In this document: one piece after another, positions 1-64,000 of the stretch
Numbering within the stretch: position 1 is the first letter of the stretch
How the letters are laid out: every line of letters starts with the position of its first letter
Source: Candidatus Desulforudis audaxviator MP104C
GTDB lineage: Bacteria; Bacillota; Desulfotomaculia; Desulfotomaculales; Desulforudaceae
Assembly: GCF_000018425.1 (NCBI RefSeq)
Contig: NC_010424.1
Span: 2,000,501 to 2,064,500 of the forward strand
Direction: 5' to 3'
DNA length: 64,000 nucleotides
The notes under the pieces: generated by a model
Database searches by the model: none
Told to the model about the DNA's origin: nothing
What the model saw: the letters and a program-made list of their open reading frames with translations, nothing else
Program-made: the position numbers and the translations under genes

Positions 1-1373
1 CCACCCGGAGATATTTGCCCCATATCGAGAAGGAAGTCCTGGCGGTGGCCGCGCCGATCCGCCACGACGGCGAGGTCACCGGCGCGGTGCTGGTGTTCGC
101 GCCCGTGGCCGACCTGGACGCCACGGTGACGACCGTGCGGCGGATCACCCTTTCGGCGGCCGGGGTAGCGGTGCTCCTGGCGATGGGCCTGAGCTTTTGG
201 CTCTCCCGTTCCCTCTCGGAACCCCTCCTGGAGATGAGCCGGGTCTCGGTAGACATGGCCCGGGGCCGTTTCGACCGGCGGGTAACGGTGCAAAGAAAAG
301 ATGAAATCGGGCGGCTGGCGGAGAATCTGAACCTCCTGGCTGGCTCCCTGGACCGCTCGGTGGGCGAACTAGCCCGCGAGAAAGGAAAACTGGAGAGCGT
401 GGTGGCCAACATGGCCGAGGGCGTGGTAGCCGTTGACAGCAGCGGCGAGGTGATTCTGACCAACGCCCCCGCCCGGAACATCTTGAAAAACGGAACCGTC
501 CCCGAACTTACGACGCTTTTTCAGGAAGTGCTCGCCAACGGCGAGCGGGGCGCGGTCGAAATAGATCTGAACGGGGCCCACCTGCTGGCCCAGTGCTCTC
601 CCCTGCGCCACGGGGACGGTGCGGTTTTCGGTGCCGTGGCCGTGCTGCAAGACATCACCGCCCTGCGCCAACTGGAACAGATGCGCCGCGATTTCGTGGC
701 CAACGTTTCCCACGAACTGCGCACGCCGCTGACTTCCATCCAGGGGATCATCGAAGGGCTGATTGACGGGGTGATACCGGCCGCCGAGGCCGGCCGCTAC
801 CTGCGGGTGGCGCACGGCGAGAGCCTGCGGATGAACCGGCTGGTGCAGGACCTGCTGGACCTGGCCGCACTGGAGGCCGGCCGTGCCGACTGGGAACTGC
901 ACGCTGTGGAACTCGGAGAAATCCTGGACCGGGTGGAAATCCGGCTCCAGGCCCCGCGGTCCGAGAAGGGGCTCGCCATCAGGCGGGAGGTGCCGCCAGA
1001 CCTGCCGCCTCTGCTGGCCAATGAAAACCGGCTGGAGCAGGTTTTGACCAACCTGGTGGAAAACGCCGTCCGTTTCTCCCCGCCGGGCGGGGAAATCACG
1101 GTGGCGGCCGAAAAGCGGCCGCACAACAGGATTACGGTCACCGTCCGGGACCAAGGTCCGGGCATCCCGCCGGAGGACCTGCCCCACGTTTGGGATCGTT
1201 TCTACCGCGTCGAGAAATCCCGCGCCCGGGAGACCGGAGGCACCGGTCTCGGGCTCGCAATCGTCAAGCAGATCGTCGAAGCGCAGGGCGGCGAGGTCGC
1301 CGTTGAGAGCAGCCCGGGCGAGGGCGCAAGTTTTTTCTTCACCCTTCCGGCCGCCGACAGCCTGATTGACTAG
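1..1373 (+). CDS. PhoR-like sensor histidine kinase (5' end outside window)
   Basis: Membrane sensor kinase that should autophosphorylate and pass phosphate to a response regulator. The frame is open to base 1, so the N-terminus lies outside the window; residues are counted from the TTG at 15. Visible in order: the end of an extracytoplasmic sensor region, a membrane helix at about 43-66, a HAMP linker (67-117), a PAS domain (125-225), the H box SHELRTPL with phospho-acceptor His233, the N box around Asn350, and the G boxes DQGPGIP and GTGLGLAI near the end. The layout TM-HAMP-PAS-HisKA-HATPase is that of PhoR/WalK kinases. A PhoR role is attractive because pst genes with a Pho box lie at the other end of the window, but they are 60 kb away and the partner regulator is not visible. 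The gene converges on the permease gene, overlapping its stop by 4 bases. Confidence 0.93.
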
Positions 1374-2446
1374 AAGCGGCCGAAGACCATGCCGGTCGTG
1401 GTGGCCGCCACCACCACCAGCCCGATATAGGTCAGCGCCTTTTTGGTGCCCAGGATGTTCCGGATCACCAGCATGTTCGGCAGGCTCAGCGCCGGGCCTG
1501 CCAGCAGCAGGGCCAGCGCCGGCCCCTTTCCCATCCCCATGTCCAGGAGCGCTTTTACAAGCGGCACCTCGGTCAGGGTGGAGAAGTACATCAGCGCCCC
1601 GACCACCGAGGCCAGCAAGTTGGCCTGCAGGCTGTTGCCGCCTACGGCCGCCGCCACCCAGGCGTCCGGAACGACCGCCTTCAGCGCCCCGGCGAGAAAA
1701 ACGCCGACCAGCAGAACCGGCACGATCAGCCGACCCAGGGTGAAGGTTTCCCGCAGCCATTCCACCACTTCCTCCCTGGTGAACCAGACCGCCAGGACCA
1801 GGCCCAGGGCGGCGAGCAGACCCCCCAGCACCGCCAGGTAGGTCAGGTGGGGCAGGCCCCAGCTGCCGGCCAGCAAGACGGCCACGAGGATCAGGAAGAA
1901 AGCCAGGGTTTGGGCCGGGGGCTTCCCGGCGCCGGTCCCCGCCGCGGGATTAAAACCCTGTCCGGCGGCGGCCGCCGCCCCGGCCTTGGCCGCCTCTTCC
2001 CGGCGGTACAGCACGGACATCGCCAGGCCGATCACCACTGCGAACACCACCGCCCCGACGGCCCGGCCGGCGCCCAGGTCAAAACCCAGGAGCCGGGCCG
2101 TAAACACGATCGCCAGCAGGTTGATGGCCGGACCGGCGTAAAGAAAGGTGATCGCCGGACCCAGCCCCGACCCTTTGCGGTAGATCCCGGCAAAGAGCGG
2201 CAGGATGGTGCAGGAGCAAACGGCCAGCACCGTTCCGGACACCGAGGCCACCCCGTAAGAGACGTACTTGTTAGCTGTGGGGCCGAAGTATTTCAGCACC
2301 GCCGCCGAGGAGACGGCGACCGCGATCCCGCCGGCGATGAAGAACGCCGGCACCAGGCAGGTAAGGGTGTGCAACGTGAGATATTCCATCAGCTCCCGGT
2401 AACCGCTGCACAGGTATTCCAAGCGGATGTCGACCTCCTCAGTCAA
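1370..2446 (-). CDS. ArsP/DUF318-type permease
   Basis: Predicted multi-pass inner-membrane permease of the DUF318 (UPF0718) family, some members of which (ArsP) export organoarsenicals. About eight hydrophobic segments are visible. The conserved CSCTILPLFAGI motif and the following YAGPAINL stretch identify the family; a second Pro/Gly-rich repeat (TEVPLVKALL, LLLAGPALSLPNM) lies in the C-terminal half. The start at 2446 is a TTG, but a GAGGAGG Shine-Dalgarno lies inside the first codons, so a TTG at 2422 is a real alternative. It sits 38 bp downstream of an arsR-type gene on the same strand, so the two are probably one operon controlled by that repressor. The substrate cannot be told: arsenic compounds, other metals or thiol-reactive species are all possible. 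Confidence 0.85.
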   Translation of the reverse strand: MTEEVDIRLEYLCSGYRELMEYLTLHTLTCLVPAFFIAGGIAVAVSSAAVLKYFGPTANKYVSYGVASVSGTVLAVCSCTILPLFAGIYRKGSGLGPAITFLYAGPAINLLAIVFTARLLGFDLGAGRAVGAVVFAVVIGLAMSVLYRREEAAKAGAAAAAGQGFNPAAGTGAGKPPAQTLAFFLILVAVLLAGSWGLPHLTYLAVLGGLLAALGLVLAVWFTREEVVEWLRETFTLGRLIVPVLLVGVFLAGALKAVVPDAWVAAAVGGNSLQANLLASVVGALMYFSTLTEVPLVKALLDMGMGKGPALALLLAGPALSLPNMLVIRNILGTKKALTYIGLVVVAATTTGMVFGRF

Positions 2447-2484
2447 CTAACATAAAGCATAAAGAAAAAACTGTGCGGACTGCC

Positions 2485-2802
2485 TTATTCCCGCCCGAGC
2501 AGGCGCAGCTGCTCCCGGGCCTGCCGGGTGAGCATCTCCCTCAGGATGTCCATCATCCCAAACACCTCGGGGCGACGCACCCAGTACATCACCCGCATCC
2601 CGTCCTTGCGTGAGCCCAGCACCCCGGCCCGCTTCAAAACGGCCAGGTGCTGGGACGTATTGGACTGTTCCAGGCCTATGTCGGCCATAATCTCGCAGAC
2701 GCACCGCTCGCCCCCGCGCAGCTGCTCCACGATCCGGATCCGGGTGGGATGGCCCAGAGCTTTCAAGATGCCGGCCTGCAAGGCAAAAATGTCATTTCCC
2801 AA
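2485..2802 (-). CDS. ArsR-family metalloregulator
   Basis: Small winged-helix repressor (105 aa) of the ArsR/SmtB family. The helix-turn-helix is clear (QSNTSQHLAVLKRAGVL), and the ERCVCEIM stretch carries the two-cysteine CVC motif used by ArsR proteins to bind As(III)/Sb(III) in the alpha-3 helix. It is followed by the permease gene on the same strand and preceded by a well-formed sigma-A promoter whose downstream DNA is AT-rich, as expected for an autoregulated operator. Inference: metal or metalloid binding releases it and induces the permease. Confidence 0.9.
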   Translation of the reverse strand: MGNDIFALQAGILKALGHPTRIRIVEQLRGGERCVCEIMADIGLEQSNTSQHLAVLKRAGVLGSRKDGMRVMYWVRRPEVFGMMDILREMLTRQAREQLRLLGRE

Positions 2803-2819
2803 CGCTACCCCTCCGCTCG

Positions 2820-2874
2820 GAGTTTATGAGCATATTCTAATATAGATAGTATTCTCCGGCAGACCGCCTGTCAA
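2820..2874 (-). promoter_or_regulatory. sigma-A promoter and AT-rich operator region of the arsR-permease operon
   Basis: On the minus strand, TTGACA (2874-2869) and TACTAT (2851-2846) are separated by exactly 17 bp. The DNA just downstream is AT-rich and carries two GAATA repeats 16 bp apart, a plausible ArsR site. The start codon of the regulator follows at 2802. Confidence 0.75.
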
Positions 2875-2877
2875 GTG

Positions 2878-2901
2878 AAAAAGGGCCGCACCTGGCGGCC
2901 C
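2878..2901 (-). terminator. intrinsic terminator of the UPF0316 gene
   Basis: Read on the minus strand, a perfect 7-bp GC stem (GGGCCGC/GCGGCCC, 5-nt loop) is followed by TTTTT. It lies about 100 bp past the stop of the upstream minus-strand gene and immediately before the arsR promoter, so it insulates the two units. Confidence 0.8.
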
Positions 2902-3002
2902 CCGGGGGGCGGTCCAACGTTTTCAACTATTCTGGGCGCTTTATCGCCCGGGGATGATGAAACAAGAACCGGGCCAACACCGGCACGGCGTTGGTGGCCG
3001 CG

Positions 3003-3554
3003 TTACCGCCCGGGGATGACACTCTTGCCCGGAATAATCCCCCCGCGCATGCTCCGGGCATCGGAAACACTGAAAAAGCACTTCGGATCGTGCCCGTTTA
3101 GCACCTTCAGCGCACGGGGCAGGTTCTTGCGCTTCATGAAGAGGAACAGGATCTTGCGGTAGCCGTCGCGGCCCTCACCGGTCACCAGGGTGACCCCGAA
3201 CCCCTCCTTGCGGAACAGGGCGGTCAACTCATCCACCTGCGTCACCGGTGGAAACACTTGCAGACATACAAACCCCATCGCCAGCCGTTCCTCCAAGAAG
3301 GCACCGACCAGGTTCCCGGTGGCAAACCCGGCGGCATAGGCGATTATTTTCCCCGGGTCGGTCAGGCCGCCCTGCAGGACGAAGTTTAAGACCAAGATGA
3401 AAATGCTGACCTCCAGGAAGCCGACCAAACTGGCCTGCCACTTGCGGCCTCTGGTCAACAGGAGAATCCGGATGACATCGAGCGACATGTCGGCCACCCG
3501 GGCGAAGAAAATCAAAAAGTACCCCAGCAACATACCGAGCCAGGCTTCCACCAC
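3003..3554 (-). CDS. UPF0316/DUF2179 membrane protein
   Basis: Conserved membrane protein: three N-terminal hydrophobic segments (GYFLIFFARVADMSLDVIR, then VSIFILVLNFVL and the IIAYAAGFATGNLVG stretch) and a soluble C-terminal DUF2179 domain. The family is widespread in Firmicutes and has no agreed function. The reading frame is open up to 3611, but GGGGAGGG lies five bases ahead of a GTG at 3554 and none precedes the earlier candidates, so 3554 (183 aa) is chosen. It is transcribed alone and ends at a clear terminator. Confidence 0.85.
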   Translation of the reverse strand: MVEAWLGMLLGYFLIFFARVADMSLDVIRILLLTRGRKWQASLVGFLEVSIFILVLNFVLQGGLTDPGKIIAYAAGFATGNLVGAFLEERLAMGFVCLQVFPPVTQVDELTALFRKEGFGVTLVTGEGRDGYRKILFLFMKRKNLPRALKVLNGHDPKCFFSVSDARSMRGGIIPGKSVIPGR

Positions 3555-3765
3555 GCCATCCCTCCCCTGCCAAAAAGCGGTCCACCGGAGCATGGAAAAA
3601 GCAGCTCGCAAACGGCTGCCCTCTTCTCATTTAAACGCTACCACAAAAGTATATTGATTTGGGCGCCGGTGTCAAACGGGACACGCACCACCCGGCTCCA
3701 AGAGCCGAGAATAGCCGGCAATAACGCATCTTTGGCTTGACATTCGATCGAAATCCGGGGAGAAT

Positions 3766-5067
3766 TTAGGCTAGTGGCACGTCCCGCAGAGGGTATTCCC
3801 ACCAAACCGGACTGTCAAAATGCCACCATTCCTTGTCCAGGGGGACGAAACCCTCGGCGGCCATTGCCTGTTCCAGGATGGCCCGGTGGCGCAGGGCAGT
3901 CTCCGGCGCGTCCCGGTAATCCCGGTGCGCCCGGGGAGTAAAGTCGTCAAAATCACTCGGCATTTCCACCTCGCGGCCGTCAAGGGTCACCAGCGTGCAG
4001 TCCACGGCCGCCCCGCGGCTGTGCCGGGACCCGCGTTCCGGGTCGGCCCAGAATTCCTTGTCGGGTGCGAGTTCCCACAGCCTGGCGTGGGCGGAAAGCG
4101 GCCGGTACGCGTCGTAGATCTTTAGACGGTATCCCTGCTCCCGGAGCCGGGCGTTGACGCGCGCCAGACGCTGGGCCTCCGGCAGCACCAGGTAGGCCCG
4201 CGGCGCGCCGTATACGGGCAGACCCGCGAAATTGCGCGTCCCGGCGTAGCGGATGTCCAGGATGATCGAGGGATCAAGGGCGGACACCTCCACCAAGGGC
4301 GGGTCGACAAAGCCCCCGGCCGGTTCCACGGCCTCCAGTCTGTAGACGAGCAGCACCAGCTCCACCGCCCCGCGGTCCGCCGGCAGTTCGGTCAGGGCCT
4401 GCGGACCCGCTTCCCGGGCCCGCGCCAGCACTTCCTCCGCCGTTCCGGATGGACCGCTCCTGGGAAGATATGCGGTGCGCATCCCCTGCAGGCGCCAGGG
4501 CTCGGCTGACGCGCTTGGCCGGAAAGCCAGGAAAACAAGGCCCTCTTTTCGGAGCGCGGGCCCGAGCCGTTTTTGCGGACCGGCCGGGAAACGCCCTACC
4601 CCGAAAACCAGCACCGGTCCCCCGAAATCACCCGCAGCGTGACTAAGAACGGCCCCCAGAGGCACGCCGGTCCTGCCCTCCGGCAGGTAGAGGATCGCGC
4701 TCGGCAAGGCACCCCGGTACACCCCCAGAGCTTGTTTGGTGTTCACCAGCACGCTGGCCGTCCGGGCTGCCTCTCCGGGGCCGTCCACGTAGGCCGTGCC
4801 CCCCAGGATGAACATTGCCGCGGGAGCTTCCGGATAGTGCATGGCCCCACGGCCGAAAGCCAGCTCGATCTCCCTAACGTCCTGCTGCCGCAACCCGTTT
4901 TCGCCGGGCTCCACCTCGAAGGCACGCGCCAAGGTGCCGGGCTCGACCACCATTTCCGGCATCCGGTGATCCGTCATCATCGGCCGCCCCCCCCGAAGGA
5001 TCAGCCCGCCGCCTGCCGCGGCGACGGCCACTAACAAGGTTATGATCAGCACCCAGCGCCGATTCAA
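3766..5067 (-). CDS. VanX/DdpX-like D-Ala-D-Ala dipeptidase with extra N-terminal domain
   Basis: Zinc metallopeptidase of family M15D that should hydrolyse D-Ala-D-Ala or similar dipeptides. The catalytic half (about 255-433) is diagnostic: YDAYRP, then SRHSRGAAVDCTLV with zinc ligands His349 and Asp356, and EWWHFDSP with catalytic Glu413 and zinc ligand His416. The first 25 residues form a signal or anchor helix, so the enzyme acts outside the membrane. Residues about 30-250 form an additional domain not found in VanX (about 200 aa), which I do not recognise. No vanH/vanA-like ligase is adjacent, so a role in wall recycling or spore cortex metabolism is likelier than glycopeptide resistance. 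Confidence 0.88.
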   Translation of the reverse strand: MNRRWVLIITLLVAVAAAGGGLILRGGRPMMTDHRMPEMVVEPGTLARAFEVEPGENGLRQQDVREIELAFGRGAMHYPEAPAAMFILGGTAYVDGPGEAARTASVLVNTKQALGVYRGALPSAILYLPEGRTGVPLGAVLSHAAGDFGGPVLVFGVGRFPAGPQKRLGPALRKEGLVFLAFRPSASAEPWRLQGMRTAYLPRSGPSGTAEEVLARAREAGPQALTELPADRGAVELVLLVYRLEAVEPAGGFVDPPLVEVSALDPSIILDIRYAGTRNFAGLPVYGAPRAYLVLPEAQRLARVNARLREQGYRLKIYDAYRPLSAHARLWELAPDKEFWADPERGSRHSRGAAVDCTLVTLDGREVEMPSDFDDFTPRAHRDYRDAPETALRHRAILEQAMAAEGFVPLDKEWWHFDSPVWWEYPLRDVPLA

Positions 5068-5147
5068 AGAATACTCTCCCTCACTCTCACCCTACTAAGG
5101 TACCATTTTACCCCGGCGGGCGAAAATCACCCCGCAAAATGCGACAA

Positions 5148-5212
5148 GGGGATGGTTCTCTGTCGCAAAATCCCCAACCTGTTCGGCGAAGGGACCGTCC
5201 CCATTCCCGGGT
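5148..5212. repeat. degenerate REP-like palindromic element
   Basis: The stretch holds GGGATGGTTCTCTGTCGC and, 30 bp on, GGGACCGTCCCC, which can fold back on each other. Similar GTCCCC/GGGGAC pieces recur near 6076-6110 and 45604-45635. This is the look of REP-type repeats dispersed by RAYT/IS200-like transposases; no such transposase is present in the window. Confidence 0.45.
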
Positions 5213-5241
5213 CTAAGCCAAGATGAAAGTCAAAGAAGGTG

Positions 5242-5264
5242 AAAAGGGGCCTGGCCCCTTTTTT
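5242..5264. terminator. bidirectional terminator-like palindrome
   Basis: AAAAGGGGC-CTG-GCCCCTTTT followed by further T residues. It lies between the divergent dipeptidase and 5342 genes, so it is not obviously placed to end either one. A nearly identical palindrome lies at 44991-45013, which suggests a mobile repeat and not a gene-specific terminator. Confidence 0.5.
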
Positions 5265-5341
5265 GACTCTTTTTTGACTCCGTATAAGTGCGGGGCGGGG
5301 GAGAAAGCCTAGCTTCAAAAGCATGAAAGGCGGGCCCCAAA

Positions 5342-5989
5342 ATGTCTGAAGAGTATTATGATGAGAGATCTGAACGGACCAGGCGGCCAAGATTGCCCGA
5401 AGGCCTCGACACCCGGTGGTGGATCGTGCTCCTGGTCAGCACAGTGGCAATCGCGTTCCTGATCGGTTTCTGGTCCGGTTCACGCCTGGGTCCCGGGCCC
5501 GAAGCCCGGCCTGGACCGCCGGCGGACCAGCAGCCGACCCAGGCGCAAGTAGCCGCGTACCTGACTGATCCCGCCAACCGGGAACGCGTAGCCGATATCC
5601 TGAGTTCACCACAGATGCGGGAACCCTGGATCGACATTATGTCCACGGCCCGGATGCAGGCCGCTTTCGCCGCGATGTTGAACGAACCCCGCATGCAGGA
5701 GAACGTGACCGACATCATGGTGAGCACCAACACGGTCAACGCCACGCACCGGATGTTCACCCTGCCCCGGTTCCAAACGGCGGCCGGCAACATCCTCAGG
5801 CAGCCCGAGTCCCGGCAAGGAGTGCTGGACATGATGGCACAGCGCCAGATGCGGGACTTGCTCCGGGATATGGCCCACGACCCCCGCCTGCGGCCGGTCC
5901 TGCTGTCCGAGATAGGACAACCCGCCCCGGCCCCGCGGGCACCGCAAGCGCAACCCACGGAGCCCAACGCGGGAAATGTGGAGGACTAA
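5342..5989 (+). CDS. membrane-anchored repeat protein, GerD-like
   Basis: A 215-aa protein with a short charged cytoplasmic head, one membrane helix (about 27-45), a Pro/Gly-rich linker (50-65) and a helical region (68-185) built from repeats of about 20 residues with the pattern (P)xMRExxxDIM or similar (QMREPWIDIM, RMQENVTDIM, QMRDLLRDM). The tail is Ala/Pro-rich. The repeats resemble those of the spore germination lipoprotein GerD, which would fit a spore former, but there is no lipobox cysteine and the similarity is judged by eye. The repeats suggest an oligomerising scaffold at the membrane. Confidence 0.7.
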   Translation: MSEEYYDERSERTRRPRLPEGLDTRWWIVLLVSTVAIAFLIGFWSGSRLGPGPEARPGPPADQQPTQAQVAAYLTDPANRERVADILSSPQMREPWIDIMSTARMQAAFAAMLNEPRMQENVTDIMVSTNTVNATHRMFTLPRFQTAAGNILRQPESRQGVLDMMAQRQMRDLLRDMAHDPRLRPVLLSEIGQPAPAPRAPQAQPTEPNAGNVED

Positions 5990-6075
5990 CCGGTTGGTCC
6001 AGCCCAGGTAGCCAGCCAGAAGAAACGTCCTACTATCGCATTGGAGAATCGCCTTTTCCTGCGACAGCGGAACGG

Positions 6076-6112
6076 TCCCCGTGTCGCGCGTGTCGCGTGT
6101 CTCACAGGGGAC
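6076..6112. repeat. GGTCCCC/GGGGAC palindromic repeat
   Basis: ACGGTCCCCGTGTCGC followed after a short GC-rich stretch by GTGTCTCACAGGGGAC. It is a second, diverged member of the REP-like family described at 5148-5212. Confidence 0.4.
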
Positions 6113-6214
6113 ACTGAATGGATTTGCCCGTCTCCCGGGGCTTGTGTTAGCATATGTTTTAGAGGAAAAAGAACCGCCGGACGAATCCGCGGGAGAGAGG
6201 GGGGTTGGTTTCGG

Positions 6215-6397
6215 ATGTCTAGGATCATTGTCGTGGTTTTCGCCATCCTGGCCTTGGCTTTTTACGGGATATTCGTAACGGACGTGGGCGTCGGACCGAT
6301 TTTCATCGGCCTATCGCTCGGGCTGCTGGTCGGACTCGCGTTCGCAATGTTCAGAGGCGGCGCCTATGGTCGGCCCCGGTGGCGCAAAGGCCGTTAG
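6215..6397 (+). CDS. small two-helix membrane protein
   Basis: A 60-aa protein with two hydrophobic helices separated by a short turn and a basic tail (RPRWRKGR). The frame is open further upstream to 6041, but the ATG at 6215 is the first start preceded by a purine-rich site (GAGAGAGGGGGG) and by sequence of normal coding quality. Not recognised. The basic tail fixes a likely orientation with the C-terminus inside. Confidence 0.6.
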   Translation: MSRIIVVVFAILALAFYGIFVTDVGVGPIFIGLSLGLLVGLAFAMFRGGAYGRPRWRKGR

Positions 6398-6472
6398 CAC
6401 CCGGCGCACCGGATTCCTGCGCATAAGGTGAACCACCCCCGCAAATCCTAACCCCCCAAAGGGGGTACGGAG

Positions 6473-6574
6473 ATGGACCTTGTCGCCATGGCCGTTTTTG
6501 TACTCGGCGGGATCAGTGCCGGTCTTTTTTTCTTTCTGTTACGGGGCTTTGAACAGCTGCGCCGCAAGGACTAG
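6473..6574 (+). CDS. 33-aa single-helix membrane peptide
   Basis: ATG at 6473 with GGGGGTACGGAG just before it, then 33 codons to TAG. The product is one hydrophobic helix flanked by an acidic start (MDLVAM) and a charged end (EQLRRKD). It recalls small peptides found beside KdpF, but no kdp genes follow, so no function is claimed. Its stop overlaps the convergent pheA stop by 4 bases. Confidence 0.45.
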   Translation: MDLVAMAVFVLGGISAGLFFFLLRGFEQLRRKD

Positions 6575-7689
6575 CCGGGGCCACCCTGCAACTCGACGAA
6601 ATAAGGCAGCAGCAACTCATAGACTCCGGTGACTATGTCGGCATCGAGTCCCTTCCTCACGGCCAGCGCCCGCAGCCGTTCCTTGATCTCCGCTTCCCGT
6701 TCCGGGTCGCGCACCGGTCTCCCGTCCTTGAATTTCCCGGCCCGGCGCGCCAGTTCGGCCCGCTCGGCCAAGAGGGCCACAATCTGGCTGTCGGTCACGT
6801 CGATTTCGGCCCGGATCGTCTCCAGGTCGGACGACACCGGGTCCCGCGGCGTCTGAGAAGCACCGTCCGCCGGGTAGGATCCCAGGATTTTGCAAAAACT
6901 GCTTCTCGCCCGCACGCCAGCCAGAGCTTCGTCAACCTCGGGTTCACCCGGATGTCCCTCCAGATCGATGAAGAAAATGTATTCCCCCAGCCGGGTCTTG
7001 GCCGGCCGCGATTCAATGCGCGTCAGGTTGATGCCCCGGCGCGCGAATTCGCCCAGCAGGCGGTACAGGGAACCAGGACGGCGGCCATCGACCGCGACCA
7101 GGACCGTGGTCTTGTCGCCCGGCCCGGTCCGGCAGCCCCGCCGCCCGATCACCAGGAAGCGGGTGGCGTTCTCCTTGAGGTCGGCCACGTCCTCCGCCAA
7201 CACCGACAGGCCGTGCAGCCGAGCCGCTTTCCGGGTGCCCACCGCCGCCCACGGCCGGCCGGTTTGCGCCACCGCTCGTGCCGCCTCGGCGGTACTGGTG
7301 CTCTCCACCAGTTCGACCCCGGGAAAGTCTCGGGCCAGGTGCTCGCGGCACTGTGCCAGCGCCTGGGAATGAGAAATGATCCGGGTGACCCGCTCCCGGC
7401 TCACCCCCGGGCGGGCCAGCAGGTGGTGCCGGATACGGAGCACCACCTCCCCGCAGATCTGGACCCGGTCGGCCTGGTGGGCCAAAAGGTCCAGTGTCAG
7501 TCCCAGGGAACCTTCGCCCGAGTTTTCCGCCGGCAGGAGACCCCAGTCCACGCTCCCGCCCTCCACCGCCCCGACCACTTCGACCAGGGAACGCAATGGG
7601 CGGAGAAGCATCGGGCGGTCACCCGCCCACCGGGAAGCCGCTTCTTCCGAATGAGTTCCCTCCGGCCCGAGATAGGCTATGGTTTCCAT
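6571..7689 (-). CDS. pheA: prephenate dehydratase-ACT-chorismate mutase fusion
   Basis: Bifunctional enzyme for phenylalanine: chorismate to prephenate (mutase) and prephenate to phenylpyruvate (dehydratase). Residues 1-180 are the dehydratase (start AYLGPEGTHSEEA, catalytic Thr in NATRFLVIG), 190-270 an ACT domain with the ESRP motif that binds Phe, and about 285-372 an AroQ chorismate mutase (LLAERAELARRAGKFK, PVRDPEREAEIKERL). This order is the reverse of E. coli PheA, where the mutase comes first. The frame extends 8 codons upstream, but GGAG lies 8-9 bases before ATG 7689, so that start is used. It begins 13 bp after the aroF stop, in one operon behind the Phe T-box. Feedback control through the ACT domain is expected. 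Confidence 0.93.
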   Translation of the reverse strand: METIAYLGPEGTHSEEAASRWAGDRPMLLRPLRSLVEVVGAVEGGSVDWGLLPAENSGEGSLGLTLDLLAHQADRVQICGEVVLRIRHHLLARPGVSRERVTRIISHSQALAQCREHLARDFPGVELVESTSTAEAARAVAQTGRPWAAVGTRKAARLHGLSVLAEDVADLKENATRFLVIGRRGCRTGPGDKTTVLVAVDGRRPGSLYRLLGEFARRGINLTRIESRPAKTRLGEYIFFIDLEGHPGEPEVDEALAGVRARSSFCKILGSYPADGASQTPRDPVSSDLETIRAEIDVTDSQIVALLAERAELARRAGKFKDGRPVRDPEREAEIKERLRALAVRKGLDADIVTGVYELLLPYFVELQGGPG

Positions 7690-7702
7690 CGTCAACACTC
7701 CT

Positions 7703-8590
7703 TCAATCCACAACGCCCCGGTTCAACGCCCGGGCGATGATGTCCACTTCCCGCATCAGCCGGTCAAAGGCGGCCGGGTCCAGGGACTGCTTGCCGTCAC
7801 AGAGGGCTTTTTCGGGCTCCGGGTGCATCTCGACGATGATCCCGTCCGCCCCGGCCGCCACCGCCGCCAGGGACATCGGAGCGACCAGTTCCGCCCTGCC
7901 GGTGGCGTGACTCGGGTCGACGATCACCGGCAGGTGGCTCAGTTTTTTCACCAGGGAGACGGCGCTCAAGTCCAGCGTATTCCGGGTGTAGGTCTCAAAA
8001 GTACGGATGCCCCGCTCGCACAGCACCACCTGGGTATTTCCCCCGGCCAGGATGTACTCGGCCGCCATCAGCCACTCCTCGATCGTGGCGGAGAACCCGC
8101 GCTTCAAAAGCACCGGCTTGTTCGCCCGCCCCACCGCCCGCAGCAGGTGGAAGTTCTGCATGTTCCGCGAACCGACCTGGAGCATATCCACGTACTCTAC
8201 CGCCGCCGCCAGGCTCTCCTCGTCGATCACTTCGGTCACGCTGGCCAACCCCGCCGCCGCCGCGGCCTCGGCCAACAACTCGAGCCCCTCGCGCTCCAGG
8301 CCCTGGAAACTGTAGGGAGAAGTCCGGGGCTTGTAGGCGCCGCCCCGCAGGACCTTCGCCCCGGACCCGGCCGCCGCCCGGGCCGCGGCCGTCATTTGTT
8401 CCCGGCTCTCCACGGCGCACGGGCCGGCGATTACGTTCACCGCGCCAGAGCCGAACTCCGCCCGGCCCACCCGGACCACCGTGTTTGCGCCGCCGTGGCC
8501 CCTGCCGGCCAGCCGGTACGGCCGCCCCGCCGCGCAGGCCCGGACCGCCCCGGGCACCGCTTGCGGTTCTACCAATTCCATCCCCATCAT
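7703..8590 (-). CDS. aroF: DAHP synthase (type I-beta), short form
   Basis: 3-deoxy-7-phosphoheptulonate synthase condenses PEP and erythrose 4-phosphate, the first step of the shikimate pathway. Motifs in order: AGPCAVES, RGGAYKPRTSPYSFQG, LQVGSRNMQNFHLL, KPVLLKRG, CERGIRTFE and VIVDPSHATG (metal and substrate residues). The protein is 295 aa from ATG 8590, which has AGGGG nine bases upstream; earlier in-frame codons belong to the T-box terminator. I-beta enzymes with a ferredoxin-like or mutase regulatory domain at the N-terminus are about 340 aa; here that domain is missing, so allosteric feedback may be absent and control may rest on the T-box. First gene of aroF-pheA. Confidence 0.92.
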   Translation of the reverse strand: MMGMELVEPQAVPGAVRACAAGRPYRLAGRGHGGANTVVRVGRAEFGSGAVNVIAGPCAVESREQMTAAARAAAGSGAKVLRGGAYKPRTSPYSFQGLEREGLELLAEAAAAAGLASVTEVIDEESLAAAVEYVDMLQVGSRNMQNFHLLRAVGRANKPVLLKRGFSATIEEWLMAAEYILAGGNTQVVLCERGIRTFETYTRNTLDLSAVSLVKKLSHLPVIVDPSHATGRAELVAPMSLAAVAAGADGIIVEMHPEPEKALCDGKQSLDPAAFDRLMREVDIIARALNRGVVD

Positions 8591-8599
8591 CTCAAGCAT

Positions 8600-9045
8600 C
8601 CCCTTTGTATTAAGAATAAAAAAGCCCGGCCTTCGTCCGGGACGAAAGCCGGGCTTCCGCGGTACCACCCCGATAGACCCACAAAGTGAGTCCACTCTAT
8701 ACTAAAGGTACGGGAGCGCTTTCCCAAAACCCGGCGCAAATAAAAAACTTTTCATCCCTGCAAGGACGAAAAGCTTTTTTGCTTTCCGCGGTACCACCCT
8801 GGTTGGTCAAAGGACCCGCTCTTTGCGCCGGGTACGGGACCATTAAGCGTCCGATACCCATCCCTTTTAACGGTGGGAAATCCGTCTCGGCCTACTTACC
8901 CGCCTGCCGGCGGTTTTCAACCGGGCGACTCGGGGGAGAACTTCAACGGGTCAGACCCTGAAAGCGCTTCCAGTCGACGACGCTTTCTCCCTGGAGAGCT
9001 GAAAACCGCCTACTTTTCCCCGTCACGGCCTTTGCATGATTAAGT
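8600..9045 (-). promoter_or_regulatory. Phe-specific T-box leader with duplicated antiterminator/terminator
   Basis: On the minus strand a T-box leader precedes aroF. Stem I begins near 9030 (GTGACGGGGAAAAGTA, the conserved AGTA loop). The likely specifier codon is TTC (Phe, 8940-8938) in the GAAG-TTC-TCC context. The conserved AGTAGGCC...CCGTTA region follows near 8895-8865. The first T-box sequence AGGGTGGTACCGCGG lies at 8799-8785 with its terminator ending in TTTTTT near 8745. A second GGGGTGGTACCGCGG follows at 8671-8657 with a second terminator (AAGCCCGGCTTTCGTC pairing with GACGAAGGCCGGGCTT, then T residues). No second stem I lies between them. In known T-boxes, uncharged tRNA pairs with both specifier and antiterminator and prevents termination. 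Confidence 0.9.
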
Positions 9046-9056
9046 TGCTGAAAAGT

Positions 9057-9085
9057 ATCATACCAGGACCTGTGCCCATTGTCAA
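9057..9085 (-). promoter_or_regulatory. sigma-A promoter of the aroF-pheA operon
   Basis: Minus strand TTGACA (9085-9080) and TATGAT (9062-9057) with 17 bp between them, a near-consensus promoter whose start would fall at about 9050, just ahead of stem I of the T-box. Confidence 0.85.
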
Positions 9086-9233
9086 ACGGAAAAAAACCAA
9101 AATACCGGAAAAAAGCCGAAATCAGGAGGTACTCCTGTACGAAGTCGGGCTCTCTCACTACCGTGAACCGGTCATACCCCGCATCAACCAGGATATGCAC
9201 ACGCACCCGAGATGCCACCGGGCGTTGCGCCGG

Positions 9234-9263
9234 TTGGCAAAATGTTTTTGTTTGGCGTATAAT
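9234..9263 (+). promoter_or_regulatory. promoter of the 9311 zinc-ribbon gene
   Basis: TTGGCA (9234-9239), an 18-bp spacer and a perfect TATAAT (9258-9263), 48 bp before the TTG start at 9311. Confidence 0.7.
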
Positions 9264-9310
9264 CATCTGGACGAGCACCGTGTGATCTTATTTGGAAGGG
9301 GGTCCTCTGA

Positions 9311-9571
9311 TTGTACGGACAATGCCCCAAGTGCCATTCGTACCGCGTGGTCCGGGTCGGCCAGTACGCCAAGTTCATGAAGGTCAGCCTGACCGTTTGC
9401 GCGGTGCTGATTGCCGCGGCGATCGCGTACCCCATATTCTGGCTCGCCCTGCCGGTCTTCTGGTTGACCAGCCTGTGGTTTTACCTCTCCCGGCCGCTCC
9501 TGGGCTGTGACGACTGCGACCACCTGTGGAACCCCCGAAAACCGGAACAGGTACTGAAATACGACCGGTGA
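9311..9571 (+). CDS. small zinc-ribbon two-helix membrane protein
   Basis: An 86-aa protein: an N-terminal CPKC pair, two hydrophobic helices (about 24-46 and 48-63), then CDDC and a charged tail. The two CxxC pairs could close a zinc ribbon across the membrane-hairpin base on the cytoplasmic side. The start is TTG at 9311 with GGAAGGGGG eight bases upstream and a good promoter before it. It has the same plan as the 98-aa protein at 16726 (CPNC, two helices, CRNC), so the two look like diverged paralogues of an undescribed family. No function assigned. Confidence 0.65.
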   Translation: MYGQCPKCHSYRVVRVGQYAKFMKVSLTVCAVLIAAAIAYPIFWLALPVFWLTSLWFYLSRPLLGCDDCDHLWNPRKPEQVLKYDR

Positions 9572-9716
9572 CCCCGGTCCCGGCGGTCCCTAAACCACTA
9601 TTCCTTATCCTTAAAGCCGCCGCCATCAACCGGTAAGGATATACGCTTGGCTTGATAAACACGTTCCCAATATACCACCTAAGGGGCCCGCGGGCCCTTC
9701 AACTCGGTCTGGTTCC

Positions 9717-12035
9717 TTATTCTGGCCGCGCCCGCCCTGCCCGGCGGTCGCGGCCAGGTCGGTTTTTCACCCGGTCCGGGACGGGCAGGCGCACCACACG
9801 CTGAAGGGCGCCGCGCAGGTCGCTCAGCATTACCGGCTTGCGGAGCACCAGGTCCACGCTTTCCTTCATCACCTCGTCCAGGACGGGGTCCACCCAACCG
9901 GTCACCAGCACGAACGGCAGGTCCGGATAGGCCGACTTGACCCGGACGCCGACCTCCAGCCCGTTCAAACCGGGCATGGCCAGGTCGCAAAAGACAGCGT
10001 CGAACCGATTGTGCTCCAGTAACTCCAGGGCCTCATACCCGCCGGCCGCCGCCTGCACCCGGCAGCCGAGCGCCGACAAAAGGCCTTTAAGGGTGTCCAG
10101 CACCACCGGCTCATCGTCGATGAGCAGCACCTCGGCATAATTATGGGACTCGGGCGGCCGCCCGGACTCTTCCGGGGCTTGGGGTTCCGGCTGGGCCGCG
10201 GGCAGGACGATGTCGAAGGTGGTGCCCTGTCCCGGTGTGCTCTGTACCCCGATGCTCCCCCCGTGGGCGGTGATGATGTTGTGGGTGATCCCCAGGCCCA
10301 GGCCGCTTCCCCGTTCCCCCTTGGTGGTGAAAAAGGGGTCAAAAACGTACGGTAGGGCTTCCGGCGGTATCCCACAACCGTCATCGCTCACCGAAACATT
10401 GATCGACGACCCGGTATCCCAGGTCCGGATAGTGACCGTTCCACCACGGCCGTTCACCGCGTCAAAAGCGTTGATCAGGATGTTCACCAGGGCGTCGCGC
10501 AGGGCGGACGCGGCCCCGGAGACAAAGGCCGCGGAGCGCAAATCCTGGACAATCTCGATATGGACCCCCTCAGCTAGCGCGGCGTTGTGCCAGCGGTTGC
10601 GGGTGAGTGTCACTGCGTCCCGCACCAGTTCGGAAACACTCACCAATCGGAACTCACGCGCCGCGGGACGGTAGAACTCCTGCACCCGGCGCACCAGTGC
10701 GGATGCGTCCCGGGCCGCCGTGTACGCCTGTTCCAGGTTGGCCTGCAAGAACCGGTCGGTGGTCTTTTCCCGGGCCAGTTGGAGATTACCGATAATGACT
10801 GCCAGCAGGTTGTTAAAATCGTGGGCGATGCCGCTGGTAAGGATCCCCAAGGAGCGCATTTTCTCGGCCCGGGAGTTTTCCTGGATCCACCGGCGGTGCT
10901 GCTTTTGGTACTCGTAGGCCGTGCCGATGGTGTCCCCGACCGCCAGCAGCCAGTCCGTCCCCAGGTTCGCCAGATCCGCCGTGTTTTCGCAGACAATCAC
11001 CAGCGCCCCGATCCTCTTCTGCAGGTGCTTTACCGGAATCACCAGGCAAAGCCCGTCGTCACACCTGAAGAACCGGTCACATAAGGGACAATCACTGCGG
11101 CTTTGAATTAGCGGCAGGCCGTTTACCGCCGCCTGGTAACAGCGGGTCCGGCCCAACTCCGGGGGTTCGAGCGCGCGGATGTTTCCCACCTCCGCAGGCT
11201 CCAGGCCGACGGTCGCCACTTCCCCCACCGCGCCGGAGGCGAAGTCGATCTCCATCAGGAAGCCGGCCCGGGCTTCCAGGTACCGCACCAACAGGTCCAC
11301 CGAGGTCCGCGCGATCTCCGATGGCTCGTGCTTGTAAGAGATCGCCCCGGCGAGCTGGCCCAGAAAGGTGATCTGCCGGTTGGCCTCCACCAGGCGGGCG
11401 GTGTTGATCAGGCTGCTGTGGAGTACCGATAGCAGACGCTTCCCGGCCGGCGGCCGCACCAACCCCTCCCGGGTCTGGAAGAAGCCATCGGTATGAGACT
11501 GTATCAACTGTTCAAGGTCTACCGGCTTTAAGTCTTCGGCAAAGTACACGCAAAGAGCGGTGAAGTCCCCGTCCGGCAGCCGTTGGGATAGTTCGTCTTC
11601 GTAGCGCAGAAAGCCCCGGAGGTTCACGCTGTGCCACAGCCAGCCGACTTCCCCGACCACCCGCAGCCCCCGGTGGCCCGCCGCCCGCGCCTCGGCCAGC
11701 AGGTGCCGCCACTGCCGGATCACCACGTCGGACCGGAAGGTTCCTTCCCGCAGGTAGAAGCCGTCAGACGCCCGGAAGCCGAACTGCTCCCGCGCGACAT
11801 ACTCGTAGAGCGGTTTCAGGTCGAGGGCTCCCCGTTCGCGCACCTGTTGGAACCAGTGGGAGAACCGTTCCGCAAATCGGCCATCCCCGGTGAGTACCAG
11901 GCACCGCTCGCCGGCGGCCAGGCCGGCGGCGATGAACTCGGCGATCGGTTCGTAATTGAAGTTGGAGCGTGAAGTCAAAAGAACCGCGTGACTGCCCCGG
12001 GGCAAGTCCAAAAGTCCCAGGGAATGCTCCGGCAT
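9717..12035 (-). CDS. hybrid histidine kinase: MEDS-GAF-HisKA-HATPase-REC
   Basis: A soluble 772-aa hybrid sensor kinase with no membrane helix. Residues 1-200 match the MEDS sensory domain (opening LPRGSHAVLLTSRSNF, and GLRVVGEVGWLW), which is known from redox and C1-responsive kinases. A GAF-like domain follows (about 225-375) and contains CPLCDRFFRCDDGLC, four cysteines at 316, 319, 325 and 330. Then come a His kinase core with His405 in IAHDFNNLLAV, ATPase boxes SDDGCGIPPEA and GSGLGLGITHN, and a receiver domain with phospho-acceptor Asp684 (CDLAMPG). The cysteine set looks like a metal, Fe-S or redox site and points to redox or gas sensing. A GAGGAGG site precedes ATG 12035. The gene stands alone; its output regulator is not visible here. 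Confidence 0.9.
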   Translation of the reverse strand: MPEHSLGLLDLPRGSHAVLLTSRSNFNYEPIAEFIAAGLAAGERCLVLTGDGRFAERFSHWFQQVRERGALDLKPLYEYVAREQFGFRASDGFYLREGTFRSDVVIRQWRHLLAEARAAGHRGLRVVGEVGWLWHSVNLRGFLRYEDELSQRLPDGDFTALCVYFAEDLKPVDLEQLIQSHTDGFFQTREGLVRPPAGKRLLSVLHSSLINTARLVEANRQITFLGQLAGAISYKHEPSEIARTSVDLLVRYLEARAGFLMEIDFASGAVGEVATVGLEPAEVGNIRALEPPELGRTRCYQAAVNGLPLIQSRSDCPLCDRFFRCDDGLCLVIPVKHLQKRIGALVIVCENTADLANLGTDWLLAVGDTIGTAYEYQKQHRRWIQENSRAEKMRSLGILTSGIAHDFNNLLAVIIGNLQLAREKTTDRFLQANLEQAYTAARDASALVRRVQEFYRPAAREFRLVSVSELVRDAVTLTRNRWHNAALAEGVHIEIVQDLRSAAFVSGAASALRDALVNILINAFDAVNGRGGTVTIRTWDTGSSINVSVSDDGCGIPPEALPYVFDPFFTTKGERGSGLGLGITHNIITAHGGSIGVQSTPGQGTTFDIVLPAAQPEPQAPEESGRPPESHNYAEVLLIDDEPVVLDTLKGLLSALGCRVQAAAGGYEALELLEHNRFDAVFCDLAMPGLNGLEVGVRVKSAYPDLPFVLVTGWVDPVLDEVMKESVDLVLRKPVMLSDLRGALQRVVRLPVPDRVKNRPGRDRRAGRARPE

Positions 12036-12199
12036 CTACTAAGGCCTCCTCAATAATCGGGATAAATTGTCAACCCATAGTCTATTGGCTTAGAAGCCAC
12101 AAATTCCTTTAGGAGAATAGATCGAAGAATGGCGGAAAAGCTGATGTTTCAGAAGGATAGGGGTTGGGTTGGCGATTTTGTGCTGCCTACAGAAACTAC

Positions 12200-13132
12200 T
12201 TACCGTTCCTCGCGGTTGTACGGAGTCCCCAGGGCCCCCGGGGCGCCGATCCGCCGGCGCACGTTCTTCCCGGTGACCAGGATCAGGACCCCAATGGTGA
12301 ACAGGTAGGGCAACATCTTCAGGAAGTACGGGGAGACCGCCACGTCCAGCGTCTGCAGGCGAAAGCCCAGCGCGTCGATGCCGCCGAAAATGTAAGCCCC
12401 CAGCATGGCGTTCAGCGGGTTCCAGGTGGCGAAAATCACCAGGGCAATCGCGATCCAGCCCCGGCCGGCGACCATGTTTTCCATCCAGGCCGGGACGTAC
12501 ACCAGGGAGAGGTAGGCCCCGCCGATACCGGCCAGCATTCCGCCGGCGATCACATAGCCGTAGCGGGTCAGGGATACGTTCACACCCAAGGAATCTGCGG
12601 CCGCGGGGTTTTCCCCCACCGCCCGCAAATTCATCCCGGCCCGGGTCCGGTAAACCAGAAGCCACAGGGCCGGTACCAAAAGGTAGCTCAGCAGCACCAG
12701 GGCGTCGTGGCGGAAGAAAATCGGCCCCAGCAACGGCAGGTCGGACAAGAGGGGCAGGTGCATCTCGCACAGGGGCCGGTCCAGCGGCGTGCCGATGTAA
12801 GAACGGCCCAGGTAAGCGCTGAAGCCGGTCCCGAAGAGGGTGAGGGCTAGGCCGCTGACCACCTGGTTGGCTTTCAGGGTAACGCTCAGGAAGGCGTGGA
12901 CTAAAGCCAGCGCCCCGCCCGCAAGCATCGCCGTGAGCACCCCCAGCCAGGGATCCCCGGTGCCCACGGCGACCATGAACCCACTGACCGCTCCGACCAG
13001 CATCATGCCCTCGACCCCGAGGTTCAAGACCCCGGACCGCTCGGCCAGGATTTTCCCCAGTGCCGCATACAGCAGCGGGGTGCCCGCCACGATGGCGGTG
13101 GCCAGAACGGCGATCATGAAATCCCCGCTCAC
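12200..13132 (-). CDS. nucleoside-type ABC transporter permease (NupQ/BmpD-system), orphan
   Basis: A 310-aa inner-membrane permease of the BPD_transp_2 family, the second permease of Bmp/Nup nucleoside importers. Typical features are GKILAERSGVLNLGVEGMM near the N-terminus, ANQVVSGLALTLFGTG, and RAVGENPAAADSLG in the cytoplasmic loop. About eight to ten hydrophobic segments are seen. The start is a GTG at 13132 with no good ribosome site. Such permeases normally follow a sister permease, an ATPase and a binding protein, none of which is present; the IS607-type element begins only a few bases upstream. The transporter therefore looks like an IS-isolated remnant, although its own frame is complete. 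Confidence 0.85.
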   Translation of the reverse strand: MSGDFMIAVLATAIVAGTPLLYAALGKILAERSGVLNLGVEGMMLVGAVSGFMVAVGTGDPWLGVLTAMLAGGALALVHAFLSVTLKANQVVSGLALTLFGTGFSAYLGRSYIGTPLDRPLCEMHLPLLSDLPLLGPIFFRHDALVLLSYLLVPALWLLVYRTRAGMNLRAVGENPAAADSLGVNVSLTRYGYVIAGGMLAGIGGAYLSLVYVPAWMENMVAGRGWIAIALVIFATWNPLNAMLGAYIFGGIDALGFRLQTLDVAVSPYFLKMLPYLFTIGVLILVTGKNVRRRIGAPGALGTPYNREER

Positions 13133-13143
13133 GCTTGTTCAAC

Positions 13144-13588
13144 CGTTCCTAAGCACGTGGACATACGTACCCAAGCATGATAAACTCATACTCCGGCCAA
13201 AATTTTGCTGCAACCAGGCTGCTTTTGACCGACGCAGGGCGAACGGCGCTCCCTGCGGTTTGCGCCGGGGACTTCCACCCCGGATGGCAGAGCCGGAACA
13301 TCCGCGCTGTACCAGTTCGCACCGGCACAGGTTTCATCGCTCCAATCACAGTCAGGGCCGTACGTCATCAGGCGACGCCAGGGGTGCCACCCTCAGCCGG
13401 TGCCTGATAAGGATAGGGGGGTCCGATGTCCATGGATTCCTCCCCGCCCCTCCTGCCCTGTTAGGGCCGCTCACAGTCTTGCGCCGGTGGGCCGGACTTC
13501 ATCAGGGAGTAGTACGTGGTCCCGGGCATCCTTGCAGGTCCCCGGGAAGCGTTGCCGCTGCCCTCCACCTGCCAGACCGGCGCAGAAT
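13144..13588 (-). ncRNA. structured non-coding tail of the IS607 element, candidate omega/reRNA
   Basis: This 445-bp stretch 3' of tnpB has no convincing gene. On the minus strand it shows several GC-rich hairpins, such as CCGGGG-N7-CCCCGG, CCCGGG-N14-CCCGGG and GGCCCTAACAGGGC. TnpB proteins act with a guide RNA transcribed from the 3' end of tnpB and the element's right end, so a structured RNA is expected here. The RNA's limits and guide cannot be fixed by eye. Confidence 0.45.
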
Positions 13589-15118
13589 CTAAAACCTGTC
13601 TGCGTAAAGAAGCGCTACCCTGTCGCTGAAATGAGTCTTTTTAAGCCTGTTGGATACTCTCAACCAGTAATTGCGCCTGGAAGTCCTCTTCCTTTCGGGT
13701 AGTTTCAACACGGAGCTTTTTGTCGCTTTTTCCAGCTTAAATCCCAGGCCGCGCCGGGCAATGACGCAGGCCGCTGAACCGTGGGAGGACAAGCCGTAAC
13801 GGACCATGAACTTGAGCTGCCCGATGACTGATGTGGCGAAGGGATCAACGTTTTTCCCATCAGGCTTCAGGAGTTCCACCCCTTCCCGGAGGATACAGGA
13901 TTCCACCATCATACGGAATTGCCTGTAAGTCAAGCCGGAGAGCATCCTGGCATGTTTTGTACCTGACTCCCGCAGGGCCTGTTTCTTTTTGGCGAAGTCC
14001 AGGTTCTCGATTGCTATGGGTTTCCCTCTTTCCTTCGCGTACAGAACTGCTTTTTTGACTGCTTCGCCCAGAGCAGCTTTTACCTGGTTTTTACTCCTGT
14101 CACGCATCGGAACCGGGATTTCGAATTCGTTTAAAGGATTGCCGAAGCGGTCAATGTCGCTCACCCGGAGGAAGTCGTCGTTTAAGTCAATACCCACGGC
14201 GCCATTCCATCTGCTGGTCCGCAGCGGCGAAGCTTCCACCTCCGTCGTCGCATGTACGTACCAGCTATCACCCCTGCGGAGAAAACGGTAGGATATAGCC
14301 GCTGTGCATTCCTTCCTGCCCTTGACAATTCTTCTAACTGTCCTGGCCCTGTCCAGGTGTTCCTGGCCGTAGGGAAAAACGATGCCGGTCAACTCGATGT
14401 ATCTGCCGAATTCTTTGGTGAACTTACCGGCTACCCGTATCCTCAGGGTGTTGTCCCGAAAGTACGTGCAGGTCTGGTTGCCGCAGGTCTCGTCCTTTGA
14501 GCCAAGAATAAAAAAGCTGGAAGAACGCGCTTTTCTCCAGGCAGTGACCCACTCTGCGTGGTCCTTAAAACCGTTCGCCGCCAAATTGTGCTGGGCCTTG
14601 AAGAGCTTGCGGGTGCCAAAACAGATCCGGACGATGCCCCGTGCCATGTCTTTGCTCAGGTTCTCCAGTCTCTGCCGGAGGTTCCGCAGCCTCCTCTTTT
14701 TCTGGTGAATGATAAACTTGATTCCCTTTAACCGGTCGATTTTCTCCTGCCACTTCTCCGTGCGGGGCTGGAGTTTCTTGAGTGACTTTATAATTTTATC
14801 CCGTTTTTCTTCTTTTTCCTTAATCGCCTTCTCCGTCGAAGCAATGCGGCCCAGGAGGTCGCGTTCCTGGTATTCCTGGATCTCTCTTATCGATTCGATT
14901 TTCCCGGAAAGGCTGTTATTAAGTGAATTGAACTGCCGGGCAGTTATCCTGTACTCTTTTATATACCTTTTTTTAAGCTCGGTTACCGGTGCTCCGCGGA
15001 CGTAATGGCCAACGAAGAGTTTCCTTTCCAGACGGCCGAAGTATTCGACCATGGCGTCGAAATAAGGGTAGTGTACTCTTTCATCTATTCTAGCCCGGTA
15101 GGTGGCCTGCATTTTCAA
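13589..15118 (-). CDS. TnpB-like RNA-guided nuclease homologue, zinc finger and third RuvC acid missing
   Basis: A 509-aa transposon accessory protein. The N-terminal half (about 60-170) is long and coiled-coil-like (many K/E/R residues). The RuvC-like half shows GIDLNDDFLRV with Asp311 and IAIENLDF with Glu371. The usual CxxC...CxxC zinc finger between the second and third motifs is absent (VDPFATSVIGQLKFM instead), and where active TnpB has D-x-N-A-A, this protein has SSHGSAACVIARRGL, with His446 at the Asp position. TnpB relatives with VNP-x-TSVIG and SVHQAAALxIARR motifs are, to my knowledge, frequent in Firmicutes. It overlaps the recombinase gene by 29 bp. Whether it still cuts DNA is open. 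Confidence 0.85.
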   Translation of the reverse strand: MKMQATYRARIDERVHYPYFDAMVEYFGRLERKLFVGHYVRGAPVTELKKRYIKEYRITARQFNSLNNSLSGKIESIREIQEYQERDLLGRIASTEKAIKEKEEKRDKIIKSLKKLQPRTEKWQEKIDRLKGIKFIIHQKKRRLRNLRQRLENLSKDMARGIVRICFGTRKLFKAQHNLAANGFKDHAEWVTAWRKARSSSFFILGSKDETCGNQTCTYFRDNTLRIRVAGKFTKEFGRYIELTGIVFPYGQEHLDRARTVRRIVKGRKECTAAISYRFLRRGDSWYVHATTEVEASPLRTSRWNGAVGIDLNDDFLRVSDIDRFGNPLNEFEIPVPMRDRSKNQVKAALGEAVKKAVLYAKERGKPIAIENLDFAKKKQALRESGTKHARMLSGLTYRQFRMMVESCILREGVELLKPDGKNVDPFATSVIGQLKFMVRYGLSSHGSAACVIARRGLGFKLEKATKSSVLKLPERKRTSRRNYWLRVSNRLKKTHFSDRVALLYADRF

Positions 15119-15740
15119 TCACCTCCCTTATTTTTGAGGTCACTTCTTCTTTTTTCTTACTCCTGATGCCGTAGAGCTTTCCGGAAAAACTGGTGACGAT
15201 ACTGAGGAGGTCTTCCACCAGTTCTTCGTAAACCGTTTTCTTGTCTCCTTCACCATTTATGACGTGGATTTTCACGCCATAGCTTTCAAAACAGGTTTTC
15301 AGGTAGTTGAAACCGAAACGGGTCAGCCTGTCTTTGTAGCTTACGGCCAGGTCGGTTATTTTGCCTTTGCGGGCTAACTGCATCAGTTTTAGCAGACCCT
15401 TTCTTCTGTCATTTAAGCCGGAGGAAACGTCGGTGACCACCAGAATATCGTCGAAGAGGCGGTGGTCGAATTTCTTCCTGACCGACTCAACTTGCCTGTC
15501 CAGGTCTCCTTTGGCTTTCTGCTCGTGGGAAGAAACCCGGGCGTAAATGGCCAGCACCCGGCCGGCAGACACCGGTTCCTTTTCCCCAAGTAGCCTTTTG
15601 ATCTCAGATTCGGGGATCCTCCTCCTACCGCCGGGAGTGCGAACAATTTTTATTTTGCCCGCTTTATCCCAGCGCTGGAGTGTTTTTAAAGATACACCTA
15701 GGATTTTCATTGTTTCATGCATCGGATAGAGCTTTTCCAT
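15090..15740 (-). CDS. tnpA: IS607-type serine recombinase (TnpA)
   Basis: A 216-aa transposase: an N-terminal MerR-like helix-turn-helix (residues 1-50, SLKTLQRWDKAGKIK, GGRRRIPESEI) followed by a serine-recombinase catalytic domain with YARVSSHEQ (nucleophile about Ser70) and the DRLTRFG active-site arginine motif. IS607 recombinases put the DNA-binding domain first, unlike resolvases, which is what is seen here. It is transcribed with tnpB on the minus strand. The protein looks complete, so the element may still move. Confidence 0.92.
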   Translation of the reverse strand: MEKLYPMHETMKILGVSLKTLQRWDKAGKIKIVRTPGGRRRIPESEIKRLLGEKEPVSAGRVLAIYARVSSHEQKAKGDLDRQVESVRKKFDHRLFDDILVVTDVSSGLNDRRKGLLKLMQLARKGKITDLAVSYKDRLTRFGFNYLKTCFESYGVKIHVINGEGDKKTVYEELVEDLLSIVTSFSGKLYGIRSKKKEEVTSKIREVIENAGHLPG

Positions 15741-15798
15741 AGTGGGTATATTATACCACGTATTTCTTTATATGTATATGTATAGTTAATTGTTCAAC

Positions 15799-16030
15799 TG
15801 CTGACAGCCCGCTTGTTTACCCGGTACAACACTTCGACCCCCTCCATAGAAATTTTAAAGTTTTGGATGATGTTTTTCCGTTTTCAGCCGGGTTCCTGGC
15901 TGGTTGTTCCCTCCATCCATCCTTCACGTCAAACACTCTTTTAGACTCCGCGTGTCCGGGCGAAGTCCTGCCCCATTCCGACAAAAACGGCTTAATGCCG
16001 TACATCCGTAAATACCTGCCCGCGTGGTGC
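15799..16030. other. intergenic stretch between IS607 element and repressor gene
   Basis: No gene with normal coding signals and no clear repeat or RNA is seen. In particular, no fragment of the missing nucleoside-transporter genes is found upstream of the element. Confidence 0.4.
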
Positions 16031-16059
16031 TTGGCAGGGACCTGTTTGTCTGGTATGCT
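16031..16059 (+). promoter_or_regulatory. promoter of the CI/LexA-like repressor gene
   Basis: TTGGCA (16031-16036), 17-bp spacer, TATGCT (16054-16059). The downstream bases GTATGCTGGTAATAATAC form a loose inverted repeat and could be the autoregulatory operator. Confidence 0.6.
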
Positions 16060-16097
16060 GGTAATAATACGTAATTTCCGGAAGGAGGCGTTTCCCG

Positions 16098-16688
16098 ATG
16101 CCGGGAGTAGGAGAAACCATCAGGCGCCTGCGCGAGGAATCGGGGCTGAGCCAGCGCGCACTCGCGCGGAAGGCCGGGCTGTCGTCCCAGTACTTGAGCG
16201 ACATTGAGGTCGGTCGCACCTCACCCAGCCTGAAAAGCCTGGAGAAACTGGCCGGTGCCCTGCAGGTCGCGCCGGGACAATTGCTGCAGGGGCAGGACCG
16301 GTTCTCCAGCCAAGTGGTCGAAGTCCCGGTCCTGGGCCGCGTCCCGGCCGGAGGCCCTGTTGTCTCCGAGGAAGTAATCCTGGATTACCTGCCGCTTCCC
16401 CGCAAGCTGGCTTCGGAGGACACCTTTTGCTTGGAGGTCCGGGGGGAAAGCATGCAAGACCTCGGCATCGACAGCGGGGACTACGTCCTGGTGCGGCTCC
16501 AGCCCACCGCCGAAAACGGCCAGGTCGTGATCGCCAGGGTGGAGGGCGAGGTCACCTGCAAGCGGTACTACCGCACCGACCGGGTGGTCTCCCTGGAACC
16601 GGCCAACCGCCGGTTTCGCCCCCTCCGGCTGGAGGCCGGGGAGATCGAAATTGTTGGGGTTGTAACAAATGTAATCAAAAGGGTATAG
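16098..16688 (+). CDS. XRE-S24 self-cleaving repressor (CI/LexA-like)
   Basis: A 196-aa regulator. Residues 7-62 are an XRE helix-turn-helix (SGLSQRALARKAGLSSQYLS). Residues about 75-196 are a peptidase S24 domain with catalytic Ser118 (RGESMQDLGID) and Lys155 (EVTCKRYY), and a probable self-cleavage bond Ala84-Gly85 (GRVPAGGPV). Proteins of this plan are phage CI repressors or host stress regulators that are inactivated by RecA-driven autocleavage. No phage genes lie nearby, so a stand-alone DNA-damage-responsive regulator or an old prophage relic are both possible. GGAGG lies nine bases before ATG 16098. Confidence 0.92.
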   Translation: MPGVGETIRRLREESGLSQRALARKAGLSSQYLSDIEVGRTSPSLKSLEKLAGALQVAPGQLLQGQDRFSSQVVEVPVLGRVPAGGPVVSEEVILDYLPLPRKLASEDTFCLEVRGESMQDLGIDSGDYVLVRLQPTAENGQVVIARVEGEVTCKRYYRTDRVVSLEPANRRFRPLRLEAGEIEIVGVVTNVIKRV

Positions 16689-16725
16689 TATTGCTGGGCG
16701 GAACCCCACCGGAAGGAGTGCATCA

Positions 16726-17022
16726 ATGGAGAAAGAGACACTGCGGTGCCCCAACTGCCGGTCCACTAAAGTGACGGTCCGCGGGAAACGCATTCTGATC
16801 AAGGGGCTGATCATGGTGATCGGTATTCTGACCGCCCTGCTCTTCTTCCTGGGCTATTTCCTGTCTCCGGCCCTGGTGACCGCGGCCCTCTACGTCTGGC
16901 TGGGCGGCCTCGCGGTGATCGGGGTGGTCCTCTTGATTCCCGCGGAGCGGCTCGAGATGTTCTACTGCCGCAATTGCGAGTTCCGCTGGCTGCGGGGCCA
17001 GTTCGACGGCCCCCGGAGTTAG
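16726..17022 (+). CDS. small zinc-ribbon two-helix membrane protein (paralogue of 9311)
   Basis: A 98-aa protein with CPNC at the N-terminus, two long hydrophobic helices (about 28-48 and 52-72) and a second CRNC pair near the end. GGAAGGAG lies six bases before ATG 16726, and the gene follows the repressor by 37 bp, so they may share a transcript. It has the same order of parts as the 86-aa protein at 9311. A cytoplasmic zinc ribbon tethered to the membrane is the simplest reading. Function unknown. Confidence 0.7.
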   Translation: MEKETLRCPNCRSTKVTVRGKRILIKGLIMVIGILTALLFFLGYFLSPALVTAALYVWLGGLAVIGVVLLIPAERLEMFYCRNCEFRWLRGQFDGPRS

Positions 17023-17084
17023 GGGCGGCTCTAAGCCGCTTGCGGTTGGACTGACTGGTTAATCCGCCAAGAAGGGAGCTGGTT

Positions 17085-17930
17085 GTGTTCATAGGGAAAG
17101 TGCACCGTGAATACCTGCAAAAGCTGGAGGAAGATGCCCTGCGGGGCCTGGACAAAGACCACGTTTTTTACTTCGAGTGCCAGGAAGAGTGTATGGGCCT
17201 GTGCTGCCAGGAGATTGAGATCTTCCTCGATCCCTGGGACGTCGAAACGCTCGGCCGGCACCTGGGCCTCACCGGACAGGAGTTCGTACGCCGCTACTGT
17301 CTCTTTGAACTGGGACCCGAGTGGAACTGGCCGGTGGTCAAGCTCCGGCACGCCGCCGAAGGAGTTTGCGCCTTTCTCGGGGACGACAAGTTATGCCGGG
17401 TGTACCCGGCCCGGCCCCGAAACTGCCGGGCCCACCCCGTGGCCCGGGCCGTCCGGTTCGCACCCGGTGATCCGCCCCGGAAGGAGGAGCGGCTTTTTCT
17501 GCTCCCTCCCAACCCCGGGTGCTTGTGCCACGGCGGCTCGCGGCGCTGGACCCTGGAGGAGTGGATCGCCGATTCGGAATTGGGACACTACCACGAACTC
17601 TCCGACCTGCACCTGGAACTGATCCACTACGCGGTGGACACCCTTCGGTCCCGGAAGTGGCTGCACGAGGACACCGTCAGAATGATCATCCCGTTCCTGT
17701 ACGGTCCCGAGATCCTGCGCGCCCGCCTGGGCATTCCGGAGACCGCGGTTGACCACGAGGAGTTCTACCGGCGCCGGCTGCTGGCGCTGAAGGTGATCCT
17801 GACCGACCTCGCCGCCGTGCTGGGGTACGGCCCGCGAGCCAGAAGGGTCAATGAGGCTGAACCCGGAACCGCTTTCGGGGGCAACCTGATGGACCGGGTC
17901 CGACCGGTGCTCCTGACCGGAAAAGAGTGA
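17085..17930 (+). CDS. YkgJ-type cysteine-cluster protein
   Basis: A 281-aa protein of the YkgJ (CxxxCxxCC) family, believed to bind zinc or an Fe-S cluster. The cluster is spread over FECQEECMGLCCQ (residues about 31-43), GVCAFL, KLCRVYPARPRNCRAHP and a later CLCHGG. The GTG start at 17085 has AAGAAGGGAG upstream. Members often accompany Fe-S or methyl-modification enzymes, but no substrate is known. It lies in a run of plus-strand genes for cysteine-rich proteins. A second member of the family is at 45679. Confidence 0.82.
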   Translation: MFIGKVHREYLQKLEEDALRGLDKDHVFYFECQEECMGLCCQEIEIFLDPWDVETLGRHLGLTGQEFVRRYCLFELGPEWNWPVVKLRHAAEGVCAFLGDDKLCRVYPARPRNCRAHPVARAVRFAPGDPPRKEERLFLLPPNPGCLCHGGSRRWTLEEWIADSELGHYHELSDLHLELIHYAVDTLRSRKWLHEDTVRMIIPFLYGPEILRARLGIPETAVDHEEFYRRRLLALKVILTDLAAVLGYGPRARRVNEAEPGTAFGGNLMDRVRPVLLTGKE

Positions 17931-17939
17931 ACGCGCTAA

Positions 17940-18383
17940 GACCGGTGAACTGCCAGCCGAGGGGCTCGCCCACGTGGCGGACCGGCAGGAAAGTGCGGCC
18001 ATTCAGCAGCATAGGCGCGCAGTCCGTAGTCTGGTAGGCGTTACCCGCCCAGCGCCCGGCCTGCCCGATCACGAACCGGACCGCCACACCGACGGGATGG
18101 CTCGACAGCTGAACCGCTTCCTTATTGGACGGCCAACGCCGTACCGCTCGTGCGCCCGGCCACCACCACGTCGTACTTGCCCCCGGAGGCCGGCGGGCAC
18201 AGTGAGAGTCACCGACTTGCTTTTCTTGGTTGAAGTTTTATCCAGGGAAGTGCTTGCCGAGACCTGAGACTCGCCCTTGCCGTCCACGATCTTCACGTCG
18301 ACGCTCACTGCGGCCGGAGTAATGACCCCCGACTGGGAGACCAACACGGATTTAGTCGACAGGGCCAACCCGGTGTTTTCCAC
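17940..18383 (-). pseudogene. broken copper-amine-oxidase-domain surface protein
   Basis: Two minus-strand fragments of an exported protein. From 18383 a Ser/Thr/Val-rich segment (SVDVKIVDGKGESQVSAS) runs until a frame change near 18190 and then reads GKYDVVVAGRTSGTALAVQ before a stop. A second fragment, 18087 to about 17945, gives CAPMLLNGRTFLPVRHVGE, the signature of the copper amine oxidase N-terminal-like domain common in Firmicute surface proteins, and then stops abruptly at the YkgJ gene end. No complete frame joins them, so this is a decayed gene or two gene ends brought together by deletion. Confidence 0.75.
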
Positions 18384-18438
18384 GGGCAGGGCTGCAGAAT
18401 CCGTGCTATAATCCGAGGGATGTTAAGTGGAGGGGGCG

Positions 18439-19137
18439 ATGGCGCACGTGACGGGTCTGAATGTCGTCCACCTCCGCCGGCGTCTGGAAACGGCCGGGGC
18501 CTGCCTCGTCGGGTTCGCCGACCTGACCGGGCTCTTGCCCCCGGGCCTGCAACCCTACCCGCGAGCCGTCTCCATTGCCTTGCGGCTGCCGGACGAGGTC
18601 GCCCGAGAAATCGTTGCCGGTCCGACCCCGGCGTATCTAAGATTTTACCGCCGGGCCAACGAGAAGCTGGATGAATTGGCGGGCCTGGCCGCGCAGCACC
18701 TGCGGCGGGCCGGCGGCCGCGCCCTGGTCGTGCCGGCCTCGGTCCGGGCCAGCGCCGAGGAACTCCGGGGTCTCTTTCCGCACAAGACGGCGGCCACCCG
18801 CGCCGGGCTGGGCTGGATCGGCAAGAACGCCCTATTGATCACGCCCGCGTACGGACCCCGTGTGCGGCTGGTAACCGTGCTGACCGATCTGAACCTGTCG
18901 GCGGGCAGCCCCTTCAAGGCCTCCCGTTGCGGACGCTGTACCGAATGCGTCGATGCCTGTCCAACCCGGGCCCTCACCGGCACAGCCTGGAAGGCCGGTT
19001 TGCCGCGAGGGGCGCTTCTGGACACCACCCGCTGCCGCGAAGCTGTGGAACGGGCGGGGCGGAGTCCCGTTCTACCGGTGTGTGGAGTCTGCGTAGGGGT
19101 TTGCCCTCAGGGCCACCGGGACCGGAATGCCACCTAG
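18439..19137 (+). CDS. QueG-like double [4Fe-4S] protein
   Basis: A 232-aa protein related to epoxyqueuosine reductase QueG and to the 4Fe-4S double-cluster-binding family. KTAATRAGLGWIGKNALLI is the typical central motif, and the two ferredoxin-like sites are CGRCTECVDACP (about residues 155-166) and CGVCVGVCP near the C-terminus. It is much shorter than QueG (about 380 aa), lacking the C-terminal HEAT-like part, so true queuosine activity is doubtful. ATG 18439 is preferred over GTG 18427 because the ribosome site GGAGGGGG lies between them. A TATAAT at 18407-18412 is a likely -10 box. Confidence 0.8.
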   Translation: MAHVTGLNVVHLRRRLETAGACLVGFADLTGLLPPGLQPYPRAVSIALRLPDEVAREIVAGPTPAYLRFYRRANEKLDELAGLAAQHLRRAGGRALVVPASVRASAEELRGLFPHKTAATRAGLGWIGKNALLITPAYGPRVRLVTVLTDLNLSAGSPFKASRCGRCTECVDACPTRALTGTAWKAGLPRGALLDTTRCREAVERAGRSPVLPVCGVCVGVCPQGHRDRNAT

Positions 19138-19242
19138 CTGTACCGCGATGTGATCCACTAATCCAGAATTCGCCGCTGGAATTCCTTAAACCCCAGTCGT
19201 TCGATGGTGGTTCCGAGCCGCTCGCCTTTCTTCCCCTTCATC

Positions 19243-19479
19243 CTATCGCTTCCGCTGGTCCAAGAGGGTCTTGACCGCACCGTACAGACCCCCCAGTACC
19301 AGTCCCACAAGTCCGTAGAAGATGACGGTTCGAAAAGGTTCGGCAACACCGTCCAGGCGCAGGGTTTGCTCAATGGTTTCACGCAACGGCCCGATCCCGG
19401 TCTGCGCATAGCACGGAGCAGCCGCAACGGCCGTCGCCGCCGCCACCACGAAAACAACCAACAGCAGGCGCCTGTACAT
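19243..19479 (-). CDS. small exported or membrane protein
   Basis: A 78-aa protein with a cleavable-looking signal peptide (basic start MYRR, hydrophobic core, ending AAPCYAQ), a short polar middle and a second membrane helix (VIFYGLVGLVLGGLYGAV) before a basic tail. The start at 19479 is chosen because the hydrophobic core begins just after it; the frame continues to 19536. Not recognised. Confidence 0.55.
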   Translation of the reverse strand: MYRRLLLVVFVVAAATAVAAAPCYAQTGIGPLRETIEQTLRLDGVAEPFRTVIFYGLVGLVLGGLYGAVKTLLDQRKR

Positions 19480-19762
19480 TCCCACGTACCCCCCACCCTT
19501 TCCACACTGTACAACAAGCCTGATTCTTTCACTCAAGGCAACTTCGCCGGAACCTGCTAATTCCCTGCCGAAACCGCTATTCCATTGTCAGGGCGTGCAC
19601 GTGCCAGGCGGCATCCTGCAAGGCCGCAATCATAAACCCCTTTCACCGCTGTGCAAAGCAGGCAAAAGAGGTAAAACCGTGGATCACCAGTGTTCTGTTG
19701 CTTGTGTGAACCGATGCCAAGGCGGTAGATCGTAGCCGAGTTTTATCCGAGGCCGCTACGGC

Positions 19763-20023
19763 TTAGCAGCGCTTCAAGGTTTTGTCGTGTTCGCCGCAGT
19801 TGCGGAGAATGATCAGGTCTCCCACCCAAGTGAAGGTGAGGCGCAGGCCCGCTGAGGCTCTGGCTTCCCAAACGTCTTTTGTGCCTTGGACTTTCTTGAC
19901 CCGGATTGAAGGATGGTTGATGTCGGTGGACATCAGCCGCAGGGCCTTTTTTAGTGCTTGGCGCTTCTGCTCATCCAGCTTGAGGTAAGCCCTCTTGAAC
20001 CGCTCGGTCCGTTCGAACCTCAC
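19763..20023 (-). CDS. RelE/ParE-superfamily toxin
   Basis: An 86-aa protein with the RelE/YoeB fold pattern: basic helix FKRAYLKLDEQKRQALKKAL, then RVKKVQGTKDVWEARASAGLRLTFTW and ILRNCGEHDKTLKRC at the end. Toxins of this type cleave mRNA on the ribosome or inhibit gyrase. It overlaps the upstream AbrB-like gene by 4 bases, the classical coupling of a toxin with its antitoxin, here with the antitoxin first. Confidence 0.85.
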   Translation of the reverse strand: MRFERTERFKRAYLKLDEQKRQALKKALRLMSTDINHPSIRVKKVQGTKDVWEARASAGLRLTFTWVGDLIILRNCGEHDKTLKRC

Positions 20024-20301
20024 GAGTCCAGATCCTCCAGCAGTTCATCTACGTTGGGGAAAGCCTTTGTTCTTCCGGTCTTGATGTCCGCCTGCGCCTG
20101 TCTCTCCGCTTCCTGCCATTCTGTAGTCCAGAACCAGGCTTGTTCCGCGGGAATCAGTTTCATCGGTACCAGCACGATTTTGCCGTCTTCAATCATTACC
20201 TGAAGCACGTCCCCGTCCTCAAGTGGAATCCGGCCCTTGACCAATCCCAGGCTGACCACACCCCGCTTCTGCACAAATACGTTACCCACGACTTCGCCCA
20301 T
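20020..20301 (-). CDS. AbrB-type antitoxin
   Basis: A 93-aa protein with an N-terminal swapped-hairpin AbrB-like domain (VFVQKRGVVSLGLVKGRIPL, GDVLQVMIEDGKIVLVP) and an acidic C-terminal tail (NVDELLEDLDS) suited to wrapping a basic toxin. It would bind its own promoter and neutralise the RelE-like protein. RelE-type toxins are usually paired with RelB/RHH antitoxins; the AbrB pairing is less common. Confidence 0.85.
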   Translation of the reverse strand: MGEVVGNVFVQKRGVVSLGLVKGRIPLEDGDVLQVMIEDGKIVLVPMKLIPAEQAWFWTTEWQEAERQAQADIKTGRTKAFPNVDELLEDLDS

Positions 20302-20478
20302 GTTTATCCCTCCGGTCGTTTGACAGCATTACTGCGTTTCTGTATTGCTGCTTCGATTATAACCTGCTTTGCCAGCGGTGACAATAGGAAAAACGCCACG
20401 GCTAGTTATACCGTGGCGTCACCACTTCAGACTCACGCACCTCGGGTTTTCGGGAATTGGACTTATATTGAAAATTAG

Positions 20479-20566
20479 TGGTGCCGGAGGTGGGGGTCGA
20501 ACCCACACGGGTGTAACACCCGAGGGATTTTAAGTCCCTTGCGTCTGCCTATTCCGCCACTCCGGC
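20479..20566 (-). tRNA. tRNA-Leu (anticodon TAA)
   Basis: Class II tRNA, 88 nt including an encoded CCA. Acceptor GCCGGAG/CTCCGGC, anticodon stem AGGGA/TCCCT around loop CTTAAAA (anticodon TAA), a long variable arm CGGGTGTTACACCCG and T-loop GTTCGAC. Confidence 0.97.
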
Positions 20567-20704
20567 AAGCGACACAGAGGACGCACTAGCAAAGGTGCGC
20601 CGCATTTCAATTATACTACCCGGTACCGGCCCGGTCAATAAACCTGCTCCGGCGCGGCGGCCGCGCGGCCCTTTTCGGCTTCGGCAAACCTCCATCAGCA
20701 GGGC

Positions 20705-22282
20705 TTATTCATCCTCCCCGGCCGCAGCCGCCTCGTCCGATCCGCCGGCCGGGGCCAGGAGTTCCGGAGCCTGGACGGCACGGGCCGATTGTTCGACCGG
20801 GTTCAATTCACCCAGATCCACGCCTACGGAGGCCGCGTCCAGGTCTTTGAACCGGCGCGCGCTGACCAGCACCCGGGACTCTAACGAGCCTACCGTCTTG
20901 TTGTAGGCGTCCACGGCGTTCCCCAGGTTTTTGCCGAGCCTGGCCATGTGGCCGCCCATATCGGAAAGCCGTTTGTAAAGCTCGCGCCCCAGGTCGCTGA
21001 TCTCCCTGGCGTTTTGGGCCAGCCGCTCCTGCCGCCAGCCGTAGGCCACCGCCCGCAGGAGCGCGATCAGGGTGGTCGGCGTCGCCGGAATCACGTGTTG
21101 CTCGACGCCGAACTCGATGAGCGCCGGGTCGTGCTGGAGCGCCGCGCTGAAAAACATCTCTCCGGGCAAAAAGAGCACCACGAATTCGGGTGCCGGCTGA
21201 AACTGGTCCCAGTAGGACTTCTTGCCGAGTTCGGCCATGTGTTTACGCACCAGGCGGGCATAGTTCTGGAGTCTCTCCCGGCGCACCCCGTCATCTTCCG
21301 CGCCGACGGCCTCCAGGTACTCGCCGAGGGGCGCCTTGGCGTCCACAACGATGTTTTTCCCGCCGGGCAGCCGGACCAGCAGGTCCGGACGCAGCCGGCC
21401 CTCGCCGGTATCCACGCTCTCCTGCTCGTAGAAATCGCAGTGCTCCAGCATCCCAGCCATTTCCACCACGCGCTTGAGCTGGATCTCGCCCCAGCGGCCG
21501 CGCGCCACGGGCGTGCGCAGGGCACGCACCAGGTTCGAGGTCTCCGAGCGCAGCTGGTGCTGGGTCTCAAGCAAGGAACGGACCTGCTCTTGCAGCGCCT
21601 CGTAGGCCCCCACCCGCGCCTTTTCCAACTGGCGTATTTCGGTGTCCACCTTGTCCAGGGATTCCCGAACGGGCTTAACCAGCTCATAGATCGCCTGCTG
21701 CCGTTTTTCCAGGTCTCCCCGGGCCGCTTCCTGGTACTTCTCCAGGGTGATCCGGGCCAGATCCAGAAAGGCCCGGCTATTACTGGTCAGCGCTTCGGCC
21801 GAGAGGGCCTTGAAGGCGTCCGTGAGCTTCTGCCGGGCCTCGTCCAGCAGGCGGAGCTTCTCCGCCGCGGCTTGGCGCTCCTTTTCCACGGTGGTCTCCA
21901 GTTCCGCCACCCGGGACCTGAGGTCGCTGATTGACTGGTTCGCCGCCGTGAGCCGGGCCTCCCGCGCCTCGATCTCGGCTTCCAAGGCCGGTATCCGCCG
22001 GGCCGACTCCTCAGCGGCTGCCCGCCGCGCCAACTCACCGGCTAATTCCTGTTGGAGTTGATCGAGACGCGCCTCCCGCTCGGCGGCCCCGGCGGCGAGT
22101 TCCGCGCTCCGCCGCTCCGCGACCTCCAGCCGGGCCGCCAGCACCGACCGCTCCGCTTCGCCGGCGGACCGGGCCTGCGCCGCGGCCGCGGCCGCCCGGT
22201 GGCGCAGCGCCAGCCAGGCGCCGGCCGCCCCGAGGGCCAGTCCGATCAACAAAAACAGAACAAAAAGCCCGGCCTCACCCAT
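20705..22282 (-). CDS. rmuC: DNA recombination protein RmuC
   Basis: A 525-aa protein that limits rearrangements at inverted repeats in E. coli. It has an N-terminal membrane anchor (residues 5-25), a long Ala/Glu/Arg-rich coiled coil (30-220) and the conserved nuclease-like core (about 250-440) with ALRTPVARGRWGEIQLKRVV, GGKNIVVDAKAPLGEYLEA and FVVLFLPGEMFF. The C-terminal tail is Ala/Pro/Glu-rich and likely disordered. Transcribed on the minus strand, downstream of the small zinc-ribbon gene. Confidence 0.95.
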   Translation of the reverse strand: MGEAGLFVLFLLIGLALGAAGAWLALRHRAAAAAAQARSAGEAERSVLAARLEVAERRSAELAAGAAEREARLDQLQQELAGELARRAAAEESARRIPALEAEIEAREARLTAANQSISDLRSRVAELETTVEKERQAAAEKLRLLDEARQKLTDAFKALSAEALTSNSRAFLDLARITLEKYQEAARGDLEKRQQAIYELVKPVRESLDKVDTEIRQLEKARVGAYEALQEQVRSLLETQHQLRSETSNLVRALRTPVARGRWGEIQLKRVVEMAGMLEHCDFYEQESVDTGEGRLRPDLLVRLPGGKNIVVDAKAPLGEYLEAVGAEDDGVRRERLQNYARLVRKHMAELGKKSYWDQFQPAPEFVVLFLPGEMFFSAALQHDPALIEFGVEQHVIPATPTTLIALLRAVAYGWRQERLAQNAREISDLGRELYKRLSDMGGHMARLGKNLGNAVDAYNKTVGSLESRVLVSARRFKDLDAASVGVDLGELNPVEQSARAVQAPELLAPAGGSDEAAAAGEDE

Positions 22283-22311
22283 TGCTGTTCACCCGGCTCC
22301 TTAAAGAACTA

Positions 22312-22665
22312 CTAGGGTCTCACGGGGCGGAGGGACTGACCGCACTCCGGGCAGTACCTGGCCTCCGGCTTCACCGGCCGCGAGCAGCCCGGGCAGACCG
22401 GGGTCGCGCCCTCCAACCGGGCACGGTGCGCCTCCAGTTCCCGGTCCAGGTCCTGGATCTCATTGCAGAGCTTCTCCATTTCGGCGTCCGCCACGTGCTC
22501 CCGGTTGTAGACCCGGTAGGTCAGTTCGCCTAGTTCGGTGAACTTCCTGATCTTTTCGGTTTCGAGCTTGGTGATCGCCGCCCGGGTCTGGGCCATCTCC
22601 AGAAGTCCGCTGGATTTCTCGGAGACGGTCTGGGTTCCCTTGCGCACCCGGTCCCAGATATTCAT
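22312..22665 (-). CDS. coiled-coil zinc-ribbon protein
   Basis: A 117-aa soluble protein: a helical N-terminal part rich in Lys/Glu (about 20-85, coiled coil) and a C-terminal zinc ribbon CPGC...CPEC. ATG 22665 has GGAG eight bases upstream; the frame opens at 22674. Many Firmicutes carry such proteins, but I know no function. It stands 29 bp before rmuC and probably shares its transcript. Confidence 0.72.
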   Translation of the reverse strand: MNIWDRVRKGTQTVSEKSSGLLEMAQTRAAITKLETEKIRKFTELGELTYRVYNREHVADAEMEKLCNEIQDLDRELEAHRARLEGATPVCPGCSRPVKPEARYCPECGQSLRPVRP

Positions 22666-22699
22666 GGCCACCACTCCAGTTTAATCCTGCCTTACAAAG

Positions 22700-22729
22700 A
22701 TAATATGGCTTCCGGCACTTGAACGTCAA
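22700..22729 (-). promoter_or_regulatory. promoter of the zinc-ribbon/rmuC unit
   Basis: Minus strand TTGACG (22729-22724), 18-bp spacer, TATTAT (22705-22700). The ISLre2 target duplication begins only 7 bp upstream of the -35 box, so the insertion spared the promoter but replaced everything beyond it. Confidence 0.65.
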
Positions 22730-22745
22730 CGCCGGTACCGAAGAA

Positions 22746-24317
22746 GTCCGTGTCAAGACTTAGTAGGCGATCTCCCAGCCGATTTAATTTGAATTAGACC
22801 GTAGACCACCTCGGTGAACTAATCTCTCTTACTATGTGCTTGACCCAGTGTTTTCCGGCGTGCGGTCCTTCAAGGGCGGGCACGTTGGCTTGAAGCCAGG
22901 CCTCGGGATCTTTGCCGAAGCGTTTGGGCAGTTGGATTGCCTCGGCTCCGACAGCCTTTTTCAGTAGGTCGAACCGGGGTTCCGAGTGTACCACGTATCT
23001 GTCCAGCTCATCATTAGCCCGTACCGCTAACAGGCGTCCCATCCGTTCCGCACCGGCCGGGCTCCAACGCGCCCCAATCCGCTTTGTTCGCCTGGCGATG
23101 GTGTGACGGACCTGGCCCTCGATCGCACCTAAACGGTCTCCCTCCGGCAAGGCGGCGATACCTTGCCAGTTAGCCAGGAGATACTCCTTAAGCCGCATGA
23201 TCCCGTTACGGCGTGCACCCCGGTTGACCCGAATCGCCTGATCCAAGGCGGAAACTACCGCATCTTGGTTTAGCTCGGCTAACCCTTCGGTGACAGTTTC
23301 ATAGACGTTGCTGCTGTAACTTAAAGCCTCGGTTAAACGCCGGCGCAGGTGGAAGGGGTCAAGGTGGTAAGTCGCCCCGGGGAACATCTCCAGGCCTTGT
23401 TTGATCCACTCGGCGCCGTCCCCACCAATGCGGATCCGCTCTACCCTGCTAAGGTCCCACTTGTGGCCGAAGGCCGCCCCGGTGTCTTCCCAAGCCACCC
23501 GGCTGCCCCTGGCGGTGGCCACCGTGTAACGGTTCACCAGTTTCCGGGTCTTTTGTTCCCTGCCCTCGTAGCCGATAAACAGCTTGATCTCACCAAACGC
23601 CTTGGGCGACCGCTGCAAGGGTATTACTACACCATCGGCTTCAATGGATAACTCCCGAACCTCCTTGCCGCCTTCAGGAACCACACCGTCTTCAAAGACG
23701 GCCTCGCGTAGTGCCTCAGCATCCCGGGCGGCCTTTTCTCCAGCATCCTGAACCTTAGACCAGACGGTCATCCAGTGAATCCCCGGTACTAGAAAACCCA
23801 TAACCCGGGCCGCGCGCCTGAAGGGCATCTCCGTGCCTAGCTCCAGGATCATACGGGTCATCCGCGGTGTCACCCGTTGGCGTTCAGGGATTCCCAAGGC
23901 TTCGTCCAGAAGGAACCGGTACGCGCCGGTCTTCTGGTTACGGTACAGTCGGCGCTTAACCGTAATCTCACCGAAGCTGGTGACCAGGGTCCGCGACCGC
24001 TGTCCCACGTTCTTGAGGGCTGGATCCCGCTTGCCGCTTAACTCAAGGTCAATGTGTGCCAGCGCCTCCTCCAGCATTTTGCCGCCTGCCTGTTGAACCA
24101 ACCGCTGCACCCGCTCTTCCAACTCATCCACATTGCGCACCGACCTGAACACCTCAAAAATTCCCTTGGCCAGAAACAGGACTACCTCAAGCAGAAAGCG
24201 AATCTTGAACATGAGACCTCACTCCTTTGGCGGGGAGGGCTTCCCCTCAGGGGAAGCCGTTTTGAGGTCTCACTTCTATTTCCGACCTCACATCTCCTAC
24301 TTAAACCTTACACTCAC
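22746..24317 (-). mobile_element. ISLre2-family insertion sequence, copy 1
   Basis: A 1572-bp element with exact ends: GTCCGTGTCAAG on the left and ACTCAC on the right, imperfect inverted repeats of about 22 bp (left GTCCGTGTCAAGACTTAGTA against right-end GTGAGTGTAAGGTTTAAGTA) and a 9-bp target duplication ACCGAAGAA at 22737-22745 and 24318-24326. A GGCTTCCCC-TCA-GGGGAAGCC hairpin lies upstream of the transposase gene, inside the element. Nearly identical to copy 2 at 57979. Confidence 0.96.
22794..24212 (-). CDS. ISLre2-family transposase (copy 1)
   Basis: A 472-aa transposase of the ISLre2/UPF0236 family, complete. Recognisable stretches are TLVTSFGEITVKRRLYRN, ELSIEADGVVIPLQ and YHLDPFHLRRRLTEAL with acidic residues expected for a DDE enzyme. 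It differs from copy 2 by Asn27 for Asp27, one Val/Ala change and one extra Pro in HSEPRFDLL. Confidence 0.95.
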   Translation of the reverse strand: MFKIRFLLEVVLFLAKGIFEVFRSVRNVDELEERVQRLVQQAGGKMLEEALAHIDLELSGKRDPALKNVGQRSRTLVTSFGEITVKRRLYRNQKTGAYRFLLDEALGIPERQRVTPRMTRMILELGTEMPFRRAARVMGFLVPGIHWMTVWSKVQDAGEKAARDAEALREAVFEDGVVPEGGKEVRELSIEADGVVIPLQRSPKAFGEIKLFIGYEGREQKTRKLVNRYTVATARGSRVAWEDTGAAFGHKWDLSRVERIRIGGDGAEWIKQGLEMFPGATYHLDPFHLRRRLTEALSYSSNVYETVTEGLAELNQDAVVSALDQAIRVNRGARRNGIMRLKEYLLANWQGIAALPEGDRLGAIEGQVRHTIARRTKRIGARWSPAGAERMGRLLAVRANDELDRYVVHSEPRFDLLKKAVGAEAIQLPKRFGKDPEAWLQANVPALEGPHAGKHWVKHIVREISSPRWSTV

Positions 24318-24344
24318 ACCGAAGAATAAGCGTTGCGGCGGCGG

Positions 24345-26045
24345 TCAGTGGGAAAGCGCGTTACACACGCCGGCCGGACAACGGCGGTCCCGGACGTGGG
24401 CCAGGTATTCGTCCCAGAAATACTTCATGGTGGACAGCACGGGGTTAGCCGCCGTCTGGCCCAGCCCGCACAGGGAGGCGTCCCGGACGTCGTACGCCAA
24501 CTCCTCGAGTTCCTGCAGGTCGTCCAGAGTCCCTTCGCCCTGAGTGATCCGCTCCAGAATGTCCACGACGTGCACCACGCCGACCCGGCAGAGTGTGCAG
24601 GCGCCGCAGGACTCGTGGGCCGCGAACTGCATGTAGAACTTGGCCAGGTCCACCATGCAGTCGGTGTTATCCAGGACGATCAGCCCCCCGGAACCCATAA
24701 TGGTCCCGACGGCCTGGAGCGATTCGTAGTCGACCGGCACGTCTAAGAGTTCGGCGGGCACCGCGCCCCCGGAAGGTCCCCCGGTCTGCACGGCCTTGAT
24801 CCGGCGCCCGGGCGGGGGCCCAGCCCCGATGTCATAAACGATGTCGGCCAGGCTGATGCCCATGGGCACTTCGATCAGCCCGGTGTTCTTGATCTGTCCG
24901 GCCAGCGAGAAAATCTTGGTGCCCTTGCTGCCTTCGGTGCCCATAGCGGCAAACCACTCCGGGCCGTTCCGGATGATCGCCGGAACATTGGCGAGGGTCT
25001 CGACATTGTTGATGATGGTCGGCTTGTCGTAAAGTCCCTTTTCCACCGGATAGGGAGGGCGGACCCGCGGCTCGCCCCTAAAACCCATGGCCGAACGCAA
25101 TAGTGCCGTCTCCTCGCCGCACACGAAGGCCCCCGCCCCTAGGGCGATGTCGACGTCGAAGTCGAAATCGGAGCCCAGAATGCCCTTCCCCAGGAGGCCC
25201 AGTTTCTGCGCCTGGCGGATGGCGATTTCCAGGCGCTTCACCGCCAGAGGATATTCGGCCCGGACGTACACGTAGCCCTCTTGCGCCCCGACGGCGTAGC
25301 CCGCAATCAGCATGCCCTCGAGCACGGCGTGCGGGTTCCCCTCCAGGATGCTCCGGTCCATAAAGGCCCCGGGGTCGCCCTCGTCGGCGTTGCAGATGAT
25401 GTATTTCTCCGGGCCTTCCTGGGCCGCGGCGAAAAACCACTTTTCCCCGGTCGGGAAGCCGGCCCCGCCCCGGCCGCGCAGGCCAGACCGCCGCACCGCG
25501 TCCACCACGTCCGCCGGACCGGCTCGTGAGCGGAGCACTTCGGCCAGCGCGAAATAGCCGTCCCGGGCGATGTATTCGTTTATGTCCTCCGGGTCGATCA
25601 GCCCGGAGTTGTCCAGCACTACCCGTTGCTGTTTCTCGAAAAAGGGAATCTCGTGCAGAAAGTTCCGGTTGCCCTCGCCGTTCATCGACCGGTAGAGCAG
25701 GTTTTGTACCAGCCGCCCGTCGCGCAGGTGGGTGCGGGCGATGTTGCCCGCCCCGTTCTCGTCAATATTGCAGTAGAGCACCGCGCCCGGATGGACGACA
25801 GCCACCGATCCGAGGCCGCAAAAGCCGTAGCACCCGGTTTTGACCACCCGCACGTCCAGGCCGAGGTTCTTGATTTCCCGCCGCAGCGCCTTGAAAAGCT
25901 GTTCGCCGCCGGACGACCGGCAGGCGGTGCTGGTGCAGACCAGGACCTGGGTGGGCGGGGCCAACCGCCCATCCTGGAGCCGTTCTTCAATTTGGGGGCG
26001 GTGCCGCTCTCTGATCTCTTGCAGGTCGCTGACGCTTATGCTCAA
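24345..26045 (-). CDS. NuoF/HndC-like NADH-binding flavoprotein subunit
   Basis: A 566-aa electron-transfer subunit that normally oxidises or reduces NAD(P)H with FMN in a soluble hydrogenase, formate dehydrogenase or complex I-like enzyme. Residues 1-130 form a thioredoxin-like [2Fe-2S] domain (VCTSTACRSSGG, KTGCYGFCG). The FMN/NADH region has RGRGGAGFPTGEKW, CNADEGDPGAFMDR and GAGAYVCGEET-like GAGAFVCGEETALL. A [4Fe-4S] site ESCGACTLCRVG lies near the end. HndC proteins often carry an extra two-cluster ferredoxin tail; here it is absent. The TTG at 26045 with GGAGG nine bases before it is the best start; the gene overlaps the NuoE-like gene by 59 bp. The catalytic partner is not in the window and copy 1 of ISLre2 begins 18 bp after the stop. 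Confidence 0.9.
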   Translation of the reverse strand: MSISVSDLQEIRERHRPQIEERLQDGRLAPPTQVLVCTSTACRSSGGEQLFKALRREIKNLGLDVRVVKTGCYGFCGLGSVAVVHPGAVLYCNIDENGAGNIARTHLRDGRLVQNLLYRSMNGEGNRNFLHEIPFFEKQQRVVLDNSGLIDPEDINEYIARDGYFALAEVLRSRAGPADVVDAVRRSGLRGRGGAGFPTGEKWFFAAAQEGPEKYIICNADEGDPGAFMDRSILEGNPHAVLEGMLIAGYAVGAQEGYVYVRAEYPLAVKRLEIAIRQAQKLGLLGKGILGSDFDFDVDIALGAGAFVCGEETALLRSAMGFRGEPRVRPPYPVEKGLYDKPTIINNVETLANVPAIIRNGPEWFAAMGTEGSKGTKIFSLAGQIKNTGLIEVPMGISLADIVYDIGAGPPPGRRIKAVQTGGPSGGAVPAELLDVPVDYESLQAVGTIMGSGGLIVLDNTDCMVDLAKFYMQFAAHESCGACTLCRVGVVHVVDILERITQGEGTLDDLQELEELAYDVRDASLCGLGQTAANPVLSTMKYFWDEYLAHVRDRRCPAGVCNALSH

Positions 26046-26541
26046 CCGGGCTGACCTCCTCGTCCGGGCCTTCTTTTCGGTATCGGTCCACCAGCCGCGC
26101 CACGTCATACACGGAGAGGTGGCCGTGCACACTCTCGTTTACCGTCAGCAGCGGCGCCAGACTGCAGGCCCCGATGCAGCGGGTGGTCCGCAGTGTGAAC
26201 AGGCCGTCCGCGGTGGTCTCGTCCGGCTCAACCCCCAGAAGCTCCCGGAACCGGTTCAGGATGTCCTGGGCGTTTTTCACGTAGCAGGCGGTGCCCATAC
26301 ACACCCGGACCACGTTTTTGCCCTGCGGGGCGGTGACGAATTGGGAATAGAAAGTGGCCACGCCGTGGACGTGCCCCACGGGCAGGCACATCTTCTCGGC
26401 CACGTGGGTCTGTACGTCGCGCGACAGGTACCCGAACAGCTCCTGGGCCTTGTAGAGCACCCGGATCAACCCGCCCGGCCTGTCGCCGTACCGTTCGATG
26501 ATTTTGTCCAGCACCAGGTAGTTGCGTTCCTCCACGTTCAT
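25987..26541 (-). CDS. NuoE/HndA-like [2Fe-2S] subunit
   Basis: A 184-aa thioredoxin-fold ferredoxin that hands electrons to or from the NuoF-like subunit. Family motifs: LIRVLYKAQELFGYLS, GVATFYSQFVTAPQGK and the cluster ligands in VCMGTACYVKNA and TRCIGACSLAP. ATG 26541 starts the conserved part; 11 more in-frame codons upstream lack a better ribosome site. The C-terminal 30 residues (Arg/Pro-rich) run into the next gene and look non-conserved. First gene of the pair with the NuoF-like gene. Confidence 0.9.
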   Translation of the reverse strand: MNVEERNYLVLDKIIERYGDRPGGLIRVLYKAQELFGYLSRDVQTHVAEKMCLPVGHVHGVATFYSQFVTAPQGKNVVRVCMGTACYVKNAQDILNRFRELLGVEPDETTADGLFTLRTTRCIGACSLAPLLTVNESVHGHLSVYDVARLVDRYRKEGPDEEVSPVEHKRQRPARDQRAAPPPN

Positions 26542-26689
26542 AGACCCTAGCTTTCCCCACTGCTGTTCCCGCAATGCGGGCCGGCGGGGCGGGTCGGTGG
26601 CGCCCGGAAACGGAGGCAGATATTACATGGCCTTCGGCCCCCGATTTCAGAAATATTGTGCGACCTGGGGCCGTAAGTATCTATTACAG

Positions 26690-26870
26690 GATACGACATA
26701 ACTCTCGAAACCGGGAGGTGAAAGCCGGGTAGCAGCGGCCACTGAACAATCATCAACTCTGGTCAAACGGGGGCGTTCCTGGAAGCCCCCGATCATCCGG
26801 ATAAGCATCCGGGTTGGCAACAGGAAACACGCGGGAGGGACCTTTCATCAAGGTCCCTCCTCCCTTTCCG
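26690..26870 (+). other. hairpin-rich intergenic stretch, candidate structured RNA
   Basis: On the plus strand, after ACCGGGAGGTGAAAGCCGGG and GCAGCGGCCACTG, three hairpins follow: CGGGGGC/GCCCCCG, CCGGAT-AAGC-ATCCGG and GGAGGGACCTT-TCATC-AAGGTCCCTCC. The GGTGAAA...CC...GCCACTG part faintly resembles a cobalamin-riboswitch core, but the other conserved box is missing and no B12 gene follows. I cannot assign it to a known RNA family. Confidence 0.3.
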
Positions 26871-26885
26871 CCGGTGTAAGGGTCA

Positions 26886-26906
26886 AAAAGGTGTTTGACA
26901 CCTTTT
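26886..26906. repeat. AAAAGGTGT palindrome
   Basis: AAAAGGTGT-TTG-ACACCTTTT, a perfect 9-bp inverted repeat, with a partner GGGTC-CT-GACCC at about 26923-26934. The same style of A/T-capped palindrome occurs at 5242 and 44991. Confidence 0.55.
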
Positions 26907-26913
26907 AGGGTCT

Positions 26914-27190
26914 TTAGAAGTTAGGGTCCTGACCCCTTGTGCCGGCCCTTTTCTCAGGCAGCAAAGGGTGGCTTAGTGGGCCACCCTTGGGGTGTTTTCC
27001 TGTCGCCGGGACTCTAGTACGCCTCATGCTCCGCAGTCTTTGCACGCGGTCGGCAATCGGGAGATGGGTGCTGAAAAGTCTCATCACGCTGTTGCCCGAA
27101 AGCGGGTTGACGATGAACAGGTGGGAAGCGGTCGGGTTAACCGCCATGGGCACGCCCCAGGTGGAAACATCAAGCAGTTCCGTTTTTGTA
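26914..27190 (-). pseudogene. C-terminal fragment of an HtpX-like M48 protease
   Basis: Minus-strand reading gives VPMAVNPTASHLFIVNPL followed by RLFSTHLPIADRVQRLRSM, the conserved C-terminal end of HtpX membrane proteases. The catalytic HExxH part and the membrane helices are missing; upstream DNA does not continue the protein. The fragment lies in the long gap between the nuoE-like gene and ppdK. Confidence 0.75.
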
Positions 27191-27311
27191 TGAGCCGGCG
27201 TCTGCGCGCCACCACCGTCTTTCAGCGGTCCCGGTTGCTTGTACTCCCGAATATTTCGTCCCTACGACTTTATCGGGCAGGAACCACCACATATGTGGAG
27301 AAAACCAGTAT

Positions 27312-27339
27312 AAAACGGTTCGTCTCCTGGGACCGTTTT
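27312..27339 (+). promoter_or_regulatory. stem-loop in the ppdK leader
   Basis: AAAACGGT (27312-27319) and ACCGTTTT (27332-27339) form an 8-bp stem with a 12-nt loop about 70 bp before the ppdK start. It may stabilise or attenuate the transcript. I see no strong promoter between it and the gene. Confidence 0.4.
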
Positions 27340-27408
27340 CGGTCACTCAAAGGAAAAACGGACCGTACCGGGCGACGTGTTCGCCAGTCTTAATCTGGGA
27401 GGAATACA

Positions 27409-30081
27409 ATGTCAACGAAGTACGTCTACCGCTTTGAAGAAGGCAACGCCGGGATGAAGAACCTCTTGGGCGGGAAGGGGGCCAACCTGGCCGAAATGAC
27501 CAACATTGGCCTGCCGGTGCCTCCGGGGTTCATCGTCACGACGGAGGCCTGCAAGGAGTTTTACCTGCAGGGACGCCGGTTGCCAGACGGTCTCATGGAC
27601 GAAATCCGGGAGCACATCCGGCTACTCGAGCAAAAACTAGGGAAGGTCCTGGGGGACGAGCAGAATCCCCTGCTGGTTTCGGTCCGGTCCGGCGCCCCGG
27701 TTTCCATGCCCGGCATGATGGATACCGTCCTGAACCTGGGACTGAACGACCGCACCGTGGAGGGACTGGCCCGATCCACGGGCGACGAACGGTTCGCCCT
27801 CGACTGCTACCGGCGCTTCATCAACATGTTCGGCGACGTGGTCATGCACGTGGAGCACTACCAGTTCGAAAGTATTCTCCAAGCTCAGAAGGACCGGCGC
27901 GGGGTCCAGCACGACCACCAGTTGACCGCCGCCGACTGGCGGGAAGTCATCGCCCGCTACAAAAGCCTGATTGAAACGGAAATCCGGCGGCCCTTCCCCC
28001 AGGATCCCCTGGAACAGCTTACCATGGCGGTCCGGGCCGTCTTCGATTCCTGGTATAACGACCGGGCGGTGGTGTACCGCAAGATCCACCGGATTCCGGA
28101 CGATCTGGGCACGGCGGTGAACATCCAGGCCATGGTGTTCGGGAACATGGGCGAGGACTCCGGTTCGGGCGTGGCCTTCACCCGGAACCCCTCCACCGGC
28201 GAGCGCGAGGTCTATGGCGAGTACCTCACGAACGCCCAGGGCGAGGACGTGGTGGGCGGCATCCGCACACCCAAACCGATCCAGGAACTGGCCGCGGACC
28301 TGCCGGAAGTGTACAGGCAGTTCCGGGACATCTGCGAACTTCTGGACCGGCACTACCGGGACATGCAGGACATCGAGTTCACCATCGAGCGGGGCCGCCT
28401 GTACATCCTCCAGACACGGAACGGCAAGCGGACCGCCCAGGCCGCCATCCGGATCGCCGTGGACATGGTCGATGAGGGCCTCATCTCCCGAGAAGAGGCG
28501 GTGGTCCGCGTCGAGCCCGAACAGCTTGACCACCTGCTTCACCGGCATATCGACCCGGAGGCCAAACTTGACGTGATCGCCACCGGCCTCCCGGCCTCAC
28601 CCGGCTCGGCCGCCGGGAAGGCCGTCTTTGATGCCGATACGGCCGAGAAACTGGCCCAGGAAGGTGAAAAGGTGATCCTGGTCCGGAACGAGACCACCCC
28701 CGACGACATCCACGGCATCGTGGCCGCCCAGGGTATTCTGACCTCCCGGGGCGGAATGACCAGCCACGCCGCGGTGGTCGCCCGCGGGATGGGCAAGCCC
28801 TGCGTCTGCGGCTGCGAGGCGATCCGGATCAAGGGCCGGGAACCGGTGTTCACGGTGAACGACGTGACCGTCCGGCAGGGTGATTTGATCTCCATCGACG
28901 GCAGCACCGGCCGGGTGATCCTCGGCGCGGCGCCGATGCTCGACCCGGAACTGTCCCCGGAGTTTCAACGGCTGCTGGAGTGGGCGGACGAAATCCGGAC
29001 CCTGGAGGTGCGCGGCAACGCAGACACCCCGGCGGACGCCGCCAAGGCCCGTGAGTTCGGCGCGGCCGGCATCGGGCTCTGCCGCACCGAGCACATGTTC
29101 ATGGGTGCCGACCGGCTGCCCATTGTGCAGCAGATGATTCTGGCCGACGACGAGGATACCCGGCGGGCAGCCCTGGAAAAACTCCTGCCCATGCAACGGG
29201 AGGATTTCTACGGCATCCTGAAGGCCATGGACGGCCTGCCGGTCTGCATCCGGCTCCTGGATCCCCCGCTGCACGAGTTTTTGCCCGACATCGAGGAACT
29301 GCACGTGGACATCACCCGCCTGCAGTTCACCGCGGGCGACACCCCCGAACTGCGGGAGAAAGAGGAACTCCTGCGCAAGATCCGCGCCCTCTCGGAGTGC
29401 AACCCGATGCTGGGGCACCGGGGCTGCCGGCTGGGCATCACCTACCCCGAGGTTTACGCCATGCAGGCCCGAGCTGTCTTTCTGGCCACCGTCGACCTGC
29501 TCCGGGAGGGGCATCACCCGGTCCCCGAGGTGGAAATTCCCCTGGTCATTGACCGGAACGAATTCGTGTTCCTAAAACAACAGGTGGACCAGGCGGCGGC
29601 CGAGGTGCGGGCGGAGACGGGGGTCGAATTCGAGTACACCGTAGGCACAATGATCGAACTGCCCCGGGCGGCCCTCCTGGCCGACGAAATCGCGCGCGAG
29701 GCCGAGTTTTTCTCCTTCGGCACCAACGACCTGACTCAGACCACCCTCGGTTTTTCCCGGGATGACGCCGAGGGTAAGTTCCTGCACCGCTACCTGGAGT
29801 TGAAACTTTTGCCCGACAACCCCTTCGCCGTCCTCGACCGCAAGGGCGTCGGCAGGCTGATCGCCATGGGCATTGAACTGGGGCGTTCCACCCGTCCCGA
29901 CCTTCTGGTCGGGATCTGTGGGGAGCACGGGGGTGAGCCCCGGTCCATCGAGTTTTGCCACCAGGTCGGTATGAACTACGTCAGCTGTTCCCCCTACCGG
30001 GTGCCGATCGCCCGCCTGGCCGCGGCGCAGGCCCGGGTGACCAACGACGGTCTAGTGGCAAAAGACTACGGCACCAAGTAA
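27409..30081 (+). CDS. ppdK: pyruvate, phosphate dikinase
   Basis: An 890-aa enzyme that interconverts pyruvate + ATP + Pi and PEP + AMP + PPi, of normal length for the family. The N-terminal ATP-grasp domain opens with LLGGKGANLAEM and has VRSGAPVSMPGMMDTVLNLG. The swivelling domain carries phospho-His453 in GGMTSHAAVVARGMGKPCVCG. The C-terminal PEP/pyruvate barrel has FGTNDLTQTTLGFSRDD and catalytic Cys837 in GICGEHGGEP. GGGAGGAAT precedes ATG 27409. It is a single gene closed by a strong terminator. A second PEP-forming enzyme lies at 48759. Confidence 0.97.
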   Translation: MSTKYVYRFEEGNAGMKNLLGGKGANLAEMTNIGLPVPPGFIVTTEACKEFYLQGRRLPDGLMDEIREHIRLLEQKLGKVLGDEQNPLLVSVRSGAPVSMPGMMDTVLNLGLNDRTVEGLARSTGDERFALDCYRRFINMFGDVVMHVEHYQFESILQAQKDRRGVQHDHQLTAADWREVIARYKSLIETEIRRPFPQDPLEQLTMAVRAVFDSWYNDRAVVYRKIHRIPDDLGTAVNIQAMVFGNMGEDSGSGVAFTRNPSTGEREVYGEYLTNAQGEDVVGGIRTPKPIQELAADLPEVYRQFRDICELLDRHYRDMQDIEFTIERGRLYILQTRNGKRTAQAAIRIAVDMVDEGLISREEAVVRVEPEQLDHLLHRHIDPEAKLDVIATGLPASPGSAAGKAVFDADTAEKLAQEGEKVILVRNETTPDDIHGIVAAQGILTSRGGMTSHAAVVARGMGKPCVCGCEAIRIKGREPVFTVNDVTVRQGDLISIDGSTGRVILGAAPMLDPELSPEFQRLLEWADEIRTLEVRGNADTPADAAKAREFGAAGIGLCRTEHMFMGADRLPIVQQMILADDEDTRRAALEKLLPMQREDFYGILKAMDGLPVCIRLLDPPLHEFLPDIEELHVDITRLQFTAGDTPELREKEELLRKIRALSECNPMLGHRGCRLGITYPEVYAMQARAVFLATVDLLREGHHPVPEVEIPLVIDRNEFVFLKQQVDQAAAEVRAETGVEFEYTVGTMIELPRAALLADEIAREAEFFSFGTNDLTQTTLGFSRDDAEGKFLHRYLELKLLPDNPFAVLDRKGVGRLIAMGIELGRSTRPDLLVGICGEHGGEPRSIEFCHQVGMNYVSCSPYRVPIARLAAAQARVTNDGLVAKDYGTK

Positions 30082-30114
30082 CAGCGTCAGCAACACTCCC
30101 TTCCTGAAACATCG

Positions 30115-30140
30115 CCCCGCCAACCGTGCGGGGTTTTTTT
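30115..30140 (+). terminator. intrinsic terminator of ppdK
   Basis: CCCCGC (30115-30120), 7-nt loop, GCGGGG (30128-30133) and seven T residues, 34 bp after the ppdK stop. Confidence 0.92.
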
Positions 30141-30242
30141 CTTGGGTATCTGTGTTCCCAAAAAATGTGCCGTGCATATTTCTCAAAACTACACAAAAAC
30201 TAGGAAGCGGAACCACTATGCTATGGGGGTGGCTGATCCAAA

Positions 30243-31085
30243 GTGCGCTCTGTCGAAGCGGCGGCAATCACCGAGGTCGTGGCCAGGCTCTGCGAGGAAG
30301 CCAGTTTTGTCCTGGAAGAAAGCGTGCACTCCGCCTTTCAGAAAGCATACGCGGCGGAAATATCACCGCTTGGAAAGGACGCGCTGGCCCAGATACTGGC
30401 CAACGCCGCCCTCGCCGCGGAAAACAAACTGCCCATCTGCCAGGATACGGGCATCATGCTCGTTCTCGTCGATCTCGGACAGGAGGTGCACGTGAGCGGG
30501 GGCAGCCTGTACGCGGCTATCAACCAGGGGGTGCGGGACGCTTCCAGGAGAAGCTACCTGCGCAAATCGATCGTCAACGATCCCATCGAGCGGACCAACA
30601 CCAAGGACAACACTCCGGCCGTGATTCACTGCCGGATTGTGGACGGCGACAGAATAAAGATCTCGCTCATGCCCAAAAGCGCCGGCAGCGAAAACGTGAG
30701 TACGGTCAAGGTGCTCAATACGGCCGATGGGTGGGAAGGAATCAAGAGATTCGTTCTGGAAACGGTCGATCAGGCCGGCCCTAATCCGTGCCCCCCGGTG
30801 ATCGTCGGGGTCGGAATGGGCGGAACTATGGAAAAAGCGGCGCTATTGGCCAAAGAAGCCCTGTTTCGACCGGTGGAGCAGAAGCATCCCCTGGAAACGA
30901 TAGCGTACCTGGAAAGCGAACTGCTGGATGCCATCAACGGGTTGGGCATTGGGCCGATGGGACGCGGGGGCAGGACTACGGCTTTGGCCGTACACGTCGA
31001 AGTTTTTCCGACCCACATGTCCTCCCTGCCGGTGGCGGTCAACCTGCTGTGCTGCGCCGCGCGCTACAAAACCATGGAGATCTAG
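30243..31085 (+). CDS. fumarate hydratase class I, alpha subunit
   Basis: A 280-aa [4Fe-4S] subunit of the two-part class I fumarase/tartrate dehydratase family, which hydrates fumarate to malate. Cluster cysteines are expected in LPICQDTGIM, NPCPPVIVGVGMGG and AVNLLCCAARYKTMEI. The GTG start at 30243 has GGGGGTGG eight bases before it. The beta subunit follows after 34 bp, then the fumarate reductase genes, so the operon links malate, fumarate and succinate. Confidence 0.94.
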   Translation: MRSVEAAAITEVVARLCEEASFVLEESVHSAFQKAYAAEISPLGKDALAQILANAALAAENKLPICQDTGIMLVLVDLGQEVHVSGGSLYAAINQGVRDASRRSYLRKSIVNDPIERTNTKDNTPAVIHCRIVDGDRIKISLMPKSAGSENVSTVKVLNTADGWEGIKRFVLETVDQAGPNPCPPVIVGVGMGGTMEKAALLAKEALFRPVEQKHPLETIAYLESELLDAINGLGIGPMGRGGRTTALAVHVEVFPTHMSSLPVAVNLLCCAARYKTMEI

Positions 31086-31119
31086 CCCCGGTGTTTTCTC
31101 GGCTATTGGAGGGCGGCAA

Positions 31120-31683
31120 GTGTACAAGAAACAGATCAACACGCCTTTGACCGATGAGGTGATCGCCGACCTGCACGTCGGCGACCACGTGTCCCTGAAC
31201 GGAAAACTGTACACGGTGGGAGACGCGGCCCACAAGAGTCTCGTCCAATACATCGGCCAAGGAAAGCAGCTGCCTTTTAGCCTGGCGAACCAGGTCATCT
31301 ACTACGCCGTGGCCACGCCCCCGCCCCCGGGACGCATTGTGGGTTCGGTCGGCCCCACGACGGCGACACGCATGGATTGCTACACCCCGACCCTGCTCGC
31401 CCAGGGTTTAAAGGGCGTTGTCGCCAAGGGCTACCGTTCCGCCGAGGTAACCCAGGCCATGCGGGAACACCGGGCCGTCTATTTCGGCGCCGTCTGCGGC
31501 GTGGCCGCCCTCCTCAGCCGGTACATAAAGAGTGTGCGCCTGGCGGCCTTCCCTGGGTTGGGCGCGGAGGCCGTCTACGAGTACACCGTGGCCGATTTTC
31601 CGGTAGTGGTCATCAACGATATCCACGGCGGGGATCTCCACCTGGAGGGCCGTAGAGTCTACGCGCTCAACCAGGCTACTTGA
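31120..31683 (+). CDS. fumarate hydratase class I, beta subunit
   Basis: A 187-aa subunit with the family's NTPLTDEVIADLHVGDHV opening, VGPTTATRMDCYTPTLL and GAVCGVAALLSRYIKSV. The frame stays open upstream to 30928, but that stretch overlaps the alpha subunit in another frame; GTG 31120 has GGAGG seven bases before it and begins the conserved sequence. It completes the heterodimeric fumarase. Confidence 0.94.
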   Translation: MYKKQINTPLTDEVIADLHVGDHVSLNGKLYTVGDAAHKSLVQYIGQGKQLPFSLANQVIYYAVATPPPPGRIVGSVGPTTATRMDCYTPTLLAQGLKGVVAKGYRSAEVTQAMREHRAVYFGAVCGVAALLSRYIKSVRLAAFPGLGAEAVYEYTVADFPVVVINDIHGGDLHLEGRRVYALNQAT

Positions 31684-31786
31684 GAAACCCGGCGCCGGGC
31701 GCTGTCCTTACGCCAGTCCATGCGGGTGTCCGGCCCGGCGGGACGTTGCGGACTCACCGATCCGATGGTTGGAGGTGGCAGCAGAG

Positions 31787-32425
31787 ATGGAAAAGCCGGA
31801 AGTCCTGGGCCGGAATCCCAAGGTTAACCTGTACCTGGAAGCCGCCGGAATGGTCAGCGGCCTCCTCCTGGTGGCCTTCCTGTGGGTCCACGCCTTCCTG
31901 GTGGCCACCGTCATTCCCGGCGCCGCCACCTTCGACGGTATGGCCCGATTCCTCGAGAAGTATTACCTTTCTTACGCGGGCATCGGTCTGGGACTCCTGA
32001 TCGGCCTGGTCCATGTGGCCGGCGTGGCCCGCAGGATTCCGGCCAGTTACCGGGAACAGCGCGCGGTGTGGCGGGTGGCCGGAAGGATGCGGCACACCGA
32101 CACCTACATCTGGGCCTTTCAGGTGGTCACCGGACTGGTCATCCTCGTTGCGGCCGCCATCCACATCTGGGTCGTGCTTGCCGACTGGCCCCTCCAGGCG
32201 GCGAAGAGCGCCCTCCGTGTCCAGACGGACTATCTCGCCTTCTACCTCATTCTTTTGCTGGTCGCGGAATACCACGCCGCTGCCGGCATCTACCGCCAGT
32301 TGGTCAAGTGGGCCCGGTTCCGGCGCCGGTCCCTGGCGTTCGCCGTGGGCACGGCCACGGCCTTCATCCTGTCCGTCAACCTGGCGGCCTTGTGGGCGCT
32401 TTTCCATCTGGGGGCCGTTCGGTGA
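31787..32425 (+). CDS. fumarate reductase/succinate dehydrogenase dihaem cytochrome b subunit
   Basis: A 212-aa membrane subunit with five hydrophobic helices. His35, His76, His126 and His163 occur with spacing (41, 50, 37) close to that of the haem-ligating histidines of Wolinella FrdC (44, 93, 143, 182), so it should hold two b haems and exchange electrons with menaquinone. ATG 31787 lies 11 bases after GGAGG; a TTG at 31769 and a GTG at 31775 are possible. It overlaps the flavoprotein gene by 4 bases (GTGA), implying coupled translation. With menaquinone, succinate oxidation would need the proton motive force; fumarate reduction is downhill. Confidence 0.92.
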   Translation: MEKPEVLGRNPKVNLYLEAAGMVSGLLLVAFLWVHAFLVATVIPGAATFDGMARFLEKYYLSYAGIGLGLLIGLVHVAGVARRIPASYREQRAVWRVAGRMRHTDTYIWAFQVVTGLVILVAAAIHIWVVLADWPLQAAKSALRVQTDYLAFYLILLLVAEYHAAAGIYRQLVKWARFRRRSLAFAVGTATAFILSVNLAALWALFHLGAVR

Positions 32426-34209
32426 GCCCCAGCCGCACCCACATCACCGACGTCCTGGTTCTGGGAGCCGGGTTGGCGGGCGAACGCACGGCCATTGAAG
32501 CCGCCGCCCGGGGACTGGAAGTGGTCATCCTCAGCCTGGTGCCGCCCAGGCGCTCCCACAGCACGGTGGCGCAGGGGGGGCTGCAGGCCGCCCTGGGGAA
32601 CTCTGTCATGAGCCATGGAGACAGCCCGGACATTCACTTTGCGGACACAGTGAGGGGGGCCGACTGGGGTTGCGATCAGCACGTGGTCCGCCTGTTCGTG
32701 AACACGGCGCCGGCAGCCGTGCGCCAAATGGCGCGTTGGGGTGTGCCGTGGAGCCGCATTACGGCCGGCGAACGCCGGTTGCCCGACCTCAGCGTGGTTG
32801 AAGAACCGGAAGCCGGTGCCGGGCTTATCAACGCCAGAAAGTTCGGCGGCACCACCAAGTGGCGAACCTGCTACGCCGCCGACGGCACCGGGCACGCCCT
32901 GCAGTACGCCCTCGACGGGATGGTGCTCAGCATGGGCATCACCGTTCACGACCGTACGGAAGCGATCGCGCTCATCCATGACGGCAAGAAGTGTCTCGGC
33001 GCCGTCGCCCGGTGTCTGCGCACCGGTGACTTCAGGGCCTACCTGGCCAAAGCCACCGTCATTGCCACCGGCGGCTGCGGGCGCCTTTACAGCTTGTCTA
33101 CAAACTCCGTGATCAACGAAGGTACGGGCCTTTCCTTGGCGCTGGACACCGGCCTGACCTGTTTGGGTAACATGGAGGCTGTGCAGTTTCATCCCAAGAC
33201 ACTGCCGCCAACCTGGATCCCGGTCAGCGAGGGAGGCGGCGGCTACTTGCTGGACCGCAACCTGGATTACTTTATGCCCTACTATCAGCCGAAGAACAAC
33301 GAACAGCCGTACCGGGACGTGACGGCCCGCCGCATGCAGGAGCGCATTCGCGCGGGCCTGGGAGTGGAAAGTCCCCACGGGCCGCACCTTTGGCTGGACG
33401 TTCGTCATCTGGGGGCAGACCACATCGAACGGCATCTCCGGAGTCTGGCGGCTTTCTGCCGGGACTTCGCGGGGATTGATCCCGCCAGGGAACTGATTCC
33501 GGTGCGTCCCGTCCAGCATTACATCATGGGTGGGGTGAGAACGAACATCGACGGGGCGGCTTACGGGCTGAAAGGACTGTTCGCCGTGGGGGAGGCGGCG
33601 TGCTGGGATCTGCACGGGTTCAACCGCCTGGGCGGCAATTCTCTGGCCGAGACCATTGTGGCCGGCACGGTCGTCGGAAAAAAGGTTGCCGAGTTTGCCC
33701 TAGGAGAGGCTCTTCACTACTCGTCCGCCTTGGTCGCGGAACACCTGGCGGCACAGGAAGACCGCGTCCGGCGCCTTATCGCGGGTAACAACGGCGGCGA
33801 AAATGTCTACGCACTCAAGAAACAAATGGGACGGATCTTGACGGAACACGTAGGTATTTTCCGGAACGGCTCCGGGCTGAAGACGGCGGTGGCTGCACTC
33901 GGGGAGTTGCACCAGCGCGCGCGGAGGGTGGGACTGGTTTCCAGCGGGCGCGGGGCCGTTCCCGAACTGGGTGCCGCCCTCCGGCTTCCCGGCATGGTCC
34001 GCCTGGCCCTGTGCATCGCCTGCGGCGCCCTTGCTCGGACTGAAAGCAGGGGCAGTCACTTCAGGGAAGACCACCCAAACCGCGACGATGTCAATTGGTT
34101 GTGCCGCACTCTGGCCTACTGGCCGCCCGGAGCCGAAATGCCTGAGCTTAAATACGAACCGGTGCAGATCACCGAACTGAACCCCGGAAAACGCGCCACC
34201 CCCGCGTAG
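32422..34209 (+). CDS. fumarate reductase/succinate dehydrogenase flavoprotein subunit
   Basis: A 595-aa catalytic subunit. VLVLGAGLAGERTAIEAA is the FAD-binding Rossmann motif, and RRSHSTVAQGG carries His46, the expected covalent FAD site. HYIMGGVRTNIDG, GEAACWDLHGFNRLGGNSL and AVQFHPKTLPP are active-site regions. The start GTG 32422 overlaps the cytochrome stop. The length and the arrangement C-A-B match Wolinella-type fumarate reductases (subfamily B). Located on the cytoplasmic face of the membrane, bound through the iron-sulfur subunit. Confidence 0.95.
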   Translation: MSPSRTHITDVLVLGAGLAGERTAIEAAARGLEVVILSLVPPRRSHSTVAQGGLQAALGNSVMSHGDSPDIHFADTVRGADWGCDQHVVRLFVNTAPAAVRQMARWGVPWSRITAGERRLPDLSVVEEPEAGAGLINARKFGGTTKWRTCYAADGTGHALQYALDGMVLSMGITVHDRTEAIALIHDGKKCLGAVARCLRTGDFRAYLAKATVIATGGCGRLYSLSTNSVINEGTGLSLALDTGLTCLGNMEAVQFHPKTLPPTWIPVSEGGGGYLLDRNLDYFMPYYQPKNNEQPYRDVTARRMQERIRAGLGVESPHGPHLWLDVRHLGADHIERHLRSLAAFCRDFAGIDPARELIPVRPVQHYIMGGVRTNIDGAAYGLKGLFAVGEAACWDLHGFNRLGGNSLAETIVAGTVVGKKVAEFALGEALHYSSALVAEHLAAQEDRVRRLIAGNNGGENVYALKKQMGRILTEHVGIFRNGSGLKTAVAALGELHQRARRVGLVSSGRGAVPELGAALRLPGMVRLALCIACGALARTESRGSHFREDHPNRDDVNWLCRTLAYWPPGAEMPELKYEPVQITELNPGKRATPA

Positions 34210-34228
34210 CCGGTCAAGGAGGGAAGAT

Positions 34229-34972
34229 ATGGGCCGCCGCCTGACTTTCGACATCTTCCGCTACCATCCGTTTGCAGCCGGAACGGAACCCCGAACGCAA
34301 ACCTTTCACTTGCGCGAAACGCCGGGAATGAACATCTATGCCGCATTGACCAGAATCCGGGAAGAACAGGACCCCTCCCTGATGTTCGACTTTGTCTGCC
34401 GGATGGCGCTCTGCGGTTCCTGCGGCATGGTGATCAACGGGCGGCCCCGATTGGCCTGCAAGACTTTTACCAGCCATCTGCCCGACAGAATCACGTTGTT
34501 CCCGTTGCCCGTCTTTCAGCTCGTCGGGGATCTGTCCGTGGATACCGGGGAGTGGTTCCGGCACGTTTCCCTGAAAACCGGGGCCTGGCTGCACACCTCC
34601 CGGGCCTTCGAGTCAGGCGTCCCCGAGGAGCGCATGGATAACGAAACGGCGCTCAAAATTTACGAGGCCGAACGGTGCATCGAGTGCGGCTGCTGCATTG
34701 CGGCCTGTGCAAAGGTTCACATCCAGCGAACCTTTATCGGGGCTGCGGGCATCAACCGTCTGGCTCGTTTCATGCTGGACCCGCGGGATGAGCGGAGCCA
34801 AGCACAGTACTTCGAGGTGCTGGGTTCGGGGGATGGGATCTTCGGTTGCATGGGCCTCATGGGCTGCGAGGATAACTGCCCCAAAGACCTGCCCCTGCAG
34901 CTCCAGCTGGCTTATGTCCGCCGGAAGATGGCCGCAGCCGGCTTTGGCCCGCGCGGGAACCGAAGGCAATAG
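34229..34972 (+). CDS. fumarate reductase/succinate dehydrogenase iron-sulfur subunit
   Basis: A 247-aa subunit linking flavin to haem. The [2Fe-2S] ligands Cys57, Cys62, Cys65 and Cys77 are in FVCRMALCGSCGM and RLACK. The C-terminal ferredoxin part has ERCIECGCCIAACAK and later FGCMGLMGCEDNCPKDLPL for the [4Fe-4S] and [3Fe-4S] clusters. AAGGAGGG lies a few bases before ATG 34229. Last gene of the fumarase-fumarate reductase operon; the next gene is convergent. Confidence 0.95.
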   Translation: MGRRLTFDIFRYHPFAAGTEPRTQTFHLRETPGMNIYAALTRIREEQDPSLMFDFVCRMALCGSCGMVINGRPRLACKTFTSHLPDRITLFPLPVFQLVGDLSVDTGEWFRHVSLKTGAWLHTSRAFESGVPEERMDNETALKIYEAERCIECGCCIAACAKVHIQRTFIGAAGINRLARFMLDPRDERSQAQYFEVLGSGDGIFGCMGLMGCEDNCPKDLPLQLQLAYVRRKMAAAGFGPRGNRRQ

Positions 34973-34990
34973 TGGGGAAGAGCCGACCAC

Positions 34991-35791
34991 CTACACCGAG
35001 GTCGGTTCTTCGTTCTTTTTTCTTTTCTTCTGGGCCTCCCATTCCCAGACCCGCCACGGGAAGCGCTGCTCCACCGCCAGGCGCGTTTCGAGTAACTCCG
35101 CCAGCGTCGTCGCGTCCAGGTAGCGGGTCAGCGTGCCGTTTTCCGCCAGGGAAACGGTTCCGGTTTCCTCCGAAACGATCACCACCAGGGCGTCGGTCAA
35201 CTTACTGAGCCCGATTCCAGCCCGGTGGCGGGTCCCCAATTCCCGGGCCAATCTTTCATCGAGGCTCAGGGGCAGGTAACAGCCGGCCGCCACTACCCGG
35301 TTGCCCTTGATGATCACCGCACCGTCGTGCAAGGGGGTGTTTTTGGCAAACAGTTGGAGCAAGAGAAGCCGGGAGACCAGGGCGTCCAGGGGGGTGCCCG
35401 TCTGCACGTATTCTTTCAGCCCCGTTTCCCGCTCGATCACGATCAGCGCGCCCACACGATCGCGCGACATGGTTTCCACGGCGGCCGCGATTTCGCCCAC
35501 CAGCGCCTTAAGCGGGAAGTTACCCGCCACCAACCGGCTGAACGGGCGGCCCCGGCCCAGTTTGTCCAGCAACAGGCGCAGTTCCGGCCAGAAAATTACC
35601 GGCAGGGCCACGAAGGCCATCGTCCAGATTTTCTCCAGGGTCCAGGACAAGAGCGGCAGCTTCAGCACCTGGGCGACCACGGTGAGCCCGGCCAGGACCA
35701 CCAGGCCTTTGATCAGCCGGACGGCCTGGGTGCCCCGGACCAGGGTGAAGATCTTATAGGCGATTAGCAGGATCAGCAAGCCGTCCAGCAC
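34991..35791 (-). CDS. cdaA: diadenylate cyclase CdaA
   Basis: Membrane c-di-AMP synthase. N-terminal hydrophobic helices (about 3-70) are followed by the DAC domain: WPELRLLLDKLGRGR, NTPLHDGAVII with the DGA motif at Asp156, LGTRHRAGIG with the RHR motif (189-191), and VIVSEETGTVSLAENG. B. subtilis CdaA is 273 aa; here GTG 35791 gives 266 aa. The frame is open 20-30 codons further upstream (reading GGEFIPPIELPPLAAYV) but shows no ATG, GTG or TTG, so the true start may be an unusual codon. c-di-AMP controls potassium and osmotic balance. No cdaR/glmM follows, unlike in many Firmicutes. Confidence 0.93.
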   Translation of the reverse strand: MLDGLLILLIAYKIFTLVRGTQAVRLIKGLVVLAGLTVVAQVLKLPLLSWTLEKIWTMAFVALPVIFWPELRLLLDKLGRGRPFSRLVAGNFPLKALVGEIAAAVETMSRDRVGALIVIERETGLKEYVQTGTPLDALVSRLLLLQLFAKNTPLHDGAVIIKGNRVVAAGCYLPLSLDERLARELGTRHRAGIGLSKLTDALVVIVSEETGTVSLAENGTLTRYLDATTLAELLETRLAVEQRFPWRVWEWEAQKKRKKNEEPTSV

Positions 35792-35987
35792 GTAGGCCGC
35801 CAGCGGAGGCAGTTCGATCGGCGGGATGAACTCACCCCCCCAAGTGATTCTTCGTGTTGTGAGAATTCGACAAGAGAAGGCCGTTTCCTCCCCGTTTCGG
35901 GTCCGCCGCGATAAAGACTGACAGTCAGTTTGTACTCATAAGATGTAAGATATAAAAGATTTTTCACCTCTACGGATTAGGAAACAA

Positions 35988-36016
35988 TTGACATCACAGG
36001 CCCTTCTTGTTACTAT
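35988..36016 (+). promoter_or_regulatory. strong sigma-A promoter upstream of uspA
   Basis: TTGACA (35988-35993), 17-bp spacer, TACTAT (36011-36016). Transcription would start near 36023. Confidence 0.75.
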
Positions 36017-36022
36017 GACAAC

Positions 36023-36265
36023 AAGAGTGAATAGGTTTCCCCTGTCCGGGCGCTTTTAGCACAAAACCCCTCGTGCCGTAGCAGCAATACCCTTAACACC
36101 GGTGATCGCACACTCCACACCAGTCGACCCAGAAGAACGGACAAACGACCTCGCGTAGGGTGCAGTTAGAGCAAAGAAGGGCGGTGGGACCACGAACCGT
36201 ATGCTTGAGCTTCCCGATAGTCCTTACGTGCGTAGGATTCCTAAACTGATTGGGGAGGGGTAGCC
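36023..36265 (+). other. long 5' leader of the uspA gene
   Basis: About 240 bases lie between the promoter and the uspA start. No gene, no convincing terminator and no RNA family I recognise is seen. Given the divergent cdaA gene, I looked for a c-di-AMP (ydaO) riboswitch and did not find its conserved boxes. Confidence 0.35.
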
Positions 36266-36691
36266 ATGTTCAACAAGATCCTGGTACCGACGGACGGTTC
36301 CGACAACGCCATGAAGGCTGCGACTTTCGCCGTGGACTTTGCCCGGGGTTTTCAGCCGGTTGAGGTAGAGATTATTTATGTCCATCCGCCAGCTATCGTG
36401 ACCAGCGAAGCCTGGCTTTCCGCCGAGTCGTATCAGGAGGCATTGGACCGGGAAGCCGAGAGGATTACGGCGGCGACGCTCGCCCTCTTTGAGAACGCCG
36501 ACCTGAAAGCCCAGGTGGTCTACCGGGGCGGTGATGCCGGAGCGGAGATCGCCAGGTACGCCGAGGAGGAAGGTTTCAACCTGATCATTATGGGCACCCG
36601 CGGCGCGGGGGCCTTCAGCGCCTGGGTGGTAGGCAGCGTGGCGCAGAAAGTGGTCAGCCGCGCCCCCTGCCCCGTGCTCCTTGTAAAGTAG
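36266..36691 (+). CDS. universal stress protein UspA, ATP-binding type
   Basis: A 141-aa protein beginning MFNKILVPTDGSDNA. The ATP-binding signature G-x2-G-x9-G-S is present in MGTRGAGAFSAWVVGSVAQ, followed by the typical SRAPCPVLLVK end. GGGGAGGGG precedes ATG 36266. Such proteins are induced under starvation, oxidative or energy stress. A second member is at 47979. Confidence 0.93.
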   Translation: MFNKILVPTDGSDNAMKAATFAVDFARGFQPVEVEIIYVHPPAIVTSEAWLSAESYQEALDREAERITAATLALFENADLKAQVVYRGGDAGAEIARYAEEEGFNLIIMGTRGAGAFSAWVVGSVAQKVVSRAPCPVLLVK

Positions 36692-36840
36692 CAGGGAATT
36701 CCGGCCCCGGGAGAATATCCCGGGGCCGTCCAAACTTATCCTGCCTTTCCCGCCGCGGATGGCTTGACTTATCCGTCAATTATTTGGTAAGGTAGAATAA
36801 GAACAAACAATAATCTGCAGAGGCGGGGAGAGGTGAAAAC

Positions 36841-37095
36841 TTGGCGCATCATCACGAGGACTCCAAGGTGGAACCCTTTGCGAAATCGGACATCGGTTTC
36901 CGGGAAATGACTTACGTTATGCTCTTCGGTCTTACTGCGGCCGGTTCGGTCATGTTTTCATTCCTTTACTTCAATTCACTGGAGAACTTCCCGGCGCCGC
37001 CGTTCATGCTGTCCCTTCTGGTCGGTATTTTCACAACCCTGATCCTGGCCGCCGGAAATATGATCATCAGGTGGTTGTTCTCGCTGGACGACTAG
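36841..37095 (+). CDS. small two-helix membrane protein
   Basis: An 84-aa protein with a His/Asp-rich cytoplasmic start (HHHEDSK), then two hydrophobic helices (about 25-46 and 55-78). TTG 36841 has GAGAGGTG five bases upstream, and a TTGACT box lies about 75 bp before it. The cluster of three His near the N-terminus may bind a metal. Not recognised. Confidence 0.65.
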   Translation: MAHHHEDSKVEPFAKSDIGFREMTYVMLFGLTAAGSVMFSFLYFNSLENFPAPPFMLSLLVGIFTTLILAAGNMIIRWLFSLDD

Positions 37096-37127
37096 CACCG
37101 GCCCCGGACTAAATTTTACTTAGCGAT

Positions 37128-37158
37128 GATAAGACCCCGGGAAGGGGCCTTATCTTTT
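37128..37158 (+). terminator. intrinsic terminator after the 36841 gene
   Basis: GATAAGACCCC (37128-37138) pairs with GGGGCCTTATC (37144-37154) with one mismatch, followed by TTTT. Confidence 0.75.
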
Positions 37159-37171
37159 CCCAGGGCGGCCC

Positions 37172-37339
37172 CTATGCGGCGGTAAGCCAAACCGCGGGGG
37201 GCGTGAGCACCGCCGCACCCGCAAGGGCGAAGGCCCCCCAGCCCCGCCGGTTCCCCCGGCGCAAAGCCCACAGGCCGTAGCTCGCGGTGTGCATCGCGAT
37301 CCCAAGCACCACCAGCATGATCACGATTCTGATCACCAA
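37172..37339 (-). CDS. 55-aa membrane peptide at the end of the germination operon
   Basis: TTG 37339 with GAGGAG upstream opens a 55-codon frame to TAG at 37172. The product has one N-terminal hydrophobic helix, a basic middle (RRGNRRGWG) and a second short hydrophobic helix. It lies 93 bp after the gerC-like gene on the same strand. Small membrane proteins of about this size (GerD/GerX-like) sometimes accompany ger operons, but I do not recognise it. Confidence 0.5.
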   Translation of the reverse strand: MVIRIVIMLVVLGIAMHTASYGLWALRRGNRRGWGAFALAGAAVLTPPAVWLTAA

Positions 37340-37432
37340 GGCTCTCACTCCTCACTTGTTCTCTTCCGTCCCGGGACTGTTCAGGACTGCCGGGCGGGCG
37401 TCCGCGCCCACCCGCAATACGACCACCGCCTG

Positions 37433-38578
37433 CTAGCGCCAAGGCACCGTCTCGCGCAGCAGGCCGATGCGGCGCACCCGGAAGTCGAAGTCGATGCTGA
37501 TCTCAGCGTCCGGGAACTTCTCGTCCCAGGCGAAAGCCTCCCAGGCCTGCCAGGTGGGAAAAAGCCGCTTGGCGTGGTAGCCCAGAGCGAAGAAGTCGGC
37601 GCCGAACTCGTTCTGGGCCTTGTCCAGAGTCGCCCGGGCATCGGTCATGAGGCTCTCCTTCACCGCCTGCTCCACTTGGCGCGTCCTTTCCGGCCGTTCG
37701 TAGTGCTCCCCGCTCTGGATAGCCAGGATGTCCCCCTCCAGCGGCACCCGGACGGACACCCGGGGCGTTCCGTCGTCCCCGATCCTGACCTGCACCGCCG
37801 GCGGCTCGCGCGGGAAAACCCGGACCACGATGAACCGGCCGGGGTGCAGGGGATCGCGCACGGTCTTGATCATTTCCCGGAACGTTCCCCGTACCATCTT
37901 CCCGATCCCGGTTTCGTCCCCGTTCAGCACTCCCACCATTCGCCCACCGTGGATCACGGCCGCGCCCATCATCTCGATCCCCGGCCCGCCGCGCCGGGGG
38001 ATGGTGCCGGCCATATGGCTCCCCTTGGCCTTGTGGGACGGGTCGGCCGGACCCTCTTCCCGCCGCCGCACCGCGACCAGGCCGACCAAGCCTGCTGCTC
38101 CCGGCGAACTCATGTCGATGTAGATCTGGTGGAAATCGGCCCGGGGGATGAACTCGGTAACGTCCCAGCCGCCGACCTGAAGCTCCCAGAACTTGCCCGG
38201 GCTGGCCTCCAAAACCGGGGCGGCCTCCCGCAGCACGGCCTCGGCGCGGCCGTTGGCCACCAACACCCGAATGGTTGGGCGGAACTGGGGAAACCGAACC
38301 AGCGGCGCCACGGTGGCGGCGAAATCGGTCTCGGCCAGTTCGCGGCCGACAATGATCACCTTGGTGTGCGACAGGTCCACATGGCGGTCAATCCAGGCGT
38401 GGGCGAACTCCAGCGCGCTCAGGAGACTCGGCGCCTCCATGGAGGTCACCAGCACCGTCTCGCCCGCGCCGGCACCCCCGCGCCCGTCCCCTCCCCCGGC
38501 GATGTTGGCCGCCACGGCGATCTGTAGGGTGACCGTGAGGGTGTTTTCCCGGCCCCGGTCTACGCCGACGGCCGTCAC
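37433..38578 (-). CDS. GerC-family germination lipoprotein (start unclear)
   Basis: Ger(x)C lipoprotein subunit of a nutrient germinant receptor. The given start is the first GTG (381 aa), but the frame continues upstream to about 38680 and reads a perfect lipoprotein signal: a hydrophobic core ending LPGC, then WDYRELDETTWV, the conserved mature start of Ger(x)C proteins. No ATG, GTG or TTG lies in frame before that signal, although GGAGGGGG is present near 38690. So the protein either starts at a rare codon or the 5' end has a frameshift. The family C-terminal part (about 200-370) is present. Third gene of gerB-gerA-gerC. Confidence 0.85.
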   Translation of the reverse strand: MTAVGVDRGRENTLTVTLQIAVAANIAGGGDGRGGAGAGETVLVTSMEAPSLLSALEFAHAWIDRHVDLSHTKVIIVGRELAETDFAATVAPLVRFPQFRPTIRVLVANGRAEAVLREAAPVLEASPGKFWELQVGGWDVTEFIPRADFHQIYIDMSSPGAAGLVGLVAVRRREEGPADPSHKAKGSHMAGTIPRRGGPGIEMMGAAVIHGGRMVGVLNGDETGIGKMVRGTFREMIKTVRDPLHPGRFIVVRVFPREPPAVQVRIGDDGTPRVSVRVPLEGDILAIQSGEHYERPERTRQVEQAVKESLMTDARATLDKAQNEFGADFFALGYHAKRLFPTWQAWEAFAWDEKFPDAEISIDFDFRVRRIGLLRETVPWR

Positions 38579-38710
38579 CCAGGTCGTTTCGTCCAGCTCG
38601 CGGTAGTCCCAGCAGCCCGGCAGGCACAGGACCGCCAGGATCAGGACCGCGATTGTTAGTACGCAGCGCGAGGTTCTACACCCCCTCCGCGGCCGGCCAG
38701 CGGCCGGAAG

Positions 38711-40501
38711 TCACCGGCCGCCGGGCCGGCCGTCATCCTTTTGCCGGCGACGCGTCCAGCCCCGGCTGATGCGCGGCTGCCGACGCCGGCGCAGCGGGTC
38801 GAGGTAATCCGGGCGCTGTTCCTGTTCCCAGACCGGACCCCGCCAGAGGTAGTCGGGCGCGCCGCGGGTCACGGGGGTCAACGGGGCCAAGAAGGGCACC
38901 CCGAAGGAGGTCAGGCGCGCCGTCAGCGCCAGGTGCACGAAGAGCCCGATCAGGATCCCGAACAGGCCGAGCACCGCACCCAGGGCGATGTAGACGAAAC
39001 GATACATCCGGACGGTGTTGGAGAACGGAAAGTTCGGGATGGTGAACGAGCCGAGCGCGGTGAGGGCGACGATGATGATCAGGATGGGGCTGACGATATT
39101 GGCGGCCACCGCCGCCTGGCCCAGAATCAGGGCGCCGACGATTCCCAGGGTCGTGCCCACCGCGCCCGGGATGCGCACACCGGCCTCCCGGATCAGTTCG
39201 AACGCCCCCTCCATCAGCAATACTTCCACCAGCGACGGGAAGGGCACCGGCTCCCGCGCGCCGGTGAAGGCCAACAGAAGCTCGGTGGGAAGGAACTCGT
39301 GGTGGTAGGTAACCAGCGCCACGTAGCTCCCGGGCAGCAGGAGGGCCAGCCCCAGGCCGAGGTAGCGGACGAAACGCGTGTAGGTCCCAAACGGCCACCG
39401 GTCGTAGGCGTCCTCGGCCGCCTGCATCAGAGAGAAGAAGGTGGTGGGAACGATCAGCGCCCAGGGGTTGCCGTCCACCAAGATGGCCACCCGGCCCTCC
39501 ACCAGGCCGGCGGCCACCCGGTCGGGACGTTCGGTGGCCAGGGTCTGCGGCGCCGGGGCGCCGGGCGTATCCTCGATGAACTGTTCCAGAATCCCGGTTT
39601 CGTTGACGTAGTCGGCCTCGATGGACTTCAGGCGGCGTTTCACCTCGGCCACCAGGGCGGGGTTGGCGATGTCGTCCAGGTACATCACCGCGCACTGCCG
39701 CGGGCTCATCCGGCCCACCGGGAGGAACTCGGTCACCAGGCTCGAACGCCGCAGGGTTTTCCGGACCAGGGTCACGTTCATCCGGATCTGTTCGGTGAAC
39801 GCCTCCTGGGGCCCCCGGATCACGGCCTCCACCTGTGGCGTGCCCACCCCCCGGGTGGCCCAGGCCTTGGTCTCGATCAGGAGGGCGGTGTCCAGCCCGT
39901 CGACCAGGAGGGCGGTGTTGGCGCTTAAGACGTCCTCCACCACCTCCCGGACGGTGCCCACCGGACTGACTTCGTTCCCGGGCAGAAGCGCTTCGCTGAT
40001 TCTTTTGGCCAGCCCTTCCCGCGCCTCTTTGCCGGCCGTCCCGGGTCCATTCTCCGACACCGGTTCCCGGTCCGGGCGTAAGTCTGCGAAGAGCATCAGG
40101 GGCTGCAGGATGGACAGGTTTTGCCGGTTGGTGTCGACCAGTCCGTCGAAGAAGACCAGCAGCGCCCGCCGGGGCTTTTGGGTGCCGATGGAGAAGGGCC
40201 GGAACACGATGTCCTTGTTGTCGGGTTCGCGGAAAATCTCTTTGAGCAGGCGCTCGTTCTCATCCAGGCTGGTGGAAAGCGGCCTGTTTTCCTTCAGGAT
40301 GGCGTTCAAACGCCTGCTTTCGGCCTGCTTCTTCTCGAAAGCAGTGTTATCCCCGGGGGCACCGCCGACCTGCTTCCCTGCTTGGGACGGCCCCCGTTTC
40401 CCTGTCGAGCGCTGGTCCTCACGCCCGGCTTCAAACTCGTACTGGGGCATTTCGGGCTCGCGGAAAACGAGCAGCCGGTTTAACGTTTTCAGGAAAGACA
40501 C
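38711..40501 (-). CDS. GerA-family spore germination protein
   Basis: The A subunit of a spore germinant receptor in the inner spore membrane. From GTG 40501 (GGAGGG ten bases before) it is 596 aa. The N-terminal soluble part (about 1-280) includes DENERLLKEIF, and the core has VDGLDTALLIETKAW and VAILVDGNPWALIVPTTFF. The C-terminal third has five or so membrane helices (LGLGLALLLPGSYVALVTYH, VEVLLMEGAFELIREAGVRI) and a basic tail. The frame continues upstream to 40762, but that part overlaps gerB in another frame and is not protein-like. Confidence 0.93.
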   Translation of the reverse strand: MSFLKTLNRLLVFREPEMPQYEFEAGREDQRSTGKRGPSQAGKQVGGAPGDNTAFEKKQAESRRLNAILKENRPLSTSLDENERLLKEIFREPDNKDIVFRPFSIGTQKPRRALLVFFDGLVDTNRQNLSILQPLMLFADLRPDREPVSENGPGTAGKEAREGLAKRISEALLPGNEVSPVGTVREVVEDVLSANTALLVDGLDTALLIETKAWATRGVGTPQVEAVIRGPQEAFTEQIRMNVTLVRKTLRRSSLVTEFLPVGRMSPRQCAVMYLDDIANPALVAEVKRRLKSIEADYVNETGILEQFIEDTPGAPAPQTLATERPDRVAAGLVEGRVAILVDGNPWALIVPTTFFSLMQAAEDAYDRWPFGTYTRFVRYLGLGLALLLPGSYVALVTYHHEFLPTELLLAFTGAREPVPFPSLVEVLLMEGAFELIREAGVRIPGAVGTTLGIVGALILGQAAVAANIVSPILIIIVALTALGSFTIPNFPFSNTVRMYRFVYIALGAVLGLFGILIGLFVHLALTARLTSFGVPFLAPLTPVTRGAPDYLWRGPVWEQEQRPDYLDPLRRRRQPRISRGWTRRRQKDDGRPGGR

Positions 40502-40664
40502 GTGGCTTGAGTCCCTCCGATTCCGGCGTTGCAGTTTGGTAAAGATAACATTCCCCGTGTCGCGGTGAGTATGTGCCCGGGCACCGGCTGCCCAGCCAGA
40601 ATAAGAGAATGCCGGCCCCCTGCCGCCGGGGCACGTAGCCTCGCGGCCGGCCAAGCCCGGCCGC

Positions 40665-41756
40665 TTACTTCCGTTGCCGCCGTTTGCGCAGCCACGCCGC
40701 CACCACCAGGACGCTGATGATCGCCCCCAGGGGGATGAACGACCAGCGGGCGGTGACGGCAAAGCCCAGTTCCACCGCGGTGGGGAAGTTGGGCGGAGCG
40801 AAGGCTCCGGCCAGGATGAGCACCACGGTGGGCAGGATGAGCGGTCGGTGGTAGGGCAGCCTCAGGGCCCGGGCGGCCACGGCGGTGCAAATATACAGGG
40901 CCGCCGCGAGCCCGGTCAGGGCCGAGAAGATCCAGAGCGGGAGAAACAGGGTCTCCATCCGCACGAAGAACCGCCCCCACTGTACGGCGCGCGCCAGTTC
41001 ATACATCGGCAGCACCGGTTCGCGGACCACCGGGTAGGTGAACACCAGCAGGGACACCAAAATCACCACCGCCACGGCCACGGCCGCCGCCAGCACCGAA
41101 ACCAGGCCGATGGCGAGCATCCGGCCCCGCGGCAGGTACGGCGCCAACAGGGTCAAAAGAAAGATCTCTACCCCCACGCCCAGGGTGGAAAAAGCGGCCC
41201 AGGACAAATCCAGCGCCCCCGGACCCCAGAGCGGGAAGATCCCGTGCCGGTTCCACACGTTCGAGGTCAAAAGGAGCAGGAGCACGAAACTGAACCCCAA
41301 GAGGTAGAACAGCACCCGGGCTGTCCGGGCCAGGGTCTCCAGCCCCAGGAATACGATTACGGTTGCGCCGGCGGCAAAGGCCAGCACCACGATGCTGATC
41401 GGCGTCGCCGGGAGGAAACCGATCAGCATAAACTCGGCGAACTGGCGCAGGATCAGGGCGGTGAAGATGACGAAAAAAACGTAGTAGAAAAGGGTAAAGA
41501 AGCCGTTGACCACCGGGCCCACCAGTTCCTCGCCGATCTCCACGATGGTCCGACCGGGAAACTGGTTCAACAGCCACACCAGAATCGCGGCGCCCACCAG
41601 GCCCACCGGCAGGTGCATCAGAGGGATCATCCAGGAGGCCGAAAGCCCAAGCGGAAAGATCAGGGCCAGGTGCGAGATCAGAACCTTCATGCTGAGGAAA
41701 ACAACGAGGAGCGCCACGGCCTCGCCGAAGCCCACCCGCGGCGAACCGCTAGACAT
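40665..41756 (-). CDS. GerB-family spore germinant permease-like protein
   Basis: A 363-aa integral membrane protein of the amino acid/polyamine permease-like GerAB family (ten hydrophobic segments), which binds the germinant in the receptor. ATG 41756 is used; a TTG precedes it. First gene of the operon; 163 bp separate it from gerA. A possible sigma-G-like promoter (TGCATT, 17 bp, TATGTTA) lies upstream near 41830-41860, but I rate that weakly. Confidence 0.92.
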   Translation of the reverse strand: MSSGSPRVGFGEAVALLVVFLSMKVLISHLALIFPLGLSASWMIPLMHLPVGLVGAAILVWLLNQFPGRTIVEIGEELVGPVVNGFFTLFYYVFFVIFTALILRQFAEFMLIGFLPATPISIVVLAFAAGATVIVFLGLETLARTARVLFYLLGFSFVLLLLLTSNVWNRHGIFPLWGPGALDLSWAAFSTLGVGVEIFLLTLLAPYLPRGRMLAIGLVSVLAAAVAVAVVILVSLLVFTYPVVREPVLPMYELARAVQWGRFFVRMETLFLPLWIFSALTGLAAALYICTAVAARALRLPYHRPLILPTVVLILAGAFAPPNFPTAVELGFAVTARWSFIPLGAIISVLVVAAWLRKRRQRK

Positions 41757-41936
41757 CAAAGATTCTGCCCCGGTAACGGTTATTAAACCACATTTCTCCT
41801 CCGAACCCCCATCCTGATACGGCTAACATACCCCGAGCCAAAGGCGGCAATGCACGACCGAAACCTATTCGAATAGCCCCGGAGATACAGACAATACTAG
41901 TTAGGAAAATGTTCTTTACCGAAAGGAAGATTGCCG

Positions 41937-42395
41937 ATGCGGGACAGTATCGTCCTCGGTGCGGTCGCCGGCACCATCGGGCTCGTGGTGATGCTGGCCA
42001 TCAACCTGATCCTGTTCATAACCGAAATCGCGGGCCTGTCGATTCTGCACCAGGCGGCGCGGGGCGTGCTTCCCCCGGGGAGCCCGCTGGGAACGGCGCC
42101 GGCGCTGGGTCTGGGACTGCTGGTCACGCTGCTGCTGGCCATCATTCTCGGGGTGCTGGCCGTGTACATCGTGAGCGCCACCGGCCGCGACTACGCCTGG
42201 TTCAAGGGGCTTGTGTACGGCGCCGCCATCTGGGTGCTGGTGTACGGCCTGCTGGGGCCGCTTTTTATCCCGGTGCAGGTCCTGCGGCCGGACCTTCCGA
42301 CCAGCGTGAGCGTATTGTTAGGTCACCTGGCCTACGGGCTGGTCGCCTTCCTGGTCGCGGCCCAGTACCGGACAGCGTCGCGGGAACGGGTGTGA
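41937..42395 (+). CDS. four-helix membrane protein at the head of the hydrogenase operon
   Basis: A 152-aa protein with four hydrophobic helices and no recognised motif. ATG 41937 has GGAAG eight bases before it. Its stop overlaps the GTG of the hydrogenase small subunit by 4 bases, so the two are translated together. Position suggests a membrane partner or assembly factor of the hydrogenase, but this is inference only. Confidence 0.7.
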   Translation: MRDSIVLGAVAGTIGLVVMLAINLILFITEIAGLSILHQAARGVLPPGSPLGTAPALGLGLLVTLLLAIILGVLAVYIVSATGRDYAWFKGLVYGAAIWVLVYGLLGPLFIPVQVLRPDLPTSVSVLLGHLAYGLVAFLVAAQYRTASRERV

Positions 42396-43540
42396 GGGTA
42401 AAGCGGCACCCGGTGCAGACCGGGAGCGGTCGGGATGATGCCGGCCACGGCGAGGGTGGCGGCGGGCCGCCACCACCCTCCGGCACAGGCACCGCGGCCG
42501 GAAGCCGGCCCCGGGCTAGGAGCACCCGTGCGCCCGAGCCTCCGGCCGCCGATACCGAACGCCTGGAGAAACACCCCCTGGTCTGGCTGGAGACTAACAC
42601 CTGCCACGGGAACATCCTGTCCCTGATGAACGGCCAGCATCCGGATTTCGAGGCGATTATGCGGGAACTGCTGGATGTCTACTGGACCAACACCCTGATG
42701 GGGGCCAAGGGGCATCAGGCCATCGAAGTCCTGGAAAAGGTCATGGTCGAGCGCCCGGGCGATTACATCCTGGTTGTGGAGGGCACGGTGCCGACCGCGG
42801 CCGGGGGCCGGTACGCCCATATCGGTCTCCGCGGGAACGGAGAGCCCTGGACGGCGTGGGACGCAGTCGTGGAACTGGCCGCTGCAGCCAAGCACGTGGT
42901 CGCCGTCGGCTCTTGCGCCGCCTGGGGGCTGCCCTTCGGGGCTCACCCCAACCCAACCGGCAGCAAACCAGTGTCGGCCGTTGTGGACCGGACGGTAATC
43001 AACGTCCCCGGTTGCCCGGCGCATCCCGATTGGATCCTTGGCACGCTGGCCCACCTGATCTGGTACGGTGTGCCCGAGCTTGACGCCATGAACCGGCCGG
43101 TGGTGTTCTACGGCGAGACGATCCACAACCTGTGCCAGCGGCGGCACTACTTTGAGAGCGGCATTTTCGCCGGCGAAATCGGCGAGCCCTGGTGCCTGTA
43201 CAAGATTGGCTGCAAGGGGCCGGTGACTTATGCCGACTGCCCCAGCCGCCAATGGTGCGGGGAGCACATGAACTGGCCGGTGGGCGCCAACACGCCCTGC
43301 ATCGGCTGCACCAGCCCGGAGTTTCTGGAACATACTGCGCCCTTCTTTGAGCACCTGCCGGACGTGCGGTTGCCGGGGGTGCGGGTGACCGCCGACCGGG
43401 TCGGGGCGGCCACCGGGCTGGCCGCCGCCCTGGGGATCGGCCTGCACCTGACCGGAAAACTGCTCACCGGCCGGCTGCAGAAAGAGTGGGGAAAGGGTCT
43501 CAGAAAAGCGGGGAAAGCCTTACGCCGGAAGCGGAAATAA
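42392..43540 (+). CDS. [NiFe] hydrogenase small subunit, atypical N-terminus and proximal cluster
   Basis: A 382-aa iron-sulfur subunit that carries electrons from the NiFe site. Residues 1-58 are Gly/Pro/Arg-rich, low-complexity, without a twin-arginine signal. Conserved parts: VGSCAAWGLPFGA, INVPGCPAHPDWILGTLAH, NLCQRRHYFESG, WCLYKIGCKGPVTYADCP and NTPCIGCTSPEF, giving the medial and distal clusters. The proximal motif, usually C-x-x-C, is NTCHGN: Cys71 is present but the second Cys is Asn74. GTG 42392 overlaps the previous stop. The C-terminus is basic (GKALRRKRK) and has no membrane anchor helix. Without a Tat signal the enzyme would face the cytoplasm unless another protein carries it. 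Confidence 0.92.
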   Translation: MRVKRHPVQTGSGRDDAGHGEGGGGPPPPSGTGTAAGSRPRARSTRAPEPPAADTERLEKHPLVWLETNTCHGNILSLMNGQHPDFEAIMRELLDVYWTNTLMGAKGHQAIEVLEKVMVERPGDYILVVEGTVPTAAGGRYAHIGLRGNGEPWTAWDAVVELAAAAKHVVAVGSCAAWGLPFGAHPNPTGSKPVSAVVDRTVINVPGCPAHPDWILGTLAHLIWYGVPELDAMNRPVVFYGETIHNLCQRRHYFESGIFAGEIGEPWCLYKIGCKGPVTYADCPSRQWCGEHMNWPVGANTPCIGCTSPEFLEHTAPFFEHLPDVRLPGVRVTADRVGAATGLAAALGIGLHLTGKLLTGRLQKEWGKGLRKAGKALRRKRK

Positions 43541-43551
43541 GGGGCGTGTTC

Positions 43552-44979
43552 ATGGCGGAAAACACGGAAAAAGGGCAAAAGATCGTTATCAACCCCACCA
43601 CCCGTACCTTGGGAGCCAGTCAGGTCGAGGTGCGGGTCGAAGCGGGGCGGGTGATCCACGCCCGTTGCGGTGCCACCGTCTTCCGGGGTTTCGAATTGAT
43701 TCTTCGGGACCGGGACCCGCGGGATGCGGCCTACATCACTCAGCGCATCTGCGGTATCTGCCCGACAGCGCATGCCATCGCCGCCTCCTTTGCGGTTGAG
43801 GACCTGGCGGGGGTACGGCCCCCGCACAACGGCAACCTGCTGCGAAACCTCATCTTCGCGGGCGACATGCTCCAGAACCATATCCGGCACTTCTATCTGT
43901 TTGCCGTCCCGGACTACGTCCGGGGGCCGGAGTGCCGGCCCCTGGTTCCCCCGCCGACCACCGACTATCGCCTGCCCCGGGCGAAAAACGAGCGCCTGGT
44001 CGACAGTTACTTTCAGGCCATCGACGTGAGCCGGAAGGCGTACGAGATAAGCGCCCTGTTAGGCGGTAAGGCTCCTCACCCGCACGGTATCATCCCGGGA
44101 GGCTCAAGCGTCCCGGTGACCGCCATCACCGTTTTGAACCTGCTCTCGATTGTAAAATCCATCCAAAAATTCGTCGAGGAGCGGATGCTGCCGGACGTGT
44201 ACACCCTGGCCGAGCACTATCCCGATTATTTTGAGATTGGCGTACGGGGAGCCGATTTTCTGAACTTCGGGCTGTTTCCGCTGGACCCGGAGGCTTCCGG
44301 CCACCATTTCCCAGGGGCGGCCGTGATCGACGGCCGCATGGAGGCGGTTGACTCCGGGGAGATCAGCGAACACCTGCGCTACACCCACTTCGAGGGCGAG
44401 CAACTCGCCCACCCGGCCCGGGGTGAAACCCGGCCCAACCCCGACAAACCGGGAGGCTACTCCTGGTGCAAGGCACCCCGCTACCGCGGCCGGGCACTGG
44501 AAGGCGGGCCGCTGGCCCAACTGTGGGTACGGGGCGACTACCGCCGGGGCGTTTCGGTGATGGACCGCCTGATCGCCCGGGCCCTGATCTCCCGCGAGGT
44601 GGCCGGACTGATGCGGAAATGGCTGACCGCGCTCCGCCCGGGCCAACCGGTGTTCAATCGTTACCAGGTTCCCGAATCCGGCACCGGGGTGGGACTGACC
44701 GGGGCCATGCGCGGGGGGCTGGGACATTGGCTCGAGGTGGAGGGAGGCCGCATCAAGCATTACCAGATCGTTACCCCCACGGCTTGGAACTATTCGCCCC
44801 ATGACGATCAGGGAGGTCCGGGTCCGGTGGAGGAAGCCCTCATAGGCACCCCGGTGGCCGACGCGAAAGAGCCGGTGGAGATCGGGCGCGTGCTCCATTC
44901 CTTCGATCCCTGCATGTCCTGCGTGGCCCACGTGATTGTCCTCGACGAACCGGTGCCCGACCGCATCCTCGTTTTCTAG
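43552..44979 (+). CDS. [NiFe] hydrogenase large subunit
   Basis: A 475-aa catalytic subunit. L1 motif RICGICPTAHA with Cys67 and Cys70, and L2 motif DPCMSCVAH with Cys454, Cys457 and His460, together bind Ni and Fe. The 15 residues after His460 (VIVLDEPVPDRILVF) form the peptide removed by a maturation endopeptidase. ATG 43552 is 23 codons into a longer frame that overlaps the small subunit. No hyp genes or protease are in the window. The subunit pattern is that of uptake (group 1) enzymes. Confidence 0.95.
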   Translation: MAENTEKGQKIVINPTTRTLGASQVEVRVEAGRVIHARCGATVFRGFELILRDRDPRDAAYITQRICGICPTAHAIAASFAVEDLAGVRPPHNGNLLRNLIFAGDMLQNHIRHFYLFAVPDYVRGPECRPLVPPPTTDYRLPRAKNERLVDSYFQAIDVSRKAYEISALLGGKAPHPHGIIPGGSSVPVTAITVLNLLSIVKSIQKFVEERMLPDVYTLAEHYPDYFEIGVRGADFLNFGLFPLDPEASGHHFPGAAVIDGRMEAVDSGEISEHLRYTHFEGEQLAHPARGETRPNPDKPGGYSWCKAPRYRGRALEGGPLAQLWVRGDYRRGVSVMDRLIARALISREVAGLMRKWLTALRPGQPVFNRYQVPESGTGVGLTGAMRGGLGHWLEVEGGRIKHYQIVTPTAWNYSPHDDQGGPGPVEEALIGTPVADAKEPVEIGRVLHSFDPCMSCVAHVIVLDEPVPDRILVF

Positions 44980-44990
44980 CCCCAAAAGGC

Positions 44991-45013
44991 AAAAAGGGGC
45001 CAGGCCCCTTTTT
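44991..45013 (+). repeat. AAAAAGGGGCC palindrome between hydrogenase genes
   Basis: AAAAAGGGGCC-A-GGCCCCTTTTT, an 11-bp inverted repeat, directly before the ribosome site of the cytochrome gene. It could end part of the transcripts, lowering cytochrome relative to subunit expression. It matches the 5242 palindrome almost base for base. Confidence 0.65.
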
Positions 45014-45032
45014 CGGGAGGAGGTAAAGAAGA

Positions 45033-45593
45033 ATGGGTAAACTTAGGCATCCGCTGCCGGTGCGGCTGTTTCACTGGCTGCTGGTGCCCACGCTGGCCCT
45101 GGAGGTGGCAACCGGCTTTTACCTGACTAACCCGTCGCAGTGGTGGGGCTTCCGCAACATGCGTTCAGCCAAGAAGATCCATTTCACAGCCGCCTACCTG
45201 CTGACGGCGCTTTTCACCGCCTATCTCTACGGGCGGGACAAGACCGAGATCGTGCCGGAGCGAAAGGACCTCGGGCCCCGGCTGAAGAAATTCGTGGCCT
45301 ACGAGTTCTTCCTGACCCCCAAGAAACCAAAGTTTCCCAAGTACAACCCGGGCCAAAAGTTCCTGTACACCCTCTGGCTGGTGCTGATCCCCTACACCCT
45401 ACTCCTGGGCTGGTTCCTGTACTTCCCCCGGTTCTTTGCCCCGTGGATCCGTCTGTTCGGCGGCCTCAACAGCGTCCGCCGGATGATTTACCTGTCCGGC
45501 GTCCTGCTCACCGCCTCCATCGCCGGGCACGTGTACTTCGGCCTGACCAGCAGCACGGCCTTCCTTAAATCCATCTTCACCGGGCGCACCTGA
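45033..45593 (+). CDS. hydrogenase cytochrome b subunit
   Basis: A 186-aa membrane cytochrome with four helices; His14 (LFHWLL), His50 (KIHFTA) and His in AGHVYFG are candidate haem ligands. The family takes electrons from the hydrogenase small subunit to menaquinone. It follows the large subunit by 53 bp; GGGAGGAGG lies eight bases before ATG 45033. It links H2 oxidation to the quinone pool used by the fumarate reductase encoded at 31787-34972. Confidence 0.88.
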   Translation: MGKLRHPLPVRLFHWLLVPTLALEVATGFYLTNPSQWWGFRNMRSAKKIHFTAAYLLTALFTAYLYGRDKTEIVPERKDLGPRLKKFVAYEFFLTPKKPKFPKYNPGQKFLYTLWLVLIPYTLLLGWFLYFPRFFAPWIRLFGGLNSVRRMIYLSGVLLTASIAGHVYFGLTSSTAFLKSIFTGRT

Positions 45594-45603
45594 GGACACC
45601 CGG

Positions 45604-45635
45604 GCCGCCGTCCCCACGATGTTGGGGACGGCGGC
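45604..45635 (+). terminator. hairpin after the hydrogenase operon
   Basis: GCCGCCGTCCCC (45604-45615) and GGGGACGGCGGC (45624-45635) form a perfect 12-bp stem. There is no T run, so it may be an RNA end-stabiliser or a member of the GGGGAC repeat family and not a true intrinsic terminator. Confidence 0.6.
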
Positions 45636-45665
45636 ACCAGTCCCCGAACGTTAAACGTTATATGT

Positions 45666-45681
45666 TATAATATTGAACATG
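45666..45681 (+). promoter_or_regulatory. -10 box giving a probably leaderless start
   Basis: A perfect TATAAT (45666-45671) stands only 7 bases before the ATG at 45679, so transcription should begin at or next to the start codon. No ribosome site is present. Two AACGTT palindromes lie just upstream (about 45647-45658). Confidence 0.6.
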
Positions 45682-46380
45682 AACCAAAACGCGCCGGAGA
45701 ACAAAGTGGCCGTCATTATGCGGAGAATCAGGGGCAAGACCGGGTACGACGTGGCCGTCCGGGACCCGGCGGCGACGGTGGAGGACTACCTCGCAGCGCT
45801 CGACCGGGCGATCCTGGAACTGCCCTTGGACCGGGGCCGCGCGCCCGGGCGCAGGTCCTGCGCGGGCTGCGACCGCTGCTGCGCCGAGCGACTGCCGCTG
45901 ACCTGGATCGACTACCTGAACCTTAAAGCCGCCGTTGACCCCGAAGCCGGGCTGGCGGATTTCTTGGCCGCCCACGCGCACGTGCTGGTGGACGGACCGG
46001 TCGTGGACATCATCCTGGCCGGCGGCGGTGGCGGTTGCTGTCTCCTCGACCCGGAGAACCGAACCTGCCGAGCTTACCACGCCCGGCCCCTGGTGTGCCG
46101 GACCTTCATCTGCTGCCCCTCCACCATCCGTGCCCGCCGCCTGCGGGCCGTCCTGACCAACCGCGGCGAGGACGAACTGGTGCGGCAGTGGCTGCTGGAC
46201 GCCCGCCGCCGGGGCAAACCCCCGCTGATCCACGAAGGCTACGCCCCCCGGCCCCGGATGGGGGACTGGCCTCCCACCCCGTTCGCCGGGTGTTCTTCCT
46301 ACCGTGAGGTGCCCCTGAAGGCGGTCTGCCCGCCGGGTCTGTGGAGCGCGCTTACAGCCGGTTCAACTGTCGCGCATTAA
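45679..46380 (+). CDS. YkgJ-type cysteine-cluster protein, second copy
   Basis: A 233-aa protein of the same family as the 17085 product. Its cluster is spread over RRSCAGCDRCCAERLPL, GGGGGCCLLDPENRTCRAYH and PLVCRTFICCPS. The C-terminal region has further Cys (AGCSSY, KAVCPPG). It begins at ATG 45679, apparently without a leader. Its 3' end overlaps the convergent dCMP deaminase gene by 18 bp. Function unknown; metal or Fe-S binding is expected. Confidence 0.82.
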   Translation: MNQNAPENKVAVIMRRIRGKTGYDVAVRDPAATVEDYLAALDRAILELPLDRGRAPGRRSCAGCDRCCAERLPLTWIDYLNLKAAVDPEAGLADFLAAHAHVLVDGPVVDIILAGGGGGCCLLDPENRTCRAYHARPLVCRTFICCPSTIRARRLRAVLTNRGEDELVRQWLLDARRRGKPPLIHEGYAPRPRMGDWPPTPFAGCSSYREVPLKAVCPPGLWSALTAGSTVAH

Positions 46381-46833
46381 GAACAGCTGGATCCCGGCTT
46401 CGTCCAGAAGGTCGGCCGAAAACTGGTCGGGATACCCGAGTTGGTAGATAATCCGGCGGACCCCGAGCTGCACCAGAAGTTTGGCGCAGGTAAAGCAGGG
46501 GAAGTGAGTGACGTATAGGGTGGCGTCGCGCCCGTTCAGGCCGGTGATGGCCAACTGTAGGATCACGTTCTGCTCGGCGTGCAGGGCCCGGCAGATTTCC
46601 TGGCGGTGCCCGCTCGGCACCCCCAGTTGCTCCCGCAGGCAGCCGCCGCGCTCGTCGCAGTGCGGCAGCCCGGAAGGCGGGCCGTTGTAACCGCTGGCGA
46701 TGGCCCGGTTGTCGCGGACCAGCACGGCGCCAACATGCCGGCGCAGGCAGGTGGAGCGGCGGGCCATCAGGTGCGCCTGCTCCATGAAAATCTCGTCCCA
46801 GGTTGGTCGCACAGGTGGGATACTCCTCTCCAT
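46363..46833 (-). CDS. dCMP deaminase (ComEB-like)
   Basis: A 156-aa zinc enzyme that converts dCMP to dUMP for thymidylate synthesis. CRALHAEQNVIL holds the zinc-binding His and catalytic Glu; FPCFTCAKLLVQ holds the two zinc cysteines. An extra Cys/His group (LPHCDERGGCLRE) matches the second zinc site of this family. ATG 46833 gives the conserved start (RPTWDEIFMEQAHLMARRS); the frame opens 17 codons earlier. Confidence 0.94.
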   Translation of the reverse strand: MERSIPPVRPTWDEIFMEQAHLMARRSTCLRRHVGAVLVRDNRAIASGYNGPPSGLPHCDERGGCLREQLGVPSGHRQEICRALHAEQNVILQLAITGLNGRDATLYVTHFPCFTCAKLLVQLGVRRIIYQLGYPDQFSADLLDEAGIQLFLMRDS

Positions 46834-46967
46834 CGGTTGCTCTCTTTTGGTAACCGTATCATAACACAGAAAATGGTGGGGCAAAACGTGCGGTGCAGGC
46901 AGGAAATCAAGGGTGCCGGGCGGAAGAAACGTTTTATTATTTAGGAATATCCCGGGAGGTGACGTGC

Positions 46968-47063
46968 GTGAGTGAGAAGAAATCCCCGGTCCGGCGGTTC
47001 CTATTGTCGGCCGTGCTGATCGCGGCGGCCGTGGCTGTCTACCTGCTGTACACCAACGCCTAG
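46968..47063 (+). CDS. 31-aa single-helix membrane peptide
   Basis: GTG 46968 is preceded by a nearly perfect Shine-Dalgarno (GGGAGGTGA, five-base spacing) and followed by 31 codons ending in TAG. The peptide is basic at the start (SEKKSPVRRF) and then one hydrophobic helix. The strong ribosome site is the main reason to call it real. It lies 57 bp before the nitroreductase gene, possibly in one transcript. Confidence 0.55.
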   Translation: MSEKKSPVRRFLLSAVLIAAAVAVYLLYTNA

Positions 47064-47119
47064 AGAAGCCCCGCCCCCGGCAAACAAACTAGACCAAGAG
47101 AAGAAAGGCCGGTAAAACC

Positions 47120-47689
47120 ATGCTTCTTGACCTGATTAGGCGCACCCGCAGCTACCGGCGCTTCGACCAGCGGTTTCCGGTCGGCCGTGAGACCCTGCTG
47201 GAGCTGGTCAACCTGGCACGTCTCGGGGCCTCGGCCGCCAACCTGCAGCCGCTGCGGTACCTTTTGTCCTACACCCCAGAGCGAAACGCCGCCGTCTTCC
47301 CGCACCTGGCCTGGGCGGCCTACCTCAAGGACTGGCCCGGCCCGGCCGAAGGGGAGCGGCCGGCCGCGTACGTGATCATCCTGGGTGACACCCGCCTGAC
47401 CAAGAACTTCTGGTGCGACCACGGCATCGCCGCCCAGAACATCCTGCTCGGGGCCACCGAACGAGGCCTGGGCGGGTGCATAATCGGCGCGATCAAGAAA
47501 GACGAACTCCGGGCGGCTCTCAACATCCCCAGGTACTACGAAATCCTGCTGGTGCTCGCTCTCGGCAAACCGGTGGAGCAGGTGGTCCTGGAGAACCTGG
47601 GACCCGAAGGGGATGTCCGGTATTGGCGCGATGCGGCGGGCGTGCACCACGTGCCGAAGCGGTCCCTGGAACAGATCATCCTGGAATGA
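47120..47689 (+). CDS. nitroreductase-family flavoprotein
   Basis: A 189-aa FMN protein of the nitroreductase/NfsB superfamily: RRTRSYRRFDQRFPVG at the N-terminus, ARLGASAANLQPLRYLL, then GIAAQNILLGATERGLGGCIIGAIK and a closing region with LALGKPVEQ. Such enzymes reduce nitro groups, quinones or flavins with NAD(P)H. It is a short member of the family; the substrate is unknown. Confidence 0.88.
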   Translation: MLLDLIRRTRSYRRFDQRFPVGRETLLELVNLARLGASAANLQPLRYLLSYTPERNAAVFPHLAWAAYLKDWPGPAEGERPAAYVIILGDTRLTKNFWCDHGIAAQNILLGATERGLGGCIIGAIKKDELRAALNIPRYYEILLVLALGKPVEQVVLENLGPEGDVRYWRDAAGVHHVPKRSLEQIILE

Positions 47690-47978
47690 GGCCGCATCCG
47701 CGCGGCTACAGCGCCCCGAGCAGGGCACGGCAAGGAGCCCCGTCGGCCTGGTGCAGCCGCTGAGATAGCGTCCCGGAGACACCGCCCCCCAATCCACATC
47801 CTTCAGGATTAGGCACCCGGGCAATTCCTGGTGACAATGGGCTCAATGCTCGGGGGCACTGCGGCGGCGGCGGGGTGCTTTCCGGTTGATTGACAAAGGC
47901 CAGCCATAAGGGATATCTTGTGGTAAATAGGCAACATCTTTTTCCTCCGGGTGAGTATTCTGAGAGGAGGTCGTGCCC

Positions 47979-48398
47979 GTGTTCAAGAAGGTGCTCGTGG
48001 CCACCGACAGTTCGGAAAACGCCCAGACCGCGGTCGAGTACGCGAGTAAACTCCTGAAGTATCACCCCGAAGCCCAGGTGGTCCTGCTGAACGTGTACAA
48101 GATTCCGAACATCCGGGAGTATGACGCGCACGTGAGTATCGAAAACACCCTCCGCCGGCGGTCCCAGGACATCCTGGACAAGGCGGCCGGGGTTTTTGAC
48201 ACCCAGGATATTTCGGTGGAGAAGGTTTCCCTGCCGGGAGATCCCGGGCAGGTGATTGCCGAGTACGCCCGCGAGAACGGTTTTGACCACATTATTATCG
48301 GGGCCACCGGCCAGAGTCAACTGGGCGCCCTACTGTTCGGCAGCGTCGCCCGCAAGGTGACCCAACTGGCCCGCTGCCCCGTGATCGTTATCCGTTAG
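47979..48398 (+). CDS. universal stress protein UspA, ATP-binding type (second copy)
   Basis: A 139-aa protein starting MFKKVLVATDSSENAQ, with the ATP motif in IIGATGQSQLGALLFGSVAR. GGAGG lies eight bases before GTG 47979, so this is preferred to the GTG at 47973. Its dimer partner could be itself or the 36266 protein. The 289 bp before it hold no gene I can support. Confidence 0.92.
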   Translation: MFKKVLVATDSSENAQTAVEYASKLLKYHPEAQVVLLNVYKIPNIREYDAHVSIENTLRRRSQDILDKAAGVFDTQDISVEKVSLPGDPGQVIAEYARENGFDHIIIGATGQSQLGALLFGSVARKVTQLARCPVIVIR

Positions 48399-48623
48399 CA
48401 CACCTGTATCAGCTGATCGCGATTTGCAGGAATTTGAAATGTTGTGCATATTGTTTGAAAATGTGCACCTGGAATGTGAAATAGATGCTCTTCAGGATCC
48501 TGAATTAAGTGCGTCGGGCAAATATATTGACACAAAGCAGTTAATGTGCTATCTTCAAGCTGGAGTTTGACCCGACCTCAGGATCGGGTACTCCCGGTGA
48601 AGTCTGCCGGGAATTTCCCACCC

Positions 48624-48652
48624 TTGACATACCCGAGGATATTGCTTAAATA
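48624..48652 (+). promoter_or_regulatory. promoter of the PEP synthase gene
   Basis: TTGACA (48624-48629), 17-bp spacer, TAAATA (48647-48652). Two hairpins (CCCGA/TCGGG and TCCCGG/CCGGGA) lie just upstream at about 48571-48612. Confidence 0.72.
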
Positions 48653-48693
48653 AGGCAGTCGGTATTGAAAAGCAACTTCCGACCTCCCCGGCC

Positions 48694-48727
48694 AGTCTGA
48701 GCCGGGGAGGTTTGGTTTTCTCGTTCC
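48694..48727 (+). terminator. attenuator-like terminator in the PEP synthase leader
   Basis: CCTCCCCGGC (48695-48704) and GCCGGGGAGG (48713-48722) form a 10-bp stem followed by TTTGGTTTT, between the promoter and the ATG at 48759. A competing pairing GTCGG...CCGAC (about 48659-48695) would overlap the stem's foot. This is the layout of transcription attenuation. Confidence 0.7.
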
Positions 48728-48758
48728 TAAAAAATCTCTTAGGAGGCGCTGTCAGGTT

Positions 48759-51700
48759 ATGGCTCTGCACAAAAAGATTAAAGCGGGGCAAACCCCGCAA
48801 GAACAAGATGCCGAAGTGCCGGGGAAAGAAAAGTTCATCGTCGGTTTTGACGAAGTACGGGTGCAAGACCTGGCCTTGGTCGGGGGCAAGGGCGCCAATC
48901 TGGGCGAACTCGGCCACATCCCGGGCTTAAGCGTCCCACCCGGTTTCGTGGTCACCACCACCGCCTACCGCCGGTTTCTGGAGGCCGATCCCGAATTGCG
49001 GACCTTCATTCTCTCTCACCTGGAGGGGCTGACCTTCGCCTCCCAGGATTTCGTTTCTCTGGTGTCCCTGGCCGGGCGCCGGATCCGCGACCGAATCAAA
49101 AGCCCGCAAAGCACAATTCCGCCGGAGATCATCAGCCAGTTGAGTGCGGCGTACCGCCGGCTCGCCGCGGACTCCGGACGTGAAGACGTCCCGGTGGCGG
49201 TACGCAGTTCGGCCTCCGCCGAAGACCTGCCCGACGCCTCCTTCGCCGGCCAGCAGGACACCTACCTGAACGTGCGGGGGGAGGCGGCGGTCGTGGACGC
49301 CGTGCGTCGCTGCTGGGCCTCCCTGTTCACCGACCGGGCGATCAGCTACCGGCTGGAGAAGGGGTTCGACCCTCTCGAGGTGGAAATCGCAGTGGTTGTC
49401 CAGCGGATGATCCGGAGCAAAAAGTCGGGCACGGCGTTCAGCGTCGATATCGAAACCGGTTGGAATGCCAGGCACGGCACCACCGCCGGGGTGGTCTACC
49501 TGGAGGCCGGCGAGGGGCTGGGCGAGGCCATCGTCAGCGGCCGGCAGACCCCGGACCGTTTCCTGCTGGCCGTCTCCCCCACCGGGGAAATCGTTATCTT
49601 GGACAAACGGCTGGGCGGAAAGGAAGAGATGGTAATCTACCGGGACGAACCCGGGGGCGGCACCCAGACAGTTCGGGTGCCCGAGGAACTGCGGCGGCGG
49701 TTTTCAATCACCGACGACCAGGCCCGCGAGGTCGCCCGGGCGGTACTGGCCATGGCCGACCACTACCGCGATATCCGGGACGTGGAGTTCGCCTTCGATG
49801 ACCAGGACCGGCTCTGGATCACCCAGTCACGCCCGGAAACGGTGTTCGCCGTCAAGGCCGCCGGCGTGATCGAACAGAAGAAAAGAATGGTACGCCCGGA
49901 AATCGCCCGCACCGCCGAGGTCCTGTTCACCGGCGTGCCCGGTTCCGGAGCAGCGTGCGGCCGGGTGGTGCTGATCGACGCCAAAGAACCTGAGGAACTT
50001 TCCGCCCAGATGAGCCGGGTCCGGGACGGCGACATCCTGTGCGCTGAGTTCACCACCCCGGACATGGTTCCCGCGATGAAGATCGCCGGCGGGTTTATCA
50101 CCGCCGTGGGCGGCACCACCTCCCACGCCGCGATCGTAGCGCGCGAACTCAGAAAACCGGCGGTGGTGGGCGTGGGTAATGAACTGCTGGAGCGGATGCG
50201 GCTTTTGCAGGCGGAGGCCCTGCGCCGGGGCGAAGAGCTGACCGTGACCGTCGACGCGAACGCCGGCCGGGTATACGGGGGCCGGTTCCCCCTGGATGAA
50301 GTCCTAGTGGAGACCGGGGACAACGTAGACATCGACCGGCTGCCAGCGATCAAGACGAAGGTGGGGCTCATCGTCGCCAACCCGGCGGTGGCGCGGATGT
50401 TCCCGGTGGCCCGCTATCCCGGGCACTACGGGGTCAGCCTGATGCGGGCGGAGTTCGCCCTGGCCGACATCGGGGTACACCCGCAGGCCCTCCTCGCCTA
50501 CGATCAGGGCGAGTTCGAAGCCGGCGGACGCTTCGAAAGCCAGGTCCAGCTACGAAAGTCCATCACCGAGCGCCTCCGGGGGTACTCCAGCGGCCGGCAG
50601 TTCTACGTGGAAACGCTCGCCCGGGCCATCGCCGCCATTGCGGCCACCCAGGCCCCGGACCAGATCGTGATCTACCGGACCACCGACTTCAAGACCAACG
50701 AATACCGTGAGATGCTGGGCGGCTTCCTGTTCGAGCACGAGGAGCCGAACCCGATGCTTGGTTTCCGCGGCGAGGGCCGCATGATCGATCCCGAGTACGC
50801 CGACGTGTTCCGCTGGGAACTGGAGGCCTTCAAGGCGGCGCGGGACATGGGCTACAAGAATGTCGCCCTGATGCTCCCGGTGGTTCGCACGCCCGGAGAA
50901 CTCGAGCGGGCCCTGGACTTCCTGGCCGCCGAGGGCCTTGAGCGCGGCCGGGACGAGCTCCAGATCGGGATAATGGTTGAAGTGCCCTACAACGCCTTCG
51001 ACCTGGAGTCGTTCCTTCTGGATGCGCAGGGCGGCAAGCGGGTCGACTTCATTTCCATCGGCTCCAACGACCTGACTCAGTTCACCCTGGCCACCGGCCG
51101 GGACAACGACCGGATGCGCGGGGTTTTCGACGAAACGGACCCGGCCGTCCTGAAGGCCCTGGAAACAGTAATCACCACTGCCCGGAAACTGGGAGTCAAG
51201 ACCGGGCTTTGCGGGCAGCGGCCGTCTAACGACCCCGCCTTCGCCGCGAAGCTCGTTCAGTTGGGTATCGAATCGATCGGCGTGGCCGACACGACTTACG
51301 TTCAGGTGATCCGGGCGGTGGCCGGGGCGGAAGCCGCACTCCGGGAGGCTGCCGCCGGGAGCGGCCGTCCCAAGTCGGCGAGATCCACAAGCGCCCCGCC
51401 GCACCGCTTCTCGTCCCGGATTGCGGAGTTGCCCTGCCGCCGGGTTCGGGCCCGCGAAGTTCTCACCGCCCTCGGACGGCACCCGCGGCACTTGGCCCTG
51501 ACAGAACCGGAACCGGAAAAGCTGTACACGCGCCATTTCTGCGAGGCGCTTTTGGCGGCGGCCGAAGGGGCCCGGCCGGACCAAGCCCTGGTATACAGCA
51601 CGAATGACCTGGACGCGCCCGGCTTCCGGAGTCTGGAAGGCGGTGCCCGGTTCGAGTCCCCGGACGAGAACCCCCTGATGGGATTCTCCGGCATGGCGCG

Positions 51701-52106
51701 TCTCACCGACCCCGAGTATGAACCCTTCTTCCGCTGGGAACTCCGGGCGCTGAAGAAGGCGGCCGGCGAGGGTCTGCCCTTCCGGCTGGAACTCACCCAG
51801 GTGCGCACCCTGAAGGAACTGGACCGGGCCCTGGCAATCATCACCGAAGAAGGGTTGGAGGATTTGCCGGTGGGCCTGGAAATCGGCATCCCCTCGAACG
51901 TTCTGCTGGCCGACCAGTTCCTGGGGCGAAAACTCCATTTCGCCAGTATCAACGAGGAAAAACTTGTTCGGTACCTCCTGGCCGCTGACCCGGCCAACTC
52001 GAGGCCCCTGGTGCCCGCACACGAAGTCCGCGAGGCCCGGAAAAAACTGCGCTGCTTCCTGGAACGGACGGTCGCGGAGCACGGCTTGTTCCTGTTCGCG
52101 CAGTGA
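48759..52106 (+). CDS. phosphoenolpyruvate synthase-like protein with duplicated C-terminal barrel
   Basis: A 1115-aa protein; PEP synthase is normally about 800 aa. It would turn pyruvate + ATP into PEP + AMP + Pi. ATP-grasp part: VGGKGANLGELGHIPG, VRSSASAEDLPDASFAGQQ. Phospho-His456 lies in GGTTSHAAIVARELRKPAV. The PEP/pyruvate barrel (about 560-850) has RTTDFKTNEYREMLGG, NPMLGFRGEGR, SIGSNDLTQFTLATGRDN and catalytic Cys818 (GLCGQRPSND). After a Ser/Pro linker (about 855-885), residues 920-1080 repeat the barrel (STNDLDAPGFRSLEGG, NPLMGFSGMARLTDPEYEP, LEIGIPSNVLL) but lack the catalytic motifs. TAGGAGG lies 12 bases before ATG 48759. The gene is single. Confidence 0.9.
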   Translation: MALHKKIKAGQTPQEQDAEVPGKEKFIVGFDEVRVQDLALVGGKGANLGELGHIPGLSVPPGFVVTTTAYRRFLEADPELRTFILSHLEGLTFASQDFVSLVSLAGRRIRDRIKSPQSTIPPEIISQLSAAYRRLAADSGREDVPVAVRSSASAEDLPDASFAGQQDTYLNVRGEAAVVDAVRRCWASLFTDRAISYRLEKGFDPLEVEIAVVVQRMIRSKKSGTAFSVDIETGWNARHGTTAGVVYLEAGEGLGEAIVSGRQTPDRFLLAVSPTGEIVILDKRLGGKEEMVIYRDEPGGGTQTVRVPEELRRRFSITDDQAREVARAVLAMADHYRDIRDVEFAFDDQDRLWITQSRPETVFAVKAAGVIEQKKRMVRPEIARTAEVLFTGVPGSGAACGRVVLIDAKEPEELSAQMSRVRDGDILCAEFTTPDMVPAMKIAGGFITAVGGTTSHAAIVARELRKPAVVGVGNELLERMRLLQAEALRRGEELTVTVDANAGRVYGGRFPLDEVLVETGDNVDIDRLPAIKTKVGLIVANPAVARMFPVARYPGHYGVSLMRAEFALADIGVHPQALLAYDQGEFEAGGRFESQVQLRKSITERLRGYSSGRQFYVETLARAIAAIAATQAPDQIVIYRTTDFKTNEYREMLGGFLFEHEEPNPMLGFRGEGRMIDPEYADVFRWELEAFKAARDMGYKNVALMLPVVRTPGELERALDFLAAEGLERGRDELQIGIMVEVPYNAFDLESFLLDAQGGKRVDFISIGSNDLTQFTLATGRDNDRMRGVFDETDPAVLKALETVITTARKLGVKTGLCGQRPSNDPAFAAKLVQLGIESIGVADTTYVQVIRAVAGAEAALREAAAGSGRPKSARSTSAPPHRFSSRIAELPCRRVRAREVLTALGRHPRHLALTEPEPEKLYTRHFCEALLAAAEGARPDQALVYSTNDLDAPGFRSLEGGARFESPDENPLMGFSGMARLTDPEYEPFFRWELRALKKAAGEGLPFRLELTQVRTLKELDRALAIITEEGLEDLPVGLEIGIPSNVLLADQFLGRKLHFASINEEKLVRYLLAADPANSRPLVPAHEVREARKKLRCFLERTVAEHGLFLFAQ

Positions 52107-52225
52107 CCGCCCCCGCCCGGCGGCGCCGGCCCTGACGAGCTTGAGGGGCGGTTTAGGGGTGTCCGGGGTGACCGAGGTCTCTTTGATCGGCTCCGGGATC
52201 GGGTTGCGGATTTCGCCGATCAGGT

Positions 52226-52522
52226 TCAATGGGTGTCGGATTGTCTGGCGGTTTCCGCCGGTCCCGGGCGGCCGACGTCGTTGTCGAGCATACGGGCGAA
52301 CATGGCCGCCAGGGCCCGCTTTTCGCTTTCATTGCCCTGTTCCCAGAGTTCCTTGATCAGACGCTGTTCCCGGTTGCCGGGGTCGAAGTGGTCGGCCAGC
52401 ACCCCGCCGATCCGGTAAGCCAGTTCTTCTACGTATCTATCAGGCACTCCAACCGCCTTGGCGGCGTGCACCGCCGTCCCGAGGAGCCGCTTCCAGTCGT
52501 GCCATTCGACATCCGTTTCCAC
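52226..52522 (-). CDS. DUF3243 (YmfJ-like) protein
   Basis: A 98-aa helical protein of the DUF3243 family, conserved in spore formers. Family-like features: DWKRLLGTAVHAAKAVG, VEELAYRIGGVLADHFDPGN, and REQRLIKELWEQGNESEKRALAAMFARMLD. GTG 52522 has GAGGTGA seven bases upstream. Role unknown. Confidence 0.85.
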   Translation of the reverse strand: METDVEWHDWKRLLGTAVHAAKAVGVPDRYVEELAYRIGGVLADHFDPGNREQRLIKELWEQGNESEKRALAAMFARMLDNDVGRPGPAETARQSDTH

Positions 52523-52681
52523 TCGGAAATCACCTCAAAGCGCAATCGGGCGAAAGCGCCCCATTTCATTGTGCCCCAAGGACGGATTATCATTCGGCGG
52601 CGGACCGTCCGGTAAACCAAATTGGGGCTTCTGCGGCATAAACCGGTCTTGCCCGGCAAAAACTAGCGAGAAAAACCCGAT

Positions 52682-52963
52682 TCACCCTGTGCGTGGCACA
52701 ACCGGGCTCACGTGGGCTTTTTGGGAGGTTGAACCTTGCGCCGTCCAGAGGATGTTCGGAATATTTTTATATTTTTCTGCCACGGCGGCTGCGGCCAGCA
52801 CCTGGTTTTCCGAAGCGCCGTTGAGTGGCGTAATCCTGGTCACTACGGGCCTCCCGGTCGTAAGGGTACCGGTCTTGTCAAAGACCAGCGCGTTAACCCG
52901 GGCAACCGGCGCCTTTTTCCCGGAACGAATAAGGGCCTTGTCGTCCAACCGGATTTCCTCCAC
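52682..52963 (-). pseudogene. fragment of a heavy-metal P-type ATPase
   Basis: The stretch encodes ALVFDKTGTLTTGRPVVTRI, the phosphorylation loop of P1B-type ATPases, and a little beyond (AVAEKYKNIPNILWTAQ). Membrane helices, metal-binding domain and hinge motif are all missing, and the surrounding frame does not extend it. A relic of a metal exporter. Confidence 0.8.
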
Positions 52964-53088
52964 CGGGACGGAAACGGGGTATATTGTGGTTTGAGTAGTT
53001 GGCGCAGAAAAAGCCCTGGGCTCGAACTACCTGGAGGAGAAAGCCGGCCCGGTACGGGCCGGCTTTTCCTGTGCTCAGCCTTTCGGTT

Positions 53089-53862
53089 TTAGGCAACAAT
53101 CTGATAGTATTCCCGGAACTCCCGGCACAACGGGTTTTCAAGGACGAGACGCGCCAGACGTGCATCAAACTGGCGGTCACAACCCCTTAAGACTTCCTCA
53201 GCGCACTGCTCCCAGGACAGCGCCTTCCGGTAGGGCCGGTCGGTAAGCATGGCGTCAATGGCATCACAAACGGCTATAATCCGGGAACCCAAAGGAATGG
53301 CCGTACCCGCCAGGCCTGACGGATAACCGCCGCCGTCCCACCGCTCGTGGTGGTGCAGCACGATGCGGGATACTTCCACCAGTGCCGGAGAAGAACGCAA
53401 GATGGCGCTCCCCAGAACCGGATGCGTCTGTACGGTTTTCATCTCCGACTCCGTCAACCGGCCGGTCTTGAAGAGGATGGCATCGGGGATGCCGATTTTC
53501 CCGATATCGTGCAGGTGGGCGGCGATGTGCAGGGTTTCCAGGCCCTCCCCGGCCAGTCCGGCGGCGGTGCCAAGCTGTACCGCCATATCGGCCACCCGTG
53601 ACGAATGCCCGGCGGAGTAACGGTCCCGGGTATCCAGGGCCGCCACCAGGCATTCTATGGTGTCGTGATAGACATCGTACAAGTCGGGTTTTGGTTTGGT
53701 TGTGAAATCGATCGCACCGTACCTAATCGCTTTTAGAGCGACCAGTATCCGCAAAGCCCATCTCCCCATTTCCGGAGTCTCTCTACAGTTGCCGGACCTG
53801 ACGGTCCCACATTCAAGATAAGATAAACCTGGTAAGACACTATCAGCTCCAGTTATGTGAAC
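53089..53862 (-). CDS. HD-GYP phosphodiesterase with remnant receiver domain
   Basis: A 257-aa protein whose C-terminal 190 residues form an HD-GYP domain (c-di-GMP hydrolysis): SAGHSSRVADMAV, AHLHDIGKIGIPDAIL with the HD pair, HHHERWDGGGYPSGL with the GYP motif, and IIAVCDAIDAMLTDRPYRK. Before it stands ALKAIRYGAIDFTTKP, which copies the last helix and strand of a response-regulator receiver, but the phospho-acceptor part is gone. ATG 53862 with GGGAG upstream starts 8 bp after the DUF2325 stop, so the two form an operon. The receiver loss suggests constitutive or differently controlled activity. Confidence 0.82.
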   Translation of the reverse strand, partial: VHITGADSVLPGLSYLECGTVRSGNCRETPEMGRWALRILVALKAIRYGAIDFTTKPKPDLYDVYHDTIECLVAALDTRDRYSAGHSSRVADMAVQLGTAAGLAGEGLETLHIAAHLHDIGKIGIPDAILFKTGRLTESEMKTVQTHPVLGSAILRSSPALVEVSRIVLHHHERWDGGGYPSGLAGTAIPLGSRIIAVCDAIDAMLTDRPYRKALSWEQCAEEVLRGCDRQFDARLARLVLENPLCREFREYYQIVA

Positions 53863-53870
53863 CATCCGCC

Positions 53871-54197
53871 TCAGGCTCCCTTGGCCCGGCCGGGACAATC
53901 TTCGGCGCAGCAACCATTGCACAAAACCCGGTCCATTTCGCTTTTGATGTGGCACCAGGCACGACGCGCGAAGACAGTCCGGCAAGGTCCATTCCGATAG
54001 GTTCCCTTGATCTTCCGGGCCAACCCGTGGTTCACATAATCCGTCAAGACGAGCACGACATCCACGTTTTGGTTAACCTTAAGCTCCAGGTAGCCTTTTT
54101 TTCGCCCGGAAACGTGCCGGATATCTTTGAATCCAAGACGGCGCAGGTTGTCCAAAATGTTGCCCAGCCTGTCTCCGCCGATGATAAGAATAGACAC
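53871..54197 (-). CDS. DUF2325 protein
   Basis: A 108-aa protein of the DUF2325 family: MSILIIGGDRLGNILDNL, DIRHVSGRKKGYLELK, DVVLVLTDYVNHGLARKIK and a C-terminal Cys group CNGCCAEDC. Family members are often near iron or metal genes, and here the feo operon lies upstream on the same strand. An iron-type operator precedes it. The Cys group (four Cys) could bind iron or zinc. Confidence 0.85.
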   Translation of the reverse strand: MSILIIGGDRLGNILDNLRRLGFKDIRHVSGRKKGYLELKVNQNVDVVLVLTDYVNHGLARKIKGTYRNGPCRTVFARRAWCHIKSEMDRVLCNGCCAEDCPGRAKGA

Positions 54198-54235
54198 CCT
54201 TTCACCTTCCCATTGAGTAATAGGGTTTTAATAAT

Positions 54236-54291
54236 GTTAGTGTTGTCTAACTTTATATGATCAGTTTATCTGACCCGGCTGAGTTTGTCAA
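54236..54291 (-). promoter_or_regulatory. promoter and TTAG-N6-CTAA operator of the DUF2325/HD-GYP operon
   Basis: Minus strand TTGACA (54291-54286), 17-bp spacer, TAAACT (54268-54263). About 20 bp downstream of the -10 is GTTAG-ACAACA-CTAAC (54251-54236), the same inverted repeat type as at the feo promoter. Confidence 0.7.
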
Positions 54292-54363
54292 TCAGAATCC
54301 GGAAAAAAAGAAAAGATTCCGCGAACCCGTAGCGGTCCCCCGTACTGTCCGGCAGCACGAATA

Positions 54364-54390
54364 CAGGAGGGGTTTGCCACCCCTCCTGCA
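54364..54390. terminator. hairpin between the feo operon and the DUF2325 gene
   Basis: CAGGAGGGG-TTTGCCA-CCCCTCCTG, a strong inverted repeat without a T run. It may mark the 3' end of the feo transcript. Confidence 0.5.
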
Positions 54391-54497
54391 CTACCGGAGT
54401 CTTTTCTCCGTAGACCCTCTGTTGGTTCAGGCCGACTGCCGTTCCGGATATGCTTCAGTCGGTCCGGATAGACTATGCCCGGGTTCCCCGCCGGCGA

Positions 54498-54668
54498 TTA
54501 CTGCCCAGACCGGTCCCGGTCGTCCGGGCGGTGCTTGTCGGCGCACCCGCACGCGCCGCAGCCGCAGCCGGATGACGAACCGTCTTGCGGTTTCATCTTG
54601 CTCCGCACCTGGAAACCGATCAGCACAACCGCCGCGAGGCCGATACCGATGATAACCGCCGTTTCCAC
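54498..54668 (-). CDS. FeoB-associated Cys-rich membrane protein
   Basis: A 56-aa protein with one membrane helix (AVIIGIGLAAVVLIGF) and CGCGACGC near the end, the pattern of the FeoB-associated Cys-rich membrane family. GGAGG lies seven bases before GTG 54668. It is 45 bp after feoB and would sit at the cytoplasmic face of the transporter, perhaps receiving iron. Confidence 0.85.
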   Translation of the reverse strand: METAVIIGIGLAAVVLIGFQVRSKMKPQDGSSSGCGCGACGCADKHRPDDRDRSGQ

Positions 54669-54713
54669 GTTTTATCCTCCGATCCTCAACAAAAGTTCTG
54701 GCGCCAACCCGGG

Positions 54714-56756
54714 TTAACCCAGGCCGAATAGCCGCCCGCCCTGGTAAACCAGGAAGGCCATTATCCACCCGAGCACCAGGCTGTACGCTACCGCGAAACC
54801 GGTCCAGCGCCACGAATTGGTCTCTCTTTTGATGGTGGCGATGGTAGCCGCGCAGGGGATGTAAATGAGGGACATGACCATAAAAGCGTAGGCCGAGAGC
54901 GGCGTCCAGTAGGTCTGAACGGCCGCGGCCAGCCCCTCCTCCCCGATGCCGTAAACCACACCAAACGTACTGACCACGACCTCCTTGGCCAGCAGGCCGA
55001 AGATGAGAGCGGCCGCCGCTTCCCAGGTGCCGAATCCGAGCGGCGCAAAGACCGGCGCCAGGAAACCGCCGATGGCGCCCAGATAGCTCTCCCGGCCGGC
55101 GAACTCCACGCCAGCGGGCAGACTGGCCAAGACCCAGATAACGATGACGACCGAAAAGATGATCGTCCCGGCCCGCTTGATAAAGGCCCAGCCCCGCTCC
55201 CACATGTGGATGAGCACCCCTTTGAGGGTCGGCACCCGGTAAGGGGGCAGTTCCATCACGAAGGGCGATACCTCGCCCTTGAACAGGAAGCGCTTGAACA
55301 AAACGCCCATAACAATCGCCAGGACGATCCCGAGAAGATACAGGGAAAAGATGATCAGGCCCTGATAGGCGGCGAAAAAGACGCCCACAAAAAGCACGTA
55401 AATCGGCAGCCGGGCCGCGCAGGACATGAGCGGGGTGATCAGGATAGTAATCATCCGGTCACGCCGGTTCTCCAGGGTACGGCAGGCCATGATCGCCGGC
55501 ACGTTGCAGCCGAAACCGATAAGCAGCGGGATGAAGGACTTACCATGGAGCCCCAAGCGGTGCATGAAACGGTCCATGACATAAGCCGCGCGCGCCATGT
55601 ACCCGCTGTCCTCAAGCAGGGAAATGGCGAAGAAAATCAGGAAGATCGGCGGGATGAAGACCAGCACCGCGCCGACGCCCGCGATGATGCCGTCGGCCAC
55701 CAGGGAAGCGATCAGTTCGTTGGCGATGAGCGCTCCGGCACCCTCGCCCAGCCACACGAAGAACTCATCCACGTAACCACTCAGCGGACCGCCCAGGGCA
55801 AAGGTGAATTGGAACACCGCAAACATGGACAGAAAGAAAATCGGCATGCCGAGAAGGCGGTTGGTCACCACGCGGTCGATCCGGTCGGAGGCGGACAGGC
55901 GGTCCTCGGCGGTGCTCTTGCGGGTTACCGTCTCCCTGATCAGCCCGCCGATGAACCCGTAGCGCCGGTCGGCGAACAGGGATTCCGGGTCCAGCCCGGT
56001 TACACTCTCAATATGCGCGGCCACCTCGTCACGCAGCTTAATGATCTCGCCGGCCTCCGGTGATTGCATCACCCGGCCGTAAATGCCTTCGTCGCCTTCC
56101 AGCAGCTTGACGGCTACCCAGCGGGCGGGCAGGTGCCTGACCGTCTCCACCCCGGTCAGGGCTGCCTCCAGCTTGGCAATGCCAGGCTCGGCCTCTTTGC
56201 CGTAGTCTATCGTGAAGGCCCGGCCCGGTCCTTTCCCGGCCGCACTGACCGCCGCAGCGACCAGTTCGGAAGTGCCCTTGTTGCGCACGGCCACAGTGGG
56301 CACCACGGGCACGCCCAGGATTCCGGCCATTGCCTCCAGATCAATCCTAATCTGCTTCTTTTCAGCCTCGTCAAACATGTTCAAGGCAATAACAACGTTA
56401 GCGCCCATTTCCATGAGCTGAACGGTGAGGTACAGATTGCGCTCCAGATTGGAGGCATCGACGATGTTGATCACCAGATCCGGTTCCCCGGAGAGGATGT
56501 AGTTCCGGGCCACCGCCTCGTCCTCCGAGAAGGCCCCCAGGCTGTAGGTGCCCGGCAGGTCGACCACCCGGATGACCAGATCGTCCCGGATATGCCTGCC
56601 TTCCTTTTTCTCGATCGTTACCCCCGGCCAATTCCCTACGTGCTGCCGCGCCCCGGTCAGGTTATTAAACATCGAGGTCTTACCGGAATTCGGGTTGCCG
56701 GCCAGACCAACGGTAATCTCCTTAAGTGCTTTCGCCGTGCCGCTTGCCTGCATCAT
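54714..56756 (-). CDS. feoB: ferrous iron transporter FeoB
   Basis: A 680-aa Fe(II) importer of the inner membrane. The N-terminal G domain has GNPNSGKT (G1, residues 20-27), DLPGTYSL (G3) and NMFD (G4). It is followed by a helical linker and about ten membrane helices with the conserved [20 protein letters not shown] and [14 protein letters not shown] gate motifs. ATG 56756 (GGGAG four bases before) or the adjacent ATG 56753 starts the conserved part; the frame is open upstream to 56873, but that reads non-protein sequence. It follows two feoA genes. Confidence 0.97.
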
Positions 56757-56802
56757 TTCGCTCCCTTCGTGAAATGTCGGCCTTTCGCTATTTGACTGAC
56801 GA

Positions 56803-57045
56803 TCAACCGTCCAGTTCTTCCACCATAATCTTCTGTGCGGCTCCCCGGCCCAGTGCCACCCGGCCGTCACCAAGGGAAATGATCAACGGGCCGCAGGGTT
56901 GGCTCTGCACAATCCTTACCACGCTGCCCCTGACGAACCCCAGTTCGCCCAACCGCCGGCGGAGTTCCTTTCCGCCGACCACATCCCGCACGACGGCCTC
57001 CCGGCCCGGCGTAAGAAACCCCAAAGGCAATACCGCATTCAACAC
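56803..57045 (-). CDS. feoA: FeoA-domain protein (second of two)
   Basis: An 80-aa SH3-like FeoA protein ([35 protein letters not shown]), required for FeoB function. GTG 57045 begins on the base after the previous feoA stop, so translation is coupled. Confidence 0.9.
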
Positions 57046-57288
57046 CTAACTCACCTCCACCGTCACCGCCTCGGCCTCTTGCCGGCGCAGGGTCAGGCTG
57101 TAACCCTTTACCAACACTTCGATCGGGTCGCCCAAGGGCGCCATCCCTTTCAACGTGATTTCGGTACCGGGTACCAGGCCCATTTCCAGAATACGCCGCC
57201 TGAGAAGACCGGAACCAACCACACTGACGATCCTCCCGCCTTCCCCGGGCCGGAGCTTGTTCAGCGTCTTCGCCTCTTTCGCCTCCAT
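57046..57288 (-). CDS. feoA: FeoA-domain protein (first of two)
   Basis: An 80-aa FeoA protein (LRRRILEMGLVPGTEITLKG, PIEVLVKGYSLTLRRQEA). ATG 57288 has GGGGTAAGGCGGGA upstream; 11 earlier in-frame codons lack a ribosome site. First gene of feoA-feoA-feoB-Cys-rich peptide. Confidence 0.9.
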   Translation of the reverse strand: MEAKEAKTLNKLRPGEGGRIVSVVGSGLLRRRILEMGLVPGTEITLKGMAPLGDPIEVLVKGYSLTLRRQEAEAVTVEVS

Positions 57289-57343
57289 TCCCGCCTTACC
57301 CCTTAAAAGATAAGTGTACATAACAATCTACTATAACCTTAAT

Positions 57344-57401
57344 AATATTAGATATATCTAATATTTAATGACAGACTATCCCACCGGCGCAGGATTGTCA
57401 A
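57344..57401 (-). promoter_or_regulatory. feo promoter and 22-bp perfect palindrome (iron-type operator)
   Basis: Minus strand TTGACA (57401-57396), 17-bp spacer, TAGTCT (57378-57373). Right behind the -10, a perfect 22-bp palindrome spans 57344-57365: AATATTAGATA and its complement. Its core TTAG-ATATAT-CTAA is like sites of DtxR/IdeR-type iron repressors. Confidence 0.82.
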
Positions 57402-57586
57402 TAGGCATCTTACACAGTCCAATTTACCTCTTTTGTTGACCCTTCTTTAGCAACGATCCCACGCCTTGGGCTGCCTCAGTCAGCAATCTTAAACAAGAAC
57501 CCCCGGGGAGAGACCTGGCATCCCCGGGAGTCCGCCGTCCAGTGGGTCAACTACAAAAGCCCTATCGACCATCGGGTGTGCTCGTT

Positions 57587-57760
57587 TTACCCAGTTGCTG
57601 TGCTAATTGGAATACTTTTGAAACTTCCTAGTTCAAGCATATGCGACCGGTCATCTGAGATGATATACTCTGCCCCACCAACATAGGCAGCCCAGAGAAA
57701 AGAATCATCTTCCCTATCTTTAGATACCGCAGGCCAATCGTCCGGCATCTCCTTAAATTT
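57587..57760 (-). pseudogene. C-terminal fragment of a PIN-domain toxin
   Basis: Minus-strand reading gives DREDDSFLWAAYVGGAEYI then ISDDRSHMLELGSF and IPISTATG to a stop, the end of PIN-family RNase toxins. An in-frame TGA lies just before the fragment, and the N-terminal half with its catalytic Asp is missing. No antitoxin gene is present. Confidence 0.72.
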
Positions 57761-57845
57761 ACCTCAAATTTTCTCTACAACGACACCAGACAATAGAAAA
57801 AGCAAGGCCTCCCAGGTCGGGAAGCCCTGCCATTACTATCTTTTT

Positions 57846-57921
57846 TGGAGGCGGCGGGCGGAATTGAACCGCCGAATAACGGTTTTGCAGACCGTCGCCT
57901 TAGCCACTTGGCTACGCCGCC
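57846..57921 (-). tRNA. tRNA-Cys (anticodon GCA)
   Basis: 76 nt with encoded CCA. Acceptor GGCGGCG/CGCCGCC with discriminator T, anticodon stem ACGGT/ACCGT around loop CTGCAAA (anticodon GCA), T-loop GTTCAAT. Confidence 0.96.
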
Positions 57922-57978
57922 CCTATGAAATTCAATTTACCACAACCAGCGGCAAGTTTCAAGGTGCTACCGGGCTCA

Positions 57979-59547
57979 GTCCGTGTCAAGACTTAGTAGG
58001 CGATCTCCCAGCCGATTTAATTTGAATTAGACCGTAGACCACCTCGGTGAACTAATCTCTCTTACTATGTGCTTGACCCAGTGTTTTCCGGCGTGCGGTC
58101 CTTCAAGGGCGGGCACGTTGGCTTGAAGCCAGGCCTCGGGATCTTTGCCGAAGCGTTTGGGCAGTTGGATTGCCTCGGCTCCGACAGCCTTTTTCAGTAG
58201 GTCGAACCGTTCCGAGTGTACCGCGTATCTGTCCAGCTCATCATTAGCCCGTACCGCTAACAGGCGTCCCATCCGTTCCGCACCGGCCGGGCTCCAACGC
58301 GCCCCAATCCGCTTTGTTCGCCTGGCGATGGTGTGACGGACCTGGCCCTCGATCGCACCTAAACGGTCTCCCTCCGGCAAGGCGGCGATACCTTGCCAGT
58401 TAGCCAGGAGATACTCCTTAAGCCGCATGATCCCGTTACGGCGTGCACCCCGGTTGACCCGAATCGCCTGGTCCAAGGCGGAAACTACCGCATCTTGGTT
58501 TAGCTCGGCTAACCCTTCGGTGACAGTTTCATAGACGTTGCTGCTGTAACTTAAAGCCTCGGTTAAACGCCGGCGCAGGTGGAAGGGGTCAAGGTGGTAA
58601 GTCGCCCCGGGGAACATCTCCAGGCCTTGTTTGATCCACTCGGCGCCGTCCCCACCAATGCGGATCCGCTCTACCCTGCTAAGGTCCCACTTGTGGCCGA
58701 AGGCCGCCCCGGTGTCTTCCCAAGCCACCCGGCTGCCCCTGGCGGTGGCCACCGTGTAACGGTTCACCAGTTTCCGGGTCTTTTGTTCCCTGCCCTCGTA
58801 GCCGATAAACAGCTTGATCTCACCAAACGCCTTGGGCGACCGCTGCAAGGGTATTACTACACCATCGGCTTCAATGGATAACTCCCGAACCTCCTTGCCG
58901 CCTTCAGGAACCACACCGTCTTCAAAGACGGCCTCGCGTAGTGCCTCAGCATCCCGGGCGGCCTTTTCTCCAGCATCCTGAACCTTAGACCAGACGGTCA
59001 TCCAGTGAATCCCCGGTACTAGAAAACCCATAACCCGGGCCGCGCGCCTGAAGGGCATCTCCGTGCCTAGCTCCAGGATCATACGGGTCATCCGCGGTGT
59101 CACCCGTTGGCGTTCAGGGATTCCCAAGGCTTCGTCCAGAAGGAACCGGTACGCGCCGGTCTTCTGGTTACGGTACAGTCGGCGCTTAACCGTAATCTCA
59201 CCGAAGCTGGTGACCAGGGTCCGCGACCGCTGTCCCACGTTCTTGAGGGCTGGATCCCGCTTGCCGCTTAACTCAAGGTCAATGTGTGCCAGCGCCTCCT
59301 CCAGCATTTTGCCGCCTGCCTGTTGAACCAACCGCTGCACCCGCTCTTCCAACTCATCCACATCGCGCACCGACCTGAACACCTCAAAAATTCCCTTGGC
59401 CAGAAACAGGACTACCTCAAGCAGAAAGCGAATCTTGAACATGAGACCTCACTCCTTTGGCGGGGAGGGCTTCCCCTCAGGGGAAGCCGTTTTGAGGTCT
59501 CACTTCTATTTCCGACCTCACATCTCCTACTTAAACCTTACACTCAC
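57979..59547 (-). mobile_element. ISLre2-family insertion sequence, copy 2
   Basis: A 1569-bp copy, three bases shorter than copy 1 and otherwise nearly identical, in the same orientation. Its ends are the same (GTCCGTGTC and ACTCAC), and its own 9-bp target duplication is CCGGGCTCA at 57970-57978 and 59548-59556. It lies about 60 bp upstream of the tRNA-Cys gene. Confidence 0.96.
58027..59442 (-). CDS. ISLre2-family transposase (copy 2)
   Basis: A 471-aa full-length transposase, the same as copy 1 except for Asp27, one Ala for Val and the absence of a Pro in HSERFDLL. Both copies appear intact and could supply transposase. Confidence 0.95.
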   Translation of the reverse strand: MFKIRFLLEVVLFLAKGIFEVFRSVRDVDELEERVQRLVQQAGGKMLEEALAHIDLELSGKRDPALKNVGQRSRTLVTSFGEITVKRRLYRNQKTGAYRFLLDEALGIPERQRVTPRMTRMILELGTEMPFRRAARVMGFLVPGIHWMTVWSKVQDAGEKAARDAEALREAVFEDGVVPEGGKEVRELSIEADGVVIPLQRSPKAFGEIKLFIGYEGREQKTRKLVNRYTVATARGSRVAWEDTGAAFGHKWDLSRVERIRIGGDGAEWIKQGLEMFPGATYHLDPFHLRRRLTEALSYSSNVYETVTEGLAELNQDAVVSALDQAIRVNRGARRNGIMRLKEYLLANWQGIAALPEGDRLGAIEGQVRHTIARRTKRIGARWSPAGAERMGRLLAVRANDELDRYAVHSERFDLLKKAVGAEAIQLPKRFGKDPEAWLQANVPALEGPHAGKHWVKHIVREISSPRWSTV

Positions 59548-59726
59548 CCGGGCTCACTGCTGTTCAGTTGCTGTTCCTAATCCCTATTCTCCAGGCAAAC
59601 CCGCAAACCCTTGACCAGTTGGTGTTCGTCGAAAGAAAACATCCACACCTCACCCCCCGTGCCGAAACCGGTATCACCTGTAGCATACCGCACCGCGGGG
59701 GCGCCGGGCAATTTCGCCTTGTATCT

Positions 59727-61674
59727 CCCCCGAGTTCGACAGTTCCGGGCCATTTTCTAGGCATTCGGAAAACTAAAACCCAGTAATATCAATACTTTGC
59801 GGGCTCAGGCATTGCGTAAATCCAAAAAAGGCATAGATATACGTTTTGATAAGTTGGGTATTGTCGAATCACTGGTACACGTGCTACAATATAGATATGT
59901 ATATCCGCACTACCGTCCGCAAGAACAAAAACGAAACCCAAACCTGCTACGTGCAACTGGCCCACAATACTTGGAACCCTGAAACACGTCGTTCCGAGGT
60001 CCAGGTGCTCTACAACTTCGGCCGTGCAGAAAACGTGGACCGCGCGGGCCTGGAGCGCCTGGCCCGGAGTATTTGCCGCTACCTGGGGCCGGATGAGTTG
60101 CTGCGCTTTGAAGCCCGCCGCAACTACGGTACGGAATTCGGGTTTGAAAGTTCCAAGCCCTTCGGTGGCGCCTGGGTACTGCAAGGACTATGGAAACACC
60201 TGGGTGTGGACCGGATTCTTACGCAACTGCTCAAAGAACGCAAGTTCCAGAGCCCGGTGGAACGGACCATTTTCGCCCTGGTGGCCAACCGGGCCCTGGC
60301 TCCCATGAGCAAGCGCGCCGTGGAAGAGTGGGTGGCCCAGGACGTATACATCCCGGACTTGCCGGAGATCCCGCTCCACCACCTCTACCGGGCCATGGAC
60401 TTCTTGCTGGAGGCCGAGGAATCCTTGCAGTACCAAGTCTTTTGTCAAGTCAGCCATCTCTTTAATCTGGAGGTGGACCTTTTGTACTTTGACACCACCT
60501 CCACTTACTTCGAGATCGAAACCGAAGATGACGAGGGTTTAAGGCGTAAGGGTCACTCCAAGGACTCCCGGCCGGATCTGCCCCAAGCGGTGATCGGTCT
60601 CGCGGTGACCAGGGACGGTATCCCGGTACGCTGCTGGGTATGGCCGGGCAACACCGCCGATATGTCCGTGGTCCAGGAGGTCAAAAAAGACCTCGTGGGC
60701 TGGAAGCTTGGCCGGGTGATCACCGTCCTGGACCGCGGCATGGCTTCCGAGGAGAACCTGCGCTATCTGCAAAGGGCCGGCGGCCACTACATTGCCGGCG
60801 AGCGCATGCGGGCCGGCAAGAACACGGTGGAAAAGGCGCTTTCCCACCCGGGCCGCTTCAAGACCGTGCGCGACAACCTGGAGGTCAAGGAGATCGTCAT
60901 CGGCGACGGCGAGGCCAGCACCCGCTACGTCCTGGTCCGCAACCCCGAGGAGGCCGAGTGGGACAAGGCCAAGCGCGAAGAGACCCTGGACAAACTCAAG
61001 CTTGAGTTGGCCCGTATCGGCGAACTAAACGGTGCGCCCCACACCAAGGCGGTCTGCAGTATCATCGCTCACCCCACCTACGGCCGCTACCTCAAGACCG
61101 ACAAGCGCGGCCAACCCCGGATCGACAAGGACAAGATCAAGGCCGAGGAACGCCTGGACGGCAAGTACCTCCTGCGTACTTCAGATGACACCCTCGCCCC
61201 GGAGGACGTGGCCCTCGGCTACAAGCAGTTGCTGCAGGTGGAGGATGCCTTCCGCACCCTGAAGAGCACCCTGGAGCTGCGGCCCGACCACCCTTCGGGT
61301 GGTACCCGCCACCGGCTGGAGGACCGCATCCGTGCCCACGTGCTGCTCTGCTGGTTGGCCCTGCTCCTGGTCCGGATAGCGGAGAACCAAACTGGACAGA
61401 CCTGGCGCACCATCCGTGCACACCTGCAGCGAATGCACGTGGGTGAGTTCCAGTTCCCCACGGCACGTGTGCATCAGCGCACTGAAACAGAACCTGATCA
61501 ACACCAATTGTTCAAAGCCCTGAAAATCCCCCAACCCCCGAAAATACTGAACATCACTACTTCTGACTGCCGGATAACCTAGATAAACACCTATAATTTT
61601 CCTATTCCCCCGGAGCCCTTGGGGGAAGCCTTGTTGTGCCATTGGTTTATCTAGCAGCTGTCGAACCCGGGTCT
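59727..61674 (+). mobile_element. IS1634-family (IS4-type) insertion sequence
   Basis: The transposase gene is enclosed by imperfect inverted repeats, left CCCCCGAGTTCGACAG (59727) and right CTGTCGAACCCGGGTCT (ending 61674). Outside them is the 10-bp direct repeat CCTTGTATCT at 59717-59726 and 61675-61684, a likely target duplication. An inner inverted repeat CTAGATAAAC/GTTTATCTAG lies between gene and right end. IS1634 elements can make longer duplications, so the ends are good but not proven. Confidence 0.85.
59897..61582 (+). CDS. IS1634-family transposase
   Basis: A 561-aa DDE transposase with LDRGMASEENLRYLQRAG, YFDTTSTYFE and the C-terminal LLQVEDAFRTLKSTLELRP plus HVLLCWLALLL of the IS1634/IS1549 group. 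ATG 59897 starts the conserved part (MYIRTTVRKNKNE). A TACAAT box (59885-59890) stands 6 bases before it and a TTGTCG 18 bp further up, so the message may be leaderless. Confidence 0.93.
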   Translation: MYIRTTVRKNKNETQTCYVQLAHNTWNPETRRSEVQVLYNFGRAENVDRAGLERLARSICRYLGPDELLRFEARRNYGTEFGFESSKPFGGAWVLQGLWKHLGVDRILTQLLKERKFQSPVERTIFALVANRALAPMSKRAVEEWVAQDVYIPDLPEIPLHHLYRAMDFLLEAEESLQYQVFCQVSHLFNLEVDLLYFDTTSTYFEIETEDDEGLRRKGHSKDSRPDLPQAVIGLAVTRDGIPVRCWVWPGNTADMSVVQEVKKDLVGWKLGRVITVLDRGMASEENLRYLQRAGGHYIAGERMRAGKNTVEKALSHPGRFKTVRDNLEVKEIVIGDGEASTRYVLVRNPEEAEWDKAKREETLDKLKLELARIGELNGAPHTKAVCSIIAHPTYGRYLKTDKRGQPRIDKDKIKAEERLDGKYLLRTSDDTLAPEDVALGYKQLLQVEDAFRTLKSTLELRPDHPSGGTRHRLEDRIRAHVLLCWLALLLVRIAENQTGQTWRTIRAHLQRMHVGEFQFPTARVHQRTETEPDQHQLFKALKIPQPPKILNITTSDCRIT

Positions 61675-61710
61675 CCTTGTATCTTCTTTCCCCCGCGACC
61701 GCCGCCGGAA

Positions 61711-61735
61711 AAGAAAAACGCCCGCTGGAGCGGGC
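61711..61735 (-). terminator. intrinsic terminator of pstS
   Basis: On the minus strand GCCCGCT-CC-AGCGGGC is followed by GTTTTTCTTTT, about 45 bp past the pstS stop. Confidence 0.9.
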
Positions 61736-61780
61736 ACGTGACAGGAAAAGTCCCATATTTGTTTGACAGGAGGGGAATTT

Positions 61781-62632
61781 CTACTTGACAGGGACGTAGT
61801 CTTGGGCCACGATTTCCTGGCCTTCGGGGCCCAGGCAGAAGTCAATGTATTCCTTGACCAGTCCGGACGGTTCTCCCCTGGTCAGGTACAGGAACGGGCG
61901 AGATATTTTGTAGGTGCCGTTCCGGATGTTCTCCGCTGTGGGCGCAACGCCGTCCACTTCAACCGTCTTGACAGTGGTATCCAGGTATCCTATGGAGGTG
62001 TAACCGATTGCGTTCGGATTTCCGGCTACGGCCGCCTTGACCCCGCCGCTGGACGGCTGGACGATCGCCCGCACCGAGATCCTCGCCTCCTTACCCATCA
62101 CCATTTCCTCAAAGGCACCCCGGGTGCCGGAGCCTTCTTCGCGGGTAACCACCGCAATCGCTTTGTCCCGGCCGCCGACCTCCTTCCAGTTGGTGATCTC
62201 TCCGGCGTAGATCCTCTTCACCTGCTCCAGGGTCAGGCCGGACACCTCGTTCGACGGGTGGACAATGACCGCGATCCCGTCGCTGCAAATCTGGGTTTGG
62301 TGCACCTGGGCCGCCTCGTCATCCTTTAATGGCCGCGAAGAGGCACCGATGTCCGCAATCCCGTCGATCGCCGCCTTGATTCCCTGACCGGATCCGCCGG
62401 CCTGCACACTGACCGTCACCTTAGGATGTTTGGCCATAAACGCCTTGGCCAGTTCCTCGGAAACCGGCTGGACCGAAGTTGAACCGGCGATGGTGATCGA
62501 GCCCTGCAGTTCGCCGCCGGCGCCCGGAGTCGGGGCCGGGGGCGCGGCCTGCTGCCCGCCGCCGCAGCCCGCGAGCACGGAGACGGCAAAAAGCGTCAGG
62601 ACCAAAACAATCATCCACTTGGACTTGAACAT
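61781..62632 (-). CDS. pstS: phosphate ABC transporter substrate-binding lipoprotein
   Basis: A 283-aa extracytoplasmic phosphate receptor. The signal ends with LAGC, lipid-modified Cys23, then a Pro/Gly/Ala linker. Phosphate-site motifs: ITIAGSTSVQPVSEELA, QAGGSGQGIKAAI, ADIGASSRPL and REEGSGTRGAFEEMV. AAGGAGGAAA precedes ATG 62632. It is transcribed from its own Pho-type promoter, after the metallophosphoesterase gene, and ends at a strong terminator. Confidence 0.96.
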   Translation of the reverse strand: MFKSKWMIVLVLTLFAVSVLAGCGGGQQAAPPAPTPGAGGELQGSITIAGSTSVQPVSEELAKAFMAKHPKVTVSVQAGGSGQGIKAAIDGIADIGASSRPLKDDEAAQVHQTQICSDGIAVIVHPSNEVSGLTLEQVKRIYAGEITNWKEVGGRDKAIAVVTREEGSGTRGAFEEMVMGKEARISVRAIVQPSSGGVKAAVAGNPNAIGYTSIGYLDTTVKTVEVDGVAPTAENIRNGTYKISRPFLYLTRGEPSGLVKEYIDFCLGPEGQEIVAQDYVPVK

Positions 62633-62772
62633 TTCACTACTTTCCTCCTTGATTTGTCCTTGGAGTTATTGGACTATTTACCTTTTGGGCTTGGGGGCCC
62701 AGCAATCCGAAAACGTCAGCTATCCCCCCTCCCCATACCCTGCGGTGGAGCCTAAAACCTTTCCTCGAAACT

Positions 62773-62815
62773 ACTATAACGCCTTCGTGTTAAGACCGGG
62801 TTACGCCCTGGTTAA
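62773..62815 (-). promoter_or_regulatory. Pho box and promoter of pstS
   Basis: Three direct repeats on the minus strand, TTAACC (62815-62810), GTAACC (62804-62799) and TTAACA (62793-62788), each 11 bp apart, match the PhoP box pattern TTAACA-N5 of Gram-positive bacteria. A TATAGT -10 box follows at 62778-62773 without a -35 match, as expected for an activator-dependent promoter. Confidence 0.78.
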
Positions 62816-62826
62816 AATTACATTAA

Positions 62827-63549
62827 TTATTTGTAGGAACTCCCGCCCCGGAGGGCTTGGGCCAGTTCCAGGGGCAGGCCGGCCCGAAGCACACCGGCGG
62901 CGGTCGCCTCCACGTCATAGGGCACCCGGACGACCCGCACCCCTGGGCCGGCGCCGAAGTCCACCAGGACATAGCTGCTTCGGGGATCGCCATCCCGGGA
63001 CTGGCCCACGCTACCGGCGTTGACTACGTGCCGGCCTTCAAACCGCCGGTGGTAGGGCCGGTGGGTGTGCCCGACGATCAGGACGCCGGCTGGCCACTCC
63101 CGGAAGATTTCCCGCAGCACATCAGGGGCGGCGTCTTCGTACAGGTACTCGTTGATTCGCCGGGGGCTGCCGTGCACGAGCAGAACATCGTGGGCACCGG
63201 CCTGGAACCGGAGTCTCGCCGGCAGTCCGCGCAAATACTCTTTGTTTTCCGCGCCCAGTTCCCTAACGGTCCAGGCCAGGGCGGCGGCGCCCACCGCCAT
63301 GCTCTCCGGGTCGGGGTAGTCGCAACCGCAGACCAGCCGGGCGTTGGCCGCGGCTTCGTCGTAATTGCCCTGTACGCCGCGGATATCGAGGGTCCGGATC
63401 CGCTCCACCACTTCGTTCGGGTGGGGTCCGTAGCCGACCAGGTCACCGGCGCACAGGATCTCGTCCACGCCCTCTCTTTCGATATCCCGCAGCACGGCCT
63501 CCAGGGCATGCAGGTTGGCGTGAATGTCGGAAATGACGGCGATTCGCAT
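62827..63549 (-). CDS. metallophosphoesterase (MJ0936/YfcE-like)
   Basis: A 240-aa calcineurin-like phosphoesterase with the metal-site set DIHAN (start), GDLVGYGPHPNEV, GNYDEA, VHGSPR and GHTHRP, then NAGSVGQSRDG. Substrate unknown; phosphodiesters or phosphoproteins are usual for the family. It starts 18 bp after the pstA stop and ends just before the pstS Pho box, so it is embedded in the phosphate locus, which suggests a role in phosphate supply. Confidence 0.92.
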   Translation of the reverse strand: MRIAVISDIHANLHALEAVLRDIEREGVDEILCAGDLVGYGPHPNEVVERIRTLDIRGVQGNYDEAAANARLVCGCDYPDPESMAVGAAALAWTVRELGAENKEYLRGLPARLRFQAGAHDVLLVHGSPRRINEYLYEDAAPDVLREIFREWPAGVLIVGHTHRPYHRRFEGRHVVNAGSVGQSRDGDPRSSYVLVDFGAGPGVRVVRVPYDVEATAAGVLRAGLPLELAQALRGGSSYK

Positions 63550-63567
63550 TCGCTCCCATCCCTCGTT

Positions 63568-64000
63568 CTAGCCTTTCCGGATTCCCAACCGTTTGGCCAC
63601 CATACGGTGCATGAGGTAGGTGGCGGTGAGGTTGACGATCAGGATCAGGATAATCAGCACACAAGCGGTGGCGTAAGCGTTCTCCCGGGAAATACCCTCG
63701 GTAACCAGAATGTACAGGTGCAGCGGCAGGCTGCGGGCCGGATCCATGATCGAAGTGGGCACCGTGAGCGAACTGCCGGCGGTGAGCAGGATGGCGGCGG
63801 TTTCCCCCGCCGCCCGGCCCAGGGCCAGGATGATGCCGGTCAGGATTCCGGGCAGGGCTGCGGGCAGGACCACCAGGGCCACCGTCTGCCACTTGGTGGC
63901 ACCCAGGGAAAGGCTGGCTTCCCGGTAATCGTTCGATACGGCCTTGATCGACTCCTCGGTGGTCTTGATGATCGTCGGCAGGATCATGAACGCCAGGGTC
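63568..64000 (-). CDS. pstA: phosphate ABC transporter permease PstA (5' part outside window)
   Basis: The last 144 residues of the PstA inner-membrane permease. The frame runs through base 64000. TTEESIKAVSNDYREASLSL leads into LGATKWQTVALVVLPAALPG, the cytoplasmic EAA loop that docks the ATPase, followed by two or three helices and a basic end (MVAKRLGIRKG). pstC should lie just beyond the edge. Confidence 0.93.
   Translation of the reverse strand, partial: TLAFMILPTIIKTTEESIKAVSNDYREASLSLGATKWQTVALVVLPAALPGILTGIILALGRAAGETAAILLTAGSSLTVPTSIMDPARSLPLHLYILVTEGISRENAYATACVLIILILIVNLTATYLMHRMVAKRLGIRKG

Follow-up and report, generated by a model that had tools for sequence, protein, structure and literature searches.

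Two serial expression platforms behind one stem I in a Phe-specific T-box, and a possible strand exchange between them

Partially tandem T-boxes were reportedly described by Vitreschak in 2008. In such leaders the 3' part is repeated behind a single 5' sensor; a review mentions that they exist and that how they act is unknown (PMC7583486). The window analysed here, a stretch of 64,000 nucleotides, holds one of them on its minus strand, from 9049 to 8606, upstream of aroF-pheA. It raises the question of how one tRNA sensor can operate two transcription terminators in series.

Anatomy of the leader and its tRNA

The RNA is a Phe-specific transcriptional T-box with a single sensor and two expression platforms in series. 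Its features, in window coordinates, are as follows.

9057..9085, minus: sigma-70-type promoter, TTGACA-17-TATGAT (11 of 12 consensus matches)
8926..9029, minus: single stem I, with K-turn-like base, AGGGA/UGGAA distal motif and specifier loop (Rfam RF00230 alignment)
8938..8940, minus: specifier UUC (Phe) in the context GAA-G-UUC-U (sequence and RF00230 alignment)
8868..8925, minus: stem II (S-turn) and stem IIA/B pseudoknot region, 3' end CCGUUA (RF00230 alignment)
8845..8859, minus: X, the single 5' strand GGGTATCGGA (8859-8850) with loop toehold CGCTT (8849-8845)
8830..8839, minus: X'1, TCCCGTACCC, forming a local hairpin with X
8822..8833, minus: E5, ACCCGGCGCAAA, 5' strand of a helix around module 1
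8800..8821, minus: stem III of module 1 (RF00230 alignment)
8764..8799, minus: antiterminator 1, GGGTGGTACCGCG ... CGTCC, bulge UGGU
8737..8780, minus: terminator 1 (T1), hairpin and U-run, -18.0 kcal/mol
8729..8740, minus: E3, TTTGCGCCGGGT, exact complement of E5
8707..8721, minus: X'2, AAGCGC-TCCCGTACC, second partner of X, its extension complementary to the X loop
8672..8706, minus: linker and stem III of module 2 (fold)
8640..8670, minus: antiterminator 2, GGGTGGTACCGCG ... CGTCCC, bulge UGGU
8614..8658, minus: terminator 2 (T2), hairpin and U-run, -30.6 kcal/mol
7703..8599, minus: aroF, DAHP synthase (Pfam PF00793, E 2.7e-77)
6571..7713, minus: pheA, prephenate dehydratase-ACT-chorismate mutase (Pfam PF00800, PF01817, PF01842)

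Transcription from this strong promoter would start near 9049, and position 9085, where the earlier note had placed the end of this region, is the end of the promoter. On the 3' side of the leader aroF comes first and then pheA (8599-6571); the start codon of aroF may be at 8590 instead of 8599.

The earlier note had read the region as a single stem I with a Phe specifier, followed by two antiterminators each with its own terminator, and both parts of this reading are borne out. Rfam gives one T-box (RF00230) at 9035-8759 on the minus strand, with an E-value of 5.7e-19, matched over the full model length and with UUC at 8940-8938. The covariance-model score of 85.3 bits falls short of the gathering score for RF00230, which is 93, and this T-box is therefore absent from a default Rfam scan; the inserted X hairpin is the probable reason for the low score. 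A cryptic second stem I between the modules was sought, and neither Rfam nor the sequence revealed a second T-box or stem I there; the distance from the end of T1 to antiterminator 2 is about 70 nt. The leader is thus partially tandem, and not fully tandem with a stem I for each module. The antiterminators contain exact copies of GGTGGTACCGCGG (8798-8786 and 8669-8657, minus strand), 129 nt apart, with no further copy in the 64-kb window, and the two-module pattern matches the window once, compared with no match in 100 shuffles. Folding gives each module a mutually exclusive terminator with a U-run. A simple consensus terminator scan lists T2 and omits T1, probably because the A-tract of T1 pairs with its U-tract.

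The base 3' of the specifier is U, instead of the usual purine; this base is variable across the whole family, and the specifier itself is UUC in nearly all relatives with an X strand. The genome has a tRNA-Phe(GAA) gene, the sole one found among the best 30 of 44 tRNA matches, with the 3' end ACCA, to which the UGGU of both antiterminators is complementary. The argument of the earlier note, that the second switch can be read only if the same tRNA engages it from the one stem I or if it responds to something else, gains weight from the related loci. Base N of UGGN is identical in both modules in 106 of 117 loci (permuted mean 70, maximum 83), a figure inflated by relatedness among the loci. 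Together with the single stem I, this match favours one tRNA being tested twice. A second input, in which module 2 would sense a signal other than tRNA-Phe, for example through X'2 or E, is highly improbable: nothing positive speaks for it, the bulge of antiterminator 2 is of the standard T-box kind and repeats the base that matches the tRNA, module 2 has a stem III, and Rfam places no other RNA family above its own threshold in the region.

In about 13 of 66 loci the bulge of one module deviates from UGGNACC. In the loci listed below, UGGUAAC, UGGUAUC or UGGUAGC stands in place of the nearly universal UGGUACC, never in both modules of a locus.

Deviant bulge in module 1: L117, L124-L126, L128, L130-L134, L138, L140
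Deviant bulge in module 2: L114, L122, L123

One 5' strand and two 3' partners

According to the earlier note, the segment before each antiterminator had been duplicated with the module. TCCCGTACC does occur 5' of both modules, at 8839 and 8715, but it is more than the footprint of a duplication: as X'1 it supplies the 3' side of a hairpin, and the 5' side of that hairpin, X, is present once and can pair with either copy. This hairpin lies between IIA/B and the stem III of module 1, with the IIB strand GGGA immediately 5' of X, and joins GGGTATCGGA (8859-8850) to TCCCGTACCC (8839-8830). The X'2 repeat (8715-8707) comes without a comparable 5' strand. We considered a local partner for X'2 and rejected it, as X:X'2 is the stabler pairing in 55 of 57 loci (median -15.4 vs -5.4 kcal/mol); in the present leader the weaker local partner is GGGA/UCCC, at -11.2 vs -17.6 kcal/mol. 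X:X'2 is also at least as stable as X:X'1 in 49 of 51 loci. X is the best partner of X'2, and this one strand could therefore pair with either X'1 or X'2.

The complementarity of the core proves little alone, because X'2 duplicates X'1 and complements X partly by descent from that duplication. In many loci, though, further pairs with the loop of the X hairpin prolong the X:X'2 helix, and X'1 could hardly pair with this loop on steric grounds. Such extensions are GGATGAGT/ACTCATCC in L118, ATGTTATT/AATAGCAT in L134 and, with one bulged base, CGCTT/AAGCG in the present leader; in L128 the X:X'2 helix is 20 nt long. Contiguous extension pairs across 56 loci number 126, against 43±9 after permutation and 64±8 after permutation within clades (0 of 5000), where the permutations are not tree-based and leave some shared ancestry in. 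The flank of X'1 also pairs above chance (84 vs 37), and the test was therefore rerun on loci with dissimilar flanks, which gave 64 extension pairs against 25±7 (0 of 5000). Position 3 of the core changes in concert in X, X'1 and X'2 (G/C/C in 30 loci and A/U/U in 16, never A/C), and in L041 CC-GG replaces GG-CC in all three strands.

Duplex energies of entire segments, one taken before antiterminator 1 and the other after T1, were too noisy and were dropped in favour of local complementarity with partner swapping and motif-anchored tests. RNAalifold, run on 20 sequences, shows X:X'1 alone because it cannot represent two alternatives, and named structures were counted for this reason. In these counts, on a 20-sequence alignment, both X pairings gave 0 of 500 for paired cells and for the covariation score, and slid controls were far lower for both. 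Comparison of the sequences gives good support to the pairing of X with both X'1 and X'2.

The loop extension bears on the idea that one module is a decaying duplicate, that the other does all the work and that X'2 complements X as a remnant of the duplication. Decay of module 1 is seen in two loci, L238 and L139, and the bulge deviations confined to one module would suit this idea as well. The extension into the X loop, however, covaries and is no part of the duplicated core, many genera retain the two modules intact, and both modules have terminator hairpins with U-runs in 57 of 57 loci. We regard a decaying relic as quite unlikely.

A proposed hand-off between the modules

In the present leader ACCCGGCGCAAA and TTTGCGCCGGGT form a perfect helix of 12 bp, E, which encloses module 1; across 50 loci helix E reaches 809, against 635±21 (0 of 5000). 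The spacing from X' to the antiterminator is 32.0±4.7 nt in module 1 and 30.9±3.3 nt in module 2, with 31 and 36 nt in the present leader. A transcript of this leader ending at T1 folds with X:X'1. For the transcript through X'2, the fold with X:X'2 and E is calculated at -77.5 kcal/mol, compared with -70.2 kcal/mol when X:X'1 is imposed, with tRNA, pseudoknots and kinetics ignored in both; on these values, transcription of X'2 would give the exchange of X'1 for X'2 an advantage of about 7 kcal/mol. The freed X'1 is absorbed in this fold by an extension of helix E. From the end of IIA/B onward, X:X'2 and E are both present in the minimum-energy fold, and E is present again when the whole leader is folded.

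We propose, and consider reasonably probable, that the one sensor and the two platforms are joined by RNA strand exchange and that the same tRNA is tested twice. Stem I would bind tRNA-Phe, and the X:X'1 hairpin would put module 1 at working distance from stem I and IIA/B. Uncharged tRNA would stabilise antiterminator 1 and T1 would be passed; with charged tRNA, T1 would stop transcription. Upon read-through of T1, E3 and X'2 would emerge, helix E would close round module 1, and X'2 would nucleate on the loop of the X hairpin as its toehold and oust X'1, leaving module 1 as a looped-out arm. Module 2 would then take the place of module 1, X'2 lying at nearly the same distance from its antiterminator, and the tRNA still bound to stem I would be retested; T2 would be passed, and aroF-pheA expressed, only if that tRNA is still uncharged. 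Two sequential tests of one tRNA would be expected to give low leakage and a sharper response. Without an exchange of this kind, antiterminator 2 would be out of reach for a tRNA held at antiterminator 1, and T2 would block transcription constantly. Sequence comparison and energy calculations support the anatomy, both pairings of X, helix E, the similar spacing and the matching bulges; the order and kinetics of events, the way antiterminator 1 lets go of the tRNA end and the regulatory gain are inferred.

Alternatively, X:X'2 and E could lock module 1 away or block its refolding into T1 with no hand-off, and antiterminator 2 could be stable by itself or read the 3' end of another tRNA, leaving module 2 weakly regulated. 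E and X:X'2 would form regardless of the fate of the tRNA, and the reading of a second tRNA-Phe in trans would likewise lead to matching bulges. In T-boxes generally, however, a free NCCA end makes few pairs to the bulge and is weakly held without stem I, and the similar spacing from X' to the antiterminator in both modules would be needless. Such insulation is possible but doubtful.

A hand-off by strand exchange, which we prefer, would be a specific and conserved mechanism in which one 5' strand with two 3' strands would let one sensor drive two serial switches, and it predicts precisely which mutations should make the two terminators independent of each other. If true, it would be a natural RNA strand displacement used for the sequential checking of one ligand, and a design outside the riboswitch classification of PMC9481103. 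The leader resembles a Phe-specific RF00230 T-box in its stem I, specifier, stem II, IIA/B, stem III, antiterminator/terminator and aroF-pheA target, but it differs by having a second 3' module, helix E and, inserted between IIA/B and stem III, the X hairpin. With the partially tandem T-boxes it shares the single 5' sensor and the repeated 3' part (PMC7583486), while the literature examined describes no strand-exchange helix or hand-off for them. In fully tandem T-boxes (trp, thrS) serial terminators are likewise expected to sharpen the response, but each platform has a complete sensor and each module binds its own tRNA (PMC12452182), whereas here two modules follow one stem I. Pseudo-cooperative tandem riboswitches also have several expression platforms for one ligand, with every platform paired with its own aptamer (PMC9481103). 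Both this paper and a survey of contiguous riboswitches from 2025 (PMC12452182) deal with complete switches that are repeated, or with one platform that has several aptamers; a case of one sensor with two platforms was found in neither, and the layout or the extra stem may have been noticed earlier elsewhere. What is new here is the explanation of the shared TCCCGTACC as an alternative 3' partner of X; the partially tandem layout was already known.

Distribution and relatives

The expectation of the earlier note that partly doubled T-boxes are rare did not hold. A strict pattern of two T-box sequences at short spacing, run on a collection with one genome per species, returned 104 stretches, some of them false; among 113 genomes from the class of the present bacterium, 29 have the two-T-box pattern, and the reversed control pattern has no match in these 113. 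On these sequence counts the architecture of a single sensor with two modules is widespread, not rare. Comparison of about 100 related switches suggests that a built-in strand swap passes the sensor from module 1 to module 2.

Loci with X precede genes for DAHP synthase, phenylacetate-CoA-ligase-like enzymes, Na+/solute symporters, substrate-binding proteins and trpE, and a Lactobacillaceae group is found upstream of ABC transporter permeases. Support from an independent lineage comes from the Lactobacillaceae doubles, which have the same layout in unrelated sequences (for example X GGAGTTTAGTGATAA and X'2 TTATCACTAAACTCC), and their complementarity is 352 with the own partner, against 219±20 with swapped partners (0 of 5000). 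We see an even chance that Peptococcia/Syntrophomonadia and, with unrelated sequences, Lactobacillaceae share a class of switches in which toehold-driven exchange of X'1 for X'2 loops out platform 1 and the same tRNA is proof-read twice.

In L238 and L139 the T-box sequence of antiterminator 1 and X'1 have decayed, and X:X'2 is kept and is longer; these natural mutants speak for the hand-off and are a test case for it. X'1 is absent and X:X'2 kept in L027, and L030 is a double without a clear X'2. No such helix was found in Pyramidobacter, Chloroflexi and some other matches to the pattern; in all of these either the switch works differently or the pattern is misleading. Further candidates were rejected as partial T-boxes: L012 consists of repeats in a Spirochaetia bin, L013 has an N gap, and L025, L042 and L047 have chance second matches in apparently coding DNA.

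The idea that X is restricted to doubles was rejected, as an X hairpin is also present in single T-boxes from relatives, in about 6 of 82. These are mainly leuA-like, with one each aroF-like, metS-like and paaK-like (named by eye). X therefore did not arise for the hand-off, and the hairpin is probably older than the duplication of the module. In L245, L199, L201, L202 and L228, all single T-boxes of relatives and some of them at metS-like and leuA-like genes, an X-type hairpin lies as an additional T-box element between IIA/B and stem III. L107 (6730-7100) has one stem I with a UUC-type specifier (GAA-G-UUC-A), three T-box sequences 63-66 nt apart and an aroF-like ORF downstream.

Elsewhere in the window, 22993-24317 and 58223-59547 form a direct repeat, 99.8% identical and with a 472-aa transposase-like ORF, and represent two copies of an insertion sequence. 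On the minus strand at 13589-15740, a serine-resolvase-like ORF is followed by a TnpB-like ORF (both named by eye), and this segment looks like an IS607-type element.
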